From Herbinix luporum (GTDB lineage Bacteria; Bacillota; Clostridia; Lachnospirales; Lachnospiraceae): a DNA stretch of 64,000 nucleotides. The translations under genes were made by a program, and so were the position numbers. A model generated the notes under the pieces. The model did no database searches. It saw only the letters and a program-made list of their open reading frames with translations, and was not told where the DNA came from. The DNA lies in NCBI RefSeq assembly GCF_900070325.1, contig NZ_LN879430.1, positions 484,501 to 548,500 of the forward strand, given 5' to 3'. Within the stretch, counting starts at the first letter, position 1. The number at the start of each line of letters is the position of its first letter. Of the stretch, positions 1 to 64,000 are shown piece by piece.

Positions 1-1
1 C

Positions 2-694
2 GGATATAAATTATTTTTAAAAGATTTTTCAGCCTTTATAGGAGGTTTAAAGAAAGAAGCTTCAGAAAGACTTCTTTCAAGCTATGATAAAAGGCCTCTT
101 AAGCCAAAATCCTTAAATGAAGGATTTAAGGCAGCCATGCAGGTTCAATATGTGGCAAGAGCCGGTAATTATTTCAAAGCAGGCTACAAATACACCGGAG
201 CACTGAAGGTCCTTAGGATGATTTTAAGTTATGATTACCTGTGGAACAATGTAAGGGTTAAGGGCGGTGCCTATGGTTGTATGTGCAGCTTTTCCGGAGT
301 GGACGGAGATGTGTATTTTACCTCTTACCGTGATCCCAATCTTAAAGAGACTAACCAAGTGTATGAGGATATTCCAAAGTTTTTAGAAAGCTTTACAGCC
401 GATGAAAGGGATATAACTAAAAATATAATCGGTACCATCAGTACTCTTGATACTCCCTTAACTCCTCAGGCTAAAGGGTCTAGATCTCTTAGTATCTTGC
501 TTTCAGGCTTAACTTACGAGGATTTAAAAAGGGAAAGGGAAGAAATTATTAATGTAAGTCAGGATGATATAAGGGCTCTTTCCGGATTAATTCGGGCAGT
601 CCTTGATGAGGGCCATATCTGTGTTATCGGTAATGAAAGTAAAGTAGAAGAAAACAGGGATATGTTTAGCCAAGTAAAGAATCTTATGAAATGA
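2..694 (+). CDS. M16C family zinc peptidase, C-terminal part (5' end outside window)
   Basis: The frame is open from base 2, so this is the last ~230 residues of a longer protein whose start lies upstream. Family M16C (presequence-protease or insulinase-like) enzymes degrade peptides and run to roughly 970 residues. The fragment resembles their last, non-catalytic lobe: an RAGNYFKAGY stretch, then LWNNVRVKGGAYGC, the Arg/Gly-rich substrate-binding region of M16 C-terminal domains, then YRDPNL. The zinc motif HxxEH would lie in the missing part. The stop is 16 bases before era, so the two are probably co-transcribed. The family call rests on these motifs only, and the fragment says nothing about secretion. 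Confidence 0.8.
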   Translation, partial: GYKLFLKDFSAFIGGLKKEASERLLSSYDKRPLKPKSLNEGFKAAMQVQYVARAGNYFKAGYKYTGALKVLRMILSYDYLWNNVRVKGGAYGCMCSFSGVDGDVYFTSYRDPNLKETNQVYEDIPKFLESFTADERDITKNIIGTISTLDTPLTPQAKGSRSLSILLSGLTYEDLKREREEIINVSQDDIRALSGLIRAVLDEGHICVIGNESKVEENRDMFSQVKNLMK

Positions 695-710
695 ATAGAG
701 GATAAATTTT

Positions 711-1637
711 ATGTATGAGTATAAGAATAAATCTGGCTTTGTTACTATAATAGGCAGACCAAATGTAGGTAAATCTACTTTAATGAATAGGCTTATCGGG
801 CAAAAAATCGCCATAACATCAAATAAGCCCCAGACCACCAGAAATAAAATTCAGACTGTTTTTACAGATGAGCGGGGGCAGATTATATTTATTGACACAC
901 CGGGTATCCATAAGGCAAAGAATAAGCTGGGACAATACATGGTTAGTGTTGCAGAAAGAACTTTAAAGGAAGTGGATCTTGTTCTTTGGCTTGTGGAACC
1001 TACTACATTTATCGGTGCCGGTGAAAGACATATTGCAGAGCAGCTGACTAAGATAAAGACTCCTGTTATCTTAGTAATTAATAAGATAGATACGGTAAAT
1101 AAAAACGAAATCCTAACTTTTATTGCCACATATAAGGATATCTTGGATTTTGCTGAAATTATTCCCGTATCTGCCTTAAAAGGAGAGAATACCGAAGAGC
1201 TTATAAAGGTAATATTTAATTATCTTCCTTATGGTCCTATGTACTATGAGGAGGATACCTTAACCGACCAGCCTGAACGACAGATTGTAGCTGAGTTAAT
1301 AAGAGAGAAAGCACTTCGGCTTTTAAATGAAGAAATTCCCCATGGTATTGCCATAAGTATAGAGCAGATGAAAGAACGAAGAAATAATGATAATGAGAAT
1401 ATGGGAATTATAGATATCCATGCAAATATTATATGCGAAAAAGATAGCCATAAAGGTATTATAATTGGCAAGGGCGGGGGAATGTTAAAAAAGATTGGCA
1501 CCCAGGCACGAATGGAAATTGAAAATCTATTAGATTGTAAGGTAAATCTTCAGCTTTGGGTCAAAGTGAAAAAGGATTGGCGAGATAATGATTTCTTACT
1601 GAAAAATTATGGATTTGTAGACAAAGAGATAGAGTAA
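711..1637 (+). CDS. era: GTPase Era
   Basis: Era is a GTPase that binds the 3' end of 16S rRNA and assists 30S maturation at the membrane. All GTPase motifs are present: P-loop GRPNVGKST (residues 15-23), DTPG (62-65), NKID (124-127) and SAL. The C-terminal KH RNA-binding domain shows IIIGKGGGMLKKIG near residues 249-262. At 308 residues it has normal family length. A GAGGAT ribosome site precedes the ATG. It sits before a YqzL-like gene and recO, as in many Firmicutes. Confidence 0.97.
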   Translation: MYEYKNKSGFVTIIGRPNVGKSTLMNRLIGQKIAITSNKPQTTRNKIQTVFTDERGQIIFIDTPGIHKAKNKLGQYMVSVAERTLKEVDLVLWLVEPTTFIGAGERHIAEQLTKIKTPVILVINKIDTVNKNEILTFIATYKDILDFAEIIPVSALKGENTEELIKVIFNYLPYGPMYYEEDTLTDQPERQIVAELIREKALRLLNEEIPHGIAISIEQMKERRNNDNENMGIIDIHANIICEKDSHKGIIIGKGGGMLKKIGTQARMEIENLLDCKVNLQLWVKVKKDWRDNDFLLKNYGFVDKEIE

Positions 1638-1802
1638 GTTGTATGATTTGTCAAGTATAAATATAAAAAAACAAATGGGATATTCTAACCAGTTTAGATA
1701 AGAGACTAGATGGGTAACATAAAAATATAAAGATGAAATTTATTTCTATCTTTAGCTCATCTTGTATGATTGAACATATTATCATGGTTAGGGGGCTCAT
1801 TT

Positions 1803-1997
1803 ATGAAAAGATATAATTATTGGAAGAATTTTGTCAAAACCGGGAAAATTGACGATTATCTAAATTACATTGCATGTACAAGGGAAGAAAGTATGGAGGA
1901 GTATGACCAGGTTATGAGCAGAAAAGAAGAAGGTGGTTTTCGTGCCGGAGTCGATTTTAGTGACGGGGATGGTACTATCAGCCATGCCGGTTGGTGA
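1803..1997 (+). CDS. YqzL-like small protein
   Basis: A 64-residue protein starting at ATG 1803, ten bases after AGGGGG. An upstream in-frame TTG at 1770 has no good ribosome site. The N-terminal half reads YWKNFVKTGKIDDYLNY, matching the W-x2-F-x2-TG-x-ID-x-YL-x-Y pattern of the short YqzL family that is often encoded between era and recO. The acidic remainder is longer than the usual ~45-50 residues. Its last ~55 bases overlap recO in another frame, so the two are probably translationally coupled. Function of the family is unknown to me. Confidence 0.65.
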   Translation: MKRYNYWKNFVKTGKIDDYLNYIACTREESMEEYDQVMSRKEEGGFRAGVDFSDGDGTISHAGW

Positions 1998-2682
1998 TTA
2001 TGACAAACGTTTGGTTCTTTTAACTAAAGAATTAGGAAAGATATCTGCATTTGCCAAAGGCGCTAGAAGACCAAATAGCGCCTTATTGGCATGTAGTCAG
2101 CCTTTTTCCTTCGGTGAGTTTTCACTTTATGCAGGCAGGACATCCTATAGTATCCGTTCTGCAGATATTTCAAGTTATTTTTCAGAACTTAGATCGGATG
2201 TGGAAAGTGTTTATTATGGAATGTATTTTTGTGAGTTTTCAGAATATATTACCAAGGAAAATAACGATGAAAAAGAGATACTAAAGCTTTTGTATCAAAC
2301 CCTTCGGGCTGTGGCCAAAAAAACAATTGAACTAGCCCTAATCCGACTGATATTTGAAATTAAAATAATGGCCCTAAGCGGACTGGCACCTCAGGTGTTT
2401 GAATGTGTAAAGTGTCAAAAAAACTCAGAGGAATATAGATTCTCTGTGGAAAGCGGAGGATTATTGTGCAAGGAATGTAGAGCTTATGATAAAAAAGCCA
2501 TTCTTTTAAGTACTTCTTCCGTATATACTTTGCAGTACATAATATCAAGAGATGTAGAGAGGCTTTTTAATTTTAGGGTAAGCGGACAAGTACTTAAAGA
2601 ACTGAAAGCTTGTGCAAGAAGCTATTTGAAACATTATTTAAATCATGAATTTAAATCCACTGAATTACTTGGCTCTTTGTAA
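1942..2682 (+). CDS. recO: DNA repair protein RecO
   Basis: RecO helps load RecA on SSB-coated single strands in RecFOR repair. The N-terminal OB-fold reads VTGMVLSAMPVGDYDKR, then LLTKELGKISAFAKGAR, both typical. A four-cysteine zinc site is formed by CVKC and, about 25 residues on, CKEC. I chose GTG 1942 (product starts MPESILVTGM) because AAGAAGAAGG ends 8 bases upstream. GTG 1933 is also in frame but overlaps that ribosome site. The gene overlaps the end of the YqzL-like gene. About 246 residues, normal length. Confidence 0.93.
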   Translation: MPESILVTGMVLSAMPVGDYDKRLVLLTKELGKISAFAKGARRPNSALLACSQPFSFGEFSLYAGRTSYSIRSADISSYFSELRSDVESVYYGMYFCEFSEYITKENNDEKEILKLLYQTLRAVAKKTIELALIRLIFEIKIMALSGLAPQVFECVKCQKNSEEYRFSVESGGLLCKECRAYDKKAILLSTSSVYTLQYIISRDVERLFNFRVSGQVLKELKACARSYLKHYLNHEFKSTELLGSL

Positions 2683-2775
2683 TATGTAATTAGCTTTATA
2701 GATTTATAAATATAGTTGAAATTATTTTCCTTTAAGGTTACAATTATATGAATTAATATGCGATGGAGGTATGAT

Positions 2776-3375
2776 ATGAAAAAAGCACTTCTTAGTACTA
2801 TAATACTGCTTAGTTTTATAGTTTTAGTAGGCTGTAAAAAGAAAGAATTCTTATTGACTTCTGATGACGTAAGTGCCAATACACTTTTGATGAAACGAGA
2901 CGGTAGTTTATTAGTTGCAACTATAGAAGACTTTAGTAAAGAATATTATAATCTATCGGAGCTTAATGATTTTGTAACTGGTGAAATTAATGCTTATAAC
3001 AAAAAGGTTGGAAGTGATGAAATATCTATAGAGGAACTTGAAATAAAAAACGGTAAGGCGATTATGATTCTTAGATACTCTAAGATGGAACATTACAGTG
3101 AATTTAATAAAGTTCCTGCAGCATATTATGGTACTGATTTAAAAGAGGTCGATCTAGAACTTCCGTCGCAGTATATAAAAGCGGGAAAAGATAAGGTAGT
3201 TGATATGGAAACTGCCATGAAAAATAGTAAAAATAAGGTATTGGTTGTCTACGAGCCCTATGATATTATAGTTGAAGGAGATGTCAAATTCTATAGTGAC
3301 AATGCAACACTTATAGAAGATAATAAGGTACAAAGTATAGGCGAGGAAGCAACTGTAGTAATATTTAGGCCGTAG
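2776..3375 (+). CDS. Small lipoprotein of unknown function
   Basis: A 199-residue predicted lipoprotein. The start is ATG 2776 after ATGGAGG; an earlier in-frame ATG at 2758 would put extra charged residues before the signal. The signal peptide is MKK plus a hydrophobic stretch ending in the lipobox LVGC, with Cys20 as lipidation site. The mature part is hydrophilic, rich in Lys, Glu and Asp, with no catalytic motif I recognise. It is likely anchored to the outer face of the membrane. It lies alone between recO and glyS, 68 bases before glyS, and could be co-transcribed with it. Confidence 0.75.
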   Translation: MKKALLSTIILLSFIVLVGCKKKEFLLTSDDVSANTLLMKRDGSLLVATIEDFSKEYYNLSELNDFVTGEINAYNKKVGSDEISIEELEIKNGKAIMILRYSKMEHYSEFNKVPAAYYGTDLKEVDLELPSQYIKAGKDKVVDMETAMKNSKNKVLVVYEPYDIIVEGDVKFYSDNATLIEDNKVQSIGEEATVVIFRP

Positions 3376-3442
3376 TAAAATCATAACCTTATTATGACAT
3401 ATTTTATTAAGCAAAAATAAATGGATATGTGAGGATGAATTT

Positions 3443-4831
3443 ATGGAAAAAACAATGGACAAAATTGTAGCTTTAGCAAAAGCAAGGGGTTTTGTATATC
3501 CAGGTTCAGAGATATACGGTGGTTTAGCTAATACTTGGGATTATGGTAACTTAGGTGTAGAACTTAAGAATAATGTAAAGCGGGCTTGGTGGCAGAAATT
3601 TATCCAAGAAAATCCCTACAATGTAGGTATAGATAGTGCCATACTTATGAATACTCAGACTTGGGTTGCCTCCGGTCATCTTAAGGGTTTTTCAGATCCT
3701 TTGATGGATTGTAAAGAATGTCATGAACGTTTTCGTGCAGATAAACTTATCGAAGACTATGTCAAAGACCAGGGTATTACTTTAGACAGTTCTATTGACG
3801 GCTGGTCTTTTGAGGAAATGAAAAAATTTATTGACGATAATAACATTGCCTGTCCTACCTGTAAAAAACATAATTTCACAGATATTCGTAAGTTTAATCT
3901 GATGTTTAAGACCCATCAAGGGGTTACGGAGGATTCCAAAAACGAAGTATACTTAAGGCCTGAGACGGCTCAGGGTATATTTGTAAACTTTAAAAATGTA
4001 CAAAGAACTTCCCGTAAGAAAATACCCTTTGGTATAGGTCAAATTGGTAAATCCTTTAGAAATGAAATAACACCGGGTAACTTTATATTCCGAACCAGAG
4101 AATTTGAGCAAATGGAGTTACAATTCTTCTGTGAGCCGGATACAGATTTAGAATGGTTTGCTTATTGGAAGCAGTTCTGCATAGATTGGCTTAAGAAATT
4201 AGGTCTTAAGGAGGAAGAGCTTAGAGTAAGGGATCATGATCCAAAGGAGCTTGCCTTCTATAGTAAAGCAACAACCGATATAGAATTTTTATTCCCCTTC
4301 GGTTGGGGTGAACTATGGGGTATTGCAGACCGTACTGACTATGACTTAACTCAACATCAAAATCACTCAAATGTAGATATGAGTTACTATGATGATGAAA
4401 AGAAGAAAAAGTATATTCCTTATGTAATAGAACCTTCCGTTGGTGTAGATCGTGTTACTTTAGCCTTCTTATGCTCTGCTTATGATGAAGAAGAACTGGC
4501 AGACGGTGATAAAAGAACAGTACTTCATTTCCATCCTGCTCTTGCACCGGTAAAAATCGGAGTTCTTCCTTTATCCAAGAAATTAGCTGAACCTGCAGAA
4601 AAAATTTATATGGAACTTTGCAAATATTATAATTGCGAATATGATGACAGAGGTAATATAGGAAAACGCTATCGTAGACAGGACGAAATAGGTACTCCTT
4701 ACTGTATTACTTATGATTTTGATTCGGAAACAGATAACTCTGTTACTGTCCGTGACAGAGATACTATGGAACAGGTTAGGATTAAGATAGATGATTTAAA
4801 AGCTTATTTTGAGGATAAGTTTAGATTTTAG
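3443..4831 (+). CDS. glyS: Glycine--tRNA ligase, dimeric class II type
   Basis: This enzyme charges tRNA-Gly. The 462-residue single-chain form is the alpha2 type found in many Firmicutes, unlike the alpha2beta2 enzyme of enterics. Visible signatures are [20 protein letters not shown] near the N-terminus, the zinc-type cysteines CKEC and CPTC, the class II motif 2 region [13 protein letters not shown] followed by RTREFEQME, and EPSVGVDR with the C-terminal anticodon domain. There is only a short untranslated leader and no T-box was seen. No partner beta-subunit gene is nearby, as expected for this type. Confidence 0.96.
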
Positions 4832-5009
4832 AAAAAGTGCTTCCCTTATTTGGTAGAACTGTGATATAATGCTTGATGGTGACTATAAAAATCTATGTGA
4901 AATATTGCTAAAGTTTTACCTGTAACAAGCAGATCCGATGTCATAATGATTTAAGTTATTGACAAACGGATTGAAAATACAAAAATATTATTAGGAGGGC
5001 TTATACAAT

Positions 5010-7631
5010 ATGACTAAATGGGTTTATTTGTTTAAAGAAGGCAAAGCCGACATGAGAAACCTTCTTGGTGGAAAAGGCGCCAACTTAGCAGAAATGACCA
5101 ATTTGGGACTTCCCATTCCCCAAGGATTTACTGTAACCACCGAAGCTTGTACAGATTATTACAATAACGGTAAAAAAATCAGAGAAGAAATTAAGGATCA
5201 GATCTTTGAAGCTCTAGGCAAGCTTGAAGAAGAGCAGGGCAAGAAATTCGGTGATTCAGAGAATCCTTTACTGGTTTCAGTTCGCTCCGGTGCAAGAGCT
5301 TCCATGCCCGGTATGATGGATACCATCCTTAACCTTGGCTTAAATGATGTAGTTGTTGAAGGTTTTGCAAAAAAGACTAATAATCCGAGATTTGCTTATG
5401 ACTCTTACAGAAGATTCATACAGATGTTCTCAGATGTTGTTATGGAAGTACCTAAAGCAAAATTTGACGAAATTTTTGAAGCTATTAAAGAAAAGAAGGG
5501 CGTTCATTTTGACAGTGAACTGGACGCTGAAGATTTAAAAGAAGCTGTTACTAAGTTTAAAGCATTATATAAAGAAGAAAAAGGAACTGAATTCCCTCAG
5601 GATCCTAAGGAACAGTTAATCGAGGCTGTTACCGCAGTATTCCGTTCCTGGGATAATCCTCGTGCTATCTACTATAGAAGAATGAATGATATCCCCGGTG
5701 ATTGGGGTACAGCTGTTAACGTTCAGGCCATGGTATTTGGTAACCTTGGTGAAACATCCGGTACCGGTGTTGCATTTACCCGTAATCCTTCTACCGGTGA
5801 GGCTAAAATTTATGGTGAGTATCTGATTAATGCACAGGGTGAGGACGTTGTTGCCGGTATCAGAACACCTAATCCTATCAGCCAATTAGAAGAGGATATG
5901 CCTGAAGTATATCAAGAGTTTATGAGAATAGCTCATCTTCTTGAAGACCACTACAAAGATATGCAGGATATGGAGTTTACCATTGAGGATAAAAAACTCT
6001 ACTTCTTACAGACCCGTAGCGGTAAGAGAACTGCTCATGCTGCATTACAGATAGCTTGTGATTTAGTTGACGAAGGAAAGATTACAAAAGAAGAAGCTAT
6101 CCAAAGAATAGATGCTAAATCTTTAGATCAATTATTACATCCAGGATTTGATGAGGCTGCCTTAAAAGAGGCTAAAGTAATAGGTAGTGCCCTTCCTGCA
6201 TCTCCCGGTGCGGCAGCAGGTAGAGTATACTTTACAGCTCAGGATGCAAAAGAACATAGTGATAAGGGCGAAAGAGTTATTCTTGTTCGTCTTGAGACTT
6301 CACCGGAAGATATTGAAGGTATGCATGCATCACAGGGTATCCTTACCGTTCGTGGTGGAATGACATCCCATGCAGCTGTTGTAGCCCGTGGTATGGGAAC
6401 AGCTTGTGTATCCGGTTGTGGTGACATAGTTATTAATGAAGAAGGTAAATACTTTACCTTAGGTGGACATACAATTAAAGAAGGAGATTATATCTCCCTT
6501 GACGGTTCTACAGGTAATATCTATCTTGGAGATATTCCTACAGTAGAAGCTGAAATCAGCGGTAATTTCGAAAGAATTATGAAATGGGCTGATGAAATAA
6601 GAACATTAAAAGTAAGAACCAATGCTGATAGCCCTGCAGATGCAGCTAATGCTATTAAGTTCGGAGCTGAGGGTATTGGACTTTGCCGTACAGAGCATAT
6701 GTTCTTTGAGGCTGACAGAATTCCTAAGATCAGAAAGATGATCCTTAGTAAGACTGTAGAAGCTAGAGAAGCAGCTTTAAATGAACTGATCCCTTATCAG
6801 AAAGGTGACTTTAAGGCTCTTTATGAGGTTATGGAAGGAAGACCGGTTACTATCCGTTTCTTAGATCCTCCTCTACATGAGTTTGTTCCTACAGAAGAGG
6901 CTGATATCGCAGCATTAGCTAAAGATATGGGTCTGTCTGTTGAGGAAGTTAAGGCAACTTGCGAATCCTTACATGAGTTCAACCCTATGATGGGTCATAG
7001 AGGATGTCGTCTTGCAGTTACTTATCCTGAAATTGCAAGAATGCAGACAAGAGCTGTTATGGAAGCTGCTATCGAAGTTAAGAATGAAAAAGGCTACGAC
7101 ATTGTACCTGAAATAATGATACCTTTAGTAGGTGAAAAGAGAGAGCTTCAATATGTTAAAGAAGTTGTAGTAGAAACTGCAGAAGCAGTTAAGAAGGAAA
7201 TGGGCTCCGATATCCAGTACCATGTAGGAACCATGATTGAGATTCCTCGTGCTGCACTTCTTGCAGATGAAATTGCAGAGGAAGCTGACTTCTTCTCCTT
7301 CGGAACTAATGACCTGACACAGATGACCTTTGGTTTCTCCCGTGATGATGCAGGTAAGTTCTTAGAAGAATACTACAAGACCAAGATTTACGAGTCTGAT
7401 CCATTTGCTAGACTTGACCAAAATGGTGTAGGACAATTAGTGCAGATGGCTGCCGAAAAGGGCCGTTCTACTAAGCCTAACTTAAAGCTTGGTATCTGTG
7501 GTGAGCATGGTGGAGATCCTTCTACGATCGAGTTTTGCCATAAGGTTGGTCTAGATTATGTATCTTGTTCACCATTTAGAGTACCTATCGCAAGACTTGC
7601 AGCAGCTCAGGCAGTACTTAATCAAAAGTAG
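5010..7631 (+). CDS. ppdK: Pyruvate, phosphate dikinase
   Basis: PPDK interconverts pyruvate, ATP and phosphate with PEP, AMP and pyrophosphate, and is common in anaerobes with PPi-based glycolysis. At 873 residues it has family length. The N-terminal nucleotide-binding domain begins VYLFKEGKADMRNLLGGKGANLAEM. The swivelling phosphohistidine domain shows GGMTSHAAVVARGMG. The C-terminal PEP/pyruvate TIM barrel contains RTEHMF, SFGTNDLTQ and GICGEHGGDP. The ribosome site is AGGAGGG. The 178-base leader has a TATAAT at 4865-4870 but no convincing -35. A strong bidirectional terminator follows. Confidence 0.97.
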   Translation: MTKWVYLFKEGKADMRNLLGGKGANLAEMTNLGLPIPQGFTVTTEACTDYYNNGKKIREEIKDQIFEALGKLEEEQGKKFGDSENPLLVSVRSGARASMPGMMDTILNLGLNDVVVEGFAKKTNNPRFAYDSYRRFIQMFSDVVMEVPKAKFDEIFEAIKEKKGVHFDSELDAEDLKEAVTKFKALYKEEKGTEFPQDPKEQLIEAVTAVFRSWDNPRAIYYRRMNDIPGDWGTAVNVQAMVFGNLGETSGTGVAFTRNPSTGEAKIYGEYLINAQGEDVVAGIRTPNPISQLEEDMPEVYQEFMRIAHLLEDHYKDMQDMEFTIEDKKLYFLQTRSGKRTAHAALQIACDLVDEGKITKEEAIQRIDAKSLDQLLHPGFDEAALKEAKVIGSALPASPGAAAGRVYFTAQDAKEHSDKGERVILVRLETSPEDIEGMHASQGILTVRGGMTSHAAVVARGMGTACVSGCGDIVINEEGKYFTLGGHTIKEGDYISLDGSTGNIYLGDIPTVEAEISGNFERIMKWADEIRTLKVRTNADSPADAANAIKFGAEGIGLCRTEHMFFEADRIPKIRKMILSKTVEAREAALNELIPYQKGDFKALYEVMEGRPVTIRFLDPPLHEFVPTEEADIAALAKDMGLSVEEVKATCESLHEFNPMMGHRGCRLAVTYPEIARMQTRAVMEAAIEVKNEKGYDIVPEIMIPLVGEKRELQYVKEVVVETAEAVKKEMGSDIQYHVGTMIEIPRAALLADEIAEEADFFSFGTNDLTQMTFGFSRDDAGKFLEEYYKTKIYESDPFARLDQNGVGQLVQMAAEKGRSTKPNLKLGICGEHGGDPSTIEFCHKVGLDYVSCSPFRVPIARLAAAQAVLNQK

Positions 7632-7692
7632 ACCAAGGCAAACTGATTTAAAATAGGATAGTTTTGAGATAATTAAGATATCATTTTATTAA

Positions 7693-7740
7693 AATAATAG
7701 AGTAGGATTCTTGTAGAATCCTACTCTATTATTGTTTTTA
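7693..7740. terminator. Bidirectional terminator between ppdK and the bacteriocin locus
   Basis: A perfect 18-base inverted repeat (7693-7710 and 7716-7733) with a 5-base loop, AT-rich at the base and followed by GTTTTTA. On the other strand the stem is followed by TTTTAAT. It can end ppdK on the plus strand and the convergent ABC ATPase gene on the minus strand. Confidence 0.85.
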
Positions 7741-7808
7741 ATGGAATTAAATGTTTACAGATAATAATTGTAAATAGATAGGAGTAAATCTGATACCCTA
7801 TTTTATCT

Positions 7809-8435
7809 TTATAAATTTATAATTCTTGAGCAATTTTTAAAAAGGTTTTCATCATGGCTTACCATGATAATTGTTTTTCCTTCACTATGAAATTTCTCCA
7901 GTAGCTTTATTATAATCAATGCATTCTTTCTATCTAAGCTACCAGTTGGCTCATCAGCTAAAATTATATCTGATTCTTGCAAAATCAATCTTGCAACTGA
8001 TACCCTTTGTTGTTCGCCACCTGATAGTTGATAAATTTTTTTGTTGATTACATCTTTTAGACCGACCTTCTCTAAAGCTTGCTGTATAAGAATCATTTTT
8101 TCTTTTTTAGAAGATTTTTTTAATACTATTTTTAAATTATCATATACTGATAAATCATCTATTAATGCAAAGTTTTGAAATAAATATCCGATCCTATTTC
8201 TCAATAATTTCTGTACTTTTTTAGTGTCATTACTACTAATACATTTTTCTTCAAAAAATATATTACCTTCGCAATCTTCTAATAAACCAATAATATTTAG
8301 TAAAGTAGATTTTCCTTTTCCACTTTCACCTTTAATACCAATAAATTCACCCTTTTCAACTTCTAAATTGAAATTACTTAAAACAACTTGTTTTCCATAT
8401 TTTTTACTAATATTATTAAGTCTTATTAAACTCAT
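7809..8435 (-). CDS. ABC transporter ATP-binding protein, bacteriocin-export type
   Basis: A 208-residue ABC ATPase of the MacB/LolD-like class. It has Walker A GESGKGKST (residues 36-44), a Q-loop in LFQNFAL, signature LSGGEQQRV, Walker B IILADEPTG and the switch His in VSHD. The start ATG lies 8 bases after AGGAG and 18 bases from the end of the upstream permease gene, so the two form an operon. By position next to a DUF1430-type membrane protein and a secreted small peptide it fits the transporter of lactococcin-972-type loci, thought to give export and/or immunity. That role is inferred from context; the ATPase itself is generic. Confidence 0.88.
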   Translation of the reverse strand: MSLIRLNNISKKYGKQVVLSNFNLEVEKGEFIGIKGESGKGKSTLLNIIGLLEDCEGNIFFEEKCISSNDTKKVQKLLRNRIGYLFQNFALIDDLSVYDNLKIVLKKSSKKEKMILIQQALEKVGLKDVINKKIYQLSGGEQQRVSVARLILQESDIILADEPTGSLDRKNALIIIKLLEKFHSEGKTIIMVSHDENLFKNCSRIINL

Positions 8436-8453
8436 TACTTATCAACTCCTATA

Positions 8454-10337
8454 CTACTCACCTTTGAGTGCTAAAATTACTTTATGTTTCATGTAACTAG
8501 AGATCATATAATGATAAATAAAATATTCTAAAATTACTAATACTAAAAATATAATGTTTACATATAAGGCAGCAGTAATAGTAATAAGAAAATTTAAAAC
8601 TAAGAAATTGGTTAAGGTTTTTATAGGAAGTTTTCCTATTAATTTATGTACTGAAAATTCTTTCTTTTTTAACTCCAAATAGATAATACATATAGAAATT
8701 ATGCACAAAATATATGAAACAAAGTTTATTATAAATTTAAAAAGGGATTCACAAATATCTAATTGCTTATTGGCTTTAAAAATATTATAGCTCATACTCA
8801 TTGGCTCAATTGCAAAACTTCCTTTGTCTATATTAAGTTTTTCTAATTCACTTTGTAATATTTTTGCGCCATTTTCATTATAAAGAACTTCGCCGTTATT
8901 TAAATATAATATTTTTTGTGTTTCATATAAACAAAATACCGAATCATATACATAGCATCCAGCAACTAAGATATCATCTACTACTTGTCCATCTTTTATA
9001 TAAATTATTTGATCAATTTCTTCAGCTCCATAATTATTCATAATATCGGAAATGCTATTTTTAAAATGTTCGGGGACTAGATAGACATTAGAATTTCCAC
9101 TTATGTCTTCTGGTTTAAGGATTTTTCCATGTTCATTACATATTTTTACGAAATTCAACATATTAATAGACATTTCTGTATATATGCAATTATCAACATC
9201 TCGTAATTTTTTATCTTTTTTAAATTTCTTTAATTTATTAATATTAAGTAGATTATCAGGTGAAGCATAATTATAAATATCATCATCGTTTATTTGACTA
9301 ATCACCTTCTCTACTTTATCCCATACAGTTTGTTCTGGTGTTGAGGACGTCCTTATACTATAGAAATTATAATTTAACAATTTACTAACGGACTCATTGG
9401 TAGCATTATAGTTAGCGATATTTTGAATAGTATTGCTTATTGAAGCTACAAATAAAAAGGTTACCATAATTTTGAAAATTAACAATGAACCAAATAATAT
9501 ACGATTATTCTTTTTGTTTTTTATTGCACTTACTCTATCTATATGCATAATTAGAAAGGTTCCGACTATTGTAGATAATATAAATATAGCAAGTAAAAAC
9601 AAATCTACCATAATAACTATCTTAACAAACTCATCTATTTTACTTAAATCAGAATATATTACATATATTCCAAAAGGAATAAGTAAAATTAAGCTCCAAC
9701 TATATAATTGTAGCATCATGGTCACTAATAATTTAAATGATATTTTTCTATTATTCCAACCACATAATTTTAATATGCCTATTTCTTTTAATCGTGAGAC
9801 ATAATAAGTGGATATACACAAAATTAACAAAATTGTAAGTGAAGAAAAGAATGCCAAATTTAATGATGAAAAAAGCATACCCAATTCCAAACGTACTGGC
9901 TTATCTACATCAATTGTGACAGTATAACCAAGTTTTTCAATTAAAGAATTTACTTTGTTAATTTTTTCGTATTGTTCTTCTTGAATTGTAAAATATTTAA
10001 TTTCTCTTTGGTCATTTTGACTTAAAACCGAGTATATTACCTTTTCATTAGGAAATACACTGTTTTTTTTCCCTAACTTCATATTGATATCAGGATTAAT
10101 CAAAACAACATCTATTTCTACATGACCAAAACTAATTTCTTTATATTCCCTTAACTGAATTGTGACATCTGCTTTTTTTGCAATATTATCCAATTTTTGA
10201 TTTGAGATATATTTGTCTAATGAAAAATCATATATTGGAGAATTGCTATCGTAATGCATTTTATCAACAACCAAAAGAAAAAAGAATATAGAAAAAAGTG
10301 ATACTAATAAACCAATTCCTTTAAAAATTTTTTTCAT
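8454..10337 (-). CDS. Bacteriocin-associated integral membrane protein (DUF1430-like)
   Basis: A 627-residue membrane protein with an N-terminal TM segment (about residues 5-24), a large extracytoplasmic loop, several TM segments at roughly 155-310, another big loop, and TM segments again from ~540 to 615. The stretch EIGILKLCGWNNRKIS resembles the cytoplasmic coupling segment of FtsX/MacB-like permeases and of the bacteriocin-associated immunity membrane family that carries DUF1430. It should pair with the downstream ATPase. The start ATG follows AAGAGGT. The protein is rich in Ile, Lys and Asn and the DNA is more AT-rich than flanking ppdK and galK, suggesting transfer. Substrate is inferred from the adjacent peptide gene. 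Confidence 0.78.
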   Translation of the reverse strand: MKKIFKGIGLLVSLFSIFFFLLVVDKMHYDSNSPIYDFSLDKYISNQKLDNIAKKADVTIQLREYKEISFGHVEIDVVLINPDINMKLGKKNSVFPNEKVIYSVLSQNDQREIKYFTIQEEQYEKINKVNSLIEKLGYTVTIDVDKPVRLELGMLFSSLNLAFFSSLTILLILCISTYYVSRLKEIGILKLCGWNNRKISFKLLVTMMLQLYSWSLILLIPFGIYVIYSDLSKIDEFVKIVIMVDLFLLAIFILSTIVGTFLIMHIDRVSAIKNKKNNRILFGSLLIFKIMVTFLFVASISNTIQNIANYNATNESVSKLLNYNFYSIRTSSTPEQTVWDKVEKVISQINDDDIYNYASPDNLLNINKLKKFKKDKKLRDVDNCIYTEMSINMLNFVKICNEHGKILKPEDISGNSNVYLVPEHFKNSISDIMNNYGAEEIDQIIYIKDGQVVDDILVAGCYVYDSVFCLYETQKILYLNNGEVLYNENGAKILQSELEKLNIDKGSFAIEPMSMSYNIFKANKQLDICESLFKFIINFVSYILCIISICIIYLELKKKEFSVHKLIGKLPIKTLTNFLVLNFLITITAALYVNIIFLVLVILEYFIYHYMISSYMKHKVILALKGE

Positions 10338-10374
10338 TTAAATTAACCTCTTTAAGAATAGTTTTGTTATGTAT

Positions 10375-10411
10375 AATTGCAGACAGTTTATATATGAAAC
10401 TGTCTGCAATT
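10375..10411 (-). promoter_or_regulatory. 15-bp hairpin between peptide gene and transporter genes
   Basis: A perfect inverted repeat (10375-10389 and 10397-10411) with a 7-base loop, 39 bases after the peptide stop codon and 37 bases before the membrane-protein start. On the minus strand it is followed by ATACATAAC rather than a run of T, so it is more likely a partial terminator or mRNA-end stabiliser than a full stop. That would let the peptide be made in excess over the transporter. Inference from position. Confidence 0.6.
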
Positions 10412-10449
10412 AAATTATATAAATACTTATATTTTTATATGTGCTTCGT

Positions 10450-10803
10450 TTAATTAGCTGCTAAACATATGAAGTCTTTATATCCAGTTCTTTCGGGAAC
10501 AAATGGATTACTATGAGTAGAGGCCATTGTAACCTTTACTTCTCCCTTTTTACCGACACCATTTGTTATTCCGGTTTTCTCCTTTTTAACCTTTTTGTCA
10601 TTTTTTACCCATACTGTTACTTTAAACCTTATACCATCTACGTAATTGTCTCGAAGTATTGAAAATAAATCTCCATCTGTATTTTCTCCACCATACCAAG
10701 TAGCTCCACCACCATTTAAAGATTCAGTTGCTGCGAATACTGAAGCTGAAAAAATTAGAATTGCTATAAATTTTGAAATGTGTATAAAATGCGCGCATAT
10801 ATA
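10450..10803 (-). pseudogene. Lactococcin-972-like secreted peptide gene with missing start codon
   Basis: On the minus strand, 10803 to 10450 reads open and encodes a hydrophobic signal segment (KFIAILIFSASVFAATES) and a mature part of about 80 residues. That part has GGGATWYGGEN, FSILRDNYVDG and FKVTVWVKN, and ends FICLAAN. The Gly-Gly-x-W-Y-G start followed by a WxY/NY-type core resembles lactococcin 972 family peptides, and the next two genes are that family's usual partners. However, the frame has no ATG, GTG or TTG and no Shine-Dalgarno. The nearest ATG (10798) is in another frame and would join the peptide only if one A of the AAAA run near 10774 were removed. It may be a frameshifted gene, a sequencing error or a rare start (ATA 10785). 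Confidence 0.6.
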
Positions 10804-10839
10804 CTATAAGCTGGACTTATATTTTCCAACATGTGTAAT

Positions 10840-10868
10840 ATATTACTACTAAAAAACATATTTGTCAA
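10840..10868 (-). promoter_or_regulatory. Sigma-A promoter of the bacteriocin locus
   Basis: On the minus strand TTGACA (10863-10868) is separated by exactly 17 bases from TAATAT (10840-10845). Transcription would start near 10833, leaving a short leader of about 35 bases before the signal-peptide region. This implies the peptide gene is, or was recently, expressed. Confidence 0.75.
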
Positions 10869-10962
10869 ATAAAGGCACTGTATTTTTTTGTTTTTTTCCA
10901 TATAAATCTATTAGTTTTTATTTATGGTATCAAGTAGGGTATTTTTTACTGTGTAGACCTTG

Positions 10963-10991
10963 TTGAAGATGGGATAAGTTTTGTTTATAAT
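10963..10991 (+). promoter_or_regulatory. Promoter of galK
   Basis: TTGAAG (10963-10968), 17-base spacer, TATAAT (10986-10991). The leader to the galK start is about 55 bases and contains AAGGAGTAAG directly before the ATG. Confidence 0.75.
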
Positions 10992-11052
10992 AAATAAATC
11001 AGATAAGAAATATTGTGGATTAAATGTAATAATGGTAAAAAAGGAGTAAGCC

Positions 11053-12240
11053 ATGAGGAATGATTTAATAGAAATATTTGAGAAAATATTCGGAACAGAG
11101 GGAGAGTATAGAGCCTACTTTGCCCCGGGTAGGGTAAATTTAATAGGAGAACATATTGATTACAATGGGGGACATGTATTTCCCTGTGCATTAACCATAG
11201 GAACCTACGGGGTGGCAAGAAAGAGAAAGGATAAAATTCTTCGTTTTTATTCCATGAACTTTAAAGAGAAGGGAATAATTGAATCCTCTATTGATAATTT
11301 AGTATATAAAAAGGAAGATGATTGGACAAATTATCCTAAGGGGGTAATCTGGGCTTTACAAAAGAAGGGTTATAAGATAGATAAGGGTATGGATATTTTG
11401 ATATACGGAAATATCCCCAATGCCTCAGGGCTTTCCTCTTCGGCTTCATTGGAAGTGCTTACGGGATTTATACTGATGAAATTATTTAATTTGGATATTA
11501 GCTTTACAGATTTGGCATTATACAGCCAATATGCCGAGAATAAATTTGTCGGTGTAAATTGTGGTATAATGGATCAGTTTGCTATTGCTATGGGAAAGAA
11601 GGACCATGGGATTTTTCTTAACACATCTAATCTTTCCTATGAATATGCCCCCCTAATATTAGCTGATGCAAAAATTGTAATCATGAATACCAATAAAAGA
11701 CGTGGTCTTGGTGATTCAAAATATAACCAAAGAAGAAGGGAATGTGAGCAGGCACTTTCCGATCTTCAGAAGGTGGTACCGGTTAAGGAGCTTGGGGACT
11801 TAACAGAAGAAGAATTTGAAGATTATAAATCAGCCATAAAAAATCCAATTCATGTAAAACGTGCAAAACATGCTGTATATGAAAATCAAAGAACAATTAA
11901 GGCAGTAAAGGCACTTAAAAATAAAGACATTGCTTTATTTGGACAACTTATGAATGACTCACACTTATCCTTGCAGCAGGATTACGAAGTTACCGGCATA
12001 GAGTTAGATACTATAGTGGAAGCTGCTTTAAGGCAGGAAGGGGTAATCGGTGCTCGTATGACCGGAGCAGGCTTTGGTGGATGTGGGGTTAGTATTGTTA
12101 AGGAAGCTGCAATCGAAAACTTTATTAAAAATGTAGGTAAGGAATATAAAGAAAAAATCGGCTATGATGCCTCCTTTTATGTGGTTGAAACCGGCAATGG
12201 TCCGGAAGTGCTAGTTGCGGATATGGTAATTTACGGTTGA
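11053..12240 (+). CDS. galK: Galactokinase
   Basis: Phosphorylates alpha-D-galactose with ATP to galactose 1-phosphate, the first Leloir step after mutarotation. GHMP-kinase hallmarks are all visible: the galactose signature GRVNLIGEHIDYNGG (residues 26-40), the phosphate-binding loop GLSSSASLEV, the catalytic Asp in NCGIMDQF, and the C-terminal GARMTGAGFGGCGVS. At 395 residues it has family length. It has its own promoter and an AAGGAG ribosome site. galE and galT are not in the window; galM is 40 kb away. Confidence 0.96.
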   Translation: MRNDLIEIFEKIFGTEGEYRAYFAPGRVNLIGEHIDYNGGHVFPCALTIGTYGVARKRKDKILRFYSMNFKEKGIIESSIDNLVYKKEDDWTNYPKGVIWALQKKGYKIDKGMDILIYGNIPNASGLSSSASLEVLTGFILMKLFNLDISFTDLALYSQYAENKFVGVNCGIMDQFAIAMGKKDHGIFLNTSNLSYEYAPLILADAKIVIMNTNKRRGLGDSKYNQRRRECEQALSDLQKVVPVKELGDLTEEEFEDYKSAIKNPIHVKRAKHAVYENQRTIKAVKALKNKDIALFGQLMNDSHLSLQQDYEVTGIELDTIVEAALRQEGVIGARMTGAGFGGCGVSIVKEAAIENFIKNVGKEYKEKIGYDASFYVVETGNGPEVLVADMVIYG

Positions 12241-12367
12241 CCCTTGTATGATTTTTGATTATAATGGATAAATCAGTAAAAGAATTTTGTAGATTTTAGT
12301 ATTTGTAGATTTAAGTAAGGGTTAATAGTACCTATCCCAGTTTGAAATTATGTTAGGAGGGGAAAAG

Positions 12368-12658
12368 TTGAAAGCAGGAAAATGTAGAAAAATAATTAAA
12401 TTAATTACCGTAACCACTAGCTTAGTAACTTTTATCAGTGCCGTTTTTAACTTTATACCAAGATCATATTTAAAATATAAATATGAAATTAATGCCGACA
12501 GGATTAAAGATGGTGCAGATGGGCCAACATCTGTCTATATAAGTGCAAAACCAAATTCGAATTTTATTCCCTTTATATGTGCTATCTTATCATTACTAGG
12601 GATTATTTATTTGACTTCTTCAAAGAGTAAATACAAGCAAAACAAAGTGAAAATTTAA
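12368..12658 (+). CDS. Small two-TM protein with GADGPTS motif (copy 1)
   Basis: A 96-residue protein starting at TTG 12368. The AGGAGGGG that precedes it lies inside the longer open frame from 12350, so the TTG is the better start. It has an N-terminal basic segment, a first TM helix (about residues 12-32), a short outside loop with KYKYEI and DGADGPTSVYIS, a second TM helix (about 64-82) and a basic tail. The GADGPTS motif is best known from the beta subunit of sodium-pumping decarboxylases (OadB), where it reads GGADGPT, but nothing else of that ~380-residue protein is present. It is followed 21 bases later by a paralogue. Function unknown. Confidence 0.7.
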   Translation: MKAGKCRKIIKLITVTTSLVTFISAVFNFIPRSYLKYKYEINADRIKDGADGPTSVYISAKPNSNFIPFICAILSLLGIIYLTSSKSKYKQNKVKI

Positions 12659-12679
12659 TTTTATCGGAGGAAATTAATA

Positions 12680-12976
12680 GTGTTTAAGACTGAAAAATCT
12701 AGACTAGTTATTTTAATACTTACTATAATAACATTACTTATAACAGTTATTGGTATTATATTTGAATACCTTTTTCCTAAGTTTATAGAATATAAATACC
12801 AAATAAAAACTGAGAATCCTGCTTCAATAGGAATTATAGGTGGTGCCGATGGACCTACATCTATCTTTATAAGTGGAACTAAGTCCGGGAATGTGCTTAC
12901 CATAATATGCGGATTAGTATCAGCTGCAGGTATTATCTATTTGCTTTTTACCAAGAAAAAAAGAATACAAAAATAG
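12680..12976 (+). CDS. Small two-TM protein with GADGPTS motif (copy 2)
   Basis: A 98-residue paralogue of the preceding gene, starting at GTG 12680 after CGGAGG. The architecture is the same: basic start, TM helix (about 10-32), the loop EYKYQIKTEN, then IGIIGGADGPTSIFISG, a second TM helix (about 72-90) and a Lys/Arg-rich end (TKKKRIQK). The motif here is closer to the OadB form than in copy 1, which has lost the first Gly. The pair ends at a terminator and may be a two-gene operon, or be read on from galK, since no terminator separates them. Function unknown; a membrane or ion-linked role is only a guess. Confidence 0.7.
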   Translation: MFKTEKSRLVILILTIITLLITVIGIIFEYLFPKFIEYKYQIKTENPASIGIIGGADGPTSIFISGTKSGNVLTIICGLVSAAGIIYLLFTKKKRIQK

Positions 12977-12989
12977 AAGTAGTTATATA

Positions 12990-13015
12990 AGCAGTCCTTA
13001 TGGGCTGCTTTTTAT
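12990..13015 (+). terminator. Terminator after the GADGPTS pair
   Basis: AGCAGTCC and GGGCTGCT form an 8-bp stem (one G-U pair) with a TTAT loop, followed by TTTTATAAT. Confidence 0.75.
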
Positions 13016-13210
13016 AATAATTGATATAATTATGGAGTAAAAAATTTAAAAAGAGTAAAAAATACATTTACTTTACTAATAAAATCTGCCATGATTTATT
13101 GGAGCATAAAAGAACATAAACAGATAAATACAATTGAGTTTACAATGGTTTCATAGTAGAATGATTGTTGTCTGTATGGGATATATATAATTATAAGAGA
13201 GGTAAGACCA

Positions 13211-14545
13211 TTGGAACTAGGGACAAAGAAGATATCAAAACTATTATGGCAGCTAAGTATACCGGCTATTCTTGGCATGCTTAGCAGTGCTATCTTTAAT
13301 ATTGTAGATAGAATTTTTGTGGCTAAAATCAATTCTAATGCACTGACAGCCGTTGGTATAACTATGCCGGTACAGATTATACAGATGGCCTTTATTTTAT
13401 TAATTGGCATAGGCACATCAGCTTTAATTTCTATAAAGCTGGGAGAGGGCAAGAAAGATGAAGCAGAAGATATACTTTTCATTGCTTTAAAGTATATTGT
13501 GATCTTTTTACTTGTCTTTGCCATCTTGTTTATGGTATTTTTGAATCCTATTTTATCTTTGTTTTCAATTTCCGAAGATGTCATGCCATATGCCAAAGAT
13601 TATATAGTTATTATTATTTTAGGCTCTGTAATTGGAATTCCGGGATATTGCCTAAACAATTCCCTAAGGTCAATCGGAAAATCAAAAGTTTCAATGAAAA
13701 TAATTATTGTAACTTCTGTTATGAATATTATATTGGATCCGATTTTTATTTTTCTATTTAAGATGGGAATTGCAGGGGCAGCCATAGCCACAGTAATTTC
13801 ACAGACAACTTTAACTGTCTATGTTATATATGCTTTTATAAAAAGAGAAGATTTTGCCATAAACCTAAAATTTAGAAGGGTAAAGGACGAATGGATTTTA
13901 TTAAAAGAAAGCCTTAGGATGGGCCTGCCTTCCTTCTATGTGCAGATATTAGCTGCAGCAGTTAATTTGTTTCTAAATAACAGTTTGCTAAAATACGGTA
14001 CAGATCTTGATGTGGCTGCCCTAACCATTATGTCAAGTATATTTAGCTTTTATCATATGGTTGTAGTAGGCTTAGTTCAAGGTAATAATGCAATATGCGG
14101 TTATAATTGGGGAGCAAAGCTTTATGGAAGAGTTTTAAAATCCTTAAAATTGGCATTGTTTTTCTCCTTTTTATTATCATTATTCCTATTCTTATTAGTT
14201 GTACTATTTCCTCAATTATTGGTAACTATATTTACTGATGATCAAATGCTGATTAGACAAACTGCATCAGGTATTAGGTATTATTTATTTATGTTGCCTA
14301 TTATGGGGCCACAGGCTGTAAGCTCACAATATTTTCAAGTGGTGGGTAAATCTAAGCTTAGTAGTTTTTTGGCCTTTTTTAGATATGGCATCATCATTAT
14401 TCCTTCAATTATAATCCTAGCTCCCAAAATAGGAGTAAAAGGAATATATATCAGCAATGCCATTTCTGACGGCATCGCCGGTTTGATTGCTGTCATATAT
14501 ATTATGGCGGAAATTGTTAGATTAAAAAGAATGGAGGCTGCTTGA
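13211..14545 (+). CDS. MATE family efflux transporter
   Basis: A 444-residue multidrug/toxin extrusion transporter that exports cationic compounds using Na+ or H+. The two-fold repeated MATE fold is clear. The N-terminal half starts KLLWQLSIPAILGMLSSAIFNIVDRIFVAK, and the second half has the corresponding MGLPSFYVQILAAAVNLFLNN. About 12 hydrophobic helices are visible, with GYNWGAK in the second half. The MepA-like subgroup is most likely. The start is TTG 13211 after AGAGAGGTAAG. Its stop is only 12 bases from the remnant of a peptide-transport ATPase, so it lies at the edge of a damaged region. Confidence 0.9.
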   Translation: MELGTKKISKLLWQLSIPAILGMLSSAIFNIVDRIFVAKINSNALTAVGITMPVQIIQMAFILLIGIGTSALISIKLGEGKKDEAEDILFIALKYIVIFLLVFAILFMVFLNPILSLFSISEDVMPYAKDYIVIIILGSVIGIPGYCLNNSLRSIGKSKVSMKIIIVTSVMNIILDPIFIFLFKMGIAGAAIATVISQTTLTVYVIYAFIKREDFAINLKFRRVKDEWILLKESLRMGLPSFYVQILAAAVNLFLNNSLLKYGTDLDVAALTIMSSIFSFYHMVVVGLVQGNNAICGYNWGAKLYGRVLKSLKLALFFSFLLSLFLFLLVVLFPQLLVTIFTDDQMLIRQTASGIRYYLFMLPIMGPQAVSSQYFQVVGKSKLSSFLAFFRYGIIIIPSIIILAPKIGVKGIYISNAISDGIAGLIAVIYIMAEIVRLKRMEAA

Positions 14546-14557
14546 TTTAATATTTGA

Positions 14558-14737
14558 CAAATATCTTCTATATCGGGAACTGTACCTGAAAGATATCAAG
14601 ATATAGAAGGTTGCAGATTTTATGGACGGTGCCCCTATGGTGTCCCCGCTTGCAAAGATATACAGGTTTATTCTGAGATTAAACCGGGACATTTAGTTAG
14701 ATGCCACCGAGCCGGAAAGGGGGAACTTCTTACTTGA
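14558..14737 (+). pseudogene. C-terminal remnant of a dipeptide/oligopeptide ABC ATPase (dppD/oppD)
   Basis: Directly after the MATE stop, 59 codons read SGTVPERYQDIEGCRFYGRC, then PYGVPACK and [15 protein letters not shown]. This is the conserved oligopeptide-transport C-terminal domain, with the GCRF-x2-RCPY cysteine pattern found also at the end of the next gene. The Walker motifs and the whole nucleotide-binding domain are missing, and the frame is closed by TGA at 14555. The remnant stop overlaps the TTG start of dppF (TTGA), preserving the original coupled operon joint. The rest of the gene, and any binding-protein gene upstream, appears to have been lost. Confidence 0.85.
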
Positions 14738-15741
14738 GTGAAATTTATAAAAGAAAGCCTCTGCTTATTGTGGAAGGTTTAAAGAAATATTATCCGCAAA
14801 GAGGTTCGGTAATAGGAAAAAACAGACCTGTAATCCATGCGGTAGACGGAGTTGATTTGGAAATATATGAGGGAGAAACCCTTGGAATTGTAGGTGAATC
14901 CGGATGTGGCAAGTCCACTATTGGACGCCAGATTGTAGCCCTGGAGAGACCCACTTCAGGGCGTATTATTTATCAGGGACAGGTTATATCTGATATGGCA
15001 TCCTCCAATCTTCGTAAAATCAGAACAGGTCTGCAGATGGTCTTTCAAGATACTACATCTTCCTTAAATCCAAGGAAGCAGGTTTATGATATATTGGCAG
15101 CCCCTATGCTTTATCATGGGATTGTGACAAGGGATAGGTTAGATGAGGAAATTAATAAGCTTTTAGAACTGGTAGGTTTATCAAAGAATATGAAATATAG
15201 ATATCCCCATGAGTTTTCCGGGGGACAAAGACAAAGAATAGGAATTGCCAAGGCTCTGTCTGTAAAACCAAGACTTATAGTATGTGACGAACCGGTCAGT
15301 GCCTTGGATGTATCGGTTCAGGCACAAATATTAAATCTTTTAAAACAGCTGCAGGAAGAGTTGAAATTAACTTATGTATTTATCGCCCATGGCCTTGGAG
15401 CTGTTCGTTATGTAAGCAATCGTATTGCTATAATGTATTTGGGTAAAATCGTTGAAATAGCTGAAACAAAGGAATTATTTGATAATCCCGTACATCCTTA
15501 TACAAAGGCCTTATTTGATGCCTCACCCTTGCCTGATCCTAGTCTTAGAAAAAGAGAGAGGATTGTTTTAAAAGGAGAAATTCCTTCAGCCATACAACCC
15601 CCTAAAGGCTGTAGATTCCACACCAGATGTCCCTATGCCATAGAATCCTGTAAAGTTAATGATCCGGATTTACTGGCTATAAGATTCGGAAGTAACCATA
15701 AGGCGGCATGTCCGGTAATGCAGGCAGGAGGGGAACGATAA
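14734..15741 (+). CDS. Peptide ABC transporter ATP-binding protein (DppF/OppF type)
   Basis: A 335-residue ATPase of the peptide/nickel importer family. It has Walker [10 protein letters not shown] (54-62), the Q-loop in MVFQDT, signature [10 protein letters not shown], Walker [13 protein letters not shown] and a C-terminal oligopeptide domain with [11 protein letters not shown] chose TTG 14734, which overlaps the stop of the dppD remnant (TTGA) and lies 9 bases after AAGGGGGAA; the upstream ATG 14701 lies inside dppD. An unusual point is that the usual VTHD/ISHD switch reads IAHGLG, with Asp replaced by Gly after the switch His. The partner ATPase is only a remnant, so the transporter may work with one ATPase or be inactive. 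Confidence 0.9.
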
Positions 15742-16685
15742 TGTTTAGATATATACTTAAAAGAATTTTGATTGCCATACCTGTTCTTATTGGCATTACA
15801 ATTCTTGATTTTGCAATTATGAACCTGGCTGGAAGTCCCTTAGAAATGATGTTAGGGCCTAAGACTACGGAGGCTGCATTGGAGGCAAAAGCTATCCAGC
15901 TGGGGCTTGATAAACCCATATATGTTCAATATTTTGTTTGGCTTAAAAATGTATTACAGGGGAACTTAGGTTATTCCATAAAAAGCTATCAACCGGTCAG
16001 TAAGTTAATAGGTGATCATTTGGGTCCAACCCTTTTACTAATGGGAACTTCCTTATTACTGGGCTTGGCAATTGCCATCCCTCTTGGGATTTATAGTGCG
16101 GTTCATAGATATAAGAAAAGAGATTATGCTTTAGTGACTATGTCCTTTTTTGGTACCAGTGTGCCAAGTTTTTTTCTTTCTTTAATATTTATTTACTTAT
16201 TCACAGTAAAAATGGGTTGGCTTCCTTCTAGTGGTATGAAAACTGCAGGAGGAGACGGAGGAATTCTTGATATATTAAGGCATATGGTTATGCCTGTTTT
16301 AGTTTTAGCCATATCTATTACCGGTTCAAATATCCGTTATGTCAGAAGTGCTGTTTTGGAAATCTTACAGAAGGAATATGTTCGTACTGCAAAATCTAAA
16401 GGAATCGGACGGTTTCTAGTTATCAATAAGCATGCCCTAAGAAATGCCTTAATACCTATTGTAACTGTGATTGGTATGCAGATACCTACGCTTTTTGGTG
16501 GAGCTGTTATTATTGAACAGATTTTTAGTTGGCCGGGTCTTGGTCTTATTACTATGAATGCAATCTTAAACAGGGACTACCCTGTTATTATGGGAGTGGC
16601 TCTTTTAACTGCTGTGGTGGTACTTGCAGCTAATCTTATTACAGATATAATATATGCATTAGTAGACCCTACTATTAAATATTAA
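15741..16685 (+). CDS. Peptide ABC transporter permease (DppB type)
   Basis: A 314-residue inner-membrane permease. The ATG at 15741 overlaps the TAA of the ATPase gene (TAATG), with AGGAGGGG just upstream. The N-terminus [20 protein letters not shown] is typical of DppB/OppB proteins. Six TM helices are visible, and the coupling loop ends EYVRTAKSKGIG followed by KHALRNALIPIVT, the EAA motif of this class. It pairs with the DppC-like permease encoded next. Confidence 0.92.
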   Translation: MFRYILKRILIAIPVLIGITILDFAIMNLAGSPLEMMLGPKTTEAALEAKAIQLGLDKPIYVQYFVWLKNVLQGNLGYSIKSYQPVSKLIGDHLGPTLLLMGTSLLLGLAIAIPLGIYSAVHRYKKRDYALVTMSFFGTSVPSFFLSLIFIYLFTVKMGWLPSSGMKTAGGDGGILDILRHMVMPVLVLAISITGSNIRYVRSAVLEILQKEYVRTAKSKGIGRFLVINKHALRNALIPIVTVIGMQIPTLFGGAVIIEQIFSWPGLGLITMNAILNRDYPVIMGVALLTAVVVLAANLITDIIYALVDPTIKY

Positions 16686-16745
16686 AAAAGATATAAATTA
16701 AATGGTCAACAAAGGAAAAATTGCAACACAGAAATGGAGTTTACT

Positions 16746-17621
16746 ATGAAGCAGAAATCTGATATATCAGAGAATAAACATGGCAGCCTAAAGATGATTG
16801 TGAAACGTTTTAGGAAACATAAGCTGGCAGTGGCAAGCCTTTATTTTCTTGGATTTATGACAATACTTGCCCTACTTGCCCCCTTAATTGCCCCATATGA
16901 TCCAAATCAGGTAAGTACATCATTTTCCATGCCTCCCTCTCCGAAACATTGGCTTGGTACGGATCAAATCGGCAGGGATATGTTTAGCAGGCTTTTATAT
17001 GCAAGCAGAATATCTTTGTTTGTGGGCTTTTCTGTAACGGTTATATCTACATTAATCGGTGTTATCCTGGGGCTTGTTGCCGGATATTTTGGTGGCTGGG
17101 TTGATATTCTTATAATGCGTATAACTGATATTATTATGTCATTTCCTTATATGCTTTTGGTATTGGTGGCAGCGGCCATATTTGAGCCGGGTTTGTGGAA
17201 TATTATTCTTATTTTGGGATTTGTAGATTGGCCCGGTGCAGCCAGATTAGTTCGGGGCAATGTACTGTCACTGAGGGAAACTACTTTTGTTAAAGGAAAT
17301 ATTGTAGCCGGAATGCCAAATGGTTATATTCTGTTTTCTGAGATTTTGCCTAATACGGTAGGCCCTATCTTGGTATATGCCACATCCGTATTTGCCTATT
17401 CCATATTAGATGAGGCTGCTTTAAGTTTTCTGGGAATGGGTGTACAGTCTCCTACGGCAAGTTTGGGAAATATTTTGAACGGAGCCGAGTCCATAACTAT
17501 ACTTACCAGTAAGTTTTGGCTATGGGTGCCGGCAGGTGTTGTGATAATATTATTGGTGGTAAGTATTAATTTTATTGGTGATGCCTTGCGGGATGCCATT
17601 GACCCTTCGGCTAAGGAATAA
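16746..17621 (+). CDS. Peptide ABC transporter permease (DppC type)
   Basis: A 291-residue permease. Start ATG 16746 lies 7 bases after GGAG; an in-frame ATG at 16734 overlaps that site. The N-terminal cytoplasmic segment RFRKHKLAVASLYFL, then APYDPNQ and HWLGTDQIGRDMFSRLLYASR, are hallmarks of DppC/OppC. Five to six TM helices follow, with an EAA-like loop and DEAALSFLGMG near the end. It closes the operon remnant. No solute-binding protein follows. Confidence 0.92.
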   Translation: MKQKSDISENKHGSLKMIVKRFRKHKLAVASLYFLGFMTILALLAPLIAPYDPNQVSTSFSMPPSPKHWLGTDQIGRDMFSRLLYASRISLFVGFSVTVISTLIGVILGLVAGYFGGWVDILIMRITDIIMSFPYMLLVLVAAAIFEPGLWNIILILGFVDWPGAARLVRGNVLSLRETTFVKGNIVAGMPNGYILFSEILPNTVGPILVYATSVFAYSILDEAALSFLGMGVQSPTASLGNILNGAESITILTSKFWLWVPAGVVIILLVVSINFIGDALRDAIDPSAKE

Positions 17622-17671
17622 AGATAATGTAATTTTAAGGTTAAATTTTCAGATAATGGATAGAATAATAT

Positions 17672-17727
17672 ATAAAGGGGTTGCCTTACAAAGTGGGATT
17701 AAAACCGCTGTTAGGTAACCCTTTATT
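17672..17727 (+). terminator. Imperfect hairpin after dppC
   Basis: ATAAAGGGGTTGCCTTACA (17672-17690) pairs imperfectly with TGTTAGGTAACCCTTTAT (about 17710-17727). It is followed by TAATTTAGC, so the T run is poor. Probable end of the peptide-transport transcript. Confidence 0.5.
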
Positions 17728-17840
17728 AATTTAGCTTGGTTCATTGCCATTAAATTACAAAATATCTTGTGGAAATATACGAAGAATATAAGAACTATCT
17801 TTAGGTATTCCTACAAAATTAACGAAAATAAGAAAAACAA

Positions 17841-17870
17841 CTGACAAAATGTTCAAACTTCTGTTAATAT
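17841..17870 (+). promoter_or_regulatory. Promoter of the CarD-family gene
   Basis: CTGACA (17841-17846), 18-base spacer, TAATAT (17865-17870), about 45 bases before the ATG. Confidence 0.6.
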
Positions 17871-17913
17871 ATATATAGGAGAAGATAAACCTGCATATGT
17901 TAGGAGGGAAAAG

Positions 17914-18426
17914 ATGTTTGAAATAGGCGATTATATTATTTACGGTAACCATGGTGTATGTAGGGTGGAGGATATAGGTGGCCTTAATATACCCGGTGTT
18001 GACCAAAGTAAGAAATGCTACACACTTCAACCGGTGTTTTCCAAATCAAGTACTTTATATACCCCTGTAGATAATGACAAGGTAGTAATGAGAAGAGTAA
18101 TAAGCAATGAAGAAGCCTTGGAATTGATTGAGCAAATTCCTGATATCTCATTAATTGGGGTAGAAAATGATAAACAAAGAGAAGAGGCCTATAAGGAAGC
18201 TTTAAGACACCACGATTGCAAGGATTGGATTAAAATAATTAAGACCCTGTATGTAAGGAAACAGGAACGTTTATCTCAAGGAAAAAAACTTACATTTACT
18301 GATGAAAAATATTTGAATATTGCCAAGGATTGCTTGTTTGGTGAACTATCCATTGCTATGGATATGAACAGAGAAGAAGTTGAAGACTTGATTTCTGAAC
18401 GTTTAGAAGAAGTTAATCTGGTATAA
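17914..18426 (+). CDS. CarD family transcriptional regulator
   Basis: A 170-residue protein whose N-terminal Tudor-like domain (FEIGDYIIYGNHGVCRVEDI, residues 2-21 and on to ~65) matches the CarD/TRCF RNA-polymerase-interaction domain. The rest is helical (ISNEEALELIEQ to the end), as in CarD proteins that contact the RNAP beta subunit and promoter DNA and tune initiation, often of rRNA genes. Family length is about 160-170. The ATG follows TTAGGAGGGAAAAG, a near-perfect ribosome site. It is monocistronic: own promoter and a hairpin after the stop. Which promoters it acts on cannot be read from here. Confidence 0.9.
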   Translation: MFEIGDYIIYGNHGVCRVEDIGGLNIPGVDQSKKCYTLQPVFSKSSTLYTPVDNDKVVMRRVISNEEALELIEQIPDISLIGVENDKQREEAYKEALRHHDCKDWIKIIKTLYVRKQERLSQGKKLTFTDEKYLNIAKDCLFGELSIAMDMNREEVEDLISERLEEVNLV

Positions 18427-18427
18427 A

Positions 18428-18462
18428 TCAAAGGTTATATCCTTAAGGGGTATAACCTTTGA
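18428..18462 (+). terminator. Terminator-like hairpin after carD
   Basis: Perfect 12-bp stem (18428-18439 with 18451-18462) and an 11-base loop. It is followed by CTTATATTCTTT, a weak T-rich tail. Confidence 0.65.
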
Positions 18463-18594
18463 CTTATATTCTTTATAAATATATTTTATTTGTTCTATGG
18501 TACAAAATTTGTTAATATTAAGTAAGAGTTTTTTAATGACAAATGATAAGAGAGGTATTTTTGTATCTTATAAGCTAAAGGAGAATAACGACTT

Positions 18595-19257
18595 ATGAAT
18601 AATAATAAAAAGCCATCGTCAGATATGATTGATTATACCGGTAAAAAGCTAGTAGCACTGACCTTTGATGATGGTCCTAATCTAGATATAACACCTTTGG
18701 TTTTAGATAAGCTAGAAGAGTATGGAGTTGTAGCTACTTTCTTTGTGATAGGTAAAGATGTCAGCGAAGATACAAAGCCGGTACTGGAAAGACAATTAGA
18801 GCTGGGATGTGAGATTGCTAATCACTCCTGGAGCCATAGCTATATGGATAAGATGACAGTTGATGAAATTAAAGAGGAAATTCAAAAAGCCGATAATATA
18901 ATAAAGCAGATGGTAAATGTAGCACCAAAGTTTTTTAGACCCCCATATATAGCCGTCAGTGAGACTATGTATGAAGCTATTGATTTACCCTTTGTCAATG
19001 GTATAAATGGTTTGGATTGGGAAGCTGGGGTAAGTGCCAAAGAAAGAGCAGAAAAAATTCTTACTGAGGTAAAGGATGGAGATATTATACTTCTTCATGA
19101 CTTTAGCGGTAATCAAAATACAGTTGATGCATTGGATGATATTATTGAAGGTCTTTTAGATGATGGATATGCCCTTGTAACGGTAAGTAAATTATTTGAG
19201 TTAAAGGGTGTGGATCCCAATGTAAAGAATAAATTATGGACTAATACTAATCAATAG
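18595..19257 (+). CDS. Polysaccharide deacetylase (NodB domain), no signal peptide
   Basis: A 220-residue NodB-type carbohydrate esterase (CE4). Motif 1 is TFDDGP (residues 23-28), with both Asp residues; motif 2 is NHSWSH (76-81), with both zinc His; motif 3 is RPPY; the C-terminal motif is LLHD. The catalytic set therefore looks complete. There is no signal peptide or TM helix: the protein begins with a polar segment and goes straight into the domain, so either it is cytoplasmic or leaves by an unusual route. The substrate could be peptidoglycan or another N-acetylated sugar. It has an AAAGGAG ribosome site and its own strong terminator. Confidence 0.88.
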   Translation: MNNNKKPSSDMIDYTGKKLVALTFDDGPNLDITPLVLDKLEEYGVVATFFVIGKDVSEDTKPVLERQLELGCEIANHSWSHSYMDKMTVDEIKEEIQKADNIIKQMVNVAPKFFRPPYIAVSETMYEAIDLPFVNGINGLDWEAGVSAKERAEKILTEVKDGDIILLHDFSGNQNTVDALDDIIEGLLDDGYALVTVSKLFELKGVDPNVKNKLWTNTNQ

Positions 19258-19275
19258 TTTTTTATAAACTTTCCT

Positions 19276-19325
19276 AACCCAAAAACACGGTTTAAGGATT
19301 AGCCTGACCGTGTTTTTGGGTTTTA
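19276..19325 (+). terminator. Strong terminator after the deacetylase gene
   Basis: A perfect 16-bp stem (19276-19291 with 19307-19322), GC-rich in the upper part, followed by TTTTAATTT. Confidence 0.88.
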
Positions 19326-19341
19326 ATTTATATTTTTCTGG

Positions 19342-19370
19342 TTGACATAGCTTATAGAGTGTTGTATATT
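19342..19370 (+). promoter_or_regulatory. Promoter of argC
   Basis: TTGACA (19342-19347), 17-base spacer, TATATT (19365-19370). An ARG-box-like sequence reading on the opposite strand (GTTGTATATTAATAAA, 19361-19376) overlaps the -10. Confidence 0.8.
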
Positions 19371-19380
19371 AATAAAAAGA

Positions 19381-19399
19381 AATGAATAAATATACAACA
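19381..19399 (+). promoter_or_regulatory. ARG-box-like operator of argC
   Basis: AATGAATAAATATACAACA matches the Bacillus AhrC/ArgR consensus CATGAATAAAAATTCAAGT at most positions, just downstream of the argC transcription start. A second, inverted copy overlaps the -10. Two boxes around the promoter fit arginine-dependent repression. The match was made by eye. Confidence 0.6.
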
Positions 19400-19423
19400 T
19401 ATATTTAACTGTAGGTGATTATT

Positions 19424-20395
19424 ATGAAAAAGAAGATATTCGTAGACGGACTTAGTGGAACCACCGGACTGGGTATTAACGAACGGCTTAGCAAGTATGA
19501 TAATATTGAATTAATTAAAATCGATTATGATAAACGCCGAGATATTAATGAAAGAAAAAAATGCTTAAATGAGGCTGACTTAGTATTTTTATGTCTTCCG
19601 GATGAGGCGGCAAGGGAGGCAGTATCTTTGGTTACAAATCCAAGTACTAAGATTATAGATGCCAGTACAGCCCATAGGACTATATCAGGATGGACATATG
19701 GACTTCCTGAACTTTCTCCTTCCCATAAAGAAGAAATAAAAAACAGTAAGAGGGTAAGTAATCCGGGCTGCCATGCCACAGCTTTTGTCTTATCATTATA
19801 TCCTTTAATTAAAAATAATATTATGCCTGCAGATTATCCTGTGTCATGTCAAAGTATTACCGGATACAGCGGTGGGGGTAAGAATTTAATTGAAAAGTAT
19901 GAAGACAAGAATAAAGACAATCCCTATACAAAGGCTCCCAGACCCTATAGCTTGGGGCTTAACCATAAGCATTTAAAAGAGATGATGGTCCATACAGGTT
20001 TAGTAAACAGTCCGATTTTTCTTCCCATTGTTGCCAATTACTATAAGGGATTAGCAACAATCATACCAATTCATACAAGTCTACTTAATAAGAAGCTTAA
20101 AGGAAAAGAACTTTATAATGTTTTGGCCCATCACTATAAGAATCAAAAGTTTGTAAAAGTAATGCCGTATATAGATGAAGAGAGTTTAGGGGACTATAAA
20201 TATATATTTGATGGTGGTTTGGATATTACGGCTTGTAATGATACAAATTTGGCTGAGATCTTTGTTATAGGCAATGATGAGAAAAATATATCTATGATAA
20301 TTACCAGACTTGATAATCTGGGTAAGGGAGCTTCCGGGGCTGCAATTCAAAATATGAATCTAATGCTGGGCTATGAAGAAGATTTAAATTTATAA
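19424..20395 (+). CDS. argC: N-acetyl-gamma-glutamyl-phosphate reductase, type 2
   Basis: NADPH-dependent reduction of N-acetylglutamyl phosphate to the semialdehyde, step 3 of arginine synthesis. Nucleotide-binding loop GLSGTTGLGI (residues 9-18) and catalytic Cys116 in SNPGCHATAF are clear, and LNHKHLKEM carries the conserved His. At 323 residues it fits the shorter type 2 (AstD-like lineage) rather than the ~345-residue type 1. The start ATG 19424 follows AGGTGAT; GTG 19415 is also in frame but overlaps that site. It stands alone, away from other arg genes, with its own promoter and ARG-like boxes. Confidence 0.93.
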   Translation: MKKKIFVDGLSGTTGLGINERLSKYDNIELIKIDYDKRRDINERKKCLNEADLVFLCLPDEAAREAVSLVTNPSTKIIDASTAHRTISGWTYGLPELSPSHKEEIKNSKRVSNPGCHATAFVLSLYPLIKNNIMPADYPVSCQSITGYSGGGKNLIEKYEDKNKDNPYTKAPRPYSLGLNHKHLKEMMVHTGLVNSPIFLPIVANYYKGLATIIPIHTSLLNKKLKGKELYNVLAHHYKNQKFVKVMPYIDEESLGDYKYIFDGGLDITACNDTNLAEIFVIGNDEKNISMIITRLDNLGKGASGAAIQNMNLMLGYEEDLNL

Positions 20396-20448
20396 AAAAA
20401 CCTATGGTAAAATGGCTATACTAAGGCCATATTACCATAGGTTTTTTC
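20394..20448. terminator. Bidirectional terminator between argC and ohrR
   Basis: An 18-bp stem (20399-20416 with 20426-20443, one mismatch) flanked by A6 on the left and T6 on the right. It can end both convergent genes. Confidence 0.85.
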
Positions 20449-20472
20449 TAATGATATTTACCGGATAATTTA

Positions 20473-20934
20473 TCACTGGCTATCTTCAGAAGCTGTAAGA
20501 AGCTCCATCATTTTATGAAGATTATTTAGCAGCTTCATACCTTCATCCATATCCATATCTAAAGTACATAAAAGCTTATCCGGAATACTTAAGGCTTCAT
20601 CCTTTAAGGATTTTCCCTTCTCGGTAAGTCTTATATAAACATTTCTCTCATCCTTTTTACTGCGGTTGCGTAAGATATAGCCTTGCATCTCCAACTTCTT
20701 TAAAAGAGGTGTTAATGTTCCGGAATCTAAGAATAGTTTTTTTCCCAACTCCTTAATTGTAATCCCGTCTTCTTCCCATAAGGCCATCATGATAATATAA
20801 CCGGTATAAGTTAATCCATAAGGATCCAGTATAGGTTTGTATTTGCGGATAATTTCTTTTGAGCACACATATAATGAAAAACATAGTTGATTATCCAGCT
20901 TTAAAATATCATATTTATTTGTATTCATAATCAT
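20473..20934 (-). CDS. ohrR: MarR family regulator, OhrR type
   Basis: A 153-residue winged-helix regulator of the organic-peroxide sensing OhrR group. The N-terminal segment LKLDNQLCFSLYVCSKEI places the reactive cysteine (Cys18) in the same setting as Bacillus OhrR (LENQLCF). The DNA-binding region has LFLDSGTLTPLLKKLEMQG and the wing RSKKDERNVYI, which are near-identical to OhrR. A second Cys six residues on (Cys24) could give a disulfide route. It is divergent from a nitroreductase gene and its promoter overlaps an OhrR-like operator, so autorepression is likely. No ohrA peroxidase gene is in the window. Confidence 0.88.
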   Translation of the reverse strand: MIMNTNKYDILKLDNQLCFSLYVCSKEIIRKYKPILDPYGLTYTGYIIMMALWEEDGITIKELGKKLFLDSGTLTPLLKKLEMQGYILRNRSKKDERNVYIRLTEKGKSLKDEALSIPDKLLCTLDMDMDEGMKLLNNLHKMMELLTASEDSQ

Positions 20935-20987
20935 AACCTTCCTTCTATAAGTTTAGGGCAGTCTATATTATTAAGACATTTTCACTG

Positions 20988-21017
20988 TGCAATTAAATTT
21001 TATACAATTATTTAAAA
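20988..21017 (-). promoter_or_regulatory. OhrR-like operator over the ohrR promoter
   Basis: The 30 bases contain GCAATTAAATT and TATACAATTA, matching by eye about 23 of 30 positions of the tandem operator I recall for Bacillus ohrA. On the minus strand the ohrR promoter is TTGACT (21020-21025), a 17-base spacer and TAAAAT (20997-21002), so the box covers the spacer and -10. Confidence 0.65.
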
Positions 21018-21034
21018 AAAGTCAATAATAGCTA

Positions 21035-21087
21035 TTGACAAATTTAAAAAATAGTGTAAAATAAAATTGTAAACAATATAAACTGTA
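21035..21087 (+). promoter_or_regulatory. Nitroreductase promoter with second OhrR-like box
   Basis: TTGACA (21035-21040), a 16-base spacer and TAAAAT (21057-21062), followed at the transcription start by a dyad ATTGTAAACAAT (21066-21077), extended to 21087 by ATAAACTGTA. The dyad shares the ATTGT/ACAAT half-sites of the OhrR box near ohrR. Confidence 0.62.
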
Positions 21088-21168
21088 AAATATGAACAGG
21101 AGAATTGAAAGTATAGATTATAGCTACAAATTAAACCTAGAATATTTAGTAGAAAGGAAGTATAGAAT

Positions 21169-21765
21169 ATGAAAGAGTTAAAGCAATTGGTTGAAGGACG
21201 TCGTACTTTTTATGCAATAGACAAAAAATCCCCCATTTCTAATCAGGAGATAAGAGAGATTATAGAACATTCGGTAAAACATGTACCCTCAGCCTTTAAT
21301 TCTCAAAGTGCCAGAGTAGTTCTCCTTTTAGGAGAGAATCATGATAAGCTTTGGGAGATTACCAGGGAGGAATTAAGAAAGATAGTTCCTGCCCAATCTT
21401 TTGCCTCAACAGATGAAAAGATTAATAGTTTTAAAAATGGATATGGAACAATCCTGTTTTTTGAAGACCAGGCTGTTATAGAGGGACTTCAGGAACAATT
21501 TCAACTTTATAAGGAGTCATTTCCTGTATGGTCGCTTCAGTCCTCAGGTATGCTGCAATATACAATCTGGATAAGTTTAGAAGGTGCAGGACTTGGAGCT
21601 TCATTGCAACATTACAATCCCTTGATTGATGATCAGGTAAAAAATGAGTGGAATTTGCCCAACCATTGGAAGCTTCTTGCCCAAATGCCTTTTGGAACTC
21701 CAAAAGAAGTGCCTGGGGAAAAAGAATTTGCTCCTATTGATGGTAGAGTTAAAGTATTTTCATAA
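21169..21765 (+). CDS. Nitroreductase family protein (Frm2/Hbn1-like)
   Basis: A 198-residue flavoprotein-type oxidoreductase. The N-terminus KELVEGRRTFYAI-like stretch (EGRRTFYAIDKKSPIS), then VKHVPSAFNSQSARVVLLLG, and the C-terminal MPFGTPKEVPGEKEF match the FMN-dependent nitroreductase subgroup that includes yeast Frm2/Hbn1 and bacterial homologues. These have been linked to lipid or oxidative-stress signalling. It is probably cytosolic and FMN-binding. AGAAAGGAAG is the ribosome site. Divergent placement from ohrR with OhrR-like boxes on both promoters suggests peroxide-inducible expression. The physiological substrate is unknown. Confidence 0.85.
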   Translation: MKELKQLVEGRRTFYAIDKKSPISNQEIREIIEHSVKHVPSAFNSQSARVVLLLGENHDKLWEITREELRKIVPAQSFASTDEKINSFKNGYGTILFFEDQAVIEGLQEQFQLYKESFPVWSLQSSGMLQYTIWISLEGAGLGASLQHYNPLIDDQVKNEWNLPNHWKLLAQMPFGTPKEVPGEKEFAPIDGRVKVFS

Positions 21766-21827
21766 AGTAAATTAATATAAAATCATTGAGAAATTTATAT
21801 CATTTTAAATGATTTTATATATAAAGC

Positions 21828-21877
21828 TGCATCTATCTAATTAATTATTAATATTAGATAGATGCATTTTTTGTTTT
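21828..21877 (+). terminator. Terminator after the nitroreductase gene
   Basis: Perfect 14-bp stem (21828-21841 with 21853-21866) followed by T6GT5. A separate AT-only inverted repeat (21775-21787 with 21808-21820) lies just upstream. Confidence 0.85.
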
Positions 21878-21960
21878 TGTCATCTGTATTTTGTGGTACA
21901 ATATAGACACATAGAAAGTTTTTGGATGTAAATTAATGCCACAATTATTGAGGTGAGGAT

Positions 21961-22440
21961 GTGGGTTTTGGATTTTTTTATGATATGCCCATTGGACAAA
22001 TCTTTATTGCCGAAGATGGAATCGGAATAAATAAAGTTACCCTAGCAGGTGATATTAATGAAGAAGATTTGAAAAAGTATACCATGGAGGAAACTAAGCT
22101 AATTAAGGAAACAGCCGGTCAGCTTAGGGAATATTTTGAAGGGATTAGGAAAGAATTTACCATTAGTTTAAATCCTCAAGGTAGCAGCTTTCAAAAAAAG
22201 GTATGGGAGGCTCTTTTGCAGATACCCTATGGTGAAACCAGAAGCTATAAGGAGATTGCCCAAATCATAGGAAATAAAAAGGCAGCCAGGGCTGTGGGAA
22301 TGGCAAATCATAATAATCCTATTATGTGTATAATTCCTTGCCATAGAGTAATCGGATCTGATGGAAGCCTAATCGGTTACAGGGGTGGCATTGAAATTAA
22401 AGTAAAATTACTACAATTAGAAAAATCTGAAAGGAAGTAG
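21961..22440 (+). CDS. ogt: Methylated-DNA--protein-cysteine S-methyltransferase
   Basis: A suicide repair protein that takes the alkyl group from O6-alkylguanine onto its own cysteine. The active-site motif IIPCHRV places Cys127, preceded by the DNA-binding helix RSYKEIAQIIGNKKAARAVG and followed by GYRGGIEIK. The N-terminal ribonuclease-like domain is short, as in Ogt. The GTG start at 21961 lies close after GAGGTGAGG. It has 159 residues. pepF starts 6 bases after the stop, so the two are co-transcribed. Confidence 0.93.
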   Translation: MGFGFFYDMPIGQIFIAEDGIGINKVTLAGDINEEDLKKYTMEETKLIKETAGQLREYFEGIRKEFTISLNPQGSSFQKKVWEALLQIPYGETRSYKEIAQIIGNKKAARAVGMANHNNPIMCIIPCHRVIGSDGSLIGYRGGIEIKVKLLQLEKSERK

Positions 22441-22445
22441 AAGCT

Positions 22446-24200
22446 ATGTATAATGAATGGTCTTTGGATATTCTTTATAAGGGTTTAGATGATGAAAAGT
22501 ATAAAGAAGATTTTAGAAAGCTGGAAAATTTAATTGAAAATATAGAAAGCTTTAGCAAATCTTTAGGAAATAGTCAGGAAGAGGAAAAACTTCTTATTAC
22601 CGGTATTGAATATATGGAAGAATTAGAGGTATTAGGTGGTTTTTTAGGTTCTTATCTTTCCCTTAGGCAGTCCGTAAATACTTCTGACAGCCAAGTTGTC
22701 AATGAACTAAATAAGCTTGAAAAGATGTATAGTGAAATTTCTAAGCCTCTTGCGGTAATAAAAAAATGGATAGCAGGCATAAAAGATATTGACAAGTATA
22801 TGGAAAAGCATCCTAAAATCAAGAGCTATGAATTCTTTATAAATAATATAAAAGAGGAAGCAAAACATCTGTTAAGTGACGATGTGGAAGAAGTAATAGC
22901 TAAGTTAAATATATCTGCAGGTTCAGCTTGGAGCAATATGCAGGGTTATTTGACTTCTATTTTAGAGGTGGATTATCGAGGAAAGACTATAACTATCCCT
23001 GAAGTTCGTAATCTTGCTTATAGTGAAGACGCTTCTGTTAGAAAGGATGCATATGAGGCAGAACTTAAGGCATATGAAAAAATCAAGGATGCCATAAGTT
23101 TCTCCCTAAATAATATTAAAACTCAAGTTAATACAATTTGTGATCTCCGTGGTTATAAATCACCTCTTGACCAGACTTTAGAGCAATCTTACATGAAGAG
23201 AGAAACCCTAGAAGCTATGTTAAGTGCAATCCGTGAGTATCTGCCTGTATTCCACAAATATCTAAAGCATAAGGCAAAACTATTGGGTCACGAAAATGGT
23301 CTTCCTTGGTATGATTTATTTGCACCTATGGGAGAAAGCAGTAGCAAATTTACAGTACCACAAGCAAGGGAATATCTAGTAAGTCATTTTAAAGGTTTCT
23401 CTGATGATTTAGCCCATATGGTAGAGCGGGCTTTTGAAGAAGAATGGATTGATTTCTTCCCTAGAAAAGGTAAGGTAGGGGGAGCTTTTTGCAGTAATTT
23501 AACTTTTGTAAAGCAGAGCAGGATTCTGACTAATTTCAGCGGAAGTTTAAGTGATGTAATTACCTTAGCCCATGAATTGGGACATGCTTACCATGGCCTG
23601 CATATTGAGGATCATTTACCCCTAAATACTGATTATAGTATGCCGGTAGCAGAAACCGCCTCCACATTCAATGAGTCATTAATTATGGAAGCTGCCATTA
23701 GTCAGACCAGTGGCAAGGAGAAGATGGCACTGATTGAAAGTCAGTTACAGGATCTTACCCAGATTATTTGTGATATTTATTCCAGATATTTATTTGAGAC
23801 AGAGGTATTTGAAAGAAGCAAAAGTGGCTTCTTATTCCCCAATGAATTAAATGATATTATGCTAAGGAGTCAAAAAATAGCTTATGGTGACGGATTGGAT
23901 CATAATTATCTACATCCTTATATGTGGGTAGTTAAAGGTCATTATTATTCTGAATCCTTAAGTTTTTATAACTTCCCATATGCATTTGGAGGCTTGTTTG
24001 CAAGAGGCTTGTATGAGAAGTATAAAAAAGAGGGAGAGGCATTTGTTGAAAAATACAAAGCCCTGTTAAATGCCACTACCGTAAGTACTGTTGAAGAGGC
24101 AGCTAGGGAAGCTGAAATTAATTTAGAAGATAAAGAATTTTGGAGAAGCAGCTTAAAGGCAGTAGAAGCTTTGGTGGAAGAGTTTGTTAAGATTTCATAA
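22446..24200 (+). CDS. pepF: Oligoendopeptidase F family zinc peptidase (M3)
   Basis: A 584-residue cytosolic M3B metallopeptidase that cleaves short peptides. The zinc-binding motif is HELGHAYHG (His376, Glu377, His380), and the third ligand lies in VAETASTFNE about 25 residues later. The C-terminal substrate-binding stretch HNYLHPYMWVVKGHYY followed by FYNFPYAFGGLFARGLY is typical of the pepF group. No signal peptide is present. It is translationally close to ogt with GGAAGTAGAAGCT before the ATG. Family length is about 590-600. Confidence 0.93.
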   Translation: MYNEWSLDILYKGLDDEKYKEDFRKLENLIENIESFSKSLGNSQEEEKLLITGIEYMEELEVLGGFLGSYLSLRQSVNTSDSQVVNELNKLEKMYSEISKPLAVIKKWIAGIKDIDKYMEKHPKIKSYEFFINNIKEEAKHLLSDDVEEVIAKLNISAGSAWSNMQGYLTSILEVDYRGKTITIPEVRNLAYSEDASVRKDAYEAELKAYEKIKDAISFSLNNIKTQVNTICDLRGYKSPLDQTLEQSYMKRETLEAMLSAIREYLPVFHKYLKHKAKLLGHENGLPWYDLFAPMGESSSKFTVPQAREYLVSHFKGFSDDLAHMVERAFEEEWIDFFPRKGKVGGAFCSNLTFVKQSRILTNFSGSLSDVITLAHELGHAYHGLHIEDHLPLNTDYSMPVAETASTFNESLIMEAAISQTSGKEKMALIESQLQDLTQIICDIYSRYLFETEVFERSKSGFLFPNELNDIMLRSQKIAYGDGLDHNYLHPYMWVVKGHYYSESLSFYNFPYAFGGLFARGLYEKYKKEGEAFVEKYKALLNATTVSTVEEAAREAEINLEDKEFWRSSLKAVEALVEEFVKIS

Positions 24201-24330
24201 GTAAAAAACAAATGTTATTTCTATCTAGGATTGGAAATAATCCCGCAACATAAAAAGAACATTTAGCCTTCATAATAAGTATTAGAAAAGGTATTTTCTT
24301 TATAAAATAAGTTGTGGGAAAGGAGCACTT

Positions 24331-24540
24331 ATGACTCTTATAGATGGTAAGTCAGATATGCCCATAGGGCTTGGTATGCGTTTGGCCTTGGATATGAAAG
24401 CTATGAACAATTTTGCTAATCTATCTGATCAAAAAAAGAGGGAACTGATAAACTATATAGAAGGAGCCCAGACAGGGGAAGACGCAAAAAATCGGGTTAC
24501 CGAAGTTGTAAGTAATCTTCATAAGGGAAGTTTCTTTTAG
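24331..24540 (+). CDS. Small conserved protein, YdeI/OmdA-like segment
   Basis: A 69-residue cytosolic protein with a GGAAAGGAGC ribosome site. From about residue 25 it reads FANLSDQKKRELINYIEGA and then ends AKNRVTEVVSNL. This looks like the helical C-terminal OmdA/YdeI segment, in which a wI-x2-A-x3-TR pattern occurs, though the usual TR is altered here. The N-terminal part of the longer YdeI proteins is absent, so it may be a stand-alone short form. It has its own terminator. Function not known. Confidence 0.65.
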   Translation: MTLIDGKSDMPIGLGMRLALDMKAMNNFANLSDQKKRELINYIEGAQTGEDAKNRVTEVVSNLHKGSFF

Positions 24541-24542
24541 AG

Positions 24543-24587
24543 AAAAAAGAAGGACAAGTAACTAATATTTACTGTCCTTCTTTTTTT
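24543..24587. terminator. Bidirectional terminator before degV
   Basis: A 14-bp stem of AAAAAAGAAGGACA and TGTCCTTCTTTTTT (about 24543-24556 and 24573-24586), with A and T runs on both sides. It can serve the small plus-strand gene and the convergent degV gene. Confidence 0.85.
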
Positions 24588-24625
24588 ATGAGTATATGAG
24601 CAAAATTATGCAGTTGTTGATATTT

Positions 24626-25507
24626 TTATCTGGAATTACCCATAAAGAAAAGAGCAATGGTTCCCGGTCCTGAATGGGATCCGATTGTGGGGGATACATA
24701 ATTAATTAAGAAGTTTTCTATACCTAAGCGCTGCTTAATCATTGAAGCAAGATAATTGGCATCTTCTAAGCAGTCACCATGGCTTATAAAGACAATATCA
24801 TTTTCATTTTCAAAGCCTTCAATTCTTTTTTCCATCAGATCTACTAAGGAAATGAGGGCTTTTTTTCTTCCCCTTACATTATTTAAAGGTACAAGGCGGC
24901 CTTCATTATTTACATGAAGAATAGGTTTGACATTAATTAAGCTTCCTATAATTGCAGTAGTCTTTGATATCCTGCCTCCCCGGCGAAGATGGTGAAGATC
25001 ATCGACTGTGAAGATATGACATAGATTTAGCTTGTTATCTTCAAGCCAGCTAACAATCTCATCCATAGACTTGCCGGCTTTCTTCATCATAACAGCCTTA
25101 TGAACCAGAAGACCTTCTCCTAAGGAGGCACATAGGGAGTCAATTACTTTAATTTTTATACCCGGTCTTTCCTCCATAAGATCCCTGGCAACAGTTTCAG
25201 CTACGGAGCAGCTGCCGCTTAATGGGGAAGAGAAGGCGATATGTAATATATCGTACCCTTCATTGGCTAAATTTAAAAAAATATTCCTGGCAGTATCGGG
25301 GTTTACGGCCATTGTTGTGGGCATATTTCCACTGCGCATTTTATCATAAAATTCTTTTATATCAAGATTAATTTTATCACCATAAACAGTATTATCAAAA
25401 CTATAATATAGTGGAAGCACTTTTATATTATGTTCTTCTATATATTCAATTGGTAGATCACAAGTAGTGTCTGTAGTGATAATAAATTCTTTCATTTTAT
25501 TCACCAT
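24626..25507 (-). CDS. DegV family protein (fatty-acid-binding)
   Basis: A 293-residue DegV/FakB-type protein. These bind a fatty acid and present it to the kinase FakA for phosphorylation. The N-terminus EFIITTDTTCDLPIEYIEEH and VLPLYYSFDN, the segment PTTMAVNP, and the conserved IAFSSPLSGSCSVAE loop that holds the carboxylate are all present, as is the C-terminal SPTIGSHSGPGTIALFF. GGAAGG precedes the first ATG; codon 5 (ATG 25495), after GGTG, is an alternative start. No fakA is nearby. Confidence 0.9.
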   Translation of the reverse strand: MVNKMKEFIITTDTTCDLPIEYIEEHNIKVLPLYYSFDNTVYGDKINLDIKEFYDKMRSGNMPTTMAVNPDTARNIFLNLANEGYDILHIAFSSPLSGSCSVAETVARDLMEERPGIKIKVIDSLCASLGEGLLVHKAVMMKKAGKSMDEIVSWLEDNKLNLCHIFTVDDLHHLRRGGRISKTTAIIGSLINVKPILHVNNEGRLVPLNNVRGRKKALISLVDLMEKRIEGFENENDIVFISHGDCLEDANYLASMIKQRLGIENFLINYVSPTIGSHSGPGTIALFFMGNSR

Positions 25508-25835
25508 ATCCTTCCATTAAAAATTATGTCTGATAAAAACACATTAATATTATCCCAAATATTCACATGTCTTTGTTAAGTGGTTTTAATTACGATATGA
25601 TACATTATAACATACTATACCATATATATACAATATTATTTCATAAAAAAGCTATTTGTATATATTATAGCCATTTTATTTTAAGCCTGGCTTATCTTGA
25701 CAAAAGCCTGTTTTTCTTGTTATTATATCTATATATAATTTGTATTAAATTTTGGCATTATATTCAACACATTGTAGGTCTGAGTTTGTGTCAGGCCTAC
25801 TTTTTAGTATAGATAATGGAAAGGTTGAAGGAAAA
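25508..25835. promoter_or_regulatory. Leader region with promoter and terminator-like hairpin before the SGNH gene
   Basis: This AT-rich gap holds a plus-strand promoter (TTGACA 25697-25702, 18-base spacer, TATTAT 25721-25726). Then comes a GC-rich hairpin (GTAGGTCTGA 25774-25783 with TCAGGCCTAC 25791-25800) followed by T5, about 30 bases before the SGNH start. No complete gene precedes the hairpin on this strand, so it is either an attenuator for the downstream operon or the end of a short RNA. No known riboswitch fold was recognised in the ~45 bases between promoter and hairpin. Confidence 0.55.
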
Positions 25836-26474
25836 ATGTTAAAGAATATTATGTGCTTTGGGGATTCCAATACCCACGGTTTTATAGCAGCTAGTGGAGA
25901 AAGATATGATGAAAATACTAGGTGGACAAGATTGCTTCAAAGACACTTAGGCATAGAATATTATGTAATAGAAGAGGGGCTTAACGGACGTACAACCGTC
26001 TATGATGATACAGAAATAAAAAATACAAATGGAAAGTTATATCTAGAAGTATGTATTGCAACCCATAAGCCTTTGGATTTGGTAATTATTATGCTGGGTA
26101 CTAATGATACAAAGGAAAGGTTTAATGCCTCACCTAAGGATATTGCTAATGGTATGGAACAATTAATTAAGATACTACGTGATCCTAATATATATAATAA
26201 TGAAATATTAATTATCTCTCCTATTCATATAAGCGATAAAATCTTAGATTCCCCATACTGTGAATCCTTTGGAGGACTAGCCGGGGCAGAAAAATCCAGA
26301 AAGCTGGCAGCAGAGTATAAAGAATTGGCTAAAAAGTATAACTGTCACTTCATGGATGCGGCAAATTATGCCAAAGCTGATGATAAGGATGCCATTCATT
26401 TAGATAAAGAAGGTCATAGGGCTCTGGCTCAAGCTGTATATCAGAAGATTAAGGAAATTGAAAAGAGCTTATAG
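25836..26474 (+). CDS. SGNH/GDSL hydrolase
   Basis: A 212-residue esterase-like protein. Block I is CFGDSNTHGF with the nucleophile Ser, block II has the Gly of GLNGRT, block III is GTNDTK, and the Asp-x2-His pair is DKDAIHLDKEGH near the end. This is the short aryl-esterase/acyl-hydrolase type. There is no signal peptide, so it is probably cytosolic. Start ATG 25836 follows GAAGGA. It precedes recJ by 13 bases, so the two are likely co-transcribed. The substrate is unknown. Confidence 0.88.
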   Translation: MLKNIMCFGDSNTHGFIAASGERYDENTRWTRLLQRHLGIEYYVIEEGLNGRTTVYDDTEIKNTNGKLYLEVCIATHKPLDLVIIMLGTNDTKERFNASPKDIANGMEQLIKILRDPNIYNNEILIISPIHISDKILDSPYCESFGGLAGAEKSRKLAAEYKELAKKYNCHFMDAANYAKADDKDAIHLDKEGHRALAQAVYQKIKEIEKSL

Positions 26475-26487
26475 ATAGGAGGACAGC

Positions 26488-28245
26488 TTGGAAAACTGGG
26501 TCATAAAGAATAGGAAAGCCGACTTTACATATATTATGGAAAAGTGCGGTATAAGTGAGGTATTGGCAAGATGTCTGGTTAACAAAGGATTTGAGGATCC
26601 TAAAGATATAGAGACTTTTCTTAAACCAAGCCTTGATAATCTATATAATCCCTTTCTTTTAAAAGATATGGATAAGACCTGCCATATCCTAAAAGAAAAG
26701 ATAGCCCACGGAAAGAAAATCCGTATTATAGGTGATTATGATGTTGACGGAATTGTGGCAACATATATTTTATATAGGACCCTAAAAAAACTGGGAGCAC
26801 AGGTAGACTATGAGATACCGGATAGAATAATTGACGGATATGGAATGAATATTCGAATGGTGGAAGAAGCTAAAAGTCATAATGTAGATACCTTGCTTAC
26901 TTGTGATAATGGTATTGTAGCAATAGATCAGATAAAGAGGGCAAAAGAATTTGGTATGACGGTAATTGTGACAGACCATCACAGCCTTCTTGAAACAGAT
27001 GATAATACAGTAATACTACCGGAAGCAGATGCTATTATTAATCCACACAGAAGAGATTGTACATATCCTTTTTCAGGATTATGTGGTGCAGCCATAACCT
27101 ATAAATTGGCAGTGGCACTACTTAGTCAATATGAAATACCTGATAAGGAAGACTATCTAAGGGAACTTTTATCTTATACGGCAATTGCTACAGTCTGTGA
27201 TGTTATGGAATTAATTGATGAAAATAGAATAATAGTAAAACATGGACTTTCACTGTTAAAGGACACAAGAAATATAGGATTGCTTGCACTTATGGATGCC
27301 TGTCAGATTAATAAAAAAGATTTATCCTCTTTTCACTTGGGCTTTATTATAGGTCCCTGCCTAAATGCCTCAGGAAGGCTAGATACAGCTAAAATCGGAC
27401 TTAAATTATTACTTTCTGAGACAAAAAGTGAAGCCATGGAGCTTGCTGGTGAGCTTAAAAATTTAAATGAAGCCCGTAAAGATATGACAGCAAAGTATGT
27501 AGAAAAAGCAATTTCATTAATTGAAGAAGGCAATATGCTAGATGATAAGGTTTTAGTGGTATATATACCGGAATGTCATGAGAGTATAGCCGGAATAATT
27601 GCAGGGCGAATTCGCGAAAGATATCATAGACCAACCTTGATTTTAACAGATTCTACGGACTATGCAAAAGGTTCAGGAAGATCTATAGATAAATATAATA
27701 TGATTGAAGAGCTATCAAAACATAGGGAGCTACTAATTAAGGTGGGTGGTCATCCTATGGCTGCAGGTTTATCACTTTTACCGGAAAATATAGATATATT
27801 AAGGAAGGCACTTAATGAGAATTGCCCGTTGACATTTGAGATGCTCATACCTAAAATTACTATAGATATTTTACTTCCTTTAGGCTATCTATCTGAAGAA
27901 CTGATAAATGAACTAAAATTACTTGAACCTTTCGGAACAGGTAATAGTAAGCCTTTATTTGCAGAAAAGGATTTAACTATAAAATCTATTATGATTATAG
28001 GAAAAAATGCCAACGGAATTCGATTACGGGTAAGGAATCCATATGGCAGAGAAATGGATGCCTTGTATTTCGGAGATGTAGATGGCTTTTTTAAATATAT
28101 CAGTGATAAATACGGACCAGATGAAGTGCAGCGTCTAAAAACAGGAAGAGGATCAAATTTAAAACTTACCGTTACTTATTATCCTAAAATCAATGAATAT
28201 AAGGGATATAAAAGCATACAGCTAATCATACAAAATTATAGATAA
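26488..28245 (+). CDS. recJ: Single-stranded-DNA-specific exonuclease RecJ
   Basis: A 5'-3' single-strand exonuclease used in recombination and mismatch repair. DHH-family motifs: GDYDVDGI (residues 82-89), TCDNG, TDHH (162-165), PHRRDC and NASGRLDTA. The DHHA1 domain has GGHPMAAGLSL, and an OB-fold follows to the end. At 585 residues it is close to the family minimum of about 560-580. The start is TTG 26488 after ATAGGAGG. It begins the recJ-apt-rel-MBL-hemZ-hisS series. Confidence 0.94.
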   Translation: MENWVIKNRKADFTYIMEKCGISEVLARCLVNKGFEDPKDIETFLKPSLDNLYNPFLLKDMDKTCHILKEKIAHGKKIRIIGDYDVDGIVATYILYRTLKKLGAQVDYEIPDRIIDGYGMNIRMVEEAKSHNVDTLLTCDNGIVAIDQIKRAKEFGMTVIVTDHHSLLETDDNTVILPEADAIINPHRRDCTYPFSGLCGAAITYKLAVALLSQYEIPDKEDYLRELLSYTAIATVCDVMELIDENRIIVKHGLSLLKDTRNIGLLALMDACQINKKDLSSFHLGFIIGPCLNASGRLDTAKIGLKLLLSETKSEAMELAGELKNLNEARKDMTAKYVEKAISLIEEGNMLDDKVLVVYIPECHESIAGIIAGRIRERYHRPTLILTDSTDYAKGSGRSIDKYNMIEELSKHRELLIKVGGHPMAAGLSLLPENIDILRKALNENCPLTFEMLIPKITIDILLPLGYLSEELINELKLLEPFGTGNSKPLFAEKDLTIKSIMIIGKNANGIRLRVRNPYGREMDALYFGDVDGFFKYISDKYGPDEVQRLKTGRGSNLKLTVTYYPKINEYKGYKSIQLIIQNYR

Positions 28246-28339
28246 AATTAAGAAATTTATCTATAATAAACAAATAAGACTATTTAACTACAAAGTTAAT
28301 ATAAGTTAGGGCAAATTCATAATTAATTTTAATTTGTCT

Positions 28340-28368
28340 TTGCGTAGATTTGTCATAAATGATATAAT
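28340..28368 (+). promoter_or_regulatory. Putative promoter of apt
   Basis: TATAAT (28363-28368) with a 17-base spacer to a weak -35 TTGCGT (28340-28345). The following leader can fold GGGCAA with TTGCCC (28383-28402), just before the start. Confidence 0.5.
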
Positions 28369-28424
28369 GTTCTACTATAAAGGGGCAAGAGGATAATTTG
28401 CCCTCAGAAAGGTATGGGTGTAAG

Positions 28425-28949
28425 ATGAAAAAGTTAGAAGATTACGTAAGAAGTATACCGGATTTTCCTGAACCGGGAATTATATTCCGTGATGTTACAA
28501 CTGTATTACAAGATAAGGATGGATTAAAGCTGGCTATTGACAGCATACAGGATTTATTAAAAGATGTTGATTTTGATGTAATAGTAGGTCCAGAATCTAG
28601 AGGATTTATTTTTGGAGTACCTATTGCTTATAATATGAATAAAGCATTTATACCGGTAAGAAAAAAAGGAAAGTTACCTTGCGAAACAATTGAGATGGAT
28701 TATGATCTTGAATATGGCAAGGCTACAATAGAAATTCATAAAGATGCAATTAAACCTGGACAAAAGGTAGTTATTATAGATGATTTGATTGCTACAGGAG
28801 GAACTATTGAAGCCATAACCAAGTTAATAAAAAGCCTTGGTGGAGAAGTTGTAAAAATTGTTTTCTTAATGGAACTTAAAGGACTAAAAGGCCGGGATAA
28901 ATTGGCCGGCTTTGATGTAGAAGCTGTTATTCAGTACGAAGGAAATTAA
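28425..28949 (+). CDS. apt: Adenine phosphoribosyltransferase
   Basis: Salvages adenine with PRPP to AMP. The PRPP-binding loop VVIIDDLIATGGT (residues 115-127) and the N-terminal IPDFPEPGIIFRD are diagnostic. The start ATG 28425 gives 174 residues beginning MKKLEDYVRSIPDFP, as in relatives; an upstream in-frame start at 28398 adds nine residues with no support. It is followed after 63 bases by rel, the classic apt-rel pairing of Firmicutes. Confidence 0.95.
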   Translation: MKKLEDYVRSIPDFPEPGIIFRDVTTVLQDKDGLKLAIDSIQDLLKDVDFDVIVGPESRGFIFGVPIAYNMNKAFIPVRKKGKLPCETIEMDYDLEYGKATIEIHKDAIKPGQKVVIIDDLIATGGTIEAITKLIKSLGGEVVKIVFLMELKGLKGRDKLAGFDVEAVIQYEGN

Positions 28950-29012
28950 TAATTTTAAATAAAATTTGTTTAGCAATAAGTATATGGGTTTTGTGACACA
29001 GGTGGTGATATT

Positions 29013-31307
29013 ATGGATAAGATGGATGATTATATGAATCGGAGTTTATTATATAGGCCGGCAGCTACATCAGTGCCAGCTGATTTTACTGCGCCCGAGC
29101 AACTGTATAAAAAGCTAATCGACAAGGTTATTGACTATCATCCCTCCGCTGATATTTCTATTTTAGAAAAAGCATACCAGTTGGCCATGAATGCCCATAA
29201 AGATCAATTTAGAAAATCGGGCGAGCCCTATATTGTTCATCCCCTGTGTGTTGCCAATATTTTAGCTGAACTAGAACTTGATAAAGAAAGTATTGTAGCA
29301 GGTATTCTTCATGATGTGGTTGAAGATACGGACTTTACCATCGAGCAGGTGGCAGAGATGTTCACCGATGAGATTGCCTTACTGGTAGATGGTGTTACAA
29401 AGTTAACTCAGCTAAAATACTCCAAAGATAAGGTGGAAATCCAGGCAGAAAATCTTAGAAAGATGTTTCTTGCCATGGCAAAGGATATCCGTGTTATCTT
29501 AATAAAACTTGCTGACAGGCTTCATAATATGCGAACCTTAAAATATATGAGACCTGAAAAACAAAAAGAAATTGCCAGAGAAACCATGGATATTTATGCC
29601 CCAATTGCTCAAAGACTTGGTATATCCAAGATTAAGGTTGAACTAGATGACTTATCCTTAAAATATCTTGAGCCGGAAGTATATAAGGATTTGGCAGAAA
29701 AAATTGCAACTAAAAAGAGTGAGCGTCAGGCATATATAGACAGTATTGTTGCTGATGTTAGGTTTCATATAGATGAAGCCGGAATTGCGGCAAAAATTGA
29801 CGGAAGAATAAAGCATTTCTTTAGTATATATAAAAAGATGGTAAATCAAAATAAAACCTTAGATCAGATTTATGATCTATTTGCGGTCCGTATTATTGTC
29901 AATTCCCTGAAGGACTGTTATGCCGCCTTAGGTGTTATCCATGAAATGTATAAACCCATTCCGGGAAGGTTTAAAGATTATATTGCCATGCCCAAGCCCA
30001 ATATGTATCAATCCCTCCATACCACCTTAATCGGGCCTAAGGGACAGCCTTTTGAAATTCAAATTAGAACCTTTGAGATGCATAGAACTGCCGAATATGG
30101 TATTGCTGCTCATTGGAAGTATAAGGAGGGGGCTGACGGAAAGGGCGTTAATTCCAGTGCTGAAGAAGAGAAGTTGACTTGGCTCCGTCAAGTTTTAGAA
30201 TGGCAGAGAGATCTTTCCGACAATAGGGAGTTTTTAAGTTTACTTAAAAATGATTTTGATTTATTCTCTGACAGTGTGTATGCATTTACACCTACAGGTG
30301 ATGTTAAGACTTTGCCAAGGGGCTCTAATACCATTGATTTTGCATACAGCATTCATAGTGCTGTGGGTAATAAAATGGTGGGAGCCAGAGTTAACGGTAA
30401 GCTAGTACCCATTGACTATGTAATTCAAAACGGGGACCGGGTTGAGATTATGACTTCTCAAAATTCTAGAGGTCCCAGCCGTGACTGGCTTTCCATTGTT
30501 AAGAGTACTCAGGCAAAAAACAAGATTAATCAATGGTTTAAATCCGTATTAAAAGAGGACAATATAAATAAAGGCAAGGAATTGATTGCAAGTTATTGTA
30601 AGCACAAAAATATTGTACTTAGTGAACTGATGAAACCAGATTATACCGGTGTAGTATTAAGAAAATACGGTTTTAAAGACTGGGATTCTTTACTGGCTGC
30701 AGTAGGTCATGGAGGACTTAAAGAAAGTCAAGTAGTTAACCGTCTATATGAAGAACACCGTAAAAAGAATATGCTTAATATAACCGATGAGAATATTCTT
30801 GAAGAGGTAATAGGAAATAAGGATTATAAATTGCCTACCACCAAATCTAAAAGTGGTATTGTAGTTAAGGGAATCCATGATTTAGCAGTACGTTTTTCAA
30901 AATGCTGTAGCCCTGTTCCGGGAGATGAAATTATCGGTTTTGTTACCAGGGGAAGAGGGATATCAATTCATAGAACAGATTGCATCAATGTAATTAATTT
31001 GCCGGAGGATGATAGGGCAAGGTTAATAGATGCCGAATGGGATGTAAATGCCGGGAAACAAACAGGAGTATATCCGGCAGAAATTAAGATCTTTGCCAAT
31101 AATCGAACCGGTGTCCTGGTGGATATATCCAGGGTCTTAACTGAAAATAAAATCGACGTTACATCCATGAATGTAAGAACCAGTAAGCAGGGTACTGCCT
31201 CTATTAGTATTGGTTTTGAAATTAATGGAGTGGAACAACTTAATGAGATTATTGACAAGATACGTAATGTAGAAAGCGTACTTGATATTGAACGTACAGC
31301 CGGTTAA
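29013..31307 (+). CDS. rel: Bifunctional (p)ppGpp synthetase/hydrolase (Rel)
   Basis: A 764-residue long RSH enzyme controlling the stringent response. The N-terminal HD hydrolase has HPLCVANIL and ILHDVVEDTDFT (His100, Asp101), then RLHNMRTL. The synthetase follows with KPNMYQSLHTTLIGP and FEIQIRT. Next come a TGS domain (VYAFTPTGDVKTLPRGSN), a zinc-finger-like stretch with CCSPVPGDEI, and a C-terminal ACT domain. Both activities look intact. GGTGGTGAT before the ATG is the ribosome site. MBL and hemZ follow closely. Confidence 0.96.
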   Translation: MDKMDDYMNRSLLYRPAATSVPADFTAPEQLYKKLIDKVIDYHPSADISILEKAYQLAMNAHKDQFRKSGEPYIVHPLCVANILAELELDKESIVAGILHDVVEDTDFTIEQVAEMFTDEIALLVDGVTKLTQLKYSKDKVEIQAENLRKMFLAMAKDIRVILIKLADRLHNMRTLKYMRPEKQKEIARETMDIYAPIAQRLGISKIKVELDDLSLKYLEPEVYKDLAEKIATKKSERQAYIDSIVADVRFHIDEAGIAAKIDGRIKHFFSIYKKMVNQNKTLDQIYDLFAVRIIVNSLKDCYAALGVIHEMYKPIPGRFKDYIAMPKPNMYQSLHTTLIGPKGQPFEIQIRTFEMHRTAEYGIAAHWKYKEGADGKGVNSSAEEEKLTWLRQVLEWQRDLSDNREFLSLLKNDFDLFSDSVYAFTPTGDVKTLPRGSNTIDFAYSIHSAVGNKMVGARVNGKLVPIDYVIQNGDRVEIMTSQNSRGPSRDWLSIVKSTQAKNKINQWFKSVLKEDNINKGKELIASYCKHKNIVLSELMKPDYTGVVLRKYGFKDWDSLLAAVGHGGLKESQVVNRLYEEHRKKNMLNITDENILEEVIGNKDYKLPTTKSKSGIVVKGIHDLAVRFSKCCSPVPGDEIIGFVTRGRGISIHRTDCINVINLPEDDRARLIDAEWDVNAGKQTGVYPAEIKIFANNRTGVLVDISRVLTENKIDVTSMNVRTSKQGTASISIGFEINGVEQLNEIIDKIRNVESVLDIERTAG

Positions 31308-31338
31308 TTAATTGCAATTAAATGAAAGTAGGTATTAT

Positions 31339-31968
31339 ATGAGAAAAATTCATATAAAAACAATGGTTTTAGGTATGTTGCAAACCAATTGTTATATTGT
31401 TAGTGCTCCTAATTCAAAGGAAGTTGTTGTAATTGATCCTGCTGACAATGTTAATAAGATAGATCAATATTTAAATGAAAATGACCTGGTATGTAAGATG
31501 ATATTACTTACCCACGGTCATTTTGACCATATAACAGCAGCAAATGATCTAAAGCTTCTTACCAAGGCTCCCATATGTGCCCATGAAGATGAGGCAGACT
31601 TTCTTAAGGATTCCAATCTTAATCTCTCTGCTCATATGGGAGAAGAGGTTATGGTTGAAGCCGATATTTTACTTAAGGATGGAAAAGAGTTTCAGGCAGG
31701 AGGCCTACATTGGAAGGTGATATATACACCGGGGCATACCAAAGGAGGAGCCTGCTATTTTCTTAAAGAGGAAAAAATAATTTTTAGCGGAGATACTCTT
31801 TTATATGAAAGTATAGGAAGGTCGGATTTTCCTACCGGAAATCATCAAAGATTAATAGAATCTATCCAAAGTAAATTGATGACCCTTTCAGATGATATAG
31901 AGATTTATCCCGGACATGGTAGACCGACCACCATAGGTCATGAAAAAAGTTTTAATCCGTATCTATAG
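31339..31968 (+). CDS. MBL-fold hydrolase (glyoxalase II-like)
   Basis: A 209-residue metallo-beta-lactamase-fold protein. The metal-binding motif THGHFDH (His59, His61, Asp63, His64), the GHTKGGACYF His, SGDTLL Asp and the terminal PGHGRPTTIG His make the full binuclear site. N-terminal GMLQTNCYIV is typical of the YqgX-like group near glyoxalase II. Start ATG 31339 follows AAGTAGG; a TTG at 31312 is also in frame but less likely. It lies between rel and hemZ, 32 and 25 bases away. The natural substrate, perhaps a thioester, is not known. Confidence 0.9.
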   Translation: MRKIHIKTMVLGMLQTNCYIVSAPNSKEVVVIDPADNVNKIDQYLNENDLVCKMILLTHGHFDHITAANDLKLLTKAPICAHEDEADFLKDSNLNLSAHMGEEVMVEADILLKDGKEFQAGGLHWKVIYTPGHTKGGACYFLKEEKIIFSGDTLLYESIGRSDFPTGNHQRLIESIQSKLMTLSDDIEIYPGHGRPTTIGHEKSFNPYL

Positions 31969-31992
31969 ATTATATAATAGCTAGGAGTAATA

Positions 31993-33477
31993 ATGATTAA
32001 AATTATTCTATCCCATAAGGCATATGAAAATGATGCCTATCCCATTGTAAAGGCCTTTTACCCAAAAGAAGAGATACTGGTAAAAGGCTCTAAGGACGTG
32101 ATTATAGAAGAGGGAAACCTTAGCAAGGTTCATAGCTGTATACAGATAGATTTTGGTAATGATAAAATTGAAATTGTAATTACCCATAATAAAGATAGAA
32201 AATATAAAACCATTACAGAAACACCGGATCCTGTTAAGGACAAGGCAGCTTATAAAAATGCCATGAAGCGGCAGTTATATAAAATGCTCTCCTCCATAAG
32301 TAATATTAAACTACCCTGGGGAATTCTAACCGGTATAAGGCCTGTTAAGCTGGTATATGAAATGCTTGATAGGGGCATGGATGATAGTGAAATATATAAC
32401 TTTATGGAGAGAGAATACCTTTGTAGCAGGGAAAAAATTGATATCAGTATAGATATAGCAAAAAGGGAAAGAAAACTCCTTCATGAAATTGATTATAAAA
32501 AGGGATATAGTATATATATAGGAATTCCCTTTTGTCCAAGTACCTGTCTATATTGTTCATTTACTTCATATTCAGTAGAAAGACATGCAGATAGGATTAC
32601 AAGTTATCTTAATGCCCTAGAAAAAGAAATAAAATATGGTTCAACTTGTTTTCCTGATAAAAAGTTAACTTCAGTTTATCTTGGGGGTGGTACACCTACC
32701 ACTTTATCTGCAGAACAACTAGATAGATTACTGGGACTTATAAGAGAGCAGTATGACTTTACCCATGTACGGGAGTTTTGCGTAGAAGCCGGAAGGCCTG
32801 ACAGTATTAGCAGAAAAAAGCTTGAAGTCCTAAAAAAATGGGGTGTTGACAGAATCTCCATAAATCCACAGACTATGCAGCAAAAAACCTTGGATTTAAT
32901 CGGTAGAAGGCATACTGTAGAACAAATTGAAGAAGCATTTTATCTGGCTAGAGAAACCGGCCATGAGAATATCAATATGGACATAATTATAGGACTTCCT
33001 AATGAAAGTCCTGAAGATGTAATAGATACTTTAAATAAAATTGAAAAGTTAAATCCGGAAAGTCTTACTGTCCATACTTTGGCACTTAAGCGGGCAGCGA
33101 GGCTTAATACTGAAAAAGAAAATTATAAAAATTTACAGGCTGTGGATGTTCCTAGGATGATGGAAGCAACTATGGAATTTGCCAAAAAGAAGGGTTATCT
33201 TCCCTATTATCTCTACAGACAAAAGAATATGGCAGATAATCTTGAGAACATTGGCTATGCAAAAGAGGGTAAGGAAGGTCTTTATAATATTTTGATTATG
33301 GAAGAAAAACAAACCATCTTAGCCTTTGGAGCCGGAGCCATGTCTAAATTCGTATTTCATGATGAGAATCGGATTGAAAGAGTTGAAAATGTAAAGAGTC
33401 TTACAGACTATATTAGTAGAATAGATGAAATGATTGCCAGAAAAAAAGAATTTTTATTAAAGAATCCACAGTTATAG
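31993..33477 (+). CDS. hemZ: Oxygen-independent coproporphyrinogen dehydrogenase-like radical SAM protein HemZ
   Basis: A 494-residue radical SAM protein. The iron-sulfur motif is FCPSTCLYCSF (Cys181, Cys185, Cys188), preceded by a ~170-residue N-terminal domain that is a HemZ hallmark. GGGTPTTL and the SINPQTMQQKTLDLIGRRH stretch are conserved in this family. HemZ is linked to anaerobic porphyrinogen oxidation, but many Clostridia that lack heme synthesis keep it, so another role is possible. It follows the MBL gene by 25 bases with TAGGAG before the ATG. Confidence 0.92.
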   Translation: MIKIILSHKAYENDAYPIVKAFYPKEEILVKGSKDVIIEEGNLSKVHSCIQIDFGNDKIEIVITHNKDRKYKTITETPDPVKDKAAYKNAMKRQLYKMLSSISNIKLPWGILTGIRPVKLVYEMLDRGMDDSEIYNFMEREYLCSREKIDISIDIAKRERKLLHEIDYKKGYSIYIGIPFCPSTCLYCSFTSYSVERHADRITSYLNALEKEIKYGSTCFPDKKLTSVYLGGGTPTTLSAEQLDRLLGLIREQYDFTHVREFCVEAGRPDSISRKKLEVLKKWGVDRISINPQTMQQKTLDLIGRRHTVEQIEEAFYLARETGHENINMDIIIGLPNESPEDVIDTLNKIEKLNPESLTVHTLALKRAARLNTEKENYKNLQAVDVPRMMEATMEFAKKKGYLPYYLYRQKNMADNLENIGYAKEGKEGLYNILIMEEKQTILAFGAGAMSKFVFHDENRIERVENVKSLTDYISRIDEMIARKKEFLLKNPQL

Positions 33478-33567
33478 AAGTATTTCTTATTATATTATAT
33501 TGCTTATCCTATTATTTGCTTTTATAATATAGGAACTATTGATAAAATGTAACAGGTTAGGAGGACT

Positions 33568-34818
33568 ATGATGATAACACAAAGACCAAAGGGAACGCAG
33601 GATTGGTATGGTTCCAATATGTATAAAAGAACCATAATTGAAGAAATCGCACGGAAAATTTGTAAGGCGTACCATATCAAGGAGATTATTACTCCTGTTT
33701 TTGAGCATACAATCCTGTTTCAGCGAGGGGTTGGGGAAACCACGGATGTAGTTCAAAAGGAGATGTATACCTTTATGGATAAGGGGAACAGAAGTATTAC
33801 CCTAAAGCCTGAAGGAACAGCAGGAACAGTCCGTGCTTATCTTGAAAACAGCCTATATGCCGAGAGTCAGCCTACAAAGCTTTTTTACATTACTCCGGCT
33901 TTTCGTTATGAAAATCCCCAGAGCGGAAGGTTAAGACAACATCATCAATTTGGTGTTGAGTTCTTTGGTTCAGCAAGTCCTCTGGCAGAAGTGGAACTAA
34001 TTACTCTATTGATGGAATTTATGAAGGAGCTTGGCCTAAAAGGAGTTAAGCTACATATCAATAGTATCGGTTGTAAAAATTGTAGAAAAGAATATAACAA
34101 AGCCTTATTGGAATTCTTAAAAAGACATGAGGATAAACTGTGTGGCACCTGTAAGGAGAGAATGGAGAAAAACCCCTTGCGAATTATAGACTGCAAAGTG
34201 GATGGCTGCAAAGAAATAGTAAAGGATGCCCCAAGAACCATTGAATATCTAGATGAAGAATGTAAAGATCACTTTAATGATCTACAAAGCCTGCTTAATG
34301 AGCTTAATATCCCCTTCGAAGTGGATACAGGTATTGTCAGGGGACTGGATTACTATACCAAGACCGTATTTGAATTTGTTAACGGTGAAGGCTTTACCCT
34401 GTGCGGCGGAGGCAGGTACGATAATCTGATTCATGAAATTGACGGTAAACAGGATATTCCTGCTGTCGGTTTTGGATTTGGTATTGAAAGAATTATTAAT
34501 GAGCTGGAGACAGAAAAGGTGGAACTTCCTAAAGAGCCAGCAGTGGATTTATATGTAGGGATCTTAGGTAAAGAATCAAAGGCAGCAGCATATAGTTTAG
34601 TTAGAGAGCTAAGAAAAGAAGGTTTTATTATAGAGACCGATTATATGGACCGTAGTGTTAAAGCCCAAATGAAATATGCCAATAAAATCGGTGCAAAACA
34701 TACGGTAATTATAGGAGCTGACGAATTGGCAGCAAAAAAAGTCAATATAAAGGATATGGACAGGGGAGAGCAGTTTGAACTTAGCTTAGATAAAATATCA
34801 GATTTTCTTAAAAGATAA
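33568..34818 (+). CDS. hisS: Histidine--tRNA ligase
   Basis: A 416-residue class II synthetase. Motif 1 region, the [14 protein letters not shown] motif 2 strand, [20 protein letters not shown], the histidine-binding [13 protein letters not shown] and the C-terminal anticodon domain are in order. Four cysteines (CKNC, CGTC) form a possible zinc insertion around residues 170-195. Ribosome site is TTAGGAGGACT, with two consecutive ATG codons at 33568 and 33571. In relatives aspS usually follows; here 5.6 kb intervene. Confidence 0.95.
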
Positions 34819-34833
34819 TATAAAACCTTAAAA

Positions 34834-34870
34834 GAGGAACAGGCTTTCGGTAATTGAACTCCTGTTCCTC
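34834..34870. terminator. Hairpin between convergent hisS and lysR
   Basis: GAGGAACAGG (34834-34843) pairs with CCTGTTCCTC (34861-34870). On the minus strand the stem is followed by TTTTAAGG, so it may stop the LysR transcript; the plus-strand tail is poor in T. Confidence 0.55.
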
Positions 34871-35011
34871 AATTAATTATAAGCAATATCCCACAATGCT
34901 TTTAGATAAAGACATTTATCTAAATTTTAAAGGATATTTTGTAATCTGTCTAATAGTTAAAGTTTATAGAAGGAATAAGGGGATACTTATATATAAATTA
35001 TATGAAAAAAA

Positions 35012-35980
35012 TTACTTATAATACCAAGTACCATGACCTATAAGTTTTTTTAAAAGTGCAATATATTCAATTGATACCCTAGAAAGATAACGGTTTTTTC
35101 GATAGGCTATATATAGACTGCGGGTAGCTTTGGGATGATTTAGCTTATAATAGATAGGATGTTTATGGTAGTTGCCAAATTTTATCAGAAAATCAGGAAT
35201 AAATGTACAACCAATCCCTGCTAAAACCCAAGAAAAGGCAGTCTCTAATCGTTCGCTGAATAATATGATATAGGGGTTAAATCCTGCTGATAAGCAGAAT
35301 TCGGAAGAAGTAGAATATAATTTTTGATTTTGCTTAAGGAAAATAAAAGGGGCTGACTTAAAGATGGATAAATCTACGGCAGGTGTCATATGAAGCTTGG
35401 CAGAATCAGTCTTTATATCATGGTCAGAGACTTGATATGATTCTATCCCCTTATTGATAGGACTTTGTGGGGGAACTGCAAGGTAAAGTTGTTCCATAGC
35501 CAGTTCTTCCGCATAAAATGAGCTTTCATCAAAGTTGCCCGTTCCCAAATATAAATCAATGGTACCGTTCATAGCAGCTTCTTCAAGGTTATGTGTAATA
35601 TCTTCAAGTATATGAATAGTTATGCCCGGGTATAGTTCTTGAAATTTAGCAATGCTTTTAGGTAAAAGACATGAAGCACGAAAAGGACTAGTTCCTATTC
35701 TCAAATCTCCTGTATTAAGATTTGTCAAATCTGCAATCTGCTGATTTAATTCATCTTCAATTGCCTTTATTTTCCTTGCAGCATTTACAAAGGCTTCTCC
35801 TGCCGGTGTAAGTCTTATGGGAGAAGTGCTTCTATCAAAAATTGGGACACGGAGTTCCTTTTCAAGATTCTTAATAAACTGGCTAAGGGAAGGCTGGGTT
35901 ACATATAGTTTTTGTGCAGCTTTTGAGAAACTTTTTTCTTCAGCAAGAGTAAGAACATATTCTATTTGCTGAGAGGTCAT
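35012..35980 (-). CDS. LysR family transcriptional regulator
   Basis: A 322-residue LTTR. The N-terminal winged helix reads QQIEYVLTLAEEKSFSKAAQKL, then TQPSLSQFIKNLEKELRVPIFDR (residues 3-52). The C-terminal periplasmic-binding-like effector domain begins at about residue 90 (GDLRIGTSPFRASCLLP). It is divergent from the solute-binding lipoprotein gene, with 275 bases between starts. Its promoter overlaps a palindrome, so autorepression is likely. The ligand is unknown; control of the adjacent carbohydrate genes is a reasonable guess. Confidence 0.92.
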   Translation of the reverse strand: MTSQQIEYVLTLAEEKSFSKAAQKLYVTQPSLSQFIKNLEKELRVPIFDRSTSPIRLTPAGEAFVNAARKIKAIEDELNQQIADLTNLNTGDLRIGTSPFRASCLLPKSIAKFQELYPGITIHILEDITHNLEEAAMNGTIDLYLGTGNFDESSFYAEELAMEQLYLAVPPQSPINKGIESYQVSDHDIKTDSAKLHMTPAVDLSIFKSAPFIFLKQNQKLYSTSSEFCLSAGFNPYIILFSERLETAFSWVLAGIGCTFIPDFLIKFGNYHKHPIYYKLNHPKATRSLYIAYRKNRYLSRVSIEYIALLKKLIGHGTWYYK

Positions 35981-36026
35981 AAGATGACTCCTTTCTTATC
36001 ATTGGTATTCAGCTGATTTTGTTGAC

Positions 36027-36058
36027 ATAAGTATACACTTATACACATGATAAGTCAA
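36027..36058 (-). promoter_or_regulatory. lysR promoter with overlapping palindrome
   Basis: Minus-strand promoter TTGACT (36053-36058), 17-base spacer, TATACT (36030-36035). The palindrome ATAAGT-atac-ACTTAT (36027-36042) covers the -10, the usual place for LysR autoregulation. Confidence 0.65.
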
Positions 36059-36255
36059 TAACAATTAGCCTATATCTAGGGGATTTGTTACAATAAAGTT
36101 GCACATTTTCCCTAAACTTTTTGGATTTTCTTTTTATGTTTTTGTTAATCTATATGGCATATAAGGTTAAAAAAGGGATAAAAAGTAGAAAACTGATATA
36201 TGCCAACTAAATAAAGGAGAGGGAATCACATTTAGAAGGAGAGGACTTAAGGGTT

Positions 36256-37695
36256 ATGAAAAAAATTAGAAAATTAGGCTTTATTTTTACATTTGTGATG
36301 ATTATTGCTCTAGTTCTTGGTGCATGCGGTAGAAAAGAAAAAGATAGTTCTACCAAACCTACTACAGTACCTACAGAAGAAGAGCAAGATGATAAGGAGA
36401 AAGATAAAGGTAAAGATGATGAGGTTCAAACAGCTGAACTACCAAGAGATTTGGGGGGAATAGATATTAAAGTAGCTGACTGGTTTACAACCAATGATAC
36501 AGAGCCTACCACAGCCAGAGAAATTGATCAGGAAGCATACAGAGAGGATCTTCAATCAACACATAACTTTACTTTAGTTCAGGAAAGTATCGGTACATGG
36601 AATGAATATCAGGAATTATTTATTACATCAACAATGACTAATACCTCTTTGGCAGATATCTATATTATGGATCCTACGTTTATTCCTGAACCTTTGAAAC
36701 AGGGATTGCTTTATCCAATCAGTGACTTACCAAGTTTTGACCCTGAAGATCAGCTATGGAATCAATCGGTTATAGATTTTATGACACAAAATGAAAAAGT
36801 ATATGGTTTTACAGAAGAAGAAGACAGCCCGGGACTCGGTATATTTTGGAATAAAAGACTGTTTGAAGAAGGTGGCCTAGATCCCGATTTATTATACGAC
36901 CTACAGAAGATGGAAGGCGCATGGACATGGAAGAAGATGGAGGAACTTGCCAATCAACTTACTATTGATAAGGACTCCGACGGAATTACCGATATCTATG
37001 GAATAACCTGTTGGTCAGTGGAATTTTCTAAGGCAGCCGTATTTAGTAACGGTTCCGATTATGTAAAATATAATAAAAAAACCGGAAGATATGAAAATAA
37101 TCAGATGTCAGATGACTTTCTTGAAGCTATAAAATTCGGAGTTGAATTATATAGTAAAGGTTATATGCAGCCGGAACCTGAAGAAGCAGAACAAAAATGG
37201 TGGGTTTCTGCATTTGCAGCCGGACAAGCAGCTATGATGGTCGGTGAATGGTATGAGCATCCATCATTACAGGATATGGAAGATGATTGGGGATTCTGCT
37301 TCTTCCCTAAGGGACCCGGTGAGAAGGCTAAGATGCAGACAATGTTTGTAGGTAATATAAGAATTATTCCGTCTACTCTTGATGAACAGCGTGCCGATGA
37401 TGTAATGTTTGCTTATAAATTATGGGTATCACCTCCTCCGGGATATGAGGATGAAGAAGAAGATTACAGCTATTACTATAGCAAGGTTAGAGATGCAAGG
37501 GCAGTGGAAGAGACTATTATTCCTATGATTCAAGGACAGGGTAAGAGATCCTTACTTTATCAGGTACCGGGCTTAAGCTTTAGATGGGGCGGCAATATGG
37601 ACGGTGGAGGATTTGATGGTATATCTGCCGTAGAAATTGCCCAGGAGGCTTCAGCTCAATTCGATGCGATTATTAAGGAGTTCTACGGTGATTAA
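36256..37695 (+). CDS. Extracellular solute-binding lipoprotein (sugar ABC type, family 1)
   Basis: A 479-residue secreted binding protein. It has a signal peptide ending in LGAC, with lipid Cys24, then a charged linker rich in Lys, Glu, Asp and Thr, then a bilobed binding domain with repeated Trp (GTWNEY, EGAWTWKKMEELA, WWVSAFAAGQAAMMVGEW) typical of carbohydrate binders. The segment LTIDKDSDGITDIYG looks like a calcium-type Asp-rich loop. No permease or ATPase genes follow, so it is an orphan that may share a transporter elsewhere. A tight hairpin follows the stop. The ribosome site is AGAAGGAGAGG. Confidence 0.87.
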   Translation: MKKIRKLGFIFTFVMIIALVLGACGRKEKDSSTKPTTVPTEEEQDDKEKDKGKDDEVQTAELPRDLGGIDIKVADWFTTNDTEPTTAREIDQEAYREDLQSTHNFTLVQESIGTWNEYQELFITSTMTNTSLADIYIMDPTFIPEPLKQGLLYPISDLPSFDPEDQLWNQSVIDFMTQNEKVYGFTEEEDSPGLGIFWNKRLFEEGGLDPDLLYDLQKMEGAWTWKKMEELANQLTIDKDSDGITDIYGITCWSVEFSKAAVFSNGSDYVKYNKKTGRYENNQMSDDFLEAIKFGVELYSKGYMQPEPEEAEQKWWVSAFAAGQAAMMVGEWYEHPSLQDMEDDWGFCFFPKGPGEKAKMQTMFVGNIRIIPSTLDEQRADDVMFAYKLWVSPPPGYEDEEEDYSYYYSKVRDARAVEETIIPMIQGQGKRSLLYQVPGLSFRWGGNMDGGGFDGISAVEIAQEASAQFDAIIKEFYGD

Positions 37696-37719
37696 GGTGT
37701 AGAATCAAAAGATAAGGGG

Positions 37720-37761
37720 ATGAGTCTATTCCAAAGATTTAAGTCCTTGGGAAAGACTCAT
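37720..37761 (+). terminator. Hairpin after the solute-binding protein gene
   Basis: ATGAGTCTATTCC (37720-37732) and GGGAAAGACTCAT (37749-37761) form an 11- to 13-bp stem with a large loop. The T run is weak (TTTCCTGTG), so it may protect the upstream mRNA end rather than stop transcription. Confidence 0.5.
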
Positions 37762-37810
37762 TTCCTGTGAATCGAGATTATTTTTATATGAGGCAGTAGG
37801 TGAGACTTTA

Positions 37811-38453
37811 ATGAAAATGGATTACCAAAAAATAATGGTTAGCCGATCCCTAATCAGTACAGGTAATAATTTTAGAATAAAAAAAGCCATAAAAAAAGCC
37901 CGGCAAGGGGAAGATGTAACCATTGCATATCTTGGAGGATCCATAACCAGGAGAAATGATGAGCAAAAAGACAGAGGTTTTGCCGATGCCTCATTTAGAT
38001 ATTTTAAGGAAAGGTTTGCCACAAGCGGTAATCTGACATATATCAATGCCTATTTACGATGTAGCTTTTAAGGATATGAAACTTATAGATTCCACGATGC
38101 TTTTACCCATATCTATGAAGGGATTTAAAAAAGCCAATACAATTGAAGAATTCCCTAACGGATGGGTTAAAGATTGGGATGCAGAAGAAGTATACTTTAA
38201 ATTTAGCTTAAGTTTTAAAAATTTATTTATTATATATAAGGAAGCAAATAATAAATCAGAAGGTAGTATTAGTATATCTATTGATGGCAAAAAAGCAGGA
38301 ATATACTCCGGATACCGTATCTTTGGATGGAATAATCCTGTTGCAAAGTTGGTTTATTCGGAAAAAATATATAAAGAACATATAATTGAAATTACTATGA
38401 TCCAGGGTGATGAAAAGAAGGACTTTACTATTCTAGCCTTTGGATACTGCTAA
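37811..38453 (+). pseudogene. SGNH/GDSL esterase, internally deleted and frameshifted
   Basis: The first part (37811-38071) reads ITIAYLGGSITRR-like block I (IAYLGGSITRRNDEQKDRG) and GNLTYINA, then shifts frame and stops. A second frame from about 38046 continues with IYDVAFKDMKLIDSTMLLP and a jelly-roll-like C-terminal domain ending FTILAFGYC. In full-length relatives roughly 200 residues with blocks II-V, including the catalytic Asp-His, lie between these parts. So a deletion joining codons near 38050 removed the catalytic centre and shifted the frame. Neither piece can be active alone. The next gene, another esterase, is intact. Confidence 0.82.
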
Positions 38454-38469
38454 TTATGAAAGGAGTACT

Positions 38470-40365
38470 ATGGAAAACGGTAAGAAGAAAAAAATTTGGC
38501 TCTCACCCCTAATCAGTAATGGAATGGTGCTACAAAGAGATTCCAAGGTAAAGATATGGGGTAGAGGAGTTCCAAGGAAAGAACTTAAATTAAATTTTTT
38601 AGATGTAGAATATAAAACTGTAACTAATGAGGATGGAAGCTGGAGTATCGAATTAAAAGATTTAAAAGCCGGCGGACCTTATACAATTAATATCAGCCAT
38701 GAAGGAGAAGAAAGAATTGTAGAAGATGTCCTGGTGGGTGATATTTGGGTACTGGCAGGCCAATCAAATATGCAGATACCGGTTAGCCGAACCCTTGATT
38801 TATTTGAAGATGAAATAAAAGGGGCTAACAATCCAAACATCAGACAGTATACCGTACCTATGGTATATAATTTTAAAGAGCCTATGGATGAGCTATGTGA
38901 TGGTAATTGGGTACCTGTTACACCTGATACCGTATATGATTTTAGTGCAATCGGTTATTTCTTTGCTAAGAAGATTTATGATAAATATAAGATACCTATT
39001 GGCTTATTATTTACAGCAATAGGAGGAACACCGGCAGAGGCTTGGATGAGTGAAGAGACCTTAATGGGCTTTGATAGATTCAAGGAAATTTTAGATAAGT
39101 GCAAAGATGATGCTTATGTAGAAGATATAATTAATAGTGAAACCCAAGCCAATAATAATTGGCACCAAGAGCTTAATAAAAATGATGAAGGACTCAACCA
39201 TAAACCGGACACCTGGTATATGGAGGAATATGATGATACCGATTGGAGAAAGATAAATTTACCGGCTAGTTTTCGTGGCACAGAATTAGAGCCTATCCGG
39301 GGCTCCATATGGCTTAGGAAGGAGATAGAGATACCTAAGCATTTGGCAGGCAAGGAAGGAAAACTGTTTTTAGGAACACTTATAGATGCAGATGAGACCT
39401 ATATCAACGGTGTTCAAGTAGGTAATACCGGATATTTATATCCTCCCAGAAGATACAATATACCCAAGGGATTATTAAAGGCCGGAAAGAATGTAATAAC
39501 TGTTCGCCTTATTATGACAGAAAATATCGGTGGCTTTGTTACCGACATGCCCTATTTTATTAAGATAGAAAATGAGCAAATACCTATAGCAGGAACATGG
39601 AAGTATAAAATAGGTGCAATTACTAAGGCTCAAAACCCCACTACATTCTTCCAGTATAAACCTACAGGAGTATATAATGGTATGATTTACCCCTTACGTA
39701 ATTATAGTATTAGGGGAATACTGTGGTATCAAGGAGAATCCAATACCGGATATCCCTATGATTATAAGGATTTACTAGAGGCTGTTATTATGGATTGGCG
39801 CAAGTTATGGAATCTGGGAGATATACCATTTTATTATGTACAACTGGCCAATTATTGTCCTTGGAGAATGGAACCGGAGGTAAGCGGATGGGCCCAGGTA
39901 AGGGAGGCACAAAGACAAATCCTTGAACTTCCCAACACAGGCATGGCAGTAACTATTGACGTGGGTATGTATAATGACCTACATCCATGGGATAAAAAGA
40001 GTGTCGGTGAAAGACTGGCTCTTTGGGCACTTAACCATGTATTTGGTGAAGACAATGTACCTAGCGGTCCTATATATAAATCCTTGTCGGTAGAAGATAA
40101 TAAAATTAGGCTTTACTTTAACTATACCGGAAGCGGTTTGACCGTAAAGGGTAATAAGTTAGAGACTTTTGAAATAAGCGGTACAGACGGTAAGTTCTAT
40201 CCTGCCGAAGCTGAAATAGAAGGGGATTGTGTTATGGTATATAGCAAAAAGGTATCTAATCCTAAATGGATTCGTTATGCTTGGGCAGATAATCCGGAGA
40301 ATGCTAATCTATATAATAATGAAGGACTTCCTGCCTCTCCTTTTATAGCCCAAATAGATGAATAA
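38470..40365 (+). CDS. Sialate O-acetylesterase family protein (carbohydrate acetylesterase)
   Basis: A 631-residue esterase related to sialate O-acetylesterases and SASA-domain acetylxylan esterases. The nucleophile is Ser99 in WVLAGQSNMQIPV. GGTPAEAWMS, WYQGESNTG and the catalytic pair in DLHP (about Asp503, His505) complete the site. A beta-sandwich insertion with a carbohydrate-module look (WRKINLPASFRGTE to the GGFV stretch) splits the catalytic domain, as in SIAE. There is no signal peptide, so it is likely cytosolic and acts on imported acetylated sugars. Start ATG 38470 follows GAAAGGAG. Context with a sugar-binding protein supports hemicellulose or glycan use. Confidence 0.88.
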   Translation: MENGKKKKIWLSPLISNGMVLQRDSKVKIWGRGVPRKELKLNFLDVEYKTVTNEDGSWSIELKDLKAGGPYTINISHEGEERIVEDVLVGDIWVLAGQSNMQIPVSRTLDLFEDEIKGANNPNIRQYTVPMVYNFKEPMDELCDGNWVPVTPDTVYDFSAIGYFFAKKIYDKYKIPIGLLFTAIGGTPAEAWMSEETLMGFDRFKEILDKCKDDAYVEDIINSETQANNNWHQELNKNDEGLNHKPDTWYMEEYDDTDWRKINLPASFRGTELEPIRGSIWLRKEIEIPKHLAGKEGKLFLGTLIDADETYINGVQVGNTGYLYPPRRYNIPKGLLKAGKNVITVRLIMTENIGGFVTDMPYFIKIENEQIPIAGTWKYKIGAITKAQNPTTFFQYKPTGVYNGMIYPLRNYSIRGILWYQGESNTGYPYDYKDLLEAVIMDWRKLWNLGDIPFYYVQLANYCPWRMEPEVSGWAQVREAQRQILELPNTGMAVTIDVGMYNDLHPWDKKSVGERLALWALNHVFGEDNVPSGPIYKSLSVEDNKIRLYFNYTGSGLTVKGNKLETFEISGTDGKFYPAEAEIEGDCVMVYSKKVSNPKWIRYAWADNPENANLYNNEGLPASPFIAQIDE

Positions 40366-40393
40366 TTAAAATGTAAATTTATATGCTAATATA

Positions 40394-40428
40394 AAAAAAT
40401 GGTGATGCTTTTAGGTCACCATTTTTTA
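40394..40428 (+). terminator. Terminator after the esterase gene
   Basis: AAAAAATGGTGA (40394-40405) pairs with TCACCATTTTTT (40416-40427). A classic terminator. Confidence 0.87.
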
Positions 40429-40568
40429 ATTATAAGATACCTAATTTCTTATCCTTATGATATAATATACTGCACATAAGTTGATTTTTATTAAAGATAT
40501 AGACATATTGATAGAAATAAATTAAAATAAATGGAATATTGAATAGAAAAAAGGAGATTGAAGAAATT

Positions 40569-42362
40569 ATGGCAGAATCAATGAAAGGTTTACGCAGAAG
40601 TCACCGCTGTACTGAAGTATCCAATCGTAATATCGGAGAAACAGTGACAGTAATGGGATGGGTACAAAAAAGCAGAAATAAGGGTGGTATAATTTTTGTT
40701 GACCTAAGAGATCGTTCCGGAATTCTGCAGATTATTTTTGAAGAAAGTGATGTAGGAAGCGAAGGCTTTGCCAAGGCTGAGCATTTAAGAAGTGAATATG
40801 TTATTGCAGTAAGGGGTAGGGTTGAGGCCAGATCCGGAGCTGTTAATAAAAACTTATTAACAGGAGATATAGAAATCAGGGCTAATGATATAAGAATCTT
40901 GTCAGAAGCCGAGACTCCTCCTTTTCCCATAGAAGAGGATAGTAAGACCAAGGAAGAGTTAAGGCTTAAGTATAGATACCTAGATCTTCGTAGGCCTGAT
41001 TTACAAAGAAATCTGATTCTTCGAAGCCGGGTGGCTAACATTACACGGAGTTTCTTAACTGAAGAAGGATTTTTAGAGATAGAAACTCCTACACTGACAA
41101 AAAGTACACCGGAGGGAGCAAGGGACTATCTGGTTCCAAGCAGAGTACACCCAGGACAATTCTATGCCCTGCCCCAATCACCTCAATTATTTAAACAGCT
41201 TTTAATGTGTGCCGGATATGACAGGTATTTTCAGATTGTCAAATGTTATCGTGACGAAGATTTAAGGGCAGACAGGCAGCCTGAATTCACCCAGATTGAT
41301 ATGGAATTATCCTTTGTGGATGTGGATGATGTTATAGAAGTTAATGAACGACTCCTTAAGAAAATGTTTAAAGAAGCCATAGGTATAGATGTAGAGCTTC
41401 CTATACAAAGAATGACCTATAAAGAAGCAATGGACAGATTTGGATCGGATAAGCCGGATATCCGTTTTGGCATGGAGCTTAAGGATGTGTCCCATATAGT
41501 AAAAGGCTGTGGCTTTGGAGTATTTACCGGTGCTATCGAAAATGGCGGATCTGTCAGAGGTATAAATGCCCAGGGACAAGCTACAATGCCAAGAAAAAAG
41601 ATAGATGCCATGGTTAATTTTGTTAAGGATTACGGTGCTAAAGGCTTGGCCTATCTTGCAATTAATGAAGACGGCAGCTATAAATCCTCCTTTGCAAAAT
41701 TTATGACCGAGGATGAACTTGCCTCTTTAGTAAAGGCTATGGAAGCAAAACCGGGTGATCTATTATTCTTTGCTGCCGATAAAGATGACATAGTATATGC
41801 TGCTCTAGGTAATCTAAGACTGGAGCTGGCAAAAAATATGGATCTAATAAATAAGGATGAATATAAATTTCTATGGGTTACGGAGTTTCCTTTGTTGGAG
41901 TACTCAGAAGAAGAACAAAGATACGTTGCTAAGCATCATCCCTTTACCATGCCTATGGAAGAGGATCTTCACCTACTTGATACAGACCCTGGCAAAGTTA
42001 GGGCTAAGGCCTATGATATTGTATTAAACGGCCACGAAATCGGAGGAGGATCCGTAAGAATATATCAAAGCGACATTCAAGAAAAGATGTTTGAAGTACT
42101 TGGATTTACCAAGGAAGAAGCTTATGAACGTTTTGGCTTCCTTTTAAATGCATTTAAATTTGGTGTACCTCCCCATGCCGGTTTAGCATATGGTCTTGAC
42201 CGTCTGATAATGCTTATGGCTAAGGAAGACAATATCCGTGATGTTATTGCCTTCCCTAAAGTAAAAGATGCATCCTGTCTAATGACAGAGGCTCCCAGTA
42301 TTGTAGATAATAAACAGCTTATAGAATTAGGTATTGATGTTAAAAATAATACAGATATATAA
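40569..42362 (+). CDS. aspS: Aspartate--tRNA ligase
   Basis: A 597-residue class IIb synthetase of the bacterial type. It has an N-terminal OB anticodon domain (VMGWVQKSRNKGGIIFVDLRDRSG), the motif 2 stretch FQIVKCYRDEDLRADRQPEFTQIDME, the bacterial GAD insertion domain, and motif 3 GLAYGLDRLIMLM. Start ATG 40569 is taken because AAAAAGGAG lies upstream; an earlier in-frame ATG at 40539 would place that ribosome site inside the gene. DUF1294 follows in 8 bases. Whether it is the discriminating or non-discriminating form cannot be told by eye. Confidence 0.95.
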   Translation: MAESMKGLRRSHRCTEVSNRNIGETVTVMGWVQKSRNKGGIIFVDLRDRSGILQIIFEESDVGSEGFAKAEHLRSEYVIAVRGRVEARSGAVNKNLLTGDIEIRANDIRILSEAETPPFPIEEDSKTKEELRLKYRYLDLRRPDLQRNLILRSRVANITRSFLTEEGFLEIETPTLTKSTPEGARDYLVPSRVHPGQFYALPQSPQLFKQLLMCAGYDRYFQIVKCYRDEDLRADRQPEFTQIDMELSFVDVDDVIEVNERLLKKMFKEAIGIDVELPIQRMTYKEAMDRFGSDKPDIRFGMELKDVSHIVKGCGFGVFTGAIENGGSVRGINAQGQATMPRKKIDAMVNFVKDYGAKGLAYLAINEDGSYKSSFAKFMTEDELASLVKAMEAKPGDLLFFAADKDDIVYAALGNLRLELAKNMDLINKDEYKFLWVTEFPLLEYSEEEQRYVAKHHPFTMPMEEDLHLLDTDPGKVRAKAYDIVLNGHEIGGGSVRIYQSDIQEKMFEVLGFTKEEAYERFGFLLNAFKFGVPPHAGLAYGLDRLIMLMAKEDNIRDVIAFPKVKDASCLMTEAPSIVDNKQLIELGIDVKNNTDI

Positions 42363-42370
42363 TAAATATT

Positions 42371-42667
42371 ATGGAAATGAATCTGAATCTAAATGAAAAT
42401 CTATACACCCTTGTTATATGCTACCTACTGATAATTAATATTGTAGGATTTGCAGCAATGGGAATTGATAAGAAAAAATCAATAAAGAGAGGGTGGCGCA
42501 TTCCTGAGCGCACCCTCATTTTACTTGCTTTTGCCGGGGGAGCCTTGGGCTCCTTTTTAGGCATGTATATCTTTAGGCATAAGACAAAGCATATGAAATT
42601 TGTAATCTTGCTTCCTTTGGCCTTATTGCTACATATCTTTTTATTCTATCTTATATCCCGTCAATAA
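42371..42667 (+). CDS. DUF1294 family membrane protein
   Basis: A 98-residue membrane protein of the DUF1294 family. The conserved core FAAMGIDKKKSIKRGWRIPE is followed by the small-residue helix FAGGALGSFLGMYIFRHKTKH and a last helix. Three TM segments are visible (about residues 10-30, 48-66 and 76-95). Function unknown. It is closely spaced after aspS and probably co-transcribed. Inside the gene, 42489-42517 forms a GC-rich stem-loop followed by ATTTTACTT, which could act as an internal terminator or pause. Confidence 0.85.
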   Translation: MEMNLNLNENLYTLVICYLLIINIVGFAAMGIDKKKSIKRGWRIPERTLILLAFAGGALGSFLGMYIFRHKTKHMKFVILLPLALLLHIFLFYLISRQ

Positions 42668-42687
42668 CTCAATAGCATACACTTGAT

Positions 42688-42755
42688 AAATCCTTGTCAG
42701 TCTCCCTAGACAAGATCGACAAACTGTTGACAAGGATTTTAAATAGTGATATTAT
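42688..42755 (+). promoter_or_regulatory. Promoter and dyad of the aryl-acid operon
   Basis: TTGACA (42727-42732), 17-base spacer, TATTAT (42750-42755). A 12-bp inverted repeat AAATCCTTGTCA (42688-42699) and TGACAAGGATTT (42728-42739) has its right arm over the -35. It could be an operator for a repressor or activator, or a terminator for aspS-DUF1294. About 70 bases separate it from the symporter start. Confidence 0.65.
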
Positions 42756-42823
42756 TGCTTTATGACAAAGACGCTTTAAAGCATTAAATTGAAAAAGAAT
42801 AAGGGTAAAGTGAGGGCAAGAAA

Positions 42824-44386
42824 GTGGGTATTAAATTAATTTTTTTAATATGCTTCTTTGCAATTATGATTGTAGTAGGGGTTATTGCCAGTAAACATGC
42901 AACTAATGTGGGAGACTTTGTATTAGGAGGAAGAAAGGTAGGCCCATGGCTTACAGCCTTTGCCTATGGAACCTCTTATTTTTCTGCAGTAGTATTTGTT
43001 GGATATGCCGGGCAGTTCGGATGGCGATACGGGATATCAGCCACATGGATTGGCATTGGTAATGCCTTAATCGGAAGTCTCCTACCCTGGATAGTCCTTG
43101 GAGGCCGAACCCGTACTATGACAAAACATCTTAATTCAGCCACCATGCCTGATTTTTTTGGCAGAAGGTTTGACAGTAAGGCTATTAAGATAGCAGCAGC
43201 TGTCATATCCTTTATTTTTTTGGTACCTTATACAGCTTCGGTTTATAATGGCCTATCTAGACTTTTTGAAATGGCCTTTAATATTCCTTACTGGGTATGT
43301 GTACTGGGTATGGCCTCCCTTACAGGGCTTTATGTGATATTGGGAGGTTACATGGCTACGGCCATTAACGATCTTATCCAAGGTATTGTTATGCTGGTAG
43401 GTATTGTTGCTGTTATTGGGACAGTACTAAGTCAACAGGGAGGATTTTTTTCTGCAGTGGGCAAACTGGCAGAACTTAAAAGTGATGTACCTGTTACTTT
43501 AGGACAAAGTGGGGCATTTACCTCTTTCTTTGGACCGGATCCTATAAATTTACTGGGAGTGGTAATCCTTACTTCCTTAGGAACCTGGGGACTTCCTCAA
43601 ATGGTACATAAATTTTATGCAATAAAAGATGAAAAATCTATTAAAACCGGAACTATTATTTCCACTATATTTGCAATAATCATTGCAGGAGGCTGTTATT
43701 TTCTTGGTAGTTTCGGAAGATTATTTGATAACCCCGGCCTTTATAATGAACAAGGTAAGGTTATCTATGATGCCATAATGCCTTATATATTATCTTCCTT
43801 ATCAGATGTACTTATTGGTATAGTTGTAGTTTTGGTACTATCTGCTTCCATGTCAACATTGTCAGCCCTGGTACTAACATCTAGTTCTACGATTACTTTA
43901 GACTTAATAAAAGATAATTTGTACAAGGATATGAATCAGAAAAAACAACTAAGAATTATGAGAATATTTATAGTGTTTTTTATAGTGGTTTCAGTAGTTC
44001 TTGCTTTATATCCACCTGATTTTATTGCACAGCTGATGGGAATTTCTTGGGGAGCCTTAGCAGGTGCTTTTTTGGCACCCTTTATGTATGGCTTATACTG
44101 GAAAGGAACTACCAAGGGGGCAGTATGGGCCAGTTTTATATCGGGAGTAGGAATTACCACATCAAATTTGGTATTTGGCTATATTGATTCTCCCATAAAC
44201 GCAGGAGCCATAGCCATGGTTGCGGGACTTGTAATTGTACCTCTTGTAAGTATTCTTACACCTAAGATGAAGAAAGATAAGCTAGAAGCTATTTTTAAGT
44301 GCTATAAGAGTGATAATAACCTTTCTAAAAATGAGTTATCAGAGGATAAATTAAAGGAAGAAAAACAAACAAAAGTTATGGCATAA
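42824..44386 (+). CDS. Sodium:solute symporter (SSS family)
   Basis: A 520-residue sodium-coupled transporter with about 13 TM helices. N-terminal FALGGRK-like segment is DFVLGGRKVGPWLTAFAYGTSYFSA, and the sodium/substrate helix has GGYMATAINDLIQG; both are typical of the PutP/PanF/SSS fold. The GTG start follows GGGCAAG. As the first gene of an operon for aryl-CoA ligases and indolepyruvate oxidoreductase, it probably imports an aryl acid, an aryl keto acid or an aromatic amino acid, or a related monocarboxylate. The substrate is inferred from context only. Confidence 0.88.
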   Translation: MGIKLIFLICFFAIMIVVGVIASKHATNVGDFVLGGRKVGPWLTAFAYGTSYFSAVVFVGYAGQFGWRYGISATWIGIGNALIGSLLPWIVLGGRTRTMTKHLNSATMPDFFGRRFDSKAIKIAAAVISFIFLVPYTASVYNGLSRLFEMAFNIPYWVCVLGMASLTGLYVILGGYMATAINDLIQGIVMLVGIVAVIGTVLSQQGGFFSAVGKLAELKSDVPVTLGQSGAFTSFFGPDPINLLGVVILTSLGTWGLPQMVHKFYAIKDEKSIKTGTIISTIFAIIIAGGCYFLGSFGRLFDNPGLYNEQGKVIYDAIMPYILSSLSDVLIGIVVVLVLSASMSTLSALVLTSSSTITLDLIKDNLYKDMNQKKQLRIMRIFIVFFIVVSVVLALYPPDFIAQLMGISWGALAGAFLAPFMYGLYWKGTTKGAVWASFISGVGITTSNLVFGYIDSPINAGAIAMVAGLVIVPLVSILTPKMKKDKLEAIFKCYKSDNNLSKNELSEDKLKEEKQTKVMA

Positions 44387-44426
44387 AGAAGAAATAAAAA
44401 TTAGAATGATATTAGGGGGATAAAAA

Positions 44427-45731
44427 ATGATTTGGGCAAAAGAAGAAACTCTTCCCAGACAGGAAATAGAAAATATTCAATTAACAAGACTTAAAAGTAC
44501 TTTAAAACGAATTTATGATAAGATACCTGCTTATCGTGCTAAGATGGACCAACAGGGAATAAGTTGTAAGGATATTAAGAATCTTGATGATCTTAAGTTA
44601 CTACCCTTTACTACTAAGCAAGATTTAAGGGATAATTACCCTTTTGGCTTATTTGCTGTGCCTAAAAAGGAATTGGTACGTATCCATGCATCCTCAGGTA
44701 CCACCGGAAAACCCACTGTGGTTGGATATACGAAAAAGGATCTTGATATTTGGACCGAATGTGTATCAAGGATTGCCTGCATGGGAGGAGCCAGCCAGGA
44801 GGATATAGCTCAAATCTGTTTTGGATACGGAATGTTTACCGGAGCCTTGGGTCTGCATTATGGACTTGAGAATATCGGCGCCATTGTATGTCCGGCCTCT
44901 TCGGGAAATACCCAAAGGCAGATTATGTATATGCAGGATTTTGGCACCACCTTACTGGTTGCCACACCCTCATATGCTTTACATATTGCCGAAGTGGCAA
45001 ATGAGATGGGAATTGATCCGGCTAAGGATTTAAATGTAAGGATAGGCCTTTTCGGTGGAGAAGGCATGACTGAACCTATGCGCAGTGAAATGCTAAGGCT
45101 TTGGGGAAGCAAAATGAAAGCTACTCAAAATTATGGCATGAGCGAGTTAATAGGTCCGGGAGTATCCGGTGAGTGTTTGGAGTTATGCGGTATGCATATT
45201 AATGAAGATCACTTTATACCGGAGGTTATTAATCCTAAAACCGGAGAAGTATTACCGCCGGGAGAAAAAGGAGAGCTTGTTATTACCTGTATTACTAAGG
45301 AAGCTCTGCCTATAATACGTTATCGTACCGGAGATATTACAAGACTTTTTTATGAACCTTGTAAATGTGGAAGAACTACCGTAAGGATGGAGAATATATC
45401 AGGTAGATCCGATGATATGATGATTATAAGAGGAGTCAATGTATTTCCCAGCCAGATTGAAGAAGTACTGCTTAGGGTACCGGAGATTGGTCCCCATTAT
45501 GAAATCCTTGTAGAACGGAAGGATTACTTGGATATTATGGAGATTAAAGTGGAACTGGCAGATGAGACTTTACTTGATTCTTATGCAAAACTAGGTGAAC
45601 TGGAAAAGAGGATTAAACTTAGCCTGCGGTCTGTACTTGGTCTTGATGCTATAATAAAATTAGTGGCACCTAAAAGTTTGAAAAGATTTGAGGGTAAGGC
45701 AAGGCGAGTTACAGATTTGCGTAAGATGTAA
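44427..45731 (+). CDS. paaK: Phenylacetate--CoA ligase (first copy)
   Basis: A 434-residue AMP-forming aryl-acid CoA ligase. The ATP-binding motif is [17 protein letters not shown] (residues 87-103). YGMSELIGPGV, YRTGDITR and [20 protein letters not shown] are the remaining adenylation motifs. It activates phenylacetate or related arylacetates, or runs in reverse to make ATP from arylacetyl-CoA. It has a GGGGGAT ribosome site and sits directly upstream of iorAB. A second ligase lies downstream at about 48.6 kb. Confidence 0.93.
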   Translation: MIWAKEETLPRQEIENIQLTRLKSTLKRIYDKIPAYRAKMDQQGISCKDIKNLDDLKLLPFTTKQDLRDNYPFGLFAVPKKELVRIHASSGTTGKPTVVGYTKKDLDIWTECVSRIACMGGASQEDIAQICFGYGMFTGALGLHYGLENIGAIVCPASSGNTQRQIMYMQDFGTTLLVATPSYALHIAEVANEMGIDPAKDLNVRIGLFGGEGMTEPMRSEMLRLWGSKMKATQNYGMSELIGPGVSGECLELCGMHINEDHFIPEVINPKTGEVLPPGEKGELVITCITKEALPIIRYRTGDITRLFYEPCKCGRTTVRMENISGRSDDMMIIRGVNVFPSQIEEVLLRVPEIGPHYEILVERKDYLDIMEIKVELADETLLDSYAKLGELEKRIKLSLRSVLGLDAIIKLVAPKSLKRFEGKARRVTDLRKM

Positions 45732-45789
45732 AATATAATATAATAAAATATATCGACTAAATTTATTAACCAATGAAAGGGGAAGACAA

Positions 45790-47532
45790 GTGTCTGAAAA
45801 AGTATTAATGCTAGGTAATGAAGCATTTGCTCGTGGTGCCTATGAAGCAGGGTGTAAGGTATCTGCCGCATACCCGGGCACACCTAGTACAGAAATCAGT
45901 GAAAATATTGTAAAGTATGATGAAATATATTCTGAGTGGTCACCCAATGAGAAAGTGGCCTTGGAGGTGGCCATAGGAGCTTCTATAGTAGGAGTAAGAG
46001 CTTTAGCTTCTATGAAGCATGTAGGATTAAATGTTGCAGCTGATCCCTTGTTTACAGCTTCATACATAGGTGTTAACGGTGGTCTGGTTATAATTGTAGC
46101 AGATGACCCCGGTCTGTATAGTTCACAAAATGAGCAGGATACCAGGGCGGTGGCAAGAGCAGCAAAAATTCCGGTTTTAGAACCCTCAGACAGTGCAGAA
46201 GCTAAAGAGTTTGTTAAGTTTGCCTTTGACCTTAGTGAAAAATATGATACACCGGTTATTATAAGGAGTACTACAAGGCTTTCCCATTCCCAGGGACTGG
46301 TAGAACTTCAAGATAGGATTAATATAGAAGATAAGCCATATGTAAGGGATATTTCTAAAAATGTAATGATGCCCGGTAATGCCAAGGGCCGCCACCTGGT
46401 TGTAGAAAGCAGGGAGCTGGCTCTTATTAAGGATAGCTGTGATTTTCCCGTTAATATTGTAGAATATAATGATACAAAAATCGGCGTCATTACCTCAGGT
46501 ATACCCTATCAGTATGTAAAGGAGGCTCTGCCTGAAGCTTCCGTATTAAAATTAGGTATAGTTAATCCCTTACCAAGAAAGTTGATCGAGGAGTTTGCCT
46601 CTAAGGTTGATACCTTATATATAGTAGAAGAATTGGATCCTATTATAGAGGAACAGGTAAAAAGCTGGGGCATAAAAGCCATAGGGAAGGATATTCTGAC
46701 AGTACAAGGAGAATATTCTGCTAATCTATTAAGAAGGGCCATAAAAGGGGAAAATATATCCTTGTTACCGGCAGCAGAAATACCAAACCGTCCTCCTATA
46801 CTTTGTCCCGGTTGTCCCCATAGAAGTGTATACTCCGTATTAAAGAAGTTAAAAACTCATGGAGCCGGGGATATCGGTTGTTATACCTTAGGAGCCGTGG
46901 CCCCTTTAAGCGTAGTAGATACTACCATATGTATGGGAGCAAGTATTTCATCCCTCCATGGTATAGAGAAGGCAAAAGGCAAGGAATATATTAAGAACTG
47001 GGTTGCCGTAATCGGAGATTCCACCTTTTTACATACAGGAATCAATTCCCTTATTAATATGGTTTATAATAAAAGTACCGGTACTGTTATGATACTTGAT
47101 AATTCAACTACAGGAATGACAGGACATCAAGATCACGCTGCTACCGGAAGAACGCTAAAAGGTGAAGCAACTTATTCTGTTGATTTAAAGGAATTATGTA
47201 AGGCTGTGGGTGTTCCTCATGTTTATGTGGTTAATGCCTTTGATATAGAAAATCTTGAAAAGACAGTTAAGGAAGCGGTTGCTTTAGATGAAGTGGCTGT
47301 TATTATTGCACAGGCTCCTTGTGCTCTTCTTGACAAATCCCCTATAACTAAGCAGTATGTTATAGATCAGGAATATTGCAAGAAATGTGGAATGTGCATG
47401 AAGGCAGGTTGCCCTGCAATAACTAAGAGTGACAAGGGTGAAATAAGTATAAATGATACCATGTGTAATGGCTGTGGCCTTTGTTATTCCGTATGTAAGT
47501 TTAACGCAATTAAGAGTGTCAAATTAAGATAG
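45790..47532 (+). CDS. iorA: Indolepyruvate ferredoxin oxidoreductase, alpha subunit
   Basis: A 580-residue thiamine-diphosphate enzyme subunit that oxidatively decarboxylates aryl-pyruvates to arylacetyl-CoA with reduction of ferredoxin. The N-terminal domain has AAYPGTPSTEISE. The TPP-binding domain has PILCPGCPHRSVY, GDIGCYTLGA and GDSTFLHTGI, with DNSTTGMTGHQDH. The C-terminus carries two ferredoxin-like clusters (CKKCGMCMKAGCPA and CNGCGLCYSVCKF). The start is GTG 45790 after AAAGGGGAAG. It is followed by iorB after 10 bases. Confidence 0.94.
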   Translation: MSEKVLMLGNEAFARGAYEAGCKVSAAYPGTPSTEISENIVKYDEIYSEWSPNEKVALEVAIGASIVGVRALASMKHVGLNVAADPLFTASYIGVNGGLVIIVADDPGLYSSQNEQDTRAVARAAKIPVLEPSDSAEAKEFVKFAFDLSEKYDTPVIIRSTTRLSHSQGLVELQDRINIEDKPYVRDISKNVMMPGNAKGRHLVVESRELALIKDSCDFPVNIVEYNDTKIGVITSGIPYQYVKEALPEASVLKLGIVNPLPRKLIEEFASKVDTLYIVEELDPIIEEQVKSWGIKAIGKDILTVQGEYSANLLRRAIKGENISLLPAAEIPNRPPILCPGCPHRSVYSVLKKLKTHGAGDIGCYTLGAVAPLSVVDTTICMGASISSLHGIEKAKGKEYIKNWVAVIGDSTFLHTGINSLINMVYNKSTGTVMILDNSTTGMTGHQDHAATGRTLKGEATYSVDLKELCKAVGVPHVYVVNAFDIENLEKTVKEAVALDEVAVIIAQAPCALLDKSPITKQYVIDQEYCKKCGMCMKAGCPAITKSDKGEISINDTMCNGCGLCYSVCKFNAIKSVKLR

Positions 47533-47542
47533 GAGGACAACC

Positions 47543-48118
47543 ATGGAGACAAAGAATATAATGATAGTAGGCGTAGGTGGACAAGGAACCTTGCTTACCA
47601 GCAGAATCCTTGGTGCCCTTACCATTCAGGCAGGTTATGATGTAAAACTTTCTGAGGTTCACGGAATGGCACAGCGTGGAGGAAGCGTTGTTACCTTTGT
47701 AAGATATGGAAAGAAGGTAAATGAGCCCATAGTAGAGGAAGGACAGGCGGATGTGCTGATTGCCTTTGAAAAACTAGAGGCCTTAAGATATGCTCATTTT
47801 CTAAAAAAAGATGGTGCAATAATAGTAAATGATCAGCAAATTGATCCTATGCCGGTAGTTATAGGAGCTGCAAAATATCCCGATAATATATTGGAGCAGC
47901 TTAGTAAGAATCATAGGATTTTTAAGGTAGATGCTATAGGTGAAGCAAAAAAACTAGGTAACAGCAGAGTATTTAATGTAATTGTACTTGGTATAGCTGC
48001 ACAACATATGGATTTTTCAAAAGATGAATGGTTATCGGTAATTGAGAAAACAGTACCTCAAAAGACAATCGAAATAAATAAAAAAGCATTTGAAATAGGG
48101 TATAATCTCCATAACTAA
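47543..48118 (+). CDS. iorB: Indolepyruvate ferredoxin oxidoreductase, beta subunit
   Basis: A 191-residue gamma-type domain subunit that completes IorAB. The N-terminal GVGGQGTLLTSRILG nucleotide/CoA-region loop and EVHGMAQRGGSVVTFVRYG are the family marks. It starts 10 bases after iorA with ATAGGAGG. Together they interconvert indole-, phenyl- or hydroxyphenyl-pyruvate and the arylacetyl-CoA that the flanking PaaK enzymes handle. Confidence 0.94.
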   Translation: METKNIMIVGVGGQGTLLTSRILGALTIQAGYDVKLSEVHGMAQRGGSVVTFVRYGKKVNEPIVEEGQADVLIAFEKLEALRYAHFLKKDGAIIVNDQQIDPMPVVIGAAKYPDNILEQLSKNHRIFKVDAIGEAKKLGNSRVFNVIVLGIAAQHMDFSKDEWLSVIEKTVPQKTIEINKKAFEIGYNLHN

Positions 48119-48191
48119 TAAAATTTGTGTCTAGAACTTGCTTTTTTGGAGCTATAGCTGCCTAGATTGAAGAAATGGAGGGGTTAATTTA

Positions 48192-48617
48192 ATGATTCAG
48201 CAACTATCAATTATTATACAAAATAAAATAGGAAGTGTAGCAAAAGTAACTTCAATATTAAAAAACAATAATATTAACTTAAGGGCAATAGCTTCTTTTG
48301 ACACACCGGAGTTTGCTATTCTTAGGATGGTTGTAGACCAGCCTGAGAAAACTAAAACTTTATTGACCGATAAAGGCTATGCAGTAACCATGTCAGAAGC
48401 AATTGCTGTGGAGCTTTGTGATCGTCCGGGAGTACTCCATGATTTACTGCAAATTATAGCCGATGCAGATATTGGACTAAATTATATCTACTCAATAGTA
48501 ATCCGTAACAGTAAAGTACCCTTAATTATATTAAACACAGATAACCTAGAAAAGACAAAAGCTATATTAGAGGAGAAGGGATACACGGTTGCCGGACAGG
48601 AGGATGTTGTATTATGA
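48192..48617 (+). CDS. Tandem ACT-domain protein (first copy)
   Basis: A 141-residue protein made of two ACT-like domains (residues ~2-70 and ~71-141) and nothing else. It begins [22 protein letters not shown] and the second domain begins [21 protein letters not shown] domains bind amino acids; the position here suggests sensing of an aromatic amino acid or aryl acid. AATGGAGGGG is the ribosome site. Its stop overlaps the next paaK start (ATGA-type overlap at 48614-48617). A paralogue lies after that ligase. Confidence 0.87.
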
Positions 48618-49912
48618 TATGGAATGAAACGAAAGAATGCATGAGTAGGGATGAAATTTATAATCTGCAAAGTGCCAGATTAAAAAAGACAGTAAGCCGT
48701 GTATATCATAATGTGGAATTCTATCGAAAAAAAATGCAAGAGCTTGGTCTAGAACCCGGCGATATTAATGGGATAGAGGATATAAATAAGCTTCCCTTTA
48801 CAACCAAGGATGATTTAAGAGATAATTATCCCTTCGGATTATTTGCTGTGCCTCAGTCTGAGGTGGTAAGAGTTCATGCCTCCTCCGGTACTACAGGCAA
48901 GGCTACAGTAGTGGGATATACCAGAAGAGATATAGAGATTTGGCAGGAATGTGTAACCAGGGTACTGGCCATGGCCGGTGTCGGTAAAAATGATAAGTTA
49001 CAGGTGGCATATGGTTATGGGCTCTTTACCGGAGGCTTAGGCCTTCATTATGGTGCAGAGAACTTGGGAGCCATGGTAATTCCTATGTCCACAGGTAATA
49101 CCCAGAAGCTTATAACAATGATGGAGGATTTTGGGGCAACTGCTATTGCTTGTACTCCCTCATATCTGTTGCATATTGCGGAAGTGTTAGAAGAAGCGGG
49201 AAAGCTGGATAAAATAAAGTTAAAGGCAGCCATATGCGGAGCTGAGCCTTGGACAGAAAATATGCGAAAGGAAATTGAAACAAAACTTAAGCTTAAGGCA
49301 TATGATATTTATGGGCTAAGTGAAATACTTGGTCCCGGTGTAGCTGCTGATTGCGATGCCCATAAAGGATTACATGTTTACGAGGATCATTTTGTACCTG
49401 AAATTATTAACCCCGAAACATTAGAACCCTGTAAGGAGGGCGAGGTAGGAGAGCTTGTATTTACCACTATAACTAAAGAGGCCTTGCCACTGTTTCGATA
49501 TAGAACCAAGGATTTGACCAGTATCACCTATGAACCCTGTGAATGTGGTAGAACTATTGCAAGAATTTCTAGATTCAAAGGACGTTCTGATGATATGCTT
49601 ATTATTAGGGGAGTTAATGTATTCCCCTCACAGGTTGAATCTGCTTTACTTGAAATAGGTGAAACCAGTCCTCATTATATAATGATTGTTGACAGGGTAA
49701 ATAATTTGGATACACTGGAAATTCAAGTTGAGGTTGAGGAGCGTTTCTTCTCTGACGAGATTAAAGAACTGGAAAATCTGACAAGGAAAATCTCTCATGT
49801 GCTTCAGACTGCCCTTGGATTGGCTGTTAAGGTAACCCTAGTTGAACCTAAAACTATAGCCAGAAGTGAAGGAAAAGCAAAAAGGGTTATCGATAAGAGA
49901 AAACTTATATAG
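48614..49912 (+). CDS. paaK: Phenylacetate--CoA ligase (second copy)
   Basis: A 432-residue paralogue of the ligase at 44.4 kb. Motifs [41 protein letters not shown] and [20 protein letters not shown] are all intact. It overlaps the ACT gene by four bases, so it is translationally coupled. Two ligases in one operon could handle different arylacetates (phenyl versus indole or 4-hydroxyphenyl) or different directions of flux. Confidence 0.93.
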
Positions 49913-49965
49913 AATTACTATATAATAAAAAAACGAAACGGTGGAATAAAAAAAGGAGGGGTACT

Positions 49966-50412
49966 ATGCTAATTAAGCAGCTATCTGTATTCATCGAAAA
50001 TAAAGAAGGCAGATTAAAAGATGTAACCCAGGTATTAAGAAAGCATAATATTAATATAGCATCTTTTAGCCTTGCAGATACGGCAGAATACGGTATGCTA
50101 AGGATGATTGTATCTGACCCGGATAAAGGCAGACAGGTTTTAAAGGAAGAAGGCTTTTCTGTAAAACTGACAGATGTTATTGCAGTTAAGATATCACAGC
50201 AGCCCGGAACCTTAAATGAAGTACTAAATATAATCTTTGAAGCAGGATTAAGCATAGAATATATGTACACCCTTGCAACAACCGGAAGGGATACTTCCAT
50301 AATTATGAAGGCTTCTGATTTAAATTGTGCATTAGAAGAGCTAAAGAGGAATGGATATGAGGTCTGCAGTGCAAAGGAAGCATATGAAATAAATAATATT
50401 GCTAACAAATAA
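49966..50412 (+). CDS. Tandem ACT-domain protein (second copy)
   Basis: A 148-residue paralogue of the protein at 48.2 kb, again two ACT domains: LIKQLSVFIENKEGRLKDVT at the start and AVKISQQPGTLNEVLNIIFE from about residue 71. AAAGGAGGGG is the ribosome site. It closes the operon: ligase and ACT gene alternate (ligase-ior-ACT-ligase-ACT), suggesting each ligase has its own amino-acid-sensing partner. Confidence 0.87.
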   Translation: MLIKQLSVFIENKEGRLKDVTQVLRKHNINIASFSLADTAEYGMLRMIVSDPDKGRQVLKEEGFSVKLTDVIAVKISQQPGTLNEVLNIIFEAGLSIEYMYTLATTGRDTSIIMKASDLNCALEELKRNGYEVCSAKEAYEINNIANK

Positions 50413-50415
50413 TGT

Positions 50416-50444
50416 TTGACACCGATACGAAAGAGTGCTATGAT
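50416..50444 (+). promoter_or_regulatory. Promoter of the cold-shock gene
   Basis: TTGACA (50416-50421), 17-base spacer, TATGAT (50439-50444), starting just after the ACT gene stop. The ~50-base leader has a short hairpin GTTGT-ttagcag-ACAAC (50451-50467). Confidence 0.8.
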
Positions 50445-50501
50445 GAATATGTTGTTTAGCAGACAACAATTAAATTATTATTTTTTTGGAGGAATTTATA
50501 C

Positions 50502-50702
50502 ATGAACAAAGGTACAGTTAAATGGTTTAACAATCAAAAGGGCTTTGGCTTCATCTCTGATGAGCAGGGTAATGATGTATTCGTACACTACACAGGTCTT
50601 AACATGGATGGCTTTAAGTCCTTAGAAGAAGGCCAAGAAGTAGAGTTTGATGTAGTTCAAGGAGCTAAGGGTCCTCAGGCAACAAACGTAACAAGAATAT
50701 AA
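50502..50702 (+). CDS. Cold-shock protein (CspA family)
   Basis: A 66-residue single cold-shock domain. RNP1 is KGFGFI (residues 13-18) and RNP2 is VFVHYTGL, both intact; [11 protein letters not shown] at the start and PQATNV at the end are typical. It binds single-stranded RNA and DNA and acts as RNA chaperone. TTTGGAGGAA is the ribosome site. It is monocistronic with its own promoter and terminator. Confidence 0.96.
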
Positions 50703-50784
50703 TCAATATTGGGTTTACAATGTACCTTTTTTCTAAACTATATATAAGTTTTAAAAATGGATATATTGTTTTAACTATTTGATT

Positions 50785-50834
50785 AAAAAATGGGGCTGTC
50801 CCACTAAGTAATTAGCGGGCAGCTCCATTTTTTT
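50785..50834. terminator. Bidirectional terminator between csp and the ECF gene
   Basis: An imperfect 17-bp stem (50785-50802 with 50817-50834), GC-rich at the top, with A6 on the left and T7 on the right. It serves both convergent transcripts. Confidence 0.85.
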
Positions 50835-50836
50835 AA

Positions 50837-51346
50837 TTATTGAGTAAGCAGGTTTTTCTTTGTCCAATTTAGCAAGTTATAAAGAGGTTTAAAGAGTGTT
50901 AGGGCAATTACATAATTACCTATACAATGGGCTATGTCAAAGGGAATTCCCACAATAAAAGTAGATATGGCCAAAGGCACACCCCCTATGAAAAGGTAGG
51001 GGATGGAGCAAAGAAGCCCAAAACTAAGCCCAAATGTTCCGGAAAGTATTGCCCAAAAAAAGGGGGAACGGTTCTTTTTAAAAAGTATGGTGAAAAACAT
51101 TAGGATAGTCCATACATATAAGTAGCAAATCCAATAGGTTGTAAACCCGTAGATAAGCCCTTCTACAAGAACAAATATATAGATAATATATAAGGTTTTC
51201 CACTTAAATACCAGGGTGCTAATGATTATAATTAAGGATACCAGTTCTATGTTAGGAAGAAAGGCAAAGGCTACCTGAACTGTAATAAGTATAGCCGACA
51301 TAATTCCGATTATAGCAATATCCCTTGTCTTTAAAGAGAACTTCAT
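50837..51346 (-). CDS. ECF transporter S component, probably cobalamin-related
   Basis: A 169-residue membrane protein with about six TM helices, the size and pattern of substrate-binding S components of energy-coupling-factor importers. The N-terminal KTRDIAIIGIMSAILITVQ carries the Ala-rich helix for docking to EcfT. It is the second gene behind a cobalamin riboswitch, only one base after the DUF4430 gene, so the substrate is probably cobalamin or a corrinoid precursor. The shared EcfA/EcfT genes are not in the window. Specificity is inferred from regulation. Confidence 0.82.
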   Translation of the reverse strand: MKFSLKTRDIAIIGIMSAILITVQVAFAFLPNIELVSLIIIISTLVFKWKTLYIIYIFVLVEGLIYGFTTYWICYLYVWTILMFFTILFKKNRSPFFWAILSGTFGLSFGLLCSIPYLFIGGVPLAISTFIVGIPFDIAHCIGNYVIALTLFKPLYNLLNWTKKNLLTQ

Positions 51347-51347
51347 T

Positions 51348-51752
51348 CTAATAACCTTCCATCAGTGTAAGCTCATAGGTATCCTTATCCTGAATGTTAA
51401 TCAAGTCAATGCCTATATTAACATTCTCCCCACCCTTAGTTATGCACCACCATTCCTGTTTTTGCTCATTTGCCCTTCGTCCGTTAACTTCAGTAATGTA
51501 AAAACCGTAGGAACTTTCTGAGCCTTTAATTAACTCTTTTTCTTCAAGTGCCTGACGAAGGGTAAGAGCATCTGTGGATATGGCAAATTCTTGGGGCTCT
51601 TCATCAGGAATTATGACCTTTATGGTGATTTCTTTATGCCCCGGTGAGGCAGGATTAGATCTGCTAGTATATAAATAAAGTAAAAGAATTGTAAGAACAA
51701 ACAGACCTAATGTTGCTAAAAGTACCTTAATCCAATATTTTGCTTCTCTCAT
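51348..51752 (-). CDS. Membrane-anchored DUF4430 domain protein
   Basis: A 134-residue protein with one N-terminal TM helix (about residues 8-27) and an outside domain of the DUF4430 type, related to the C-terminal domain of vitamin B12 carriers such as transcobalamin. Marks are LTLRQALEEKELIKGSES, YGFYITEVNGRRA and EWWCI. There is no lipobox, so the anchor is the TM helix. It is the first gene behind the cobalamin riboswitch, with AAGGAG before the ATG. It may catch corrinoids and pass them to the S component; that is inference. Confidence 0.82.
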   Translation of the reverse strand: MREAKYWIKVLLATLGLFVLTILLLYLYTSRSNPASPGHKEITIKVIIPDEEPQEFAISTDALTLRQALEEKELIKGSESSYGFYITEVNGRRANEQKQEWWCITKGGENVNIGIDLINIQDKDTYELTLMEGY

Positions 51753-51899
51753 TTCAAACTCCTTTCTTATGGAAGGCTGTAAAAGTATAGCTTCAAATAA
51801 ATGAAAGCATACAAAAAAGCCCTCCCACTAATAGGAAAGGACAATAAAGAAAGGATCTTTATTGTACCTTTGTCCATGACTCGTGGAACTACTGGTACA

Positions 51900-52083
51900 G
51901 GTTTTAAGCAGGTATTCTGACTTATGGATCATAACCTTTTCTCCAACCTTCCCAGATGATTTAAACATCCAGTGGCATATGTAAGTAAACCTTACTAGGA
52001 GCAGGCTCCCCATTCACAGCGGCGAGACCGTACAGGTTTTACACCTGTTTCCCTATTATTCCCTTAAGGGGACACTTAAAACC
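51900..52083 (-). promoter_or_regulatory. Cobalamin riboswitch
   Basis: On the minus strand the B12 box GCCACTGG is at 51969-51976. P1 is closed by GGTTTTAAG (52075-52083) and CTTAAAACC (51900-51908). AAACAGGTG, CGCCGCTGTGAATGGGGAGCC-type core segments and AGTCAGAATACCTGC are conserved aptamer elements. Downstream, 51830-51885 can form a long hairpin (ACAATAAAGA with TCTTTATTGT), with GGGC followed by T6 near 51812-51823. The expression platform was not resolved. It should switch off the DUF4430-ECF operon when cobalamin is plentiful. Confidence 0.93.
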
Positions 52084-52230
52084 CTAAAACAAGTCGATTT
52101 ATTATGTTTTTTATAATAATCTTCCTTCATAAGGATTTACTAGGAAATTAGATAGATCTTTGATTATCCCTTATGAAAAACACTATATATAGTTATAAAA
52201 TCCAATAAACCGACCACATATACGAGATAA

Positions 52231-52259
52231 AGTATATTATAAGTTAATGGACTTGTCAA
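52231..52259 (-). promoter_or_regulatory. Promoter of the riboswitch operon
   Basis: Minus strand TTGACA (52254-52259), 17-base spacer, TATACT (52231-52236). The leader is about 470 bases long and holds the cobalamin aptamer. Confidence 0.8.
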
Positions 52260-52303
52260 TAAAAAGATGGAACTATTCTGTAATAAAATGTAAAAAAGTA
52301 ATA

Positions 52304-52332
52304 TTGGAAAATTTAATTTGCTATGGTATAAT
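52304..52332 (+). promoter_or_regulatory. Promoter of galM
   Basis: TTGGAA (52304-52309), 17-base spacer, TATAAT (52327-52332), about 80 bases before the galM ATG. Confidence 0.7.
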
Positions 52333-52418
52333 AATCAAAATAGCAAAGATACACTACATATCTATATCTCAACTTAGTTAAGAAACTTATTGCAATAATA
52401 AAAAAAGGAGAAGAGCTA

Positions 52419-53477
52419 ATGAATATTACACAAAAACCATTTGGCAAAACCAAAACCGGAGAAGAAGCTACATTGTATACCATTACTAATAGTAATGGAA
52501 TGAAGGTATCTTTTACAGACTTTGGAGCTAATATTGTAAGTATAATTGTACCGGATAAGAAGGGGAATTTTGCAGATATAGCTTTGGGGTTTGATAATCT
52601 TGAGGGGTATGAAAGTAATGGGCCCGGTTTTGGTTCCCTAATAGGAAGATGTGCTAACCGTATCTCAGGGGCTAAGTTTGAACTTAATGGTAAGATTTAT
52701 GAATTGGAAAAAAACGAAGGAGAAAATAATCTTCATGGGGGAAAACCTGCATACAATATGGTAATGTACGAAACGGAAATATTTGAAGATGAGGATATGA
52801 TTAGTATAGAGTTTTCAAGGTTAAGTCCTGATATGGAGCAGGGATTTCCCGGTAATTTTGATTATACAGTTACCTATAGTCTGACAGAGGCTAATGAATT
52901 GGTTATTGAATATCATGGGGTATCTGACAAAGATACAGTTGTAAATCTTACTAACCATTCATATTTTAACCTTTCCGGTCATAATAGCGGTGATATATTA
53001 AATCATAAGGTATGGATTAATGCCAACCAATTTACCCCTACTAGGGATGATTTAATTCCCACAGGAGAATATCTTGATGTAGAAGGAACACCTATGGATT
53101 TTAGAAGCCTAAAAAGTATTGGACAGGATATAGACAGTGATTTTGGTCCCCTAAAGCAAGCCGGAGGCTATGATCATAACTATGTTTTAAATATAAATGG
53201 TGATGAGGTGGAAAAGGTGGCCAAATTAGTAGAGGAATCTTCCGGCAGGGTTATGGAGGTATATACTAATAAGCCAGGATTACAATTCTATACCAGCAAT
53301 ATGCTGTCTCCTGTAAAGAATGGAAAGGATGGGGCAAGCTACCAAAAGAGAGCGGGAGTATGCTTTGAGACACAGTATTTTCCCAATGCCTGCAATATAG
53401 AAACATTCCCCAGCAGCGTATTAAAAGCAGGAGAAGAATACGAATTTGTAACAATCTATAAATTCCTTTGTGAATAA
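52419..53477 (+). CDS. galM: Aldose 1-epimerase (galactose mutarotase)
   Basis: Interconverts alpha and beta anomers of galactose and glucose, feeding GalK. The substrate-binding stretches ANRISGAKF, NNLHGG and VNLTNHSYFNLSG (with the catalytic His), DHNYVL and CFETQYFPNA (catalytic Glu) are all visible. At 352 residues it is of normal length with no signal peptide. AAAGGAGAAGAG is the ribosome site. It stands alone, far from galK in this window. Confidence 0.95.
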   Translation: MNITQKPFGKTKTGEEATLYTITNSNGMKVSFTDFGANIVSIIVPDKKGNFADIALGFDNLEGYESNGPGFGSLIGRCANRISGAKFELNGKIYELEKNEGENNLHGGKPAYNMVMYETEIFEDEDMISIEFSRLSPDMEQGFPGNFDYTVTYSLTEANELVIEYHGVSDKDTVVNLTNHSYFNLSGHNSGDILNHKVWINANQFTPTRDDLIPTGEYLDVEGTPMDFRSLKSIGQDIDSDFGPLKQAGGYDHNYVLNINGDEVEKVAKLVEESSGRVMEVYTNKPGLQFYTSNMLSPVKNGKDGASYQKRAGVCFETQYFPNACNIETFPSSVLKAGEEYEFVTIYKFLCE

Positions 53478-53478
53478 T

Positions 53479-53524
53479 AAATTCGGCTCTTTTGATATAT
53501 AAATCAAGAGAGCCGTTTGAATTT
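53479..53524. terminator. Bidirectional terminator between galM and upp
   Basis: CGGCTCTTTTGAT (53484-53496) pairs with ATCAAGAGAGCCG (53503-53515, one G-U pair), with AAATTC and GAATTT outside. It can end both convergent genes. Confidence 0.8.
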
Positions 53525-53543
53525 TATATTATTGGATATAAGC

Positions 53544-54173
53544 CTATTTTGTCCCGTAAATACGATCTCCTGCATCCCCAAGACCGGGAAGAATATAGCC
53601 TAAGTCATTTAATCTTTCATCCAAATTGCCAATAAATATATTAACATCGGGATGGGCATTTTGTAATCGTTCAACTCCTTCAGGAGCAGCGATTAAACAT
53701 AAGAAATGAATTTTAGATATTCCCCGCTTCTTTAAAAGATCAATAGCTGCAACTGCCGATCCACCTGTTGCTAGCATTGGATCTACAACAAATATTTCTC
53801 TTTTAGCAGCGTCGGAGGGGAGCTTACAGAAATATTCAACTGGTTCAAGGGTTTCTTCATTTCTATATAAACCTATATGACCTACTTTTGCGTTAGGAAT
53901 TAAGTTAAGAATTCCGTCAGCCATATGAAGTCCGGCTCGAAGAATTGGGGCAATACATAGTTTTTTTCCTTCGATTTCCTTTACTACGGTTTTAGTAAGG
54001 GGAGTTTCAATCTCTACATCTTTAAGGGGAAGATTTCTAGTTGCTTCATAACAGATTAGCATAGCCACTTCGGATACTAAATCTCTAAATTCTTTTGTAG
54101 ATGTATCTTTTCGTCTCATAATGCCGATTTTATGTTGGATTAGTGGATGATCCATAATTACTACGGCTGCCAT
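53544..54173 (-). CDS. upp: Uracil phosphoribosyltransferase
   Basis: Converts uracil and PRPP to UMP. The 209-residue length is standard. [19 protein letters not shown] at the N-terminus, the PRPP loop [12 protein letters not shown] and the C-terminal [11 protein letters not shown] are diagnostic. AGGAGG lies before the ATG on the minus strand. It appears monocistronic. Confidence 0.96.
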
Positions 54174-54783
54174 ATTTATACCTCCTGATTATTAAAAATT
54201 CGGAACATAGATTTGCAGATAAAATTCCTAAACTCGATTATAACAAAAAATAAGATGGTATAAAAGGATTAATTTAATATAAATAAAAAGAAATTAATTT
54301 ATGAGCACAGCAAATGGAAAAATAAGTGCATATATAACATTATCAGTAACTATATACAATTTTATGCAAATTTATTTAATTATACTTGGATTATTGTAGG
54401 TATTGGAAAAGATATATTTAGAACTTTAAAGAAAATATATTTGGATGATTTTATAAAAGAGGAGAAGCCCGGTAGAGGGGGAGGGTAGCTGCCGGGCTTT
54501 ATTTATGAAAAAAATTGTCTTGTAAGCTTAGTAAAGAATAAATCAAAATTTTTATAACTTATTTATGTATTATTATAAGAAATAATTATGATTTTAGTAT
54601 GGATAGATTGTGAACAATTTGTTAATAATAAATAAGCATATTATGTCGATGCATACGTGATTTTGCATAATAGCTTCGAATTATCAGAAATAAATAGTAT
54701 ATGGTAAGCTATTGTTAATATGTTATATTTAGTGTATATATAAAAATAAGATATTATACCTTACTTACAAAGGAGAGAAAAAT
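54174..54783. other. 610-base intergenic region between upp and the aldehyde dehydrogenase gene
   Basis: Very AT-rich. It holds no supported gene. A 32-codon hydrophobic frame at 54301-54399 has no ribosome site. A GC-rich terminator-like hairpin stands at 54465-54499 (AAGCCCGGTAG with CTGCCGGGCTT) followed by TATTTATG, although no gene precedes it on the plus strand. Near 54712-54740 there is a plausible promoter (TTGTTA, 17-base spacer, TATATA) for the dehydrogenase. Confidence 0.5.
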
Positions 54784-56145
54784 ATGTTTAAAAACCTTGT
54801 GGAGCTACAAAAAAAGTTTTATCAAAGTGGAAAAACCCGTAGCTATAAGTTTCGAATGAAGGCATTAAGCAGGTTAAAAGAAGCCATTATAGCTAATGAA
54901 GCCTCATTATATAAGGCTTTGGAGCAGGATTTAAATAAATCAAAAGCAGAAGCCTATCTATGTGAAATAGGAATTGTTCTGGATGAAATACGTTATCACC
55001 AAAAGCAGCTACATGGTTGGATGAAAAAGCAGATTGTTAAGCCTTCTATAGGTCAAATGCCGGGTACTTGTTACCGTTTGCCTGAACCTTACGGAGTAAC
55101 TTTAATTATGGCTCCTTGGAATTATCCTGTAAATCTTTGTTTTCTACCTCTTATTGGTGCTATCTCAGGGGGAAATACGGCTATACTAAAACCCTCTTCA
55201 TATGCACCGGCAACAGCTAAAGTGATTAAAAAAATAATAAAAGAGGCCTTCCCACCATATTATATTTCTGTAATTTTAGGAGGCCGTAGGGAGAATACCT
55301 TGCTCTTAAAAGAGAAGTTTGATTATATCTTTTTTACCGGAAGTCCCCAAGTAGGTAAGGTGGTTATGGAGGCAGCAGCTAAGAATTTAACTGCCCTAAC
55401 CTTGGAACTAGGGGGTAAGAGCCCGGTTATAGTAGATCAAACAGCTAATATTAGTTTGGCTGCCAAGCGTATTGCATTTGGTAAGGTAATTAATGCCGGT
55501 CAAACCTGTGTTGCCCCGGACTATCTGCTGATTCACAAAGAAGTTAAGGATAAGTTTATAGCAGAATATAAAAATGCCTTAGAGAAATTCTTTCCTAACA
55601 ATAATATGTCCCAGATGGTTAAGATAATATCTGATAAGCATTATAACAGGCTTAAAGGATTACTGACAGAGGGACGTATTGTACTGGGAGGAAGATATGA
55701 TGATGAAAAGGGTCATATAGAACCGACTTTGATTGATCAAGTTAGCCTGACATCAACTATAATGAGTGAGGAAATATTTGGACCTATCCTACCTATAATT
55801 ACCTATGAAAAGTTGGAAGAATGTATTGAAATTATTCGTTCATTTCATAAGCCTTTAGCACTTTATATATTTTCAGAGAATAATAAGAATATTAATAGGG
55901 TTTTGAAAACCTGTTCCTTTGGAGGAGGATGTATTAATGATACAATACTACATCTGGCCAATCCCAGGCTACCCTTTGGTGGGGTAGGGTATTCAGGTAT
56001 GGGCAGTTATCACGGTAAGAAAAGTTTTGATACCTTTACCCATTATAGAAGTATTTTTAGACAAAGTACTAAATTTGATATTCCTCTTCGTTATATGCCT
56101 TATTCAGACTTAAAATTAAAATTATTAAAAAAGGTACTTAGGTAA
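54784..56145 (+). CDS. Aldehyde dehydrogenase family protein
   Basis: A 453-residue NAD(P)-dependent aldehyde dehydrogenase, short class-3-like. Catalytic Cys242 in NAGQTCVAPDY and general base Glu208 in LTLELGGKSP are present, with the nucleotide loop FFTGSPQVGK and the PWNYPVNL strand. C-terminal LPFGGVGYSGMGSYHGKKSFDTFTH is characteristic of the ALDH3 group. Class-3 forms act on medium-chain or aromatic aldehydes. AAAGGAGAG precedes the ATG. It is a single gene followed by a strong terminator; there is no other clue to the substrate. Confidence 0.93.
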   Translation: MFKNLVELQKKFYQSGKTRSYKFRMKALSRLKEAIIANEASLYKALEQDLNKSKAEAYLCEIGIVLDEIRYHQKQLHGWMKKQIVKPSIGQMPGTCYRLPEPYGVTLIMAPWNYPVNLCFLPLIGAISGGNTAILKPSSYAPATAKVIKKIIKEAFPPYYISVILGGRRENTLLLKEKFDYIFFTGSPQVGKVVMEAAAKNLTALTLELGGKSPVIVDQTANISLAAKRIAFGKVINAGQTCVAPDYLLIHKEVKDKFIAEYKNALEKFFPNNNMSQMVKIISDKHYNRLKGLLTEGRIVLGGRYDDEKGHIEPTLIDQVSLTSTIMSEEIFGPILPIITYEKLEECIEIIRSFHKPLALYIFSENNKNINRVLKTCSFGGGCINDTILHLANPRLPFGGVGYSGMGSYHGKKSFDTFTHYRSIFRQSTKFDIPLRYMPYSDLKLKLLKKVLR

Positions 56146-56158
56146 ATAAGGAGTCTTT

Positions 56159-56205
56159 GCCTGTTATTATCATTTTAAAATTTTTAATGATAATGCAGGC
56201 TTTTT
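56159..56205 (+). terminator. Terminator after the aldehyde dehydrogenase gene
   Basis: GCCTGTTATTATCATT (56159-56174) pairs with AATGATAATGCAGGC (56186-56200), followed by T5A. Confidence 0.87.
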
Positions 56206-56452
56206 ATTTATTTATGAAAAAAATGACAAATATTTTGATTATATATATATAGCTATTTTAAGAAGATTGTCATATAATACTATAAAATAATGTAGGATAT
56301 TGTTGTCGGAATTGGTATAATGCTATTATAAGGAACTTGTTACATCAATTGCAGAGTTTTATTTCGTGTCCTATGTGAATAATAGTATTAACAGACATTT
56401 GATTTTATATTAAATAAGACTTATTAATATTTAATAAGGATAGGTGATTAAG
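56206..56452. other. AT-rich gap with extended -10 promoter
   Basis: No gene is visible. An extended -10 element (TGG-TATAAT, 56313-56321) could start the transcript for the small membrane protein at 56453. No convincing -35 was found. Short AT-rich repeats with no clear structure occupy the rest. Confidence 0.45.
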
Positions 56453-56923
56453 ATGGCTAATGTATTTAGAAAACTGATTAGAAAGGAATTAGGTGATATA
56501 AATTATCATCGTTATAGCTGCTATTTAAGAAAGAATATTAGCAATAATACAGATAATAAAGTTCCCGATAATCAGGTTATATTTAATGATATGTATGAAA
56601 AATTGAAAAATAGAGACTTTAAATCTATATACAAAATGCATAATAGGCTCAATGATACAATGTTATTGGCCTTTCGTATTAGTAAGAATTTTTTCTTTGC
56701 TTTTTTATTTTATCTTTTAGCAACGGTATATCTTTTACTTCGTTCCATGAGTCCTGAACTGACGGCAATATCAATAATCTTAATTAATATTTGCTTTGTA
56801 TATAAAATTTATGAATTTATTTCAAATAAGTTTTGCTATATTGATGCTCAACTTATTCTCTTGTATAAAGCGGTCTTGGATCGAATTATATTAAATGAAC
56901 AAAAAAGCATGAGAGAGAAGTAA
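56453..56923 (+). CDS. Small two-TM protein of unknown function
   Basis: A 156-residue protein starting at ATG 56453, a few bases after AGGTGATT; GTG 56444 is in frame but overlaps that site. It has a basic, Asn-rich N-terminal half with YHRYSCYLRKNI, then two TM helices (about residues 85-105 and 110-130) in a hairpin, with a short charged tail. No family recognised. The arrangement (cytosolic domain, then a helical hairpin) is a generic membrane anchor. It ends at its own terminator. Confidence 0.6.
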   Translation: MANVFRKLIRKELGDINYHRYSCYLRKNISNNTDNKVPDNQVIFNDMYEKLKNRDFKSIYKMHNRLNDTMLLAFRISKNFFFAFLFYLLATVYLLLRSMSPELTAISIILINICFVYKIYEFISNKFCYIDAQLILLYKAVLDRIILNEQKSMREK

Positions 56924-56930
56924 ATAAAGT

Positions 56931-56965
56931 AACCTATCGGATTTAATTAATCCGGTAGGGTTTTT
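56931..56965 (+). terminator. Terminator after the small membrane protein
   Basis: AACCTATCGGATT (56931-56943) and AATCCGGTAGGGTT (56949-56962) form a stem with a 5-base loop, followed by TTTAATTT. Confidence 0.8.
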
Positions 56966-57033
56966 AATTTGCTACCGCATATTTAGCTTTACATACCAAT
57001 ATATTATAGTAAAACAACATAGATTGGTGAAGT

Positions 57034-57825
57034 ATGGACAATAAAAATGAAAATAATCCGGTATCAGACATTACCCTATTTGTTAAAATTGGCATTGTGG
57101 TACTAACGGTTATGGCAGTTGTTGGTCTAGGAGTAAAGTTTTTGCCTAATGCTATTACAGTATCAAATATCGGCAGGAAAAGGGATTTGCCCATATATAG
57201 TGTGGAAACAGATGAGAATAAACTTGCTTTAACTTTTGATACCGCTTGGGGCTTTGAAGATACTGAGAAAATACTAGAAATTTTAGAAAAACATGATGTA
57301 AAAGCCACCTTCTTTATGACCGGTGAGTGGATAGGAAAAAACCCTGAAGCTGTGAAGAAAATAGCGGCAGCTGGTCATGATCTTGGTAATCATAGTGAAA
57401 ACCACAAGCAAATGACTAGATTATCTGAGGAGCAGTGCAAGGATGAGATTATGAAAGTTCATAAACGGATAAAAAAGCTGACAGGTGTTGATATGGATTT
57501 ATTCCGTCCCCCTTATGGGGAATACAATAATATGCTGGTGCAAGCTGCAAGAGACTGTGGATATTATACCATACAATGGAATGTGGATTCTAAGGATTGG
57601 AAAGATTATGGTCCTGATAGCATAGTAAAAAAATGTGTTGAAAATAAGAATCTGGGCAAAGGTTCAATTATCCTTTTACATAACGGTGCTAAGTATACAC
57701 CGGAGGCTTTGGAGGGAGTTATCTTAGGTCTTAAGGAAAAAGGCTATGAATTAGTACCTATATCTCAGCTAATTTATAAAGGAGAATATAGGATAGATCA
57801 AACCGGAAGGCAATATAAGAAATAG
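57034..57825 (+). CDS. Membrane-anchored PdaB-like polysaccharide deacetylase
   Basis: A 263-residue NodB-domain protein with one N-terminal TM helix (about residues 14-36) and an outside catalytic domain. RKRDLPIYSVETDENKLALTF and then DTAWGFEDT closely follow the sporulation-linked PdaB pattern (LPIYSVDTDEK-x-IALTFDAAWGN). The usual TFDDG of CE4 enzymes is TFDTAWG here, so the second metal-binding Asp is absent, as in PdaB. The zinc His pair NHSENH (119-124), RPPYGEYN and LLHNG are kept; the last Asp-His motif has Asn in place of Asp. Activity on spore cortex or cell wall is likely but reduced or altered. Confidence 0.85.
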   Translation: MDNKNENNPVSDITLFVKIGIVVLTVMAVVGLGVKFLPNAITVSNIGRKRDLPIYSVETDENKLALTFDTAWGFEDTEKILEILEKHDVKATFFMTGEWIGKNPEAVKKIAAAGHDLGNHSENHKQMTRLSEEQCKDEIMKVHKRIKKLTGVDMDLFRPPYGEYNNMLVQAARDCGYYTIQWNVDSKDWKDYGPDSIVKKCVENKNLGKGSIILLHNGAKYTPEALEGVILGLKEKGYELVPISQLIYKGEYRIDQTGRQYKK

Positions 57826-57854
57826 ATTTTATATAGATAGAAGTGGAAAGAATG

Positions 57855-57885
57855 AGGCTTGTATCTGAAAGATATGAGCCTTTTT
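57855..57885 (+). terminator. Terminator after the PdaB-like gene
   Basis: AGGCTTGTATCT and AGATATGAGCCT form an imperfect stem with a GAAA loop, followed by T5. Confidence 0.8.
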
Positions 57886-58090
57886 AGGTGCTAGGTATAC
57901 AAAGCAATATTTTGCATATAAAAATTGTTCTGCCAGTTCATGTTATATATGGAAATGCAGAAGATAAGCAAGATTATAAGTAGAAACCCTTAATATTTTG
58001 AATGTTTACTAATGAAAAAAAAGATAAGATAAAGGTGTCTTATTATAATTGCTGCAGCTACTGCAAGATTATTGTTATGGAAGGTGTAAA

Positions 58091-58474
58091 ATGATTTACG
58101 GAATTGGGGTTGATATGGTGGATATAAGTGAATTTGAAAATCTAGTAAAAAAACTGGGAAAATGTTTTATAGAAGCTACCTTTACAAAAAAAGAGGTGGA
58201 GCTTTCTGTGCAGCATCCGGAGCCTATCAGATTTTTAGCAGAAAGGTTCGCAGTGAAAGAAGCAGTATTTAAGGCAATAGCTCATCATACCAAAGCTAAG
58301 ACTTTTGATTTTCGTATTGTAGAGACCTTAGATGATGAAGCAAGAAAGCCCTATGTAAGTATTAATGATAGTTTTAAGCTGATTGTTGAGGAGGCAGGAA
58401 TTTGCAGTATAATGGTTTCTTTGGCCAAAGAAAAAGATTATACTATAGCATTTGTAATAGCTCAAGGAGCTTAA
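58091..58474 (+). CDS. acpS: Holo-[acyl-carrier-protein] synthase
   Basis: Transfers 4'-phosphopantetheine from CoA to acyl carrier protein. The 127-residue AcpS-type enzyme has IYGIGVDMVDISEFE (Asp8 for Mg) and RFAVKEAVFKA (Glu/Lys pair). ATG 58091 follows GGAAGGTG; an earlier in-frame start at 58049 adds an unrelated extension. It seems to be a single gene. A short stem with T7 at about 58528-58540 may terminate it. Confidence 0.95.
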   Translation: MIYGIGVDMVDISEFENLVKKLGKCFIEATFTKKEVELSVQHPEPIRFLAERFAVKEAVFKAIAHHTKAKTFDFRIVETLDDEARKPYVSINDSFKLIVEEAGICSIMVSLAKEKDYTIAFVIAQGA

Positions 58475-58568
58475 ACTGATTAGGGAACTGTTGATAATCT
58501 TCCTAAGGTGGCAGCTTTTGTGCAACAGAGCTTTTTTTAATAAAGCAGCCTAAAAGGAGGAAAAAATT

Positions 58569-59261
58569 ATGAGTAAGATAAAACGTTCCATATCCATGTA
58601 TAGCCTCCAGGATCAGTATGCAAGAGGAAAAATGAACTTAGAAGATATCTTCCAATATCTTAATGAGTTAAATGCAGGTATGGAGTTAATAAGTGATCAA
58701 ATGATTAAAGGTGCTCCGGAACCGTCAGGAGAGGTTTTGGCAGAATGGGACCGTTTGGTAAGTATATACAAGCCTACTTTAGTTTGTAACGATGTATTTA
58801 TTAATACATGTTTATATAAAAACCGTACACTGACTTTGAAGGAATCAACTGACTTACTAATAAAAGAAATTAAATTAACTAGACGACTTGGCTTTCCTAT
58901 GTTACGACTGGTATCTAAGACACCGGCGGGTATTATAGAACCGGCATTACCTTATGCCATTGAAAATAATGTAATTCTTACTTTGGAGATACATGCCGGT
59001 ATGAGTTTTGATAATCCTTTGACTCAGGAATATATAAATGTTATGAAAAAACTGAATTCTCCCTATGTTGGATTAACAGTTGATGCCGGAATTTTCTGCA
59101 AGAGACATCCTAGGGTTTCTAGTAATTATTTTAGAGAGCTAGGTGCAAATGAGGAAGTAATTCAGTATATAGATCAAATTTTTGCAAGGGGCACTGACCC
59201 AAGAAGGTATTTTGCTAAGTATGCTGCTGAGGGAAATGATCCACGGACGTTTGAAATATAA
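58569..59261 (+). pseudogene. Sugar phosphate isomerase/epimerase-like TIM barrel, 3'-truncated
   Basis: The first ~215 codons match the xylose-isomerase-like TIM-barrel family common in Lachnospiraceae: ISMYSLQDQYARGKMNLEDI, GMELISDQMIKGAP, VLTLEIHAGMSFDNP (metal Glu) and VGLTVDAGIFCKRHPRV (metal Asp/His region). Full-length relatives are about 350 residues with a further metal-binding His and Glu. Here the frame stops at 59261 and the last ~20 codons overlap an unrelated fragment on the other strand, so the true junction is near 59205-59215. AAAGGAGG before the ATG is intact, so a shortened protein may still be made. Confidence 0.72.
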
Positions 59262-59414
59262 GGCGATGAAGATAATAGAGGGTAAATGGGTAATTAAAGG
59301 ATACACTTGTAAAGTAATTTTCAAGCCAAATATTCGCCAGCAAAGAAATTGAATGGATATTACTAACATATAAAAAATAATAATGACCAATTCTTTTGAC
59401 CGTGATCGCTTCAC
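59210..59414 (-). pseudogene. N-terminal fragment of a membrane sensor kinase-like protein
   Basis: On the minus strand, 59414 down to about 59210 reads VIIIFYMLVISIQFLCWRIF, then LKITLQVYPLITHLPSIIF and YFKRPWIISLSSIL. The YPL-x2-HLP and FKRPW-x-IS words are what I recall from the N-terminal membrane region of a group of Lachnospiraceae GHKL-type sensor histidine kinases. Nothing after this survives, and the reading frame runs into antisense of the truncated TIM-barrel gene. There is no convincing ribosome site. This is a remnant wedged between two other remnants. Confidence 0.55.
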
Positions 59415-60007
59415 ACCTGCATCATTTCAAGATAATTAATCTAGTTCGAACAGGACTTTTACATGATATCGGGAAAGCAAAGATTAAAGATAGTCTATTA
59501 AATAAGGCTGAAGTATTAACTTTTGAAGAGATGGAAATGATGAAATCTCATTCGGTCATAAGTTACAAAATATTAAATAGTATAAACGATTTGGATGCTG
59601 AGTTAAAACAGGGTATTTTATTTCACCATGAAAGAATGGATGGATCCGGTTATCCATTGGGACTAAAGGGAGATAAAATCAATTTGATTAGTAAGATAAT
59701 TGCAATAGCAGATATATTTGATGCCAGCACAGCTAGAAAGCCATACAGCAAAAAGAAAACACCTTTACAGGCTTTAGAGGAAATAAAATCAAGCAGCTTT
59801 AATAGTTTAGATACGTTTATATGTCAGGTCTTTGCAAATAATATGCTAAAATTTTATAATGGTAGGGCTGTTAAGTTAAGTAACGAACAAGTTGCTTGCA
59901 TGGTTCATATTAATCCAATAGAAATAGGGAAACCATTAGTTCGTTGCGGTGATGAGTATTATGATTTGTCAGTTGAAGAAGATATAGAAATCATAGAGGT
60001 TCTATAA
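59396..60007 (+). pseudogene. HD-GYP domain protein, 5'-truncated
   Basis: From about 59437 the frame reads LVRTGLLHDIGKAKIKDSLLNK, then HHERMDGSGYPLGLKGDKI and IADIFDASTARKPYSKKKTP, the core of an HD-GYP cyclic-di-GMP phosphodiesterase. The C-terminal tail (KLSNEQVACMVHINPIE to LSVEEDIEIIEVL) matches clostridial HD-GYP proteins. The domain's first helix with the leading His, and any N-terminal sensory part, are missing. The open frame begins at TTG 59396 with no good ribosome site. The product would lack one metal ligand, so it is probably dead. Confidence 0.78.
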
Positions 60008-60015
60008 GAAAAGAT

Positions 60016-60066
60016 GGGTTTGCATTATTCATCCACTTAGATGAATGATGTACCTATTTTTTTTAT
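60016..60066 (+). terminator. Terminator after the HD-GYP remnant
   Basis: CATTATTCAT (60023-60032) pairs with ATGAATGATG (60041-60050), with GGT and ACC outside, then a T8 tail at about 60057-60064. Confidence 0.8.
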
Positions 60067-60131
60067 ATATCATCATATAATTTAATAAAGATCTTCTTAT
60101 AATTACTGGATTATCCAATAAAGGCTATTAA

Positions 60132-60160
60132 TTGACATATATAACAATTTTCGCTATAAT
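60132..60160 (+). promoter_or_regulatory. Consensus promoter before the zinc-ribbon lipoprotein
   Basis: TTGACA (60132-60137), exactly 17 bases, TATAAT (60155-60160): a perfect sigma-A promoter. The leader to the ATG at 60311 is about 145 bases, AT-rich, with no recognised riboswitch. The rest of the 60.0-60.3 kb gap holds nothing else visible. Confidence 0.85.
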
Positions 60161-60310
60161 TAACTGATAACATACATGATTTTACAAATACATTTAACAT
60201 ATTTATCTTTGTAAGTAGTGAGTATTTATATTATACTAATATTGATTATAAACTTGTTATTTGTTTAGGTTACAAGGTGGTTTTAGTAACTATAGTATGG
60301 AGGAGTTATT

Positions 60311-62224
60311 ATGAAGAGGTACTTAAAAAGATGTTTAACAATTATAACTATTTTACTGGTGATAATATTTGCAACCTCCTGTGGAAATGGGGCAAAAATA
60401 TCAACTGGTTTAATATTAGAAAATAATTTTATCGGCCGAAGGGTAATGGATGTTTCGATATCCAAATCGGACTTTAATAGGTATATGCAAGGTCCAAATC
60501 ATATACTTGAAAATTTTATTAATGAAAAATGTCCTCCTGAACTTACTTGGGAGTTACATGAGACTGAGGCTGATTATGTAGCAAGATTTACTCTAGAATT
60601 TGATACTAAGGAAACATACATAAGGAAAGTTACAAATTTACTTGGAACTAGTCCGGTTGTTGATATGGTACAGGCGGATTCCTTTTTAGCTAAGGGTATA
60701 GCATATTCTGAGAATTTTACCAGTAAAGATTTATTGTCTTGGCTTAGTAATGCATTGGTAGAAGAAGGTTATATAGATCCCTCATATAAAGATGAAATAT
60801 TTGAAAATGATACAACTATTTTATATTTTGGTGCAGATGAATACCCTACATCTGAGACAATTAATGTATCTGAAATAACCTATCTTCCATTTAATAGTAT
60901 TGATATATTGACTATACCATATGTAGACGGAACATATGATAGAAAAGTAATTTTTAACATTCCAAAAAGCACAATGGAAGAAAAAAGAAATGAAATCAAA
61001 GCATTTATGGAAGATAGTATACCTTCCGGTGCCTTATCATTATGGGAGACCAACCCAAAAAGTGGAGATATAGTATTTTCTATCAGCTTAGAAAATACTG
61101 ATAAGGAAAATATTGATGCTGCTATGGAAAAAATATTTCATTCACAGGCTGCTGATTTTATAGACAAAAAAGCCAATAATGAAGGAAATATGCTGGAATT
61201 TAACCAGACAATGACCGAGACACTGGATCTTACTAAATATATATCCAGTAGGGATGGAACAGCTTCCTTGCGCTACTTTGTTGCCTCAGATGTATTATCT
61301 AAGGCTGCAATTTTACAAGATGACGGTAATACAAAAGATTTGAGTTTGTGGTTAGATGAAGATGCCTATGATGGCTATATAATGGCTTATTCTGGAGACG
61401 TATCTACTATCACACTGAACATGGAAATTACTTACTCATATTTTCCTAAAGAGATTAATATAGAAACTGTTGTAAAAGGTAATAATTATATTCAAAGAAC
61501 TATTGAAATGCTATATGACAAGCAATTTGAAGAAAAGGAACTAACTGCACTAAAGGAGAGCATAAATAGTATAGCAGATCGCTATGCCCTAGTTGACTAT
61601 AAAAAAACCTCATCAAATTACATTATAAAATTTAAACAGAAAGGAACCAAGGATGAAGTATCTACGGGATTTGGAAAGATATTTGCAGATGGTAATTCGG
61701 CTATAGAATATGATAAGGATAAGAAACGATTTGCACTACATACTATAACCGATTTTCAAGAAGAAATATCTTTTGGAAATTTCTTTGGAAGTGCTTCAAA
61801 AAATATTTTAGTTAATTATTCAGTGAAGCTTCCGGCAGGAGATAAAATAAGCAATGATACAATAAAAAATTATGCAGATGATGATACGGTGAAAATAGGG
61901 GAAGAGGAATTTAAATTATCATCATATGATAAGTACATCTTGTGTAAGATAAAAGCAGAAAGTTTTAACTGGGTAGCAATTCTTTGGTGGTTGTTAATTA
62001 TTTTAATTGTTGCTGTTTGTTTGACAGCTGGGTATATGGGTTATGTTCTTCTTAAGGAAAAGCTTGGTGACACAGATATTTTAGCTAATAATAAAACTAA
62101 TAAAGCTAATAAAATTGAAAAAAATATTGATATAGGTAATACAATTAGGTTTTGCACAAAATGCGGAGAACCTATAAAAAAAGATAATAATTTTTGTACT
62201 CAATGTGGTAATAAGATTAGGTAA
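60311..62224 (+). CDS. Large lipoprotein with C-terminal TM helix and zinc ribbon
   Basis: A 637-residue protein of unusual layout. A lipoprotein signal ends in ATSC (lipid Cys24). A long outside region (about 25-550) looks like repeated alpha/beta modules, with similar MDVSISKSDFNRYMQ/TMTETLDLTKYISS-type stretches but no known motif. A TM helix (about 552-580) follows, then a basic linker and a zinc ribbon CTKCGEPIKKDNNFCTQCGN (residues 614-633). The N-terminus would be fixed outside and the ribbon inside the cell. TATGGAGGAG is the ribosome site and the promoter is perfect consensus. Function unknown. Confidence 0.75.
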   Translation: MKRYLKRCLTIITILLVIIFATSCGNGAKISTGLILENNFIGRRVMDVSISKSDFNRYMQGPNHILENFINEKCPPELTWELHETEADYVARFTLEFDTKETYIRKVTNLLGTSPVVDMVQADSFLAKGIAYSENFTSKDLLSWLSNALVEEGYIDPSYKDEIFENDTTILYFGADEYPTSETINVSEITYLPFNSIDILTIPYVDGTYDRKVIFNIPKSTMEEKRNEIKAFMEDSIPSGALSLWETNPKSGDIVFSISLENTDKENIDAAMEKIFHSQAADFIDKKANNEGNMLEFNQTMTETLDLTKYISSRDGTASLRYFVASDVLSKAAILQDDGNTKDLSLWLDEDAYDGYIMAYSGDVSTITLNMEITYSYFPKEINIETVVKGNNYIQRTIEMLYDKQFEEKELTALKESINSIADRYALVDYKKTSSNYIIKFKQKGTKDEVSTGFGKIFADGNSAIEYDKDKKRFALHTITDFQEEISFGNFFGSASKNILVNYSVKLPAGDKISNDTIKNYADDDTVKIGEEEFKLSSYDKYILCKIKAESFNWVAILWWLLIILIVAVCLTAGYMGYVLLKEKLGDTDILANNKTNKANKIEKNIDIGNTIRFCTKCGEPIKKDNNFCTQCGNKIR

Positions 62225-62235
62225 TATATTTATAG

Positions 62236-62270
62236 CCTCGATTAGGTTAATCCCTAATCGGGGTTTTTTA
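62236..62270 (+). terminator. Terminator after the zinc-ribbon lipoprotein
   Basis: CCTCGATTAGG (62236-62246) and CCTAATCGGGG (62253-62263) form an 11-bp stem (one T-G pair), followed by T6A. Confidence 0.85.
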
Positions 62271-62445
62271 TTGATCCTTACATTTCTATATAATTATTAA
62301 TCTAATTTTTAAACAGTATTGAAATAATGATGTTAATGTAATAATATCATTATGTTGATGTTAACAAGGAGAAGATAAGATAACTATAAGAGTTTACAAA
62401 AAAAATCAGATACTTATTTTAAACAGAAAGAGGTTAATTATAATT

Positions 62446-62985
62446 ATGTTCCAAGATGTAGAAAAAATATTATTTGACGAAGCTGTATTAGCAAAAAGAA
62501 TAGGTGAATTAGGAGAAGAAATCTCAAAAGATTTTGCAAATGAGGAGGTAATGCTTGTAGGCATCTTAAAAGGTGCCAGTGTATTTATGTCAGATTTAAT
62601 TAGAAAAATTAGCATACCTGCTTATATTGATTATATGGTAGTCTCAAGTTATGGAAATTCTGCTGAGACTAGTGGAGTGGTTCGTATAATAAAAGATTTA
62701 GAGGACAATATTGAAGGGAAAAATATTATTATCGTAGAAGATATTATAGATACCGGCTTAACTTTAGCATATTTAAAGAAGAATTTATTAAACCGTAATC
62801 CAAAATCACTAAAAATTTGTACCCTCTTAGACAAGCCCTCAAGAAGACAAAAGGAGATTGCCATAGATTATAAGGGGTTTGAAGTTCCCGATGAATTTAT
62901 TATAGGATATGGTATTGATTATGCAGAAAAATATAGAAATCTTCCTTTTGTTGGAGTGCTAAAAAGGGAAGTGTATGAGAAATAG
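62446..62985 (+). CDS. hpt: Hypoxanthine phosphoribosyltransferase
   Basis: Salvages hypoxanthine and guanine with PRPP. The 179-residue length is standard. The PRPP loop IIIVEDIIDTGLTL, VGILKGASVFMSDLIR and KPSRRQKEI are present, and it ends in GVLKREVYEK. AGAAAGAGG lies before the ATG. It is monocistronic with its own terminator. Confidence 0.95.
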   Translation: MFQDVEKILFDEAVLAKRIGELGEEISKDFANEEVMLVGILKGASVFMSDLIRKISIPAYIDYMVVSSYGNSAETSGVVRIIKDLEDNIEGKNIIIVEDIIDTGLTLAYLKKNLLNRNPKSLKICTLLDKPSRRQKEIAIDYKGFEVPDEFIIGYGIDYAEKYRNLPFVGVLKREVYEK

Positions 62986-62998
62986 GAAAATAAAAATG

Positions 62999-63042
62999 CC
63001 CAGGAAGTCTAGTCTGTATGGACTAAATTCCTGGGATTTTTT
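62999..63042 (+). terminator. Terminator after hpt
   Basis: CCCAGGAAGTCTAGTC (62999-63014) pairs with GACTAAATTCCTGGG (63021-63035), then A and T8. Confidence 0.87.
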
Positions 63043-63188
63043 TTGTCCAAATGGTTTGTTATTTATCTAATGGGAGTTGAATATAATGTAATTATCAAGC
63101 TTACTTTACATTCAACTATTGATTATAGATTTTTTATTATTAATATCAATTAGCCCTGTAGATATTTTTATAAGAAGGTGTCTCCTAT

Positions 63189-64000
63189 ATGAAAAAAGTA
63201 AAATTTATAATATATGGATTACGTAATCACAAACTAAAATTTATGCTTATATTTATTACTACATTCATTACCATATTAACTTTTAACATAAGTTCTTCAT
63301 TTCAAAAATCAGTAATTGACACTAGATATGCTGATTTCCGTGATTTGACACTAAACAGTCAAATTTTTATAAGTACTGCCGATGGATAATATGGCTTTTT
63401 TGACCCTGGTATAATTGATGTAATAGATAAACAGGAAAATGTCCAGGCATCCCTAATCCGTTGTATTGGCTATATAAATTCTGATATAAGCAGGGAGTTA
63501 TTGTGTTTACTTGGTATGGATATAGAAGAACAGAGACCTGTATATGATATTGAAGTTATAAGTGGGGATATTAATAATTTTAGAGAAAATGATATTATTG
63601 TTTCTGAGGATTTTGCCAAAAAACATGGACTTGGTATTGGCAGTAAATTTTATGTGTATTACGGTGATAAAAAAGAGTCTTTAAATGTTAAAGCAATTGG
63701 AGCAAAAGAAGGGTTTTTTGAAAACACTATTGGTGTTACCAAAAAAGATATCTTAAAGATTGGTGTTTTTGAAGGATTAACTATTAGCTTATATTCATCA
63801 TTGTGTGGGATGATTTATCAAAGATTAATTTTATCCATAGTAACTGATATATTATCATTCTATGTTGGGAAAATAGATGTAGCAATAACTTATAAGAGTA
63901 TTATAGCTATGTTTTTAATATCTAGTATGTTAATAATAAGTGTATTAATTGGTGTAATTAAAAAATATGTACTTAAGGTTAATCTGATTGAAAGAGTAAT
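63189..64000 (+). pseudogene. FtsX-type ABC permease, decayed (in-frame stop and internal deletion; runs off window)
   Basis: Starts with MKKVKFIIYGLRNHKLKFML, a typical membrane-entry segment, after GAAGGTG. A TAA at 63387-63389 interrupts it at codon 67, and the same frame then continues to the window edge with MacB-like outside-domain sequence (VISGDINNFRENDIIVSEDF, AKKHGLGIGSKF). At VTKKDILKIGVFEGL it jumps to the coupling segment and last TM helices of the first FtsX half, without the rest of the outside domain and the second and third helices. So there is a stop mutation plus an internal deletion. A second half may lie beyond 64000. Confidence 0.75.

Follow-up and report, generated by a model that had tools for sequence, protein, structure and literature searches.

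The window, the whole 64,000-nucleotide stretch of DNA analysed here, covers positions 484501-548500 of a single-contig genome of 2.6 Mb. It contains two tandem genes encoding small proteins that are 39-40% identical to each other, with an intergenic gap of 21 bases (Table 1). Both proteins have a basic start followed by a hydrophobic helix on the N-terminal side, and the loop between their two helices bears the motif GADGPTSVYIS in the first protein and GADGPTSIFIS in the second. The limb preceding this motif reads SIGIIGG in the second protein and RIKDG in the first. Frames and translations confirmed the original observation of two tandem paralogues of about 96 and 98 residues with this layout at these coordinates. 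The signature of the sodium pump subunit OadB, which had been attributed to both, is present in both as GADGPT, while GGADGPT occurs in the second only, the first having DGADGPT. TTG12368 is the likely start of the first gene, since AGGAGGGG precedes this codon and the alternative ATG (12350) is located upstream of AGGAGGGG. The pair is flanked by a galactokinase-like gene upstream and a MATE-like gene downstream, both named from a reading of the sequence rather than from a family search.

Table 1. Features of the mini-protein gene pair in the window and the third paralogue of the same genome.
Feature	Position	Strand	Basis and remarks
Sigma-70-like promoter TTGACC-17-TATAAT	12237..12265	+	Consensus scan, 11/12 matches; prediction only; upstream of the pair
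Ribosome-binding site AGGAGGGG, first gene	12355..12362	+	Read from sequence
First mini-protein, 96 aa, TTG start: helix - KYKYEI - DGADGPTSVYIS - helix - basic tail	12368..12658	+	ORF and translation
Motif of first protein, IKDGADGPTSVYIS	12503..12544	+	Hydrophobic first limb lost
Ribosome-binding site GGAGG, second gene	12666..12670	+	Read from sequence
Second mini-protein, 98 aa, GTG start: helix - EYKYQI - SIGIIGGADGPTSIFIS - helix - basic tail	12680..12976	+	ORF and translation
Motif of second protein, SIGIIGGADGPTSIFIS	12824..12874	+	Counterpart of OadB hairpin H1 tip; aligns to 6iva around Asp203
Intrinsic terminator closing the pair	12989..13010	+	9-pair stem, then T-run
Third paralogue (L004), 93 aa	L004:1417-1695 (G000:C1:79277-79558)		Same genome; between methyltransferase-like and uncharacterised genes

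Both window frames are genuine genes and evolve under purifying selection. The dN/dS ratio, calculated by the Nei-Gojobori method, is about 0.56 between the two window genes (0.504/0.906), 0.37 between the second and the third copy of the genome, and 0.26-0.46 among closer relatives. It is thus below 1 in every comparison, which indicates purifying selection on the mini-proteins. The 2.6 Mb genome contains the exact DNA pattern of the motif four times, in the window pair, in the third mini-protein and in one of the two full OadB genes (the other has GAADGPT), and the reversed control of this pattern gave no match in the same genome, which rules out a chance motif. A frame-shifted or split OadB was also ruled out, as the paralogue elsewhere in the genome is similar in length and layout and no OadB remnant lies beside the pair.

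The motif is shared with OadB/GcdB/MmdB, the beta subunit of Na+-translocating decarboxylases (PF03977, TIGR01109), in which about 18 residues around Asp203 are nearly identical to it. The OadB structures 6iva and 6iww were the sole solved structures to match, at this very stretch. In OadB, the helical hairpin H1 carries Asp203 at its tip and H2 carries Ser382 at its own; the D203A mutation abolishes Na+ binding, for which Ser382 is also required (PMC7274780). The window proteins possess the H1 tip G[GA]ADGPT with the Na+-binding Asp, the first keeping GADGPT without the preceding limb. In contrast, H2 (GxAGxSAxPM) with Ser382 and the ten or so membrane helices of OadB are absent from these two-helix proteins, and in the window genome the H2 pattern is found only in the two full OadB genes. 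OadA, OadG and biotin carrier genes do not adjoin the pair; one full OadB sits with carrier and carboxylase genes elsewhere in the genome. Against TIGR01109 the first and second proteins score 15.4 and 34.3 bits for a cut-off of 190.6, and against Pfam OAD_beta 12.0 and 30.6 bits for a cut-off of 31.6, the latter match covering only 57 residues. This Pfam cut-off is not diagnostic of OadB, since some non-OadB relatives (L152, L233) exceed it. As no specific family model fits and the rest of the pump is absent, the window proteins are, on sequence grounds, not OadB, and they are not a pump. Annotation by similarity can nevertheless only call them sodium pump beta subunits, which masks a separate phenomenon.

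The helices flanking the motif were compared with the OadB helices that border H1 and with 300 further hydrophobic segments. They were no closer to those of OadB than other hydrophobic segments were, with the exception of the upstream helix of L152. Homology over the whole T4-H1-T5 segment is therefore not supported, save upstream in L152, and common descent is supported for the motif of about 18 residues only. The idea that these proteins are the relic of an OadB segment is thus not supported beyond the motif, the window proteins' helices being not demonstrably related to those of OadB.

Stand-alone carriers of about 100 residues, as had been anticipated, do exist in Clostridia. Close relatives of about 98 residues occur in several families other than that of the window genome (L152, L154, L155 and L156; L153 is shorter), and relatives of 77-80 residues in genomes of its own family. 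Matches were thus not limited to full-length OadB, and the dN/dS values given above are not near one. An alignment with L004 and L152-L156 showed that the succession of helix, short polar stretch, GADGPT, helix and basic tail is conserved over the full length in several genera. Among 378 sampled genomes of the wider phylum, no such relative was detected at the threshold used. L152 and L155, which belong to different families, have only the gene of about 313 bases in common (80% identity, dS 0.42) within unrelated flanks. That they share just the gene, at so low a dS, suggests horizontal transfer of the gene alone, and hence that the family has moved between families of Clostridia. Gene neighbours vary from locus to locus. 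In three genera, a stretch that spans 14 kb or more, is 99.8% identical and is conjugation-like in appearance (L246 at G102:C1:572000-587000, L247, L248) encodes an 80-aa carrier alongside an FtsX-type ABC transporter and a two-component system. A 77-aa carrier lies beside a MobA/VirD2-like relaxase gene on a contig of 4360 bases (L241, G102:C4), which is probably a mobilisable plasmid.

A family of mini-proteins, as first suggested, does exist, its sodium link being putative, but it is too narrow a frame, as the motif is spread over many unrelated proteins. The peptide of about 18 residues, with the consensus [SA]xxIIGGADGPT[AS][IV][FY][LVI][AS]GK, was found in at least 56 distinct non-OadB proteins, window pair included, with at least 15 architectures; these carriers were collected by the motif itself, so that motif-free homologues fall outside the sample. 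Hosts confirmed by Pfam are rhodanese, cyclophilin-like, M56, HAAS, PEMT/ICMT and DUF6449 proteins. Rhodanese and cyclophilin-like carriers consist of an N-terminal helix, the motif and the domain, HAAS carriers of HAAS, helix, motif and helix, and BlaR1/M56 carriers have the motif right after the last helix. Two M56/BlaR1 proteins (L158, L183) contain two tandem copies between the last membrane helix and the ectodomain; those of L158 differ at only 4 of 48 bases, indicating a recent duplication. Multi-helix proteins also carry the motif, as does a lipoprotein (L141: lipobox, motif, helix), and micro-proteins of 47-54 residues (L112, L191, L072) are reduced to motif, helix and basic tail. About six carriers have no membrane helix and seem cytosolic (L108, L170, L171, L227, L230, L229).

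Some of the latter belong to a set of soluble basic proteins, about 215-240 aa long, that lack a membrane helix and carry the motif close to their N-terminus (L227, L228, L230, L231, L108, L170, L171), and some of these sit at prophage edges. In a record labelled as phage, a label that is unverified for a sequence resembling a bacterial contig (MT839839.1, L006:2646-3299), the motif and an extra helix precede what reads, from the sequence only, as a signal peptidase II/LspA-like protein. A phage origin of the motif was rejected, as phage records and viral contigs yielded few carriers, some of them near prophage ends.

Neither the module nor the mini-proteins are described by any family in Pfam, NCBIfam, PADLOC or PHROGs, which agrees with the earlier statement that they form no nameable system. 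The absence of a PADLOC match also sets aside a defence system. In the open literature, GADGPT and IIGGADG were found in none of the papers listed and text searches on these proteins had no result either; an earlier mention in subscription literature is possible. The motif thus looks like an undescribed portable building block: the tip of a transporter's ion-binding hairpin seems to lead an independent existence, as a module shared by mobile mini-proteins, enzymes and sensors.

The breadth of this distribution bears on the possibility that the mini-proteins act as partial OadB subunits, slotting into or competing for the OadB core and so regulating assembly of the oxaloacetate/Na+ decarboxylase. 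The match of L152 to OAD_beta (41.8 bits over 76 residues) would fit such a role, as would the full OadB held by all five genomes outside the window's family that have the gene of about 98 residues and by the window genome itself, a co-occurrence to be read with the frequency of OadB known for the window's family only. There, OadB is present anyway in 161 of 180 genomes, too common to count. Moreover, the mini-protein genes are not beside OAD genes at the loci examined, and most carriers (rhodanese, M56, cytosolic) could not work in this way, making such a role improbable.

The motif has 55 distinct DNA versions in the collection. Among them, third codon positions at four-fold sites show 1.8-1.95 bits of entropy out of a possible 2, the first and second codon positions being fixed by the motif search itself. 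Third codon positions are thus near random, which indicates an old conservation at the protein level and rules out recent copying of one DNA element. In 180 genomes of the window's family, all 30 loci inspected for the H2 hairpin pattern were OadB, whereas the strict H1 pattern was found at 11 places outside OadB; as the H1 pattern was designed to avoid the commonest OadB continuation, presence and absence can be compared here but proportions cannot. Among rhodanese carriers, all found via the motif, conservation of the motif equals that of the rhodanese core, whereas the helix and the linker have diverged.

These controls weigh on the view that the motif has no function and persists by chance, either as ancient copies of part of OadB or as a selfish coding element. 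The many unrelated places in which it occurs and the tandem duplication in L158 speak in favour of this view. Nevertheless, dN/dS is well below 1, the peptide is unchanged where third positions are saturated, its constancy in the rhodanese carriers (a sample drawn through the motif) equals that of the enzyme core, and the ribosome-binding sites and terminator of the window pair are intact. We therefore consider this view among the less likely, with little chance of being correct.

The position of the motif relative to the membrane was deduced from charge and hydrophobicity alone. Most of the 56 collected carriers have a helix that either ends 5-21 residues ahead of the motif or begins 1-12 residues behind it, and in nearly all of them the side of this helix away from the motif is net positive. 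The motif is thus probably located just outside the membrane, beside the helix, in the majority of carriers, a location also supported by the lipoprotein L141 and by the carriers with an M56 ectodomain. The AlphaFold2 model of the second window protein comprises a helix (2-40), a weak beta hairpin (50-53/61-64) and a second helix (72-97), with a pLDDT of only 56-61 at the motif; this beta hairpin differs from the helical hairpin of OadB. The model of a rhodanese carrier was uninformative at the motif, and a fold search with the mini-protein model gave no match below an E-value of 2.4.

Such an outward location is compatible with the main rival to our preferred interpretation, a putative Na+ site retained from OadB. 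The motif could form a hairpin re-entering from the outside, with the tip Asp binding Na+ (or H+); the carriers would then be small Na+-responsive proteins and the M56/HAAS sensors would read external sodium. The Asp is present in all 56 collected carriers, although it is partly built into the search pattern, and it is the same residue whose replacement in D203A abolishes Na+ binding at the H1 tip of OadB (PMC7274780). Positive charges place the motif of the mini-proteins on the outside, flanked by a helix running in-to-out and one running out-to-in. However, binding in OadB also needs Ser382 on H2 (PMC7274780), so that without H2 a replacement second ligand would be required. The isolated motif is moreover short and in many cases preceded by a polar linker, the first window protein has a polar first limb, and some carriers have no membrane helix. 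Retention of the OadB chemistry is accordingly judged rather unlikely.

We lean, with confidence somewhat short of even, towards a promiscuous peptide module of Clostridia, near-identical to the tip of the OadB hairpin, acting as a self-contained interaction or ion-sensing element, mostly at the outer face, in dozens of unrelated proteins, with the window pair among its minimal carriers. An autonomous interaction element is the simplest reading of its many contexts, its tandem repeats and its near letter-for-letter constancy amid drifting surroundings. For the window genes themselves we propose, more tentatively, that they encode accessory membrane mini-proteins holding a portable interaction module outside the membrane. 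Each would have two helices with both ends inside and display the short module just outside the membrane, where it would fold alone as a small hairpin around the ADGP turn. By inference, the module would serve as a docking or self-association element, through which various surface and sensor proteins would be brought together or recruited to a shared partner; the two window proteins would be differentiated carriers of this module. Some observations do not fit easily. The six or so helix-less, cytosolic-looking carriers are unexplained by a purely surface role, and the loss of half of the hairpin in the first window protein and the varying gene neighbours also count against a docking module. 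Should the module bind Na+ or a common partner on its own, it would illustrate how a membrane hairpin functions away from its transporter, and it would offer a way into the many surface proteins of Clostridia that have yet to be studied.

The presence of mini-protein genes on mobile DNA (the 4.36 kb relaxase contig and the 99.8% identical stretch shared by three genera), the sensor type of several hosts (M56, HAAS) and the location of the motif outside the membrane might also be explained by a decoy or immunity function, in which the H1 peptide exposed on mobile mini-proteins and surface proteins would capture or sense a pump inhibitor such as a bacteriocin. Small two-helix bacteriocin immunity proteins are indeed similar in size, number of helices and occurrence as mobile accessory genes, but the mini-proteins have neither a consistent bacteriocin neighbour nor a match to an immunity family. 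In addition, H1 is buried in OadB, cytosolic carriers exist, PADLOC gave no match, and we know of no inhibitor that attacks the OadB pump from outside. Such a function is also among the less likely readings, and we regard it as very doubtful.

Promiscuous short protein modules form the comparable known category, in which we place the GADGPT module. SHOCT-like domains, for instance, are short units on the ends of many unrelated bacterial proteins and are thought to act by oligomerisation; they differ in sequence, and the GADGPT module lies mostly outside the membrane and is common to a transporter's ion-binding hairpin. LPXTG-type sorting tails (PF00746) resemble the carriers in having a short motif followed by a helix and a basic tail. 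One relative of 77 residues (L159) passes the Pfam cut-off of PF00746 weakly, whereas the second window protein reaches 12.8 bits for a cut-off of 20 and neither window protein contains an LPXTG-like pentapeptide. Besides, LPXTG tails are C-terminal, while many carriers have the motif at the N-terminal side or before a soluble domain, so that it cannot be a sorting signal.

Just beyond the galactokinase-like gene, the minus strand of the window (7809-10337) encodes an ABC ATPase and a permease-like membrane protein of 627 aa. The latter has no Pfam match at an E-value of 0.001, and the two genes together resemble bacteriocin-associated exporters.
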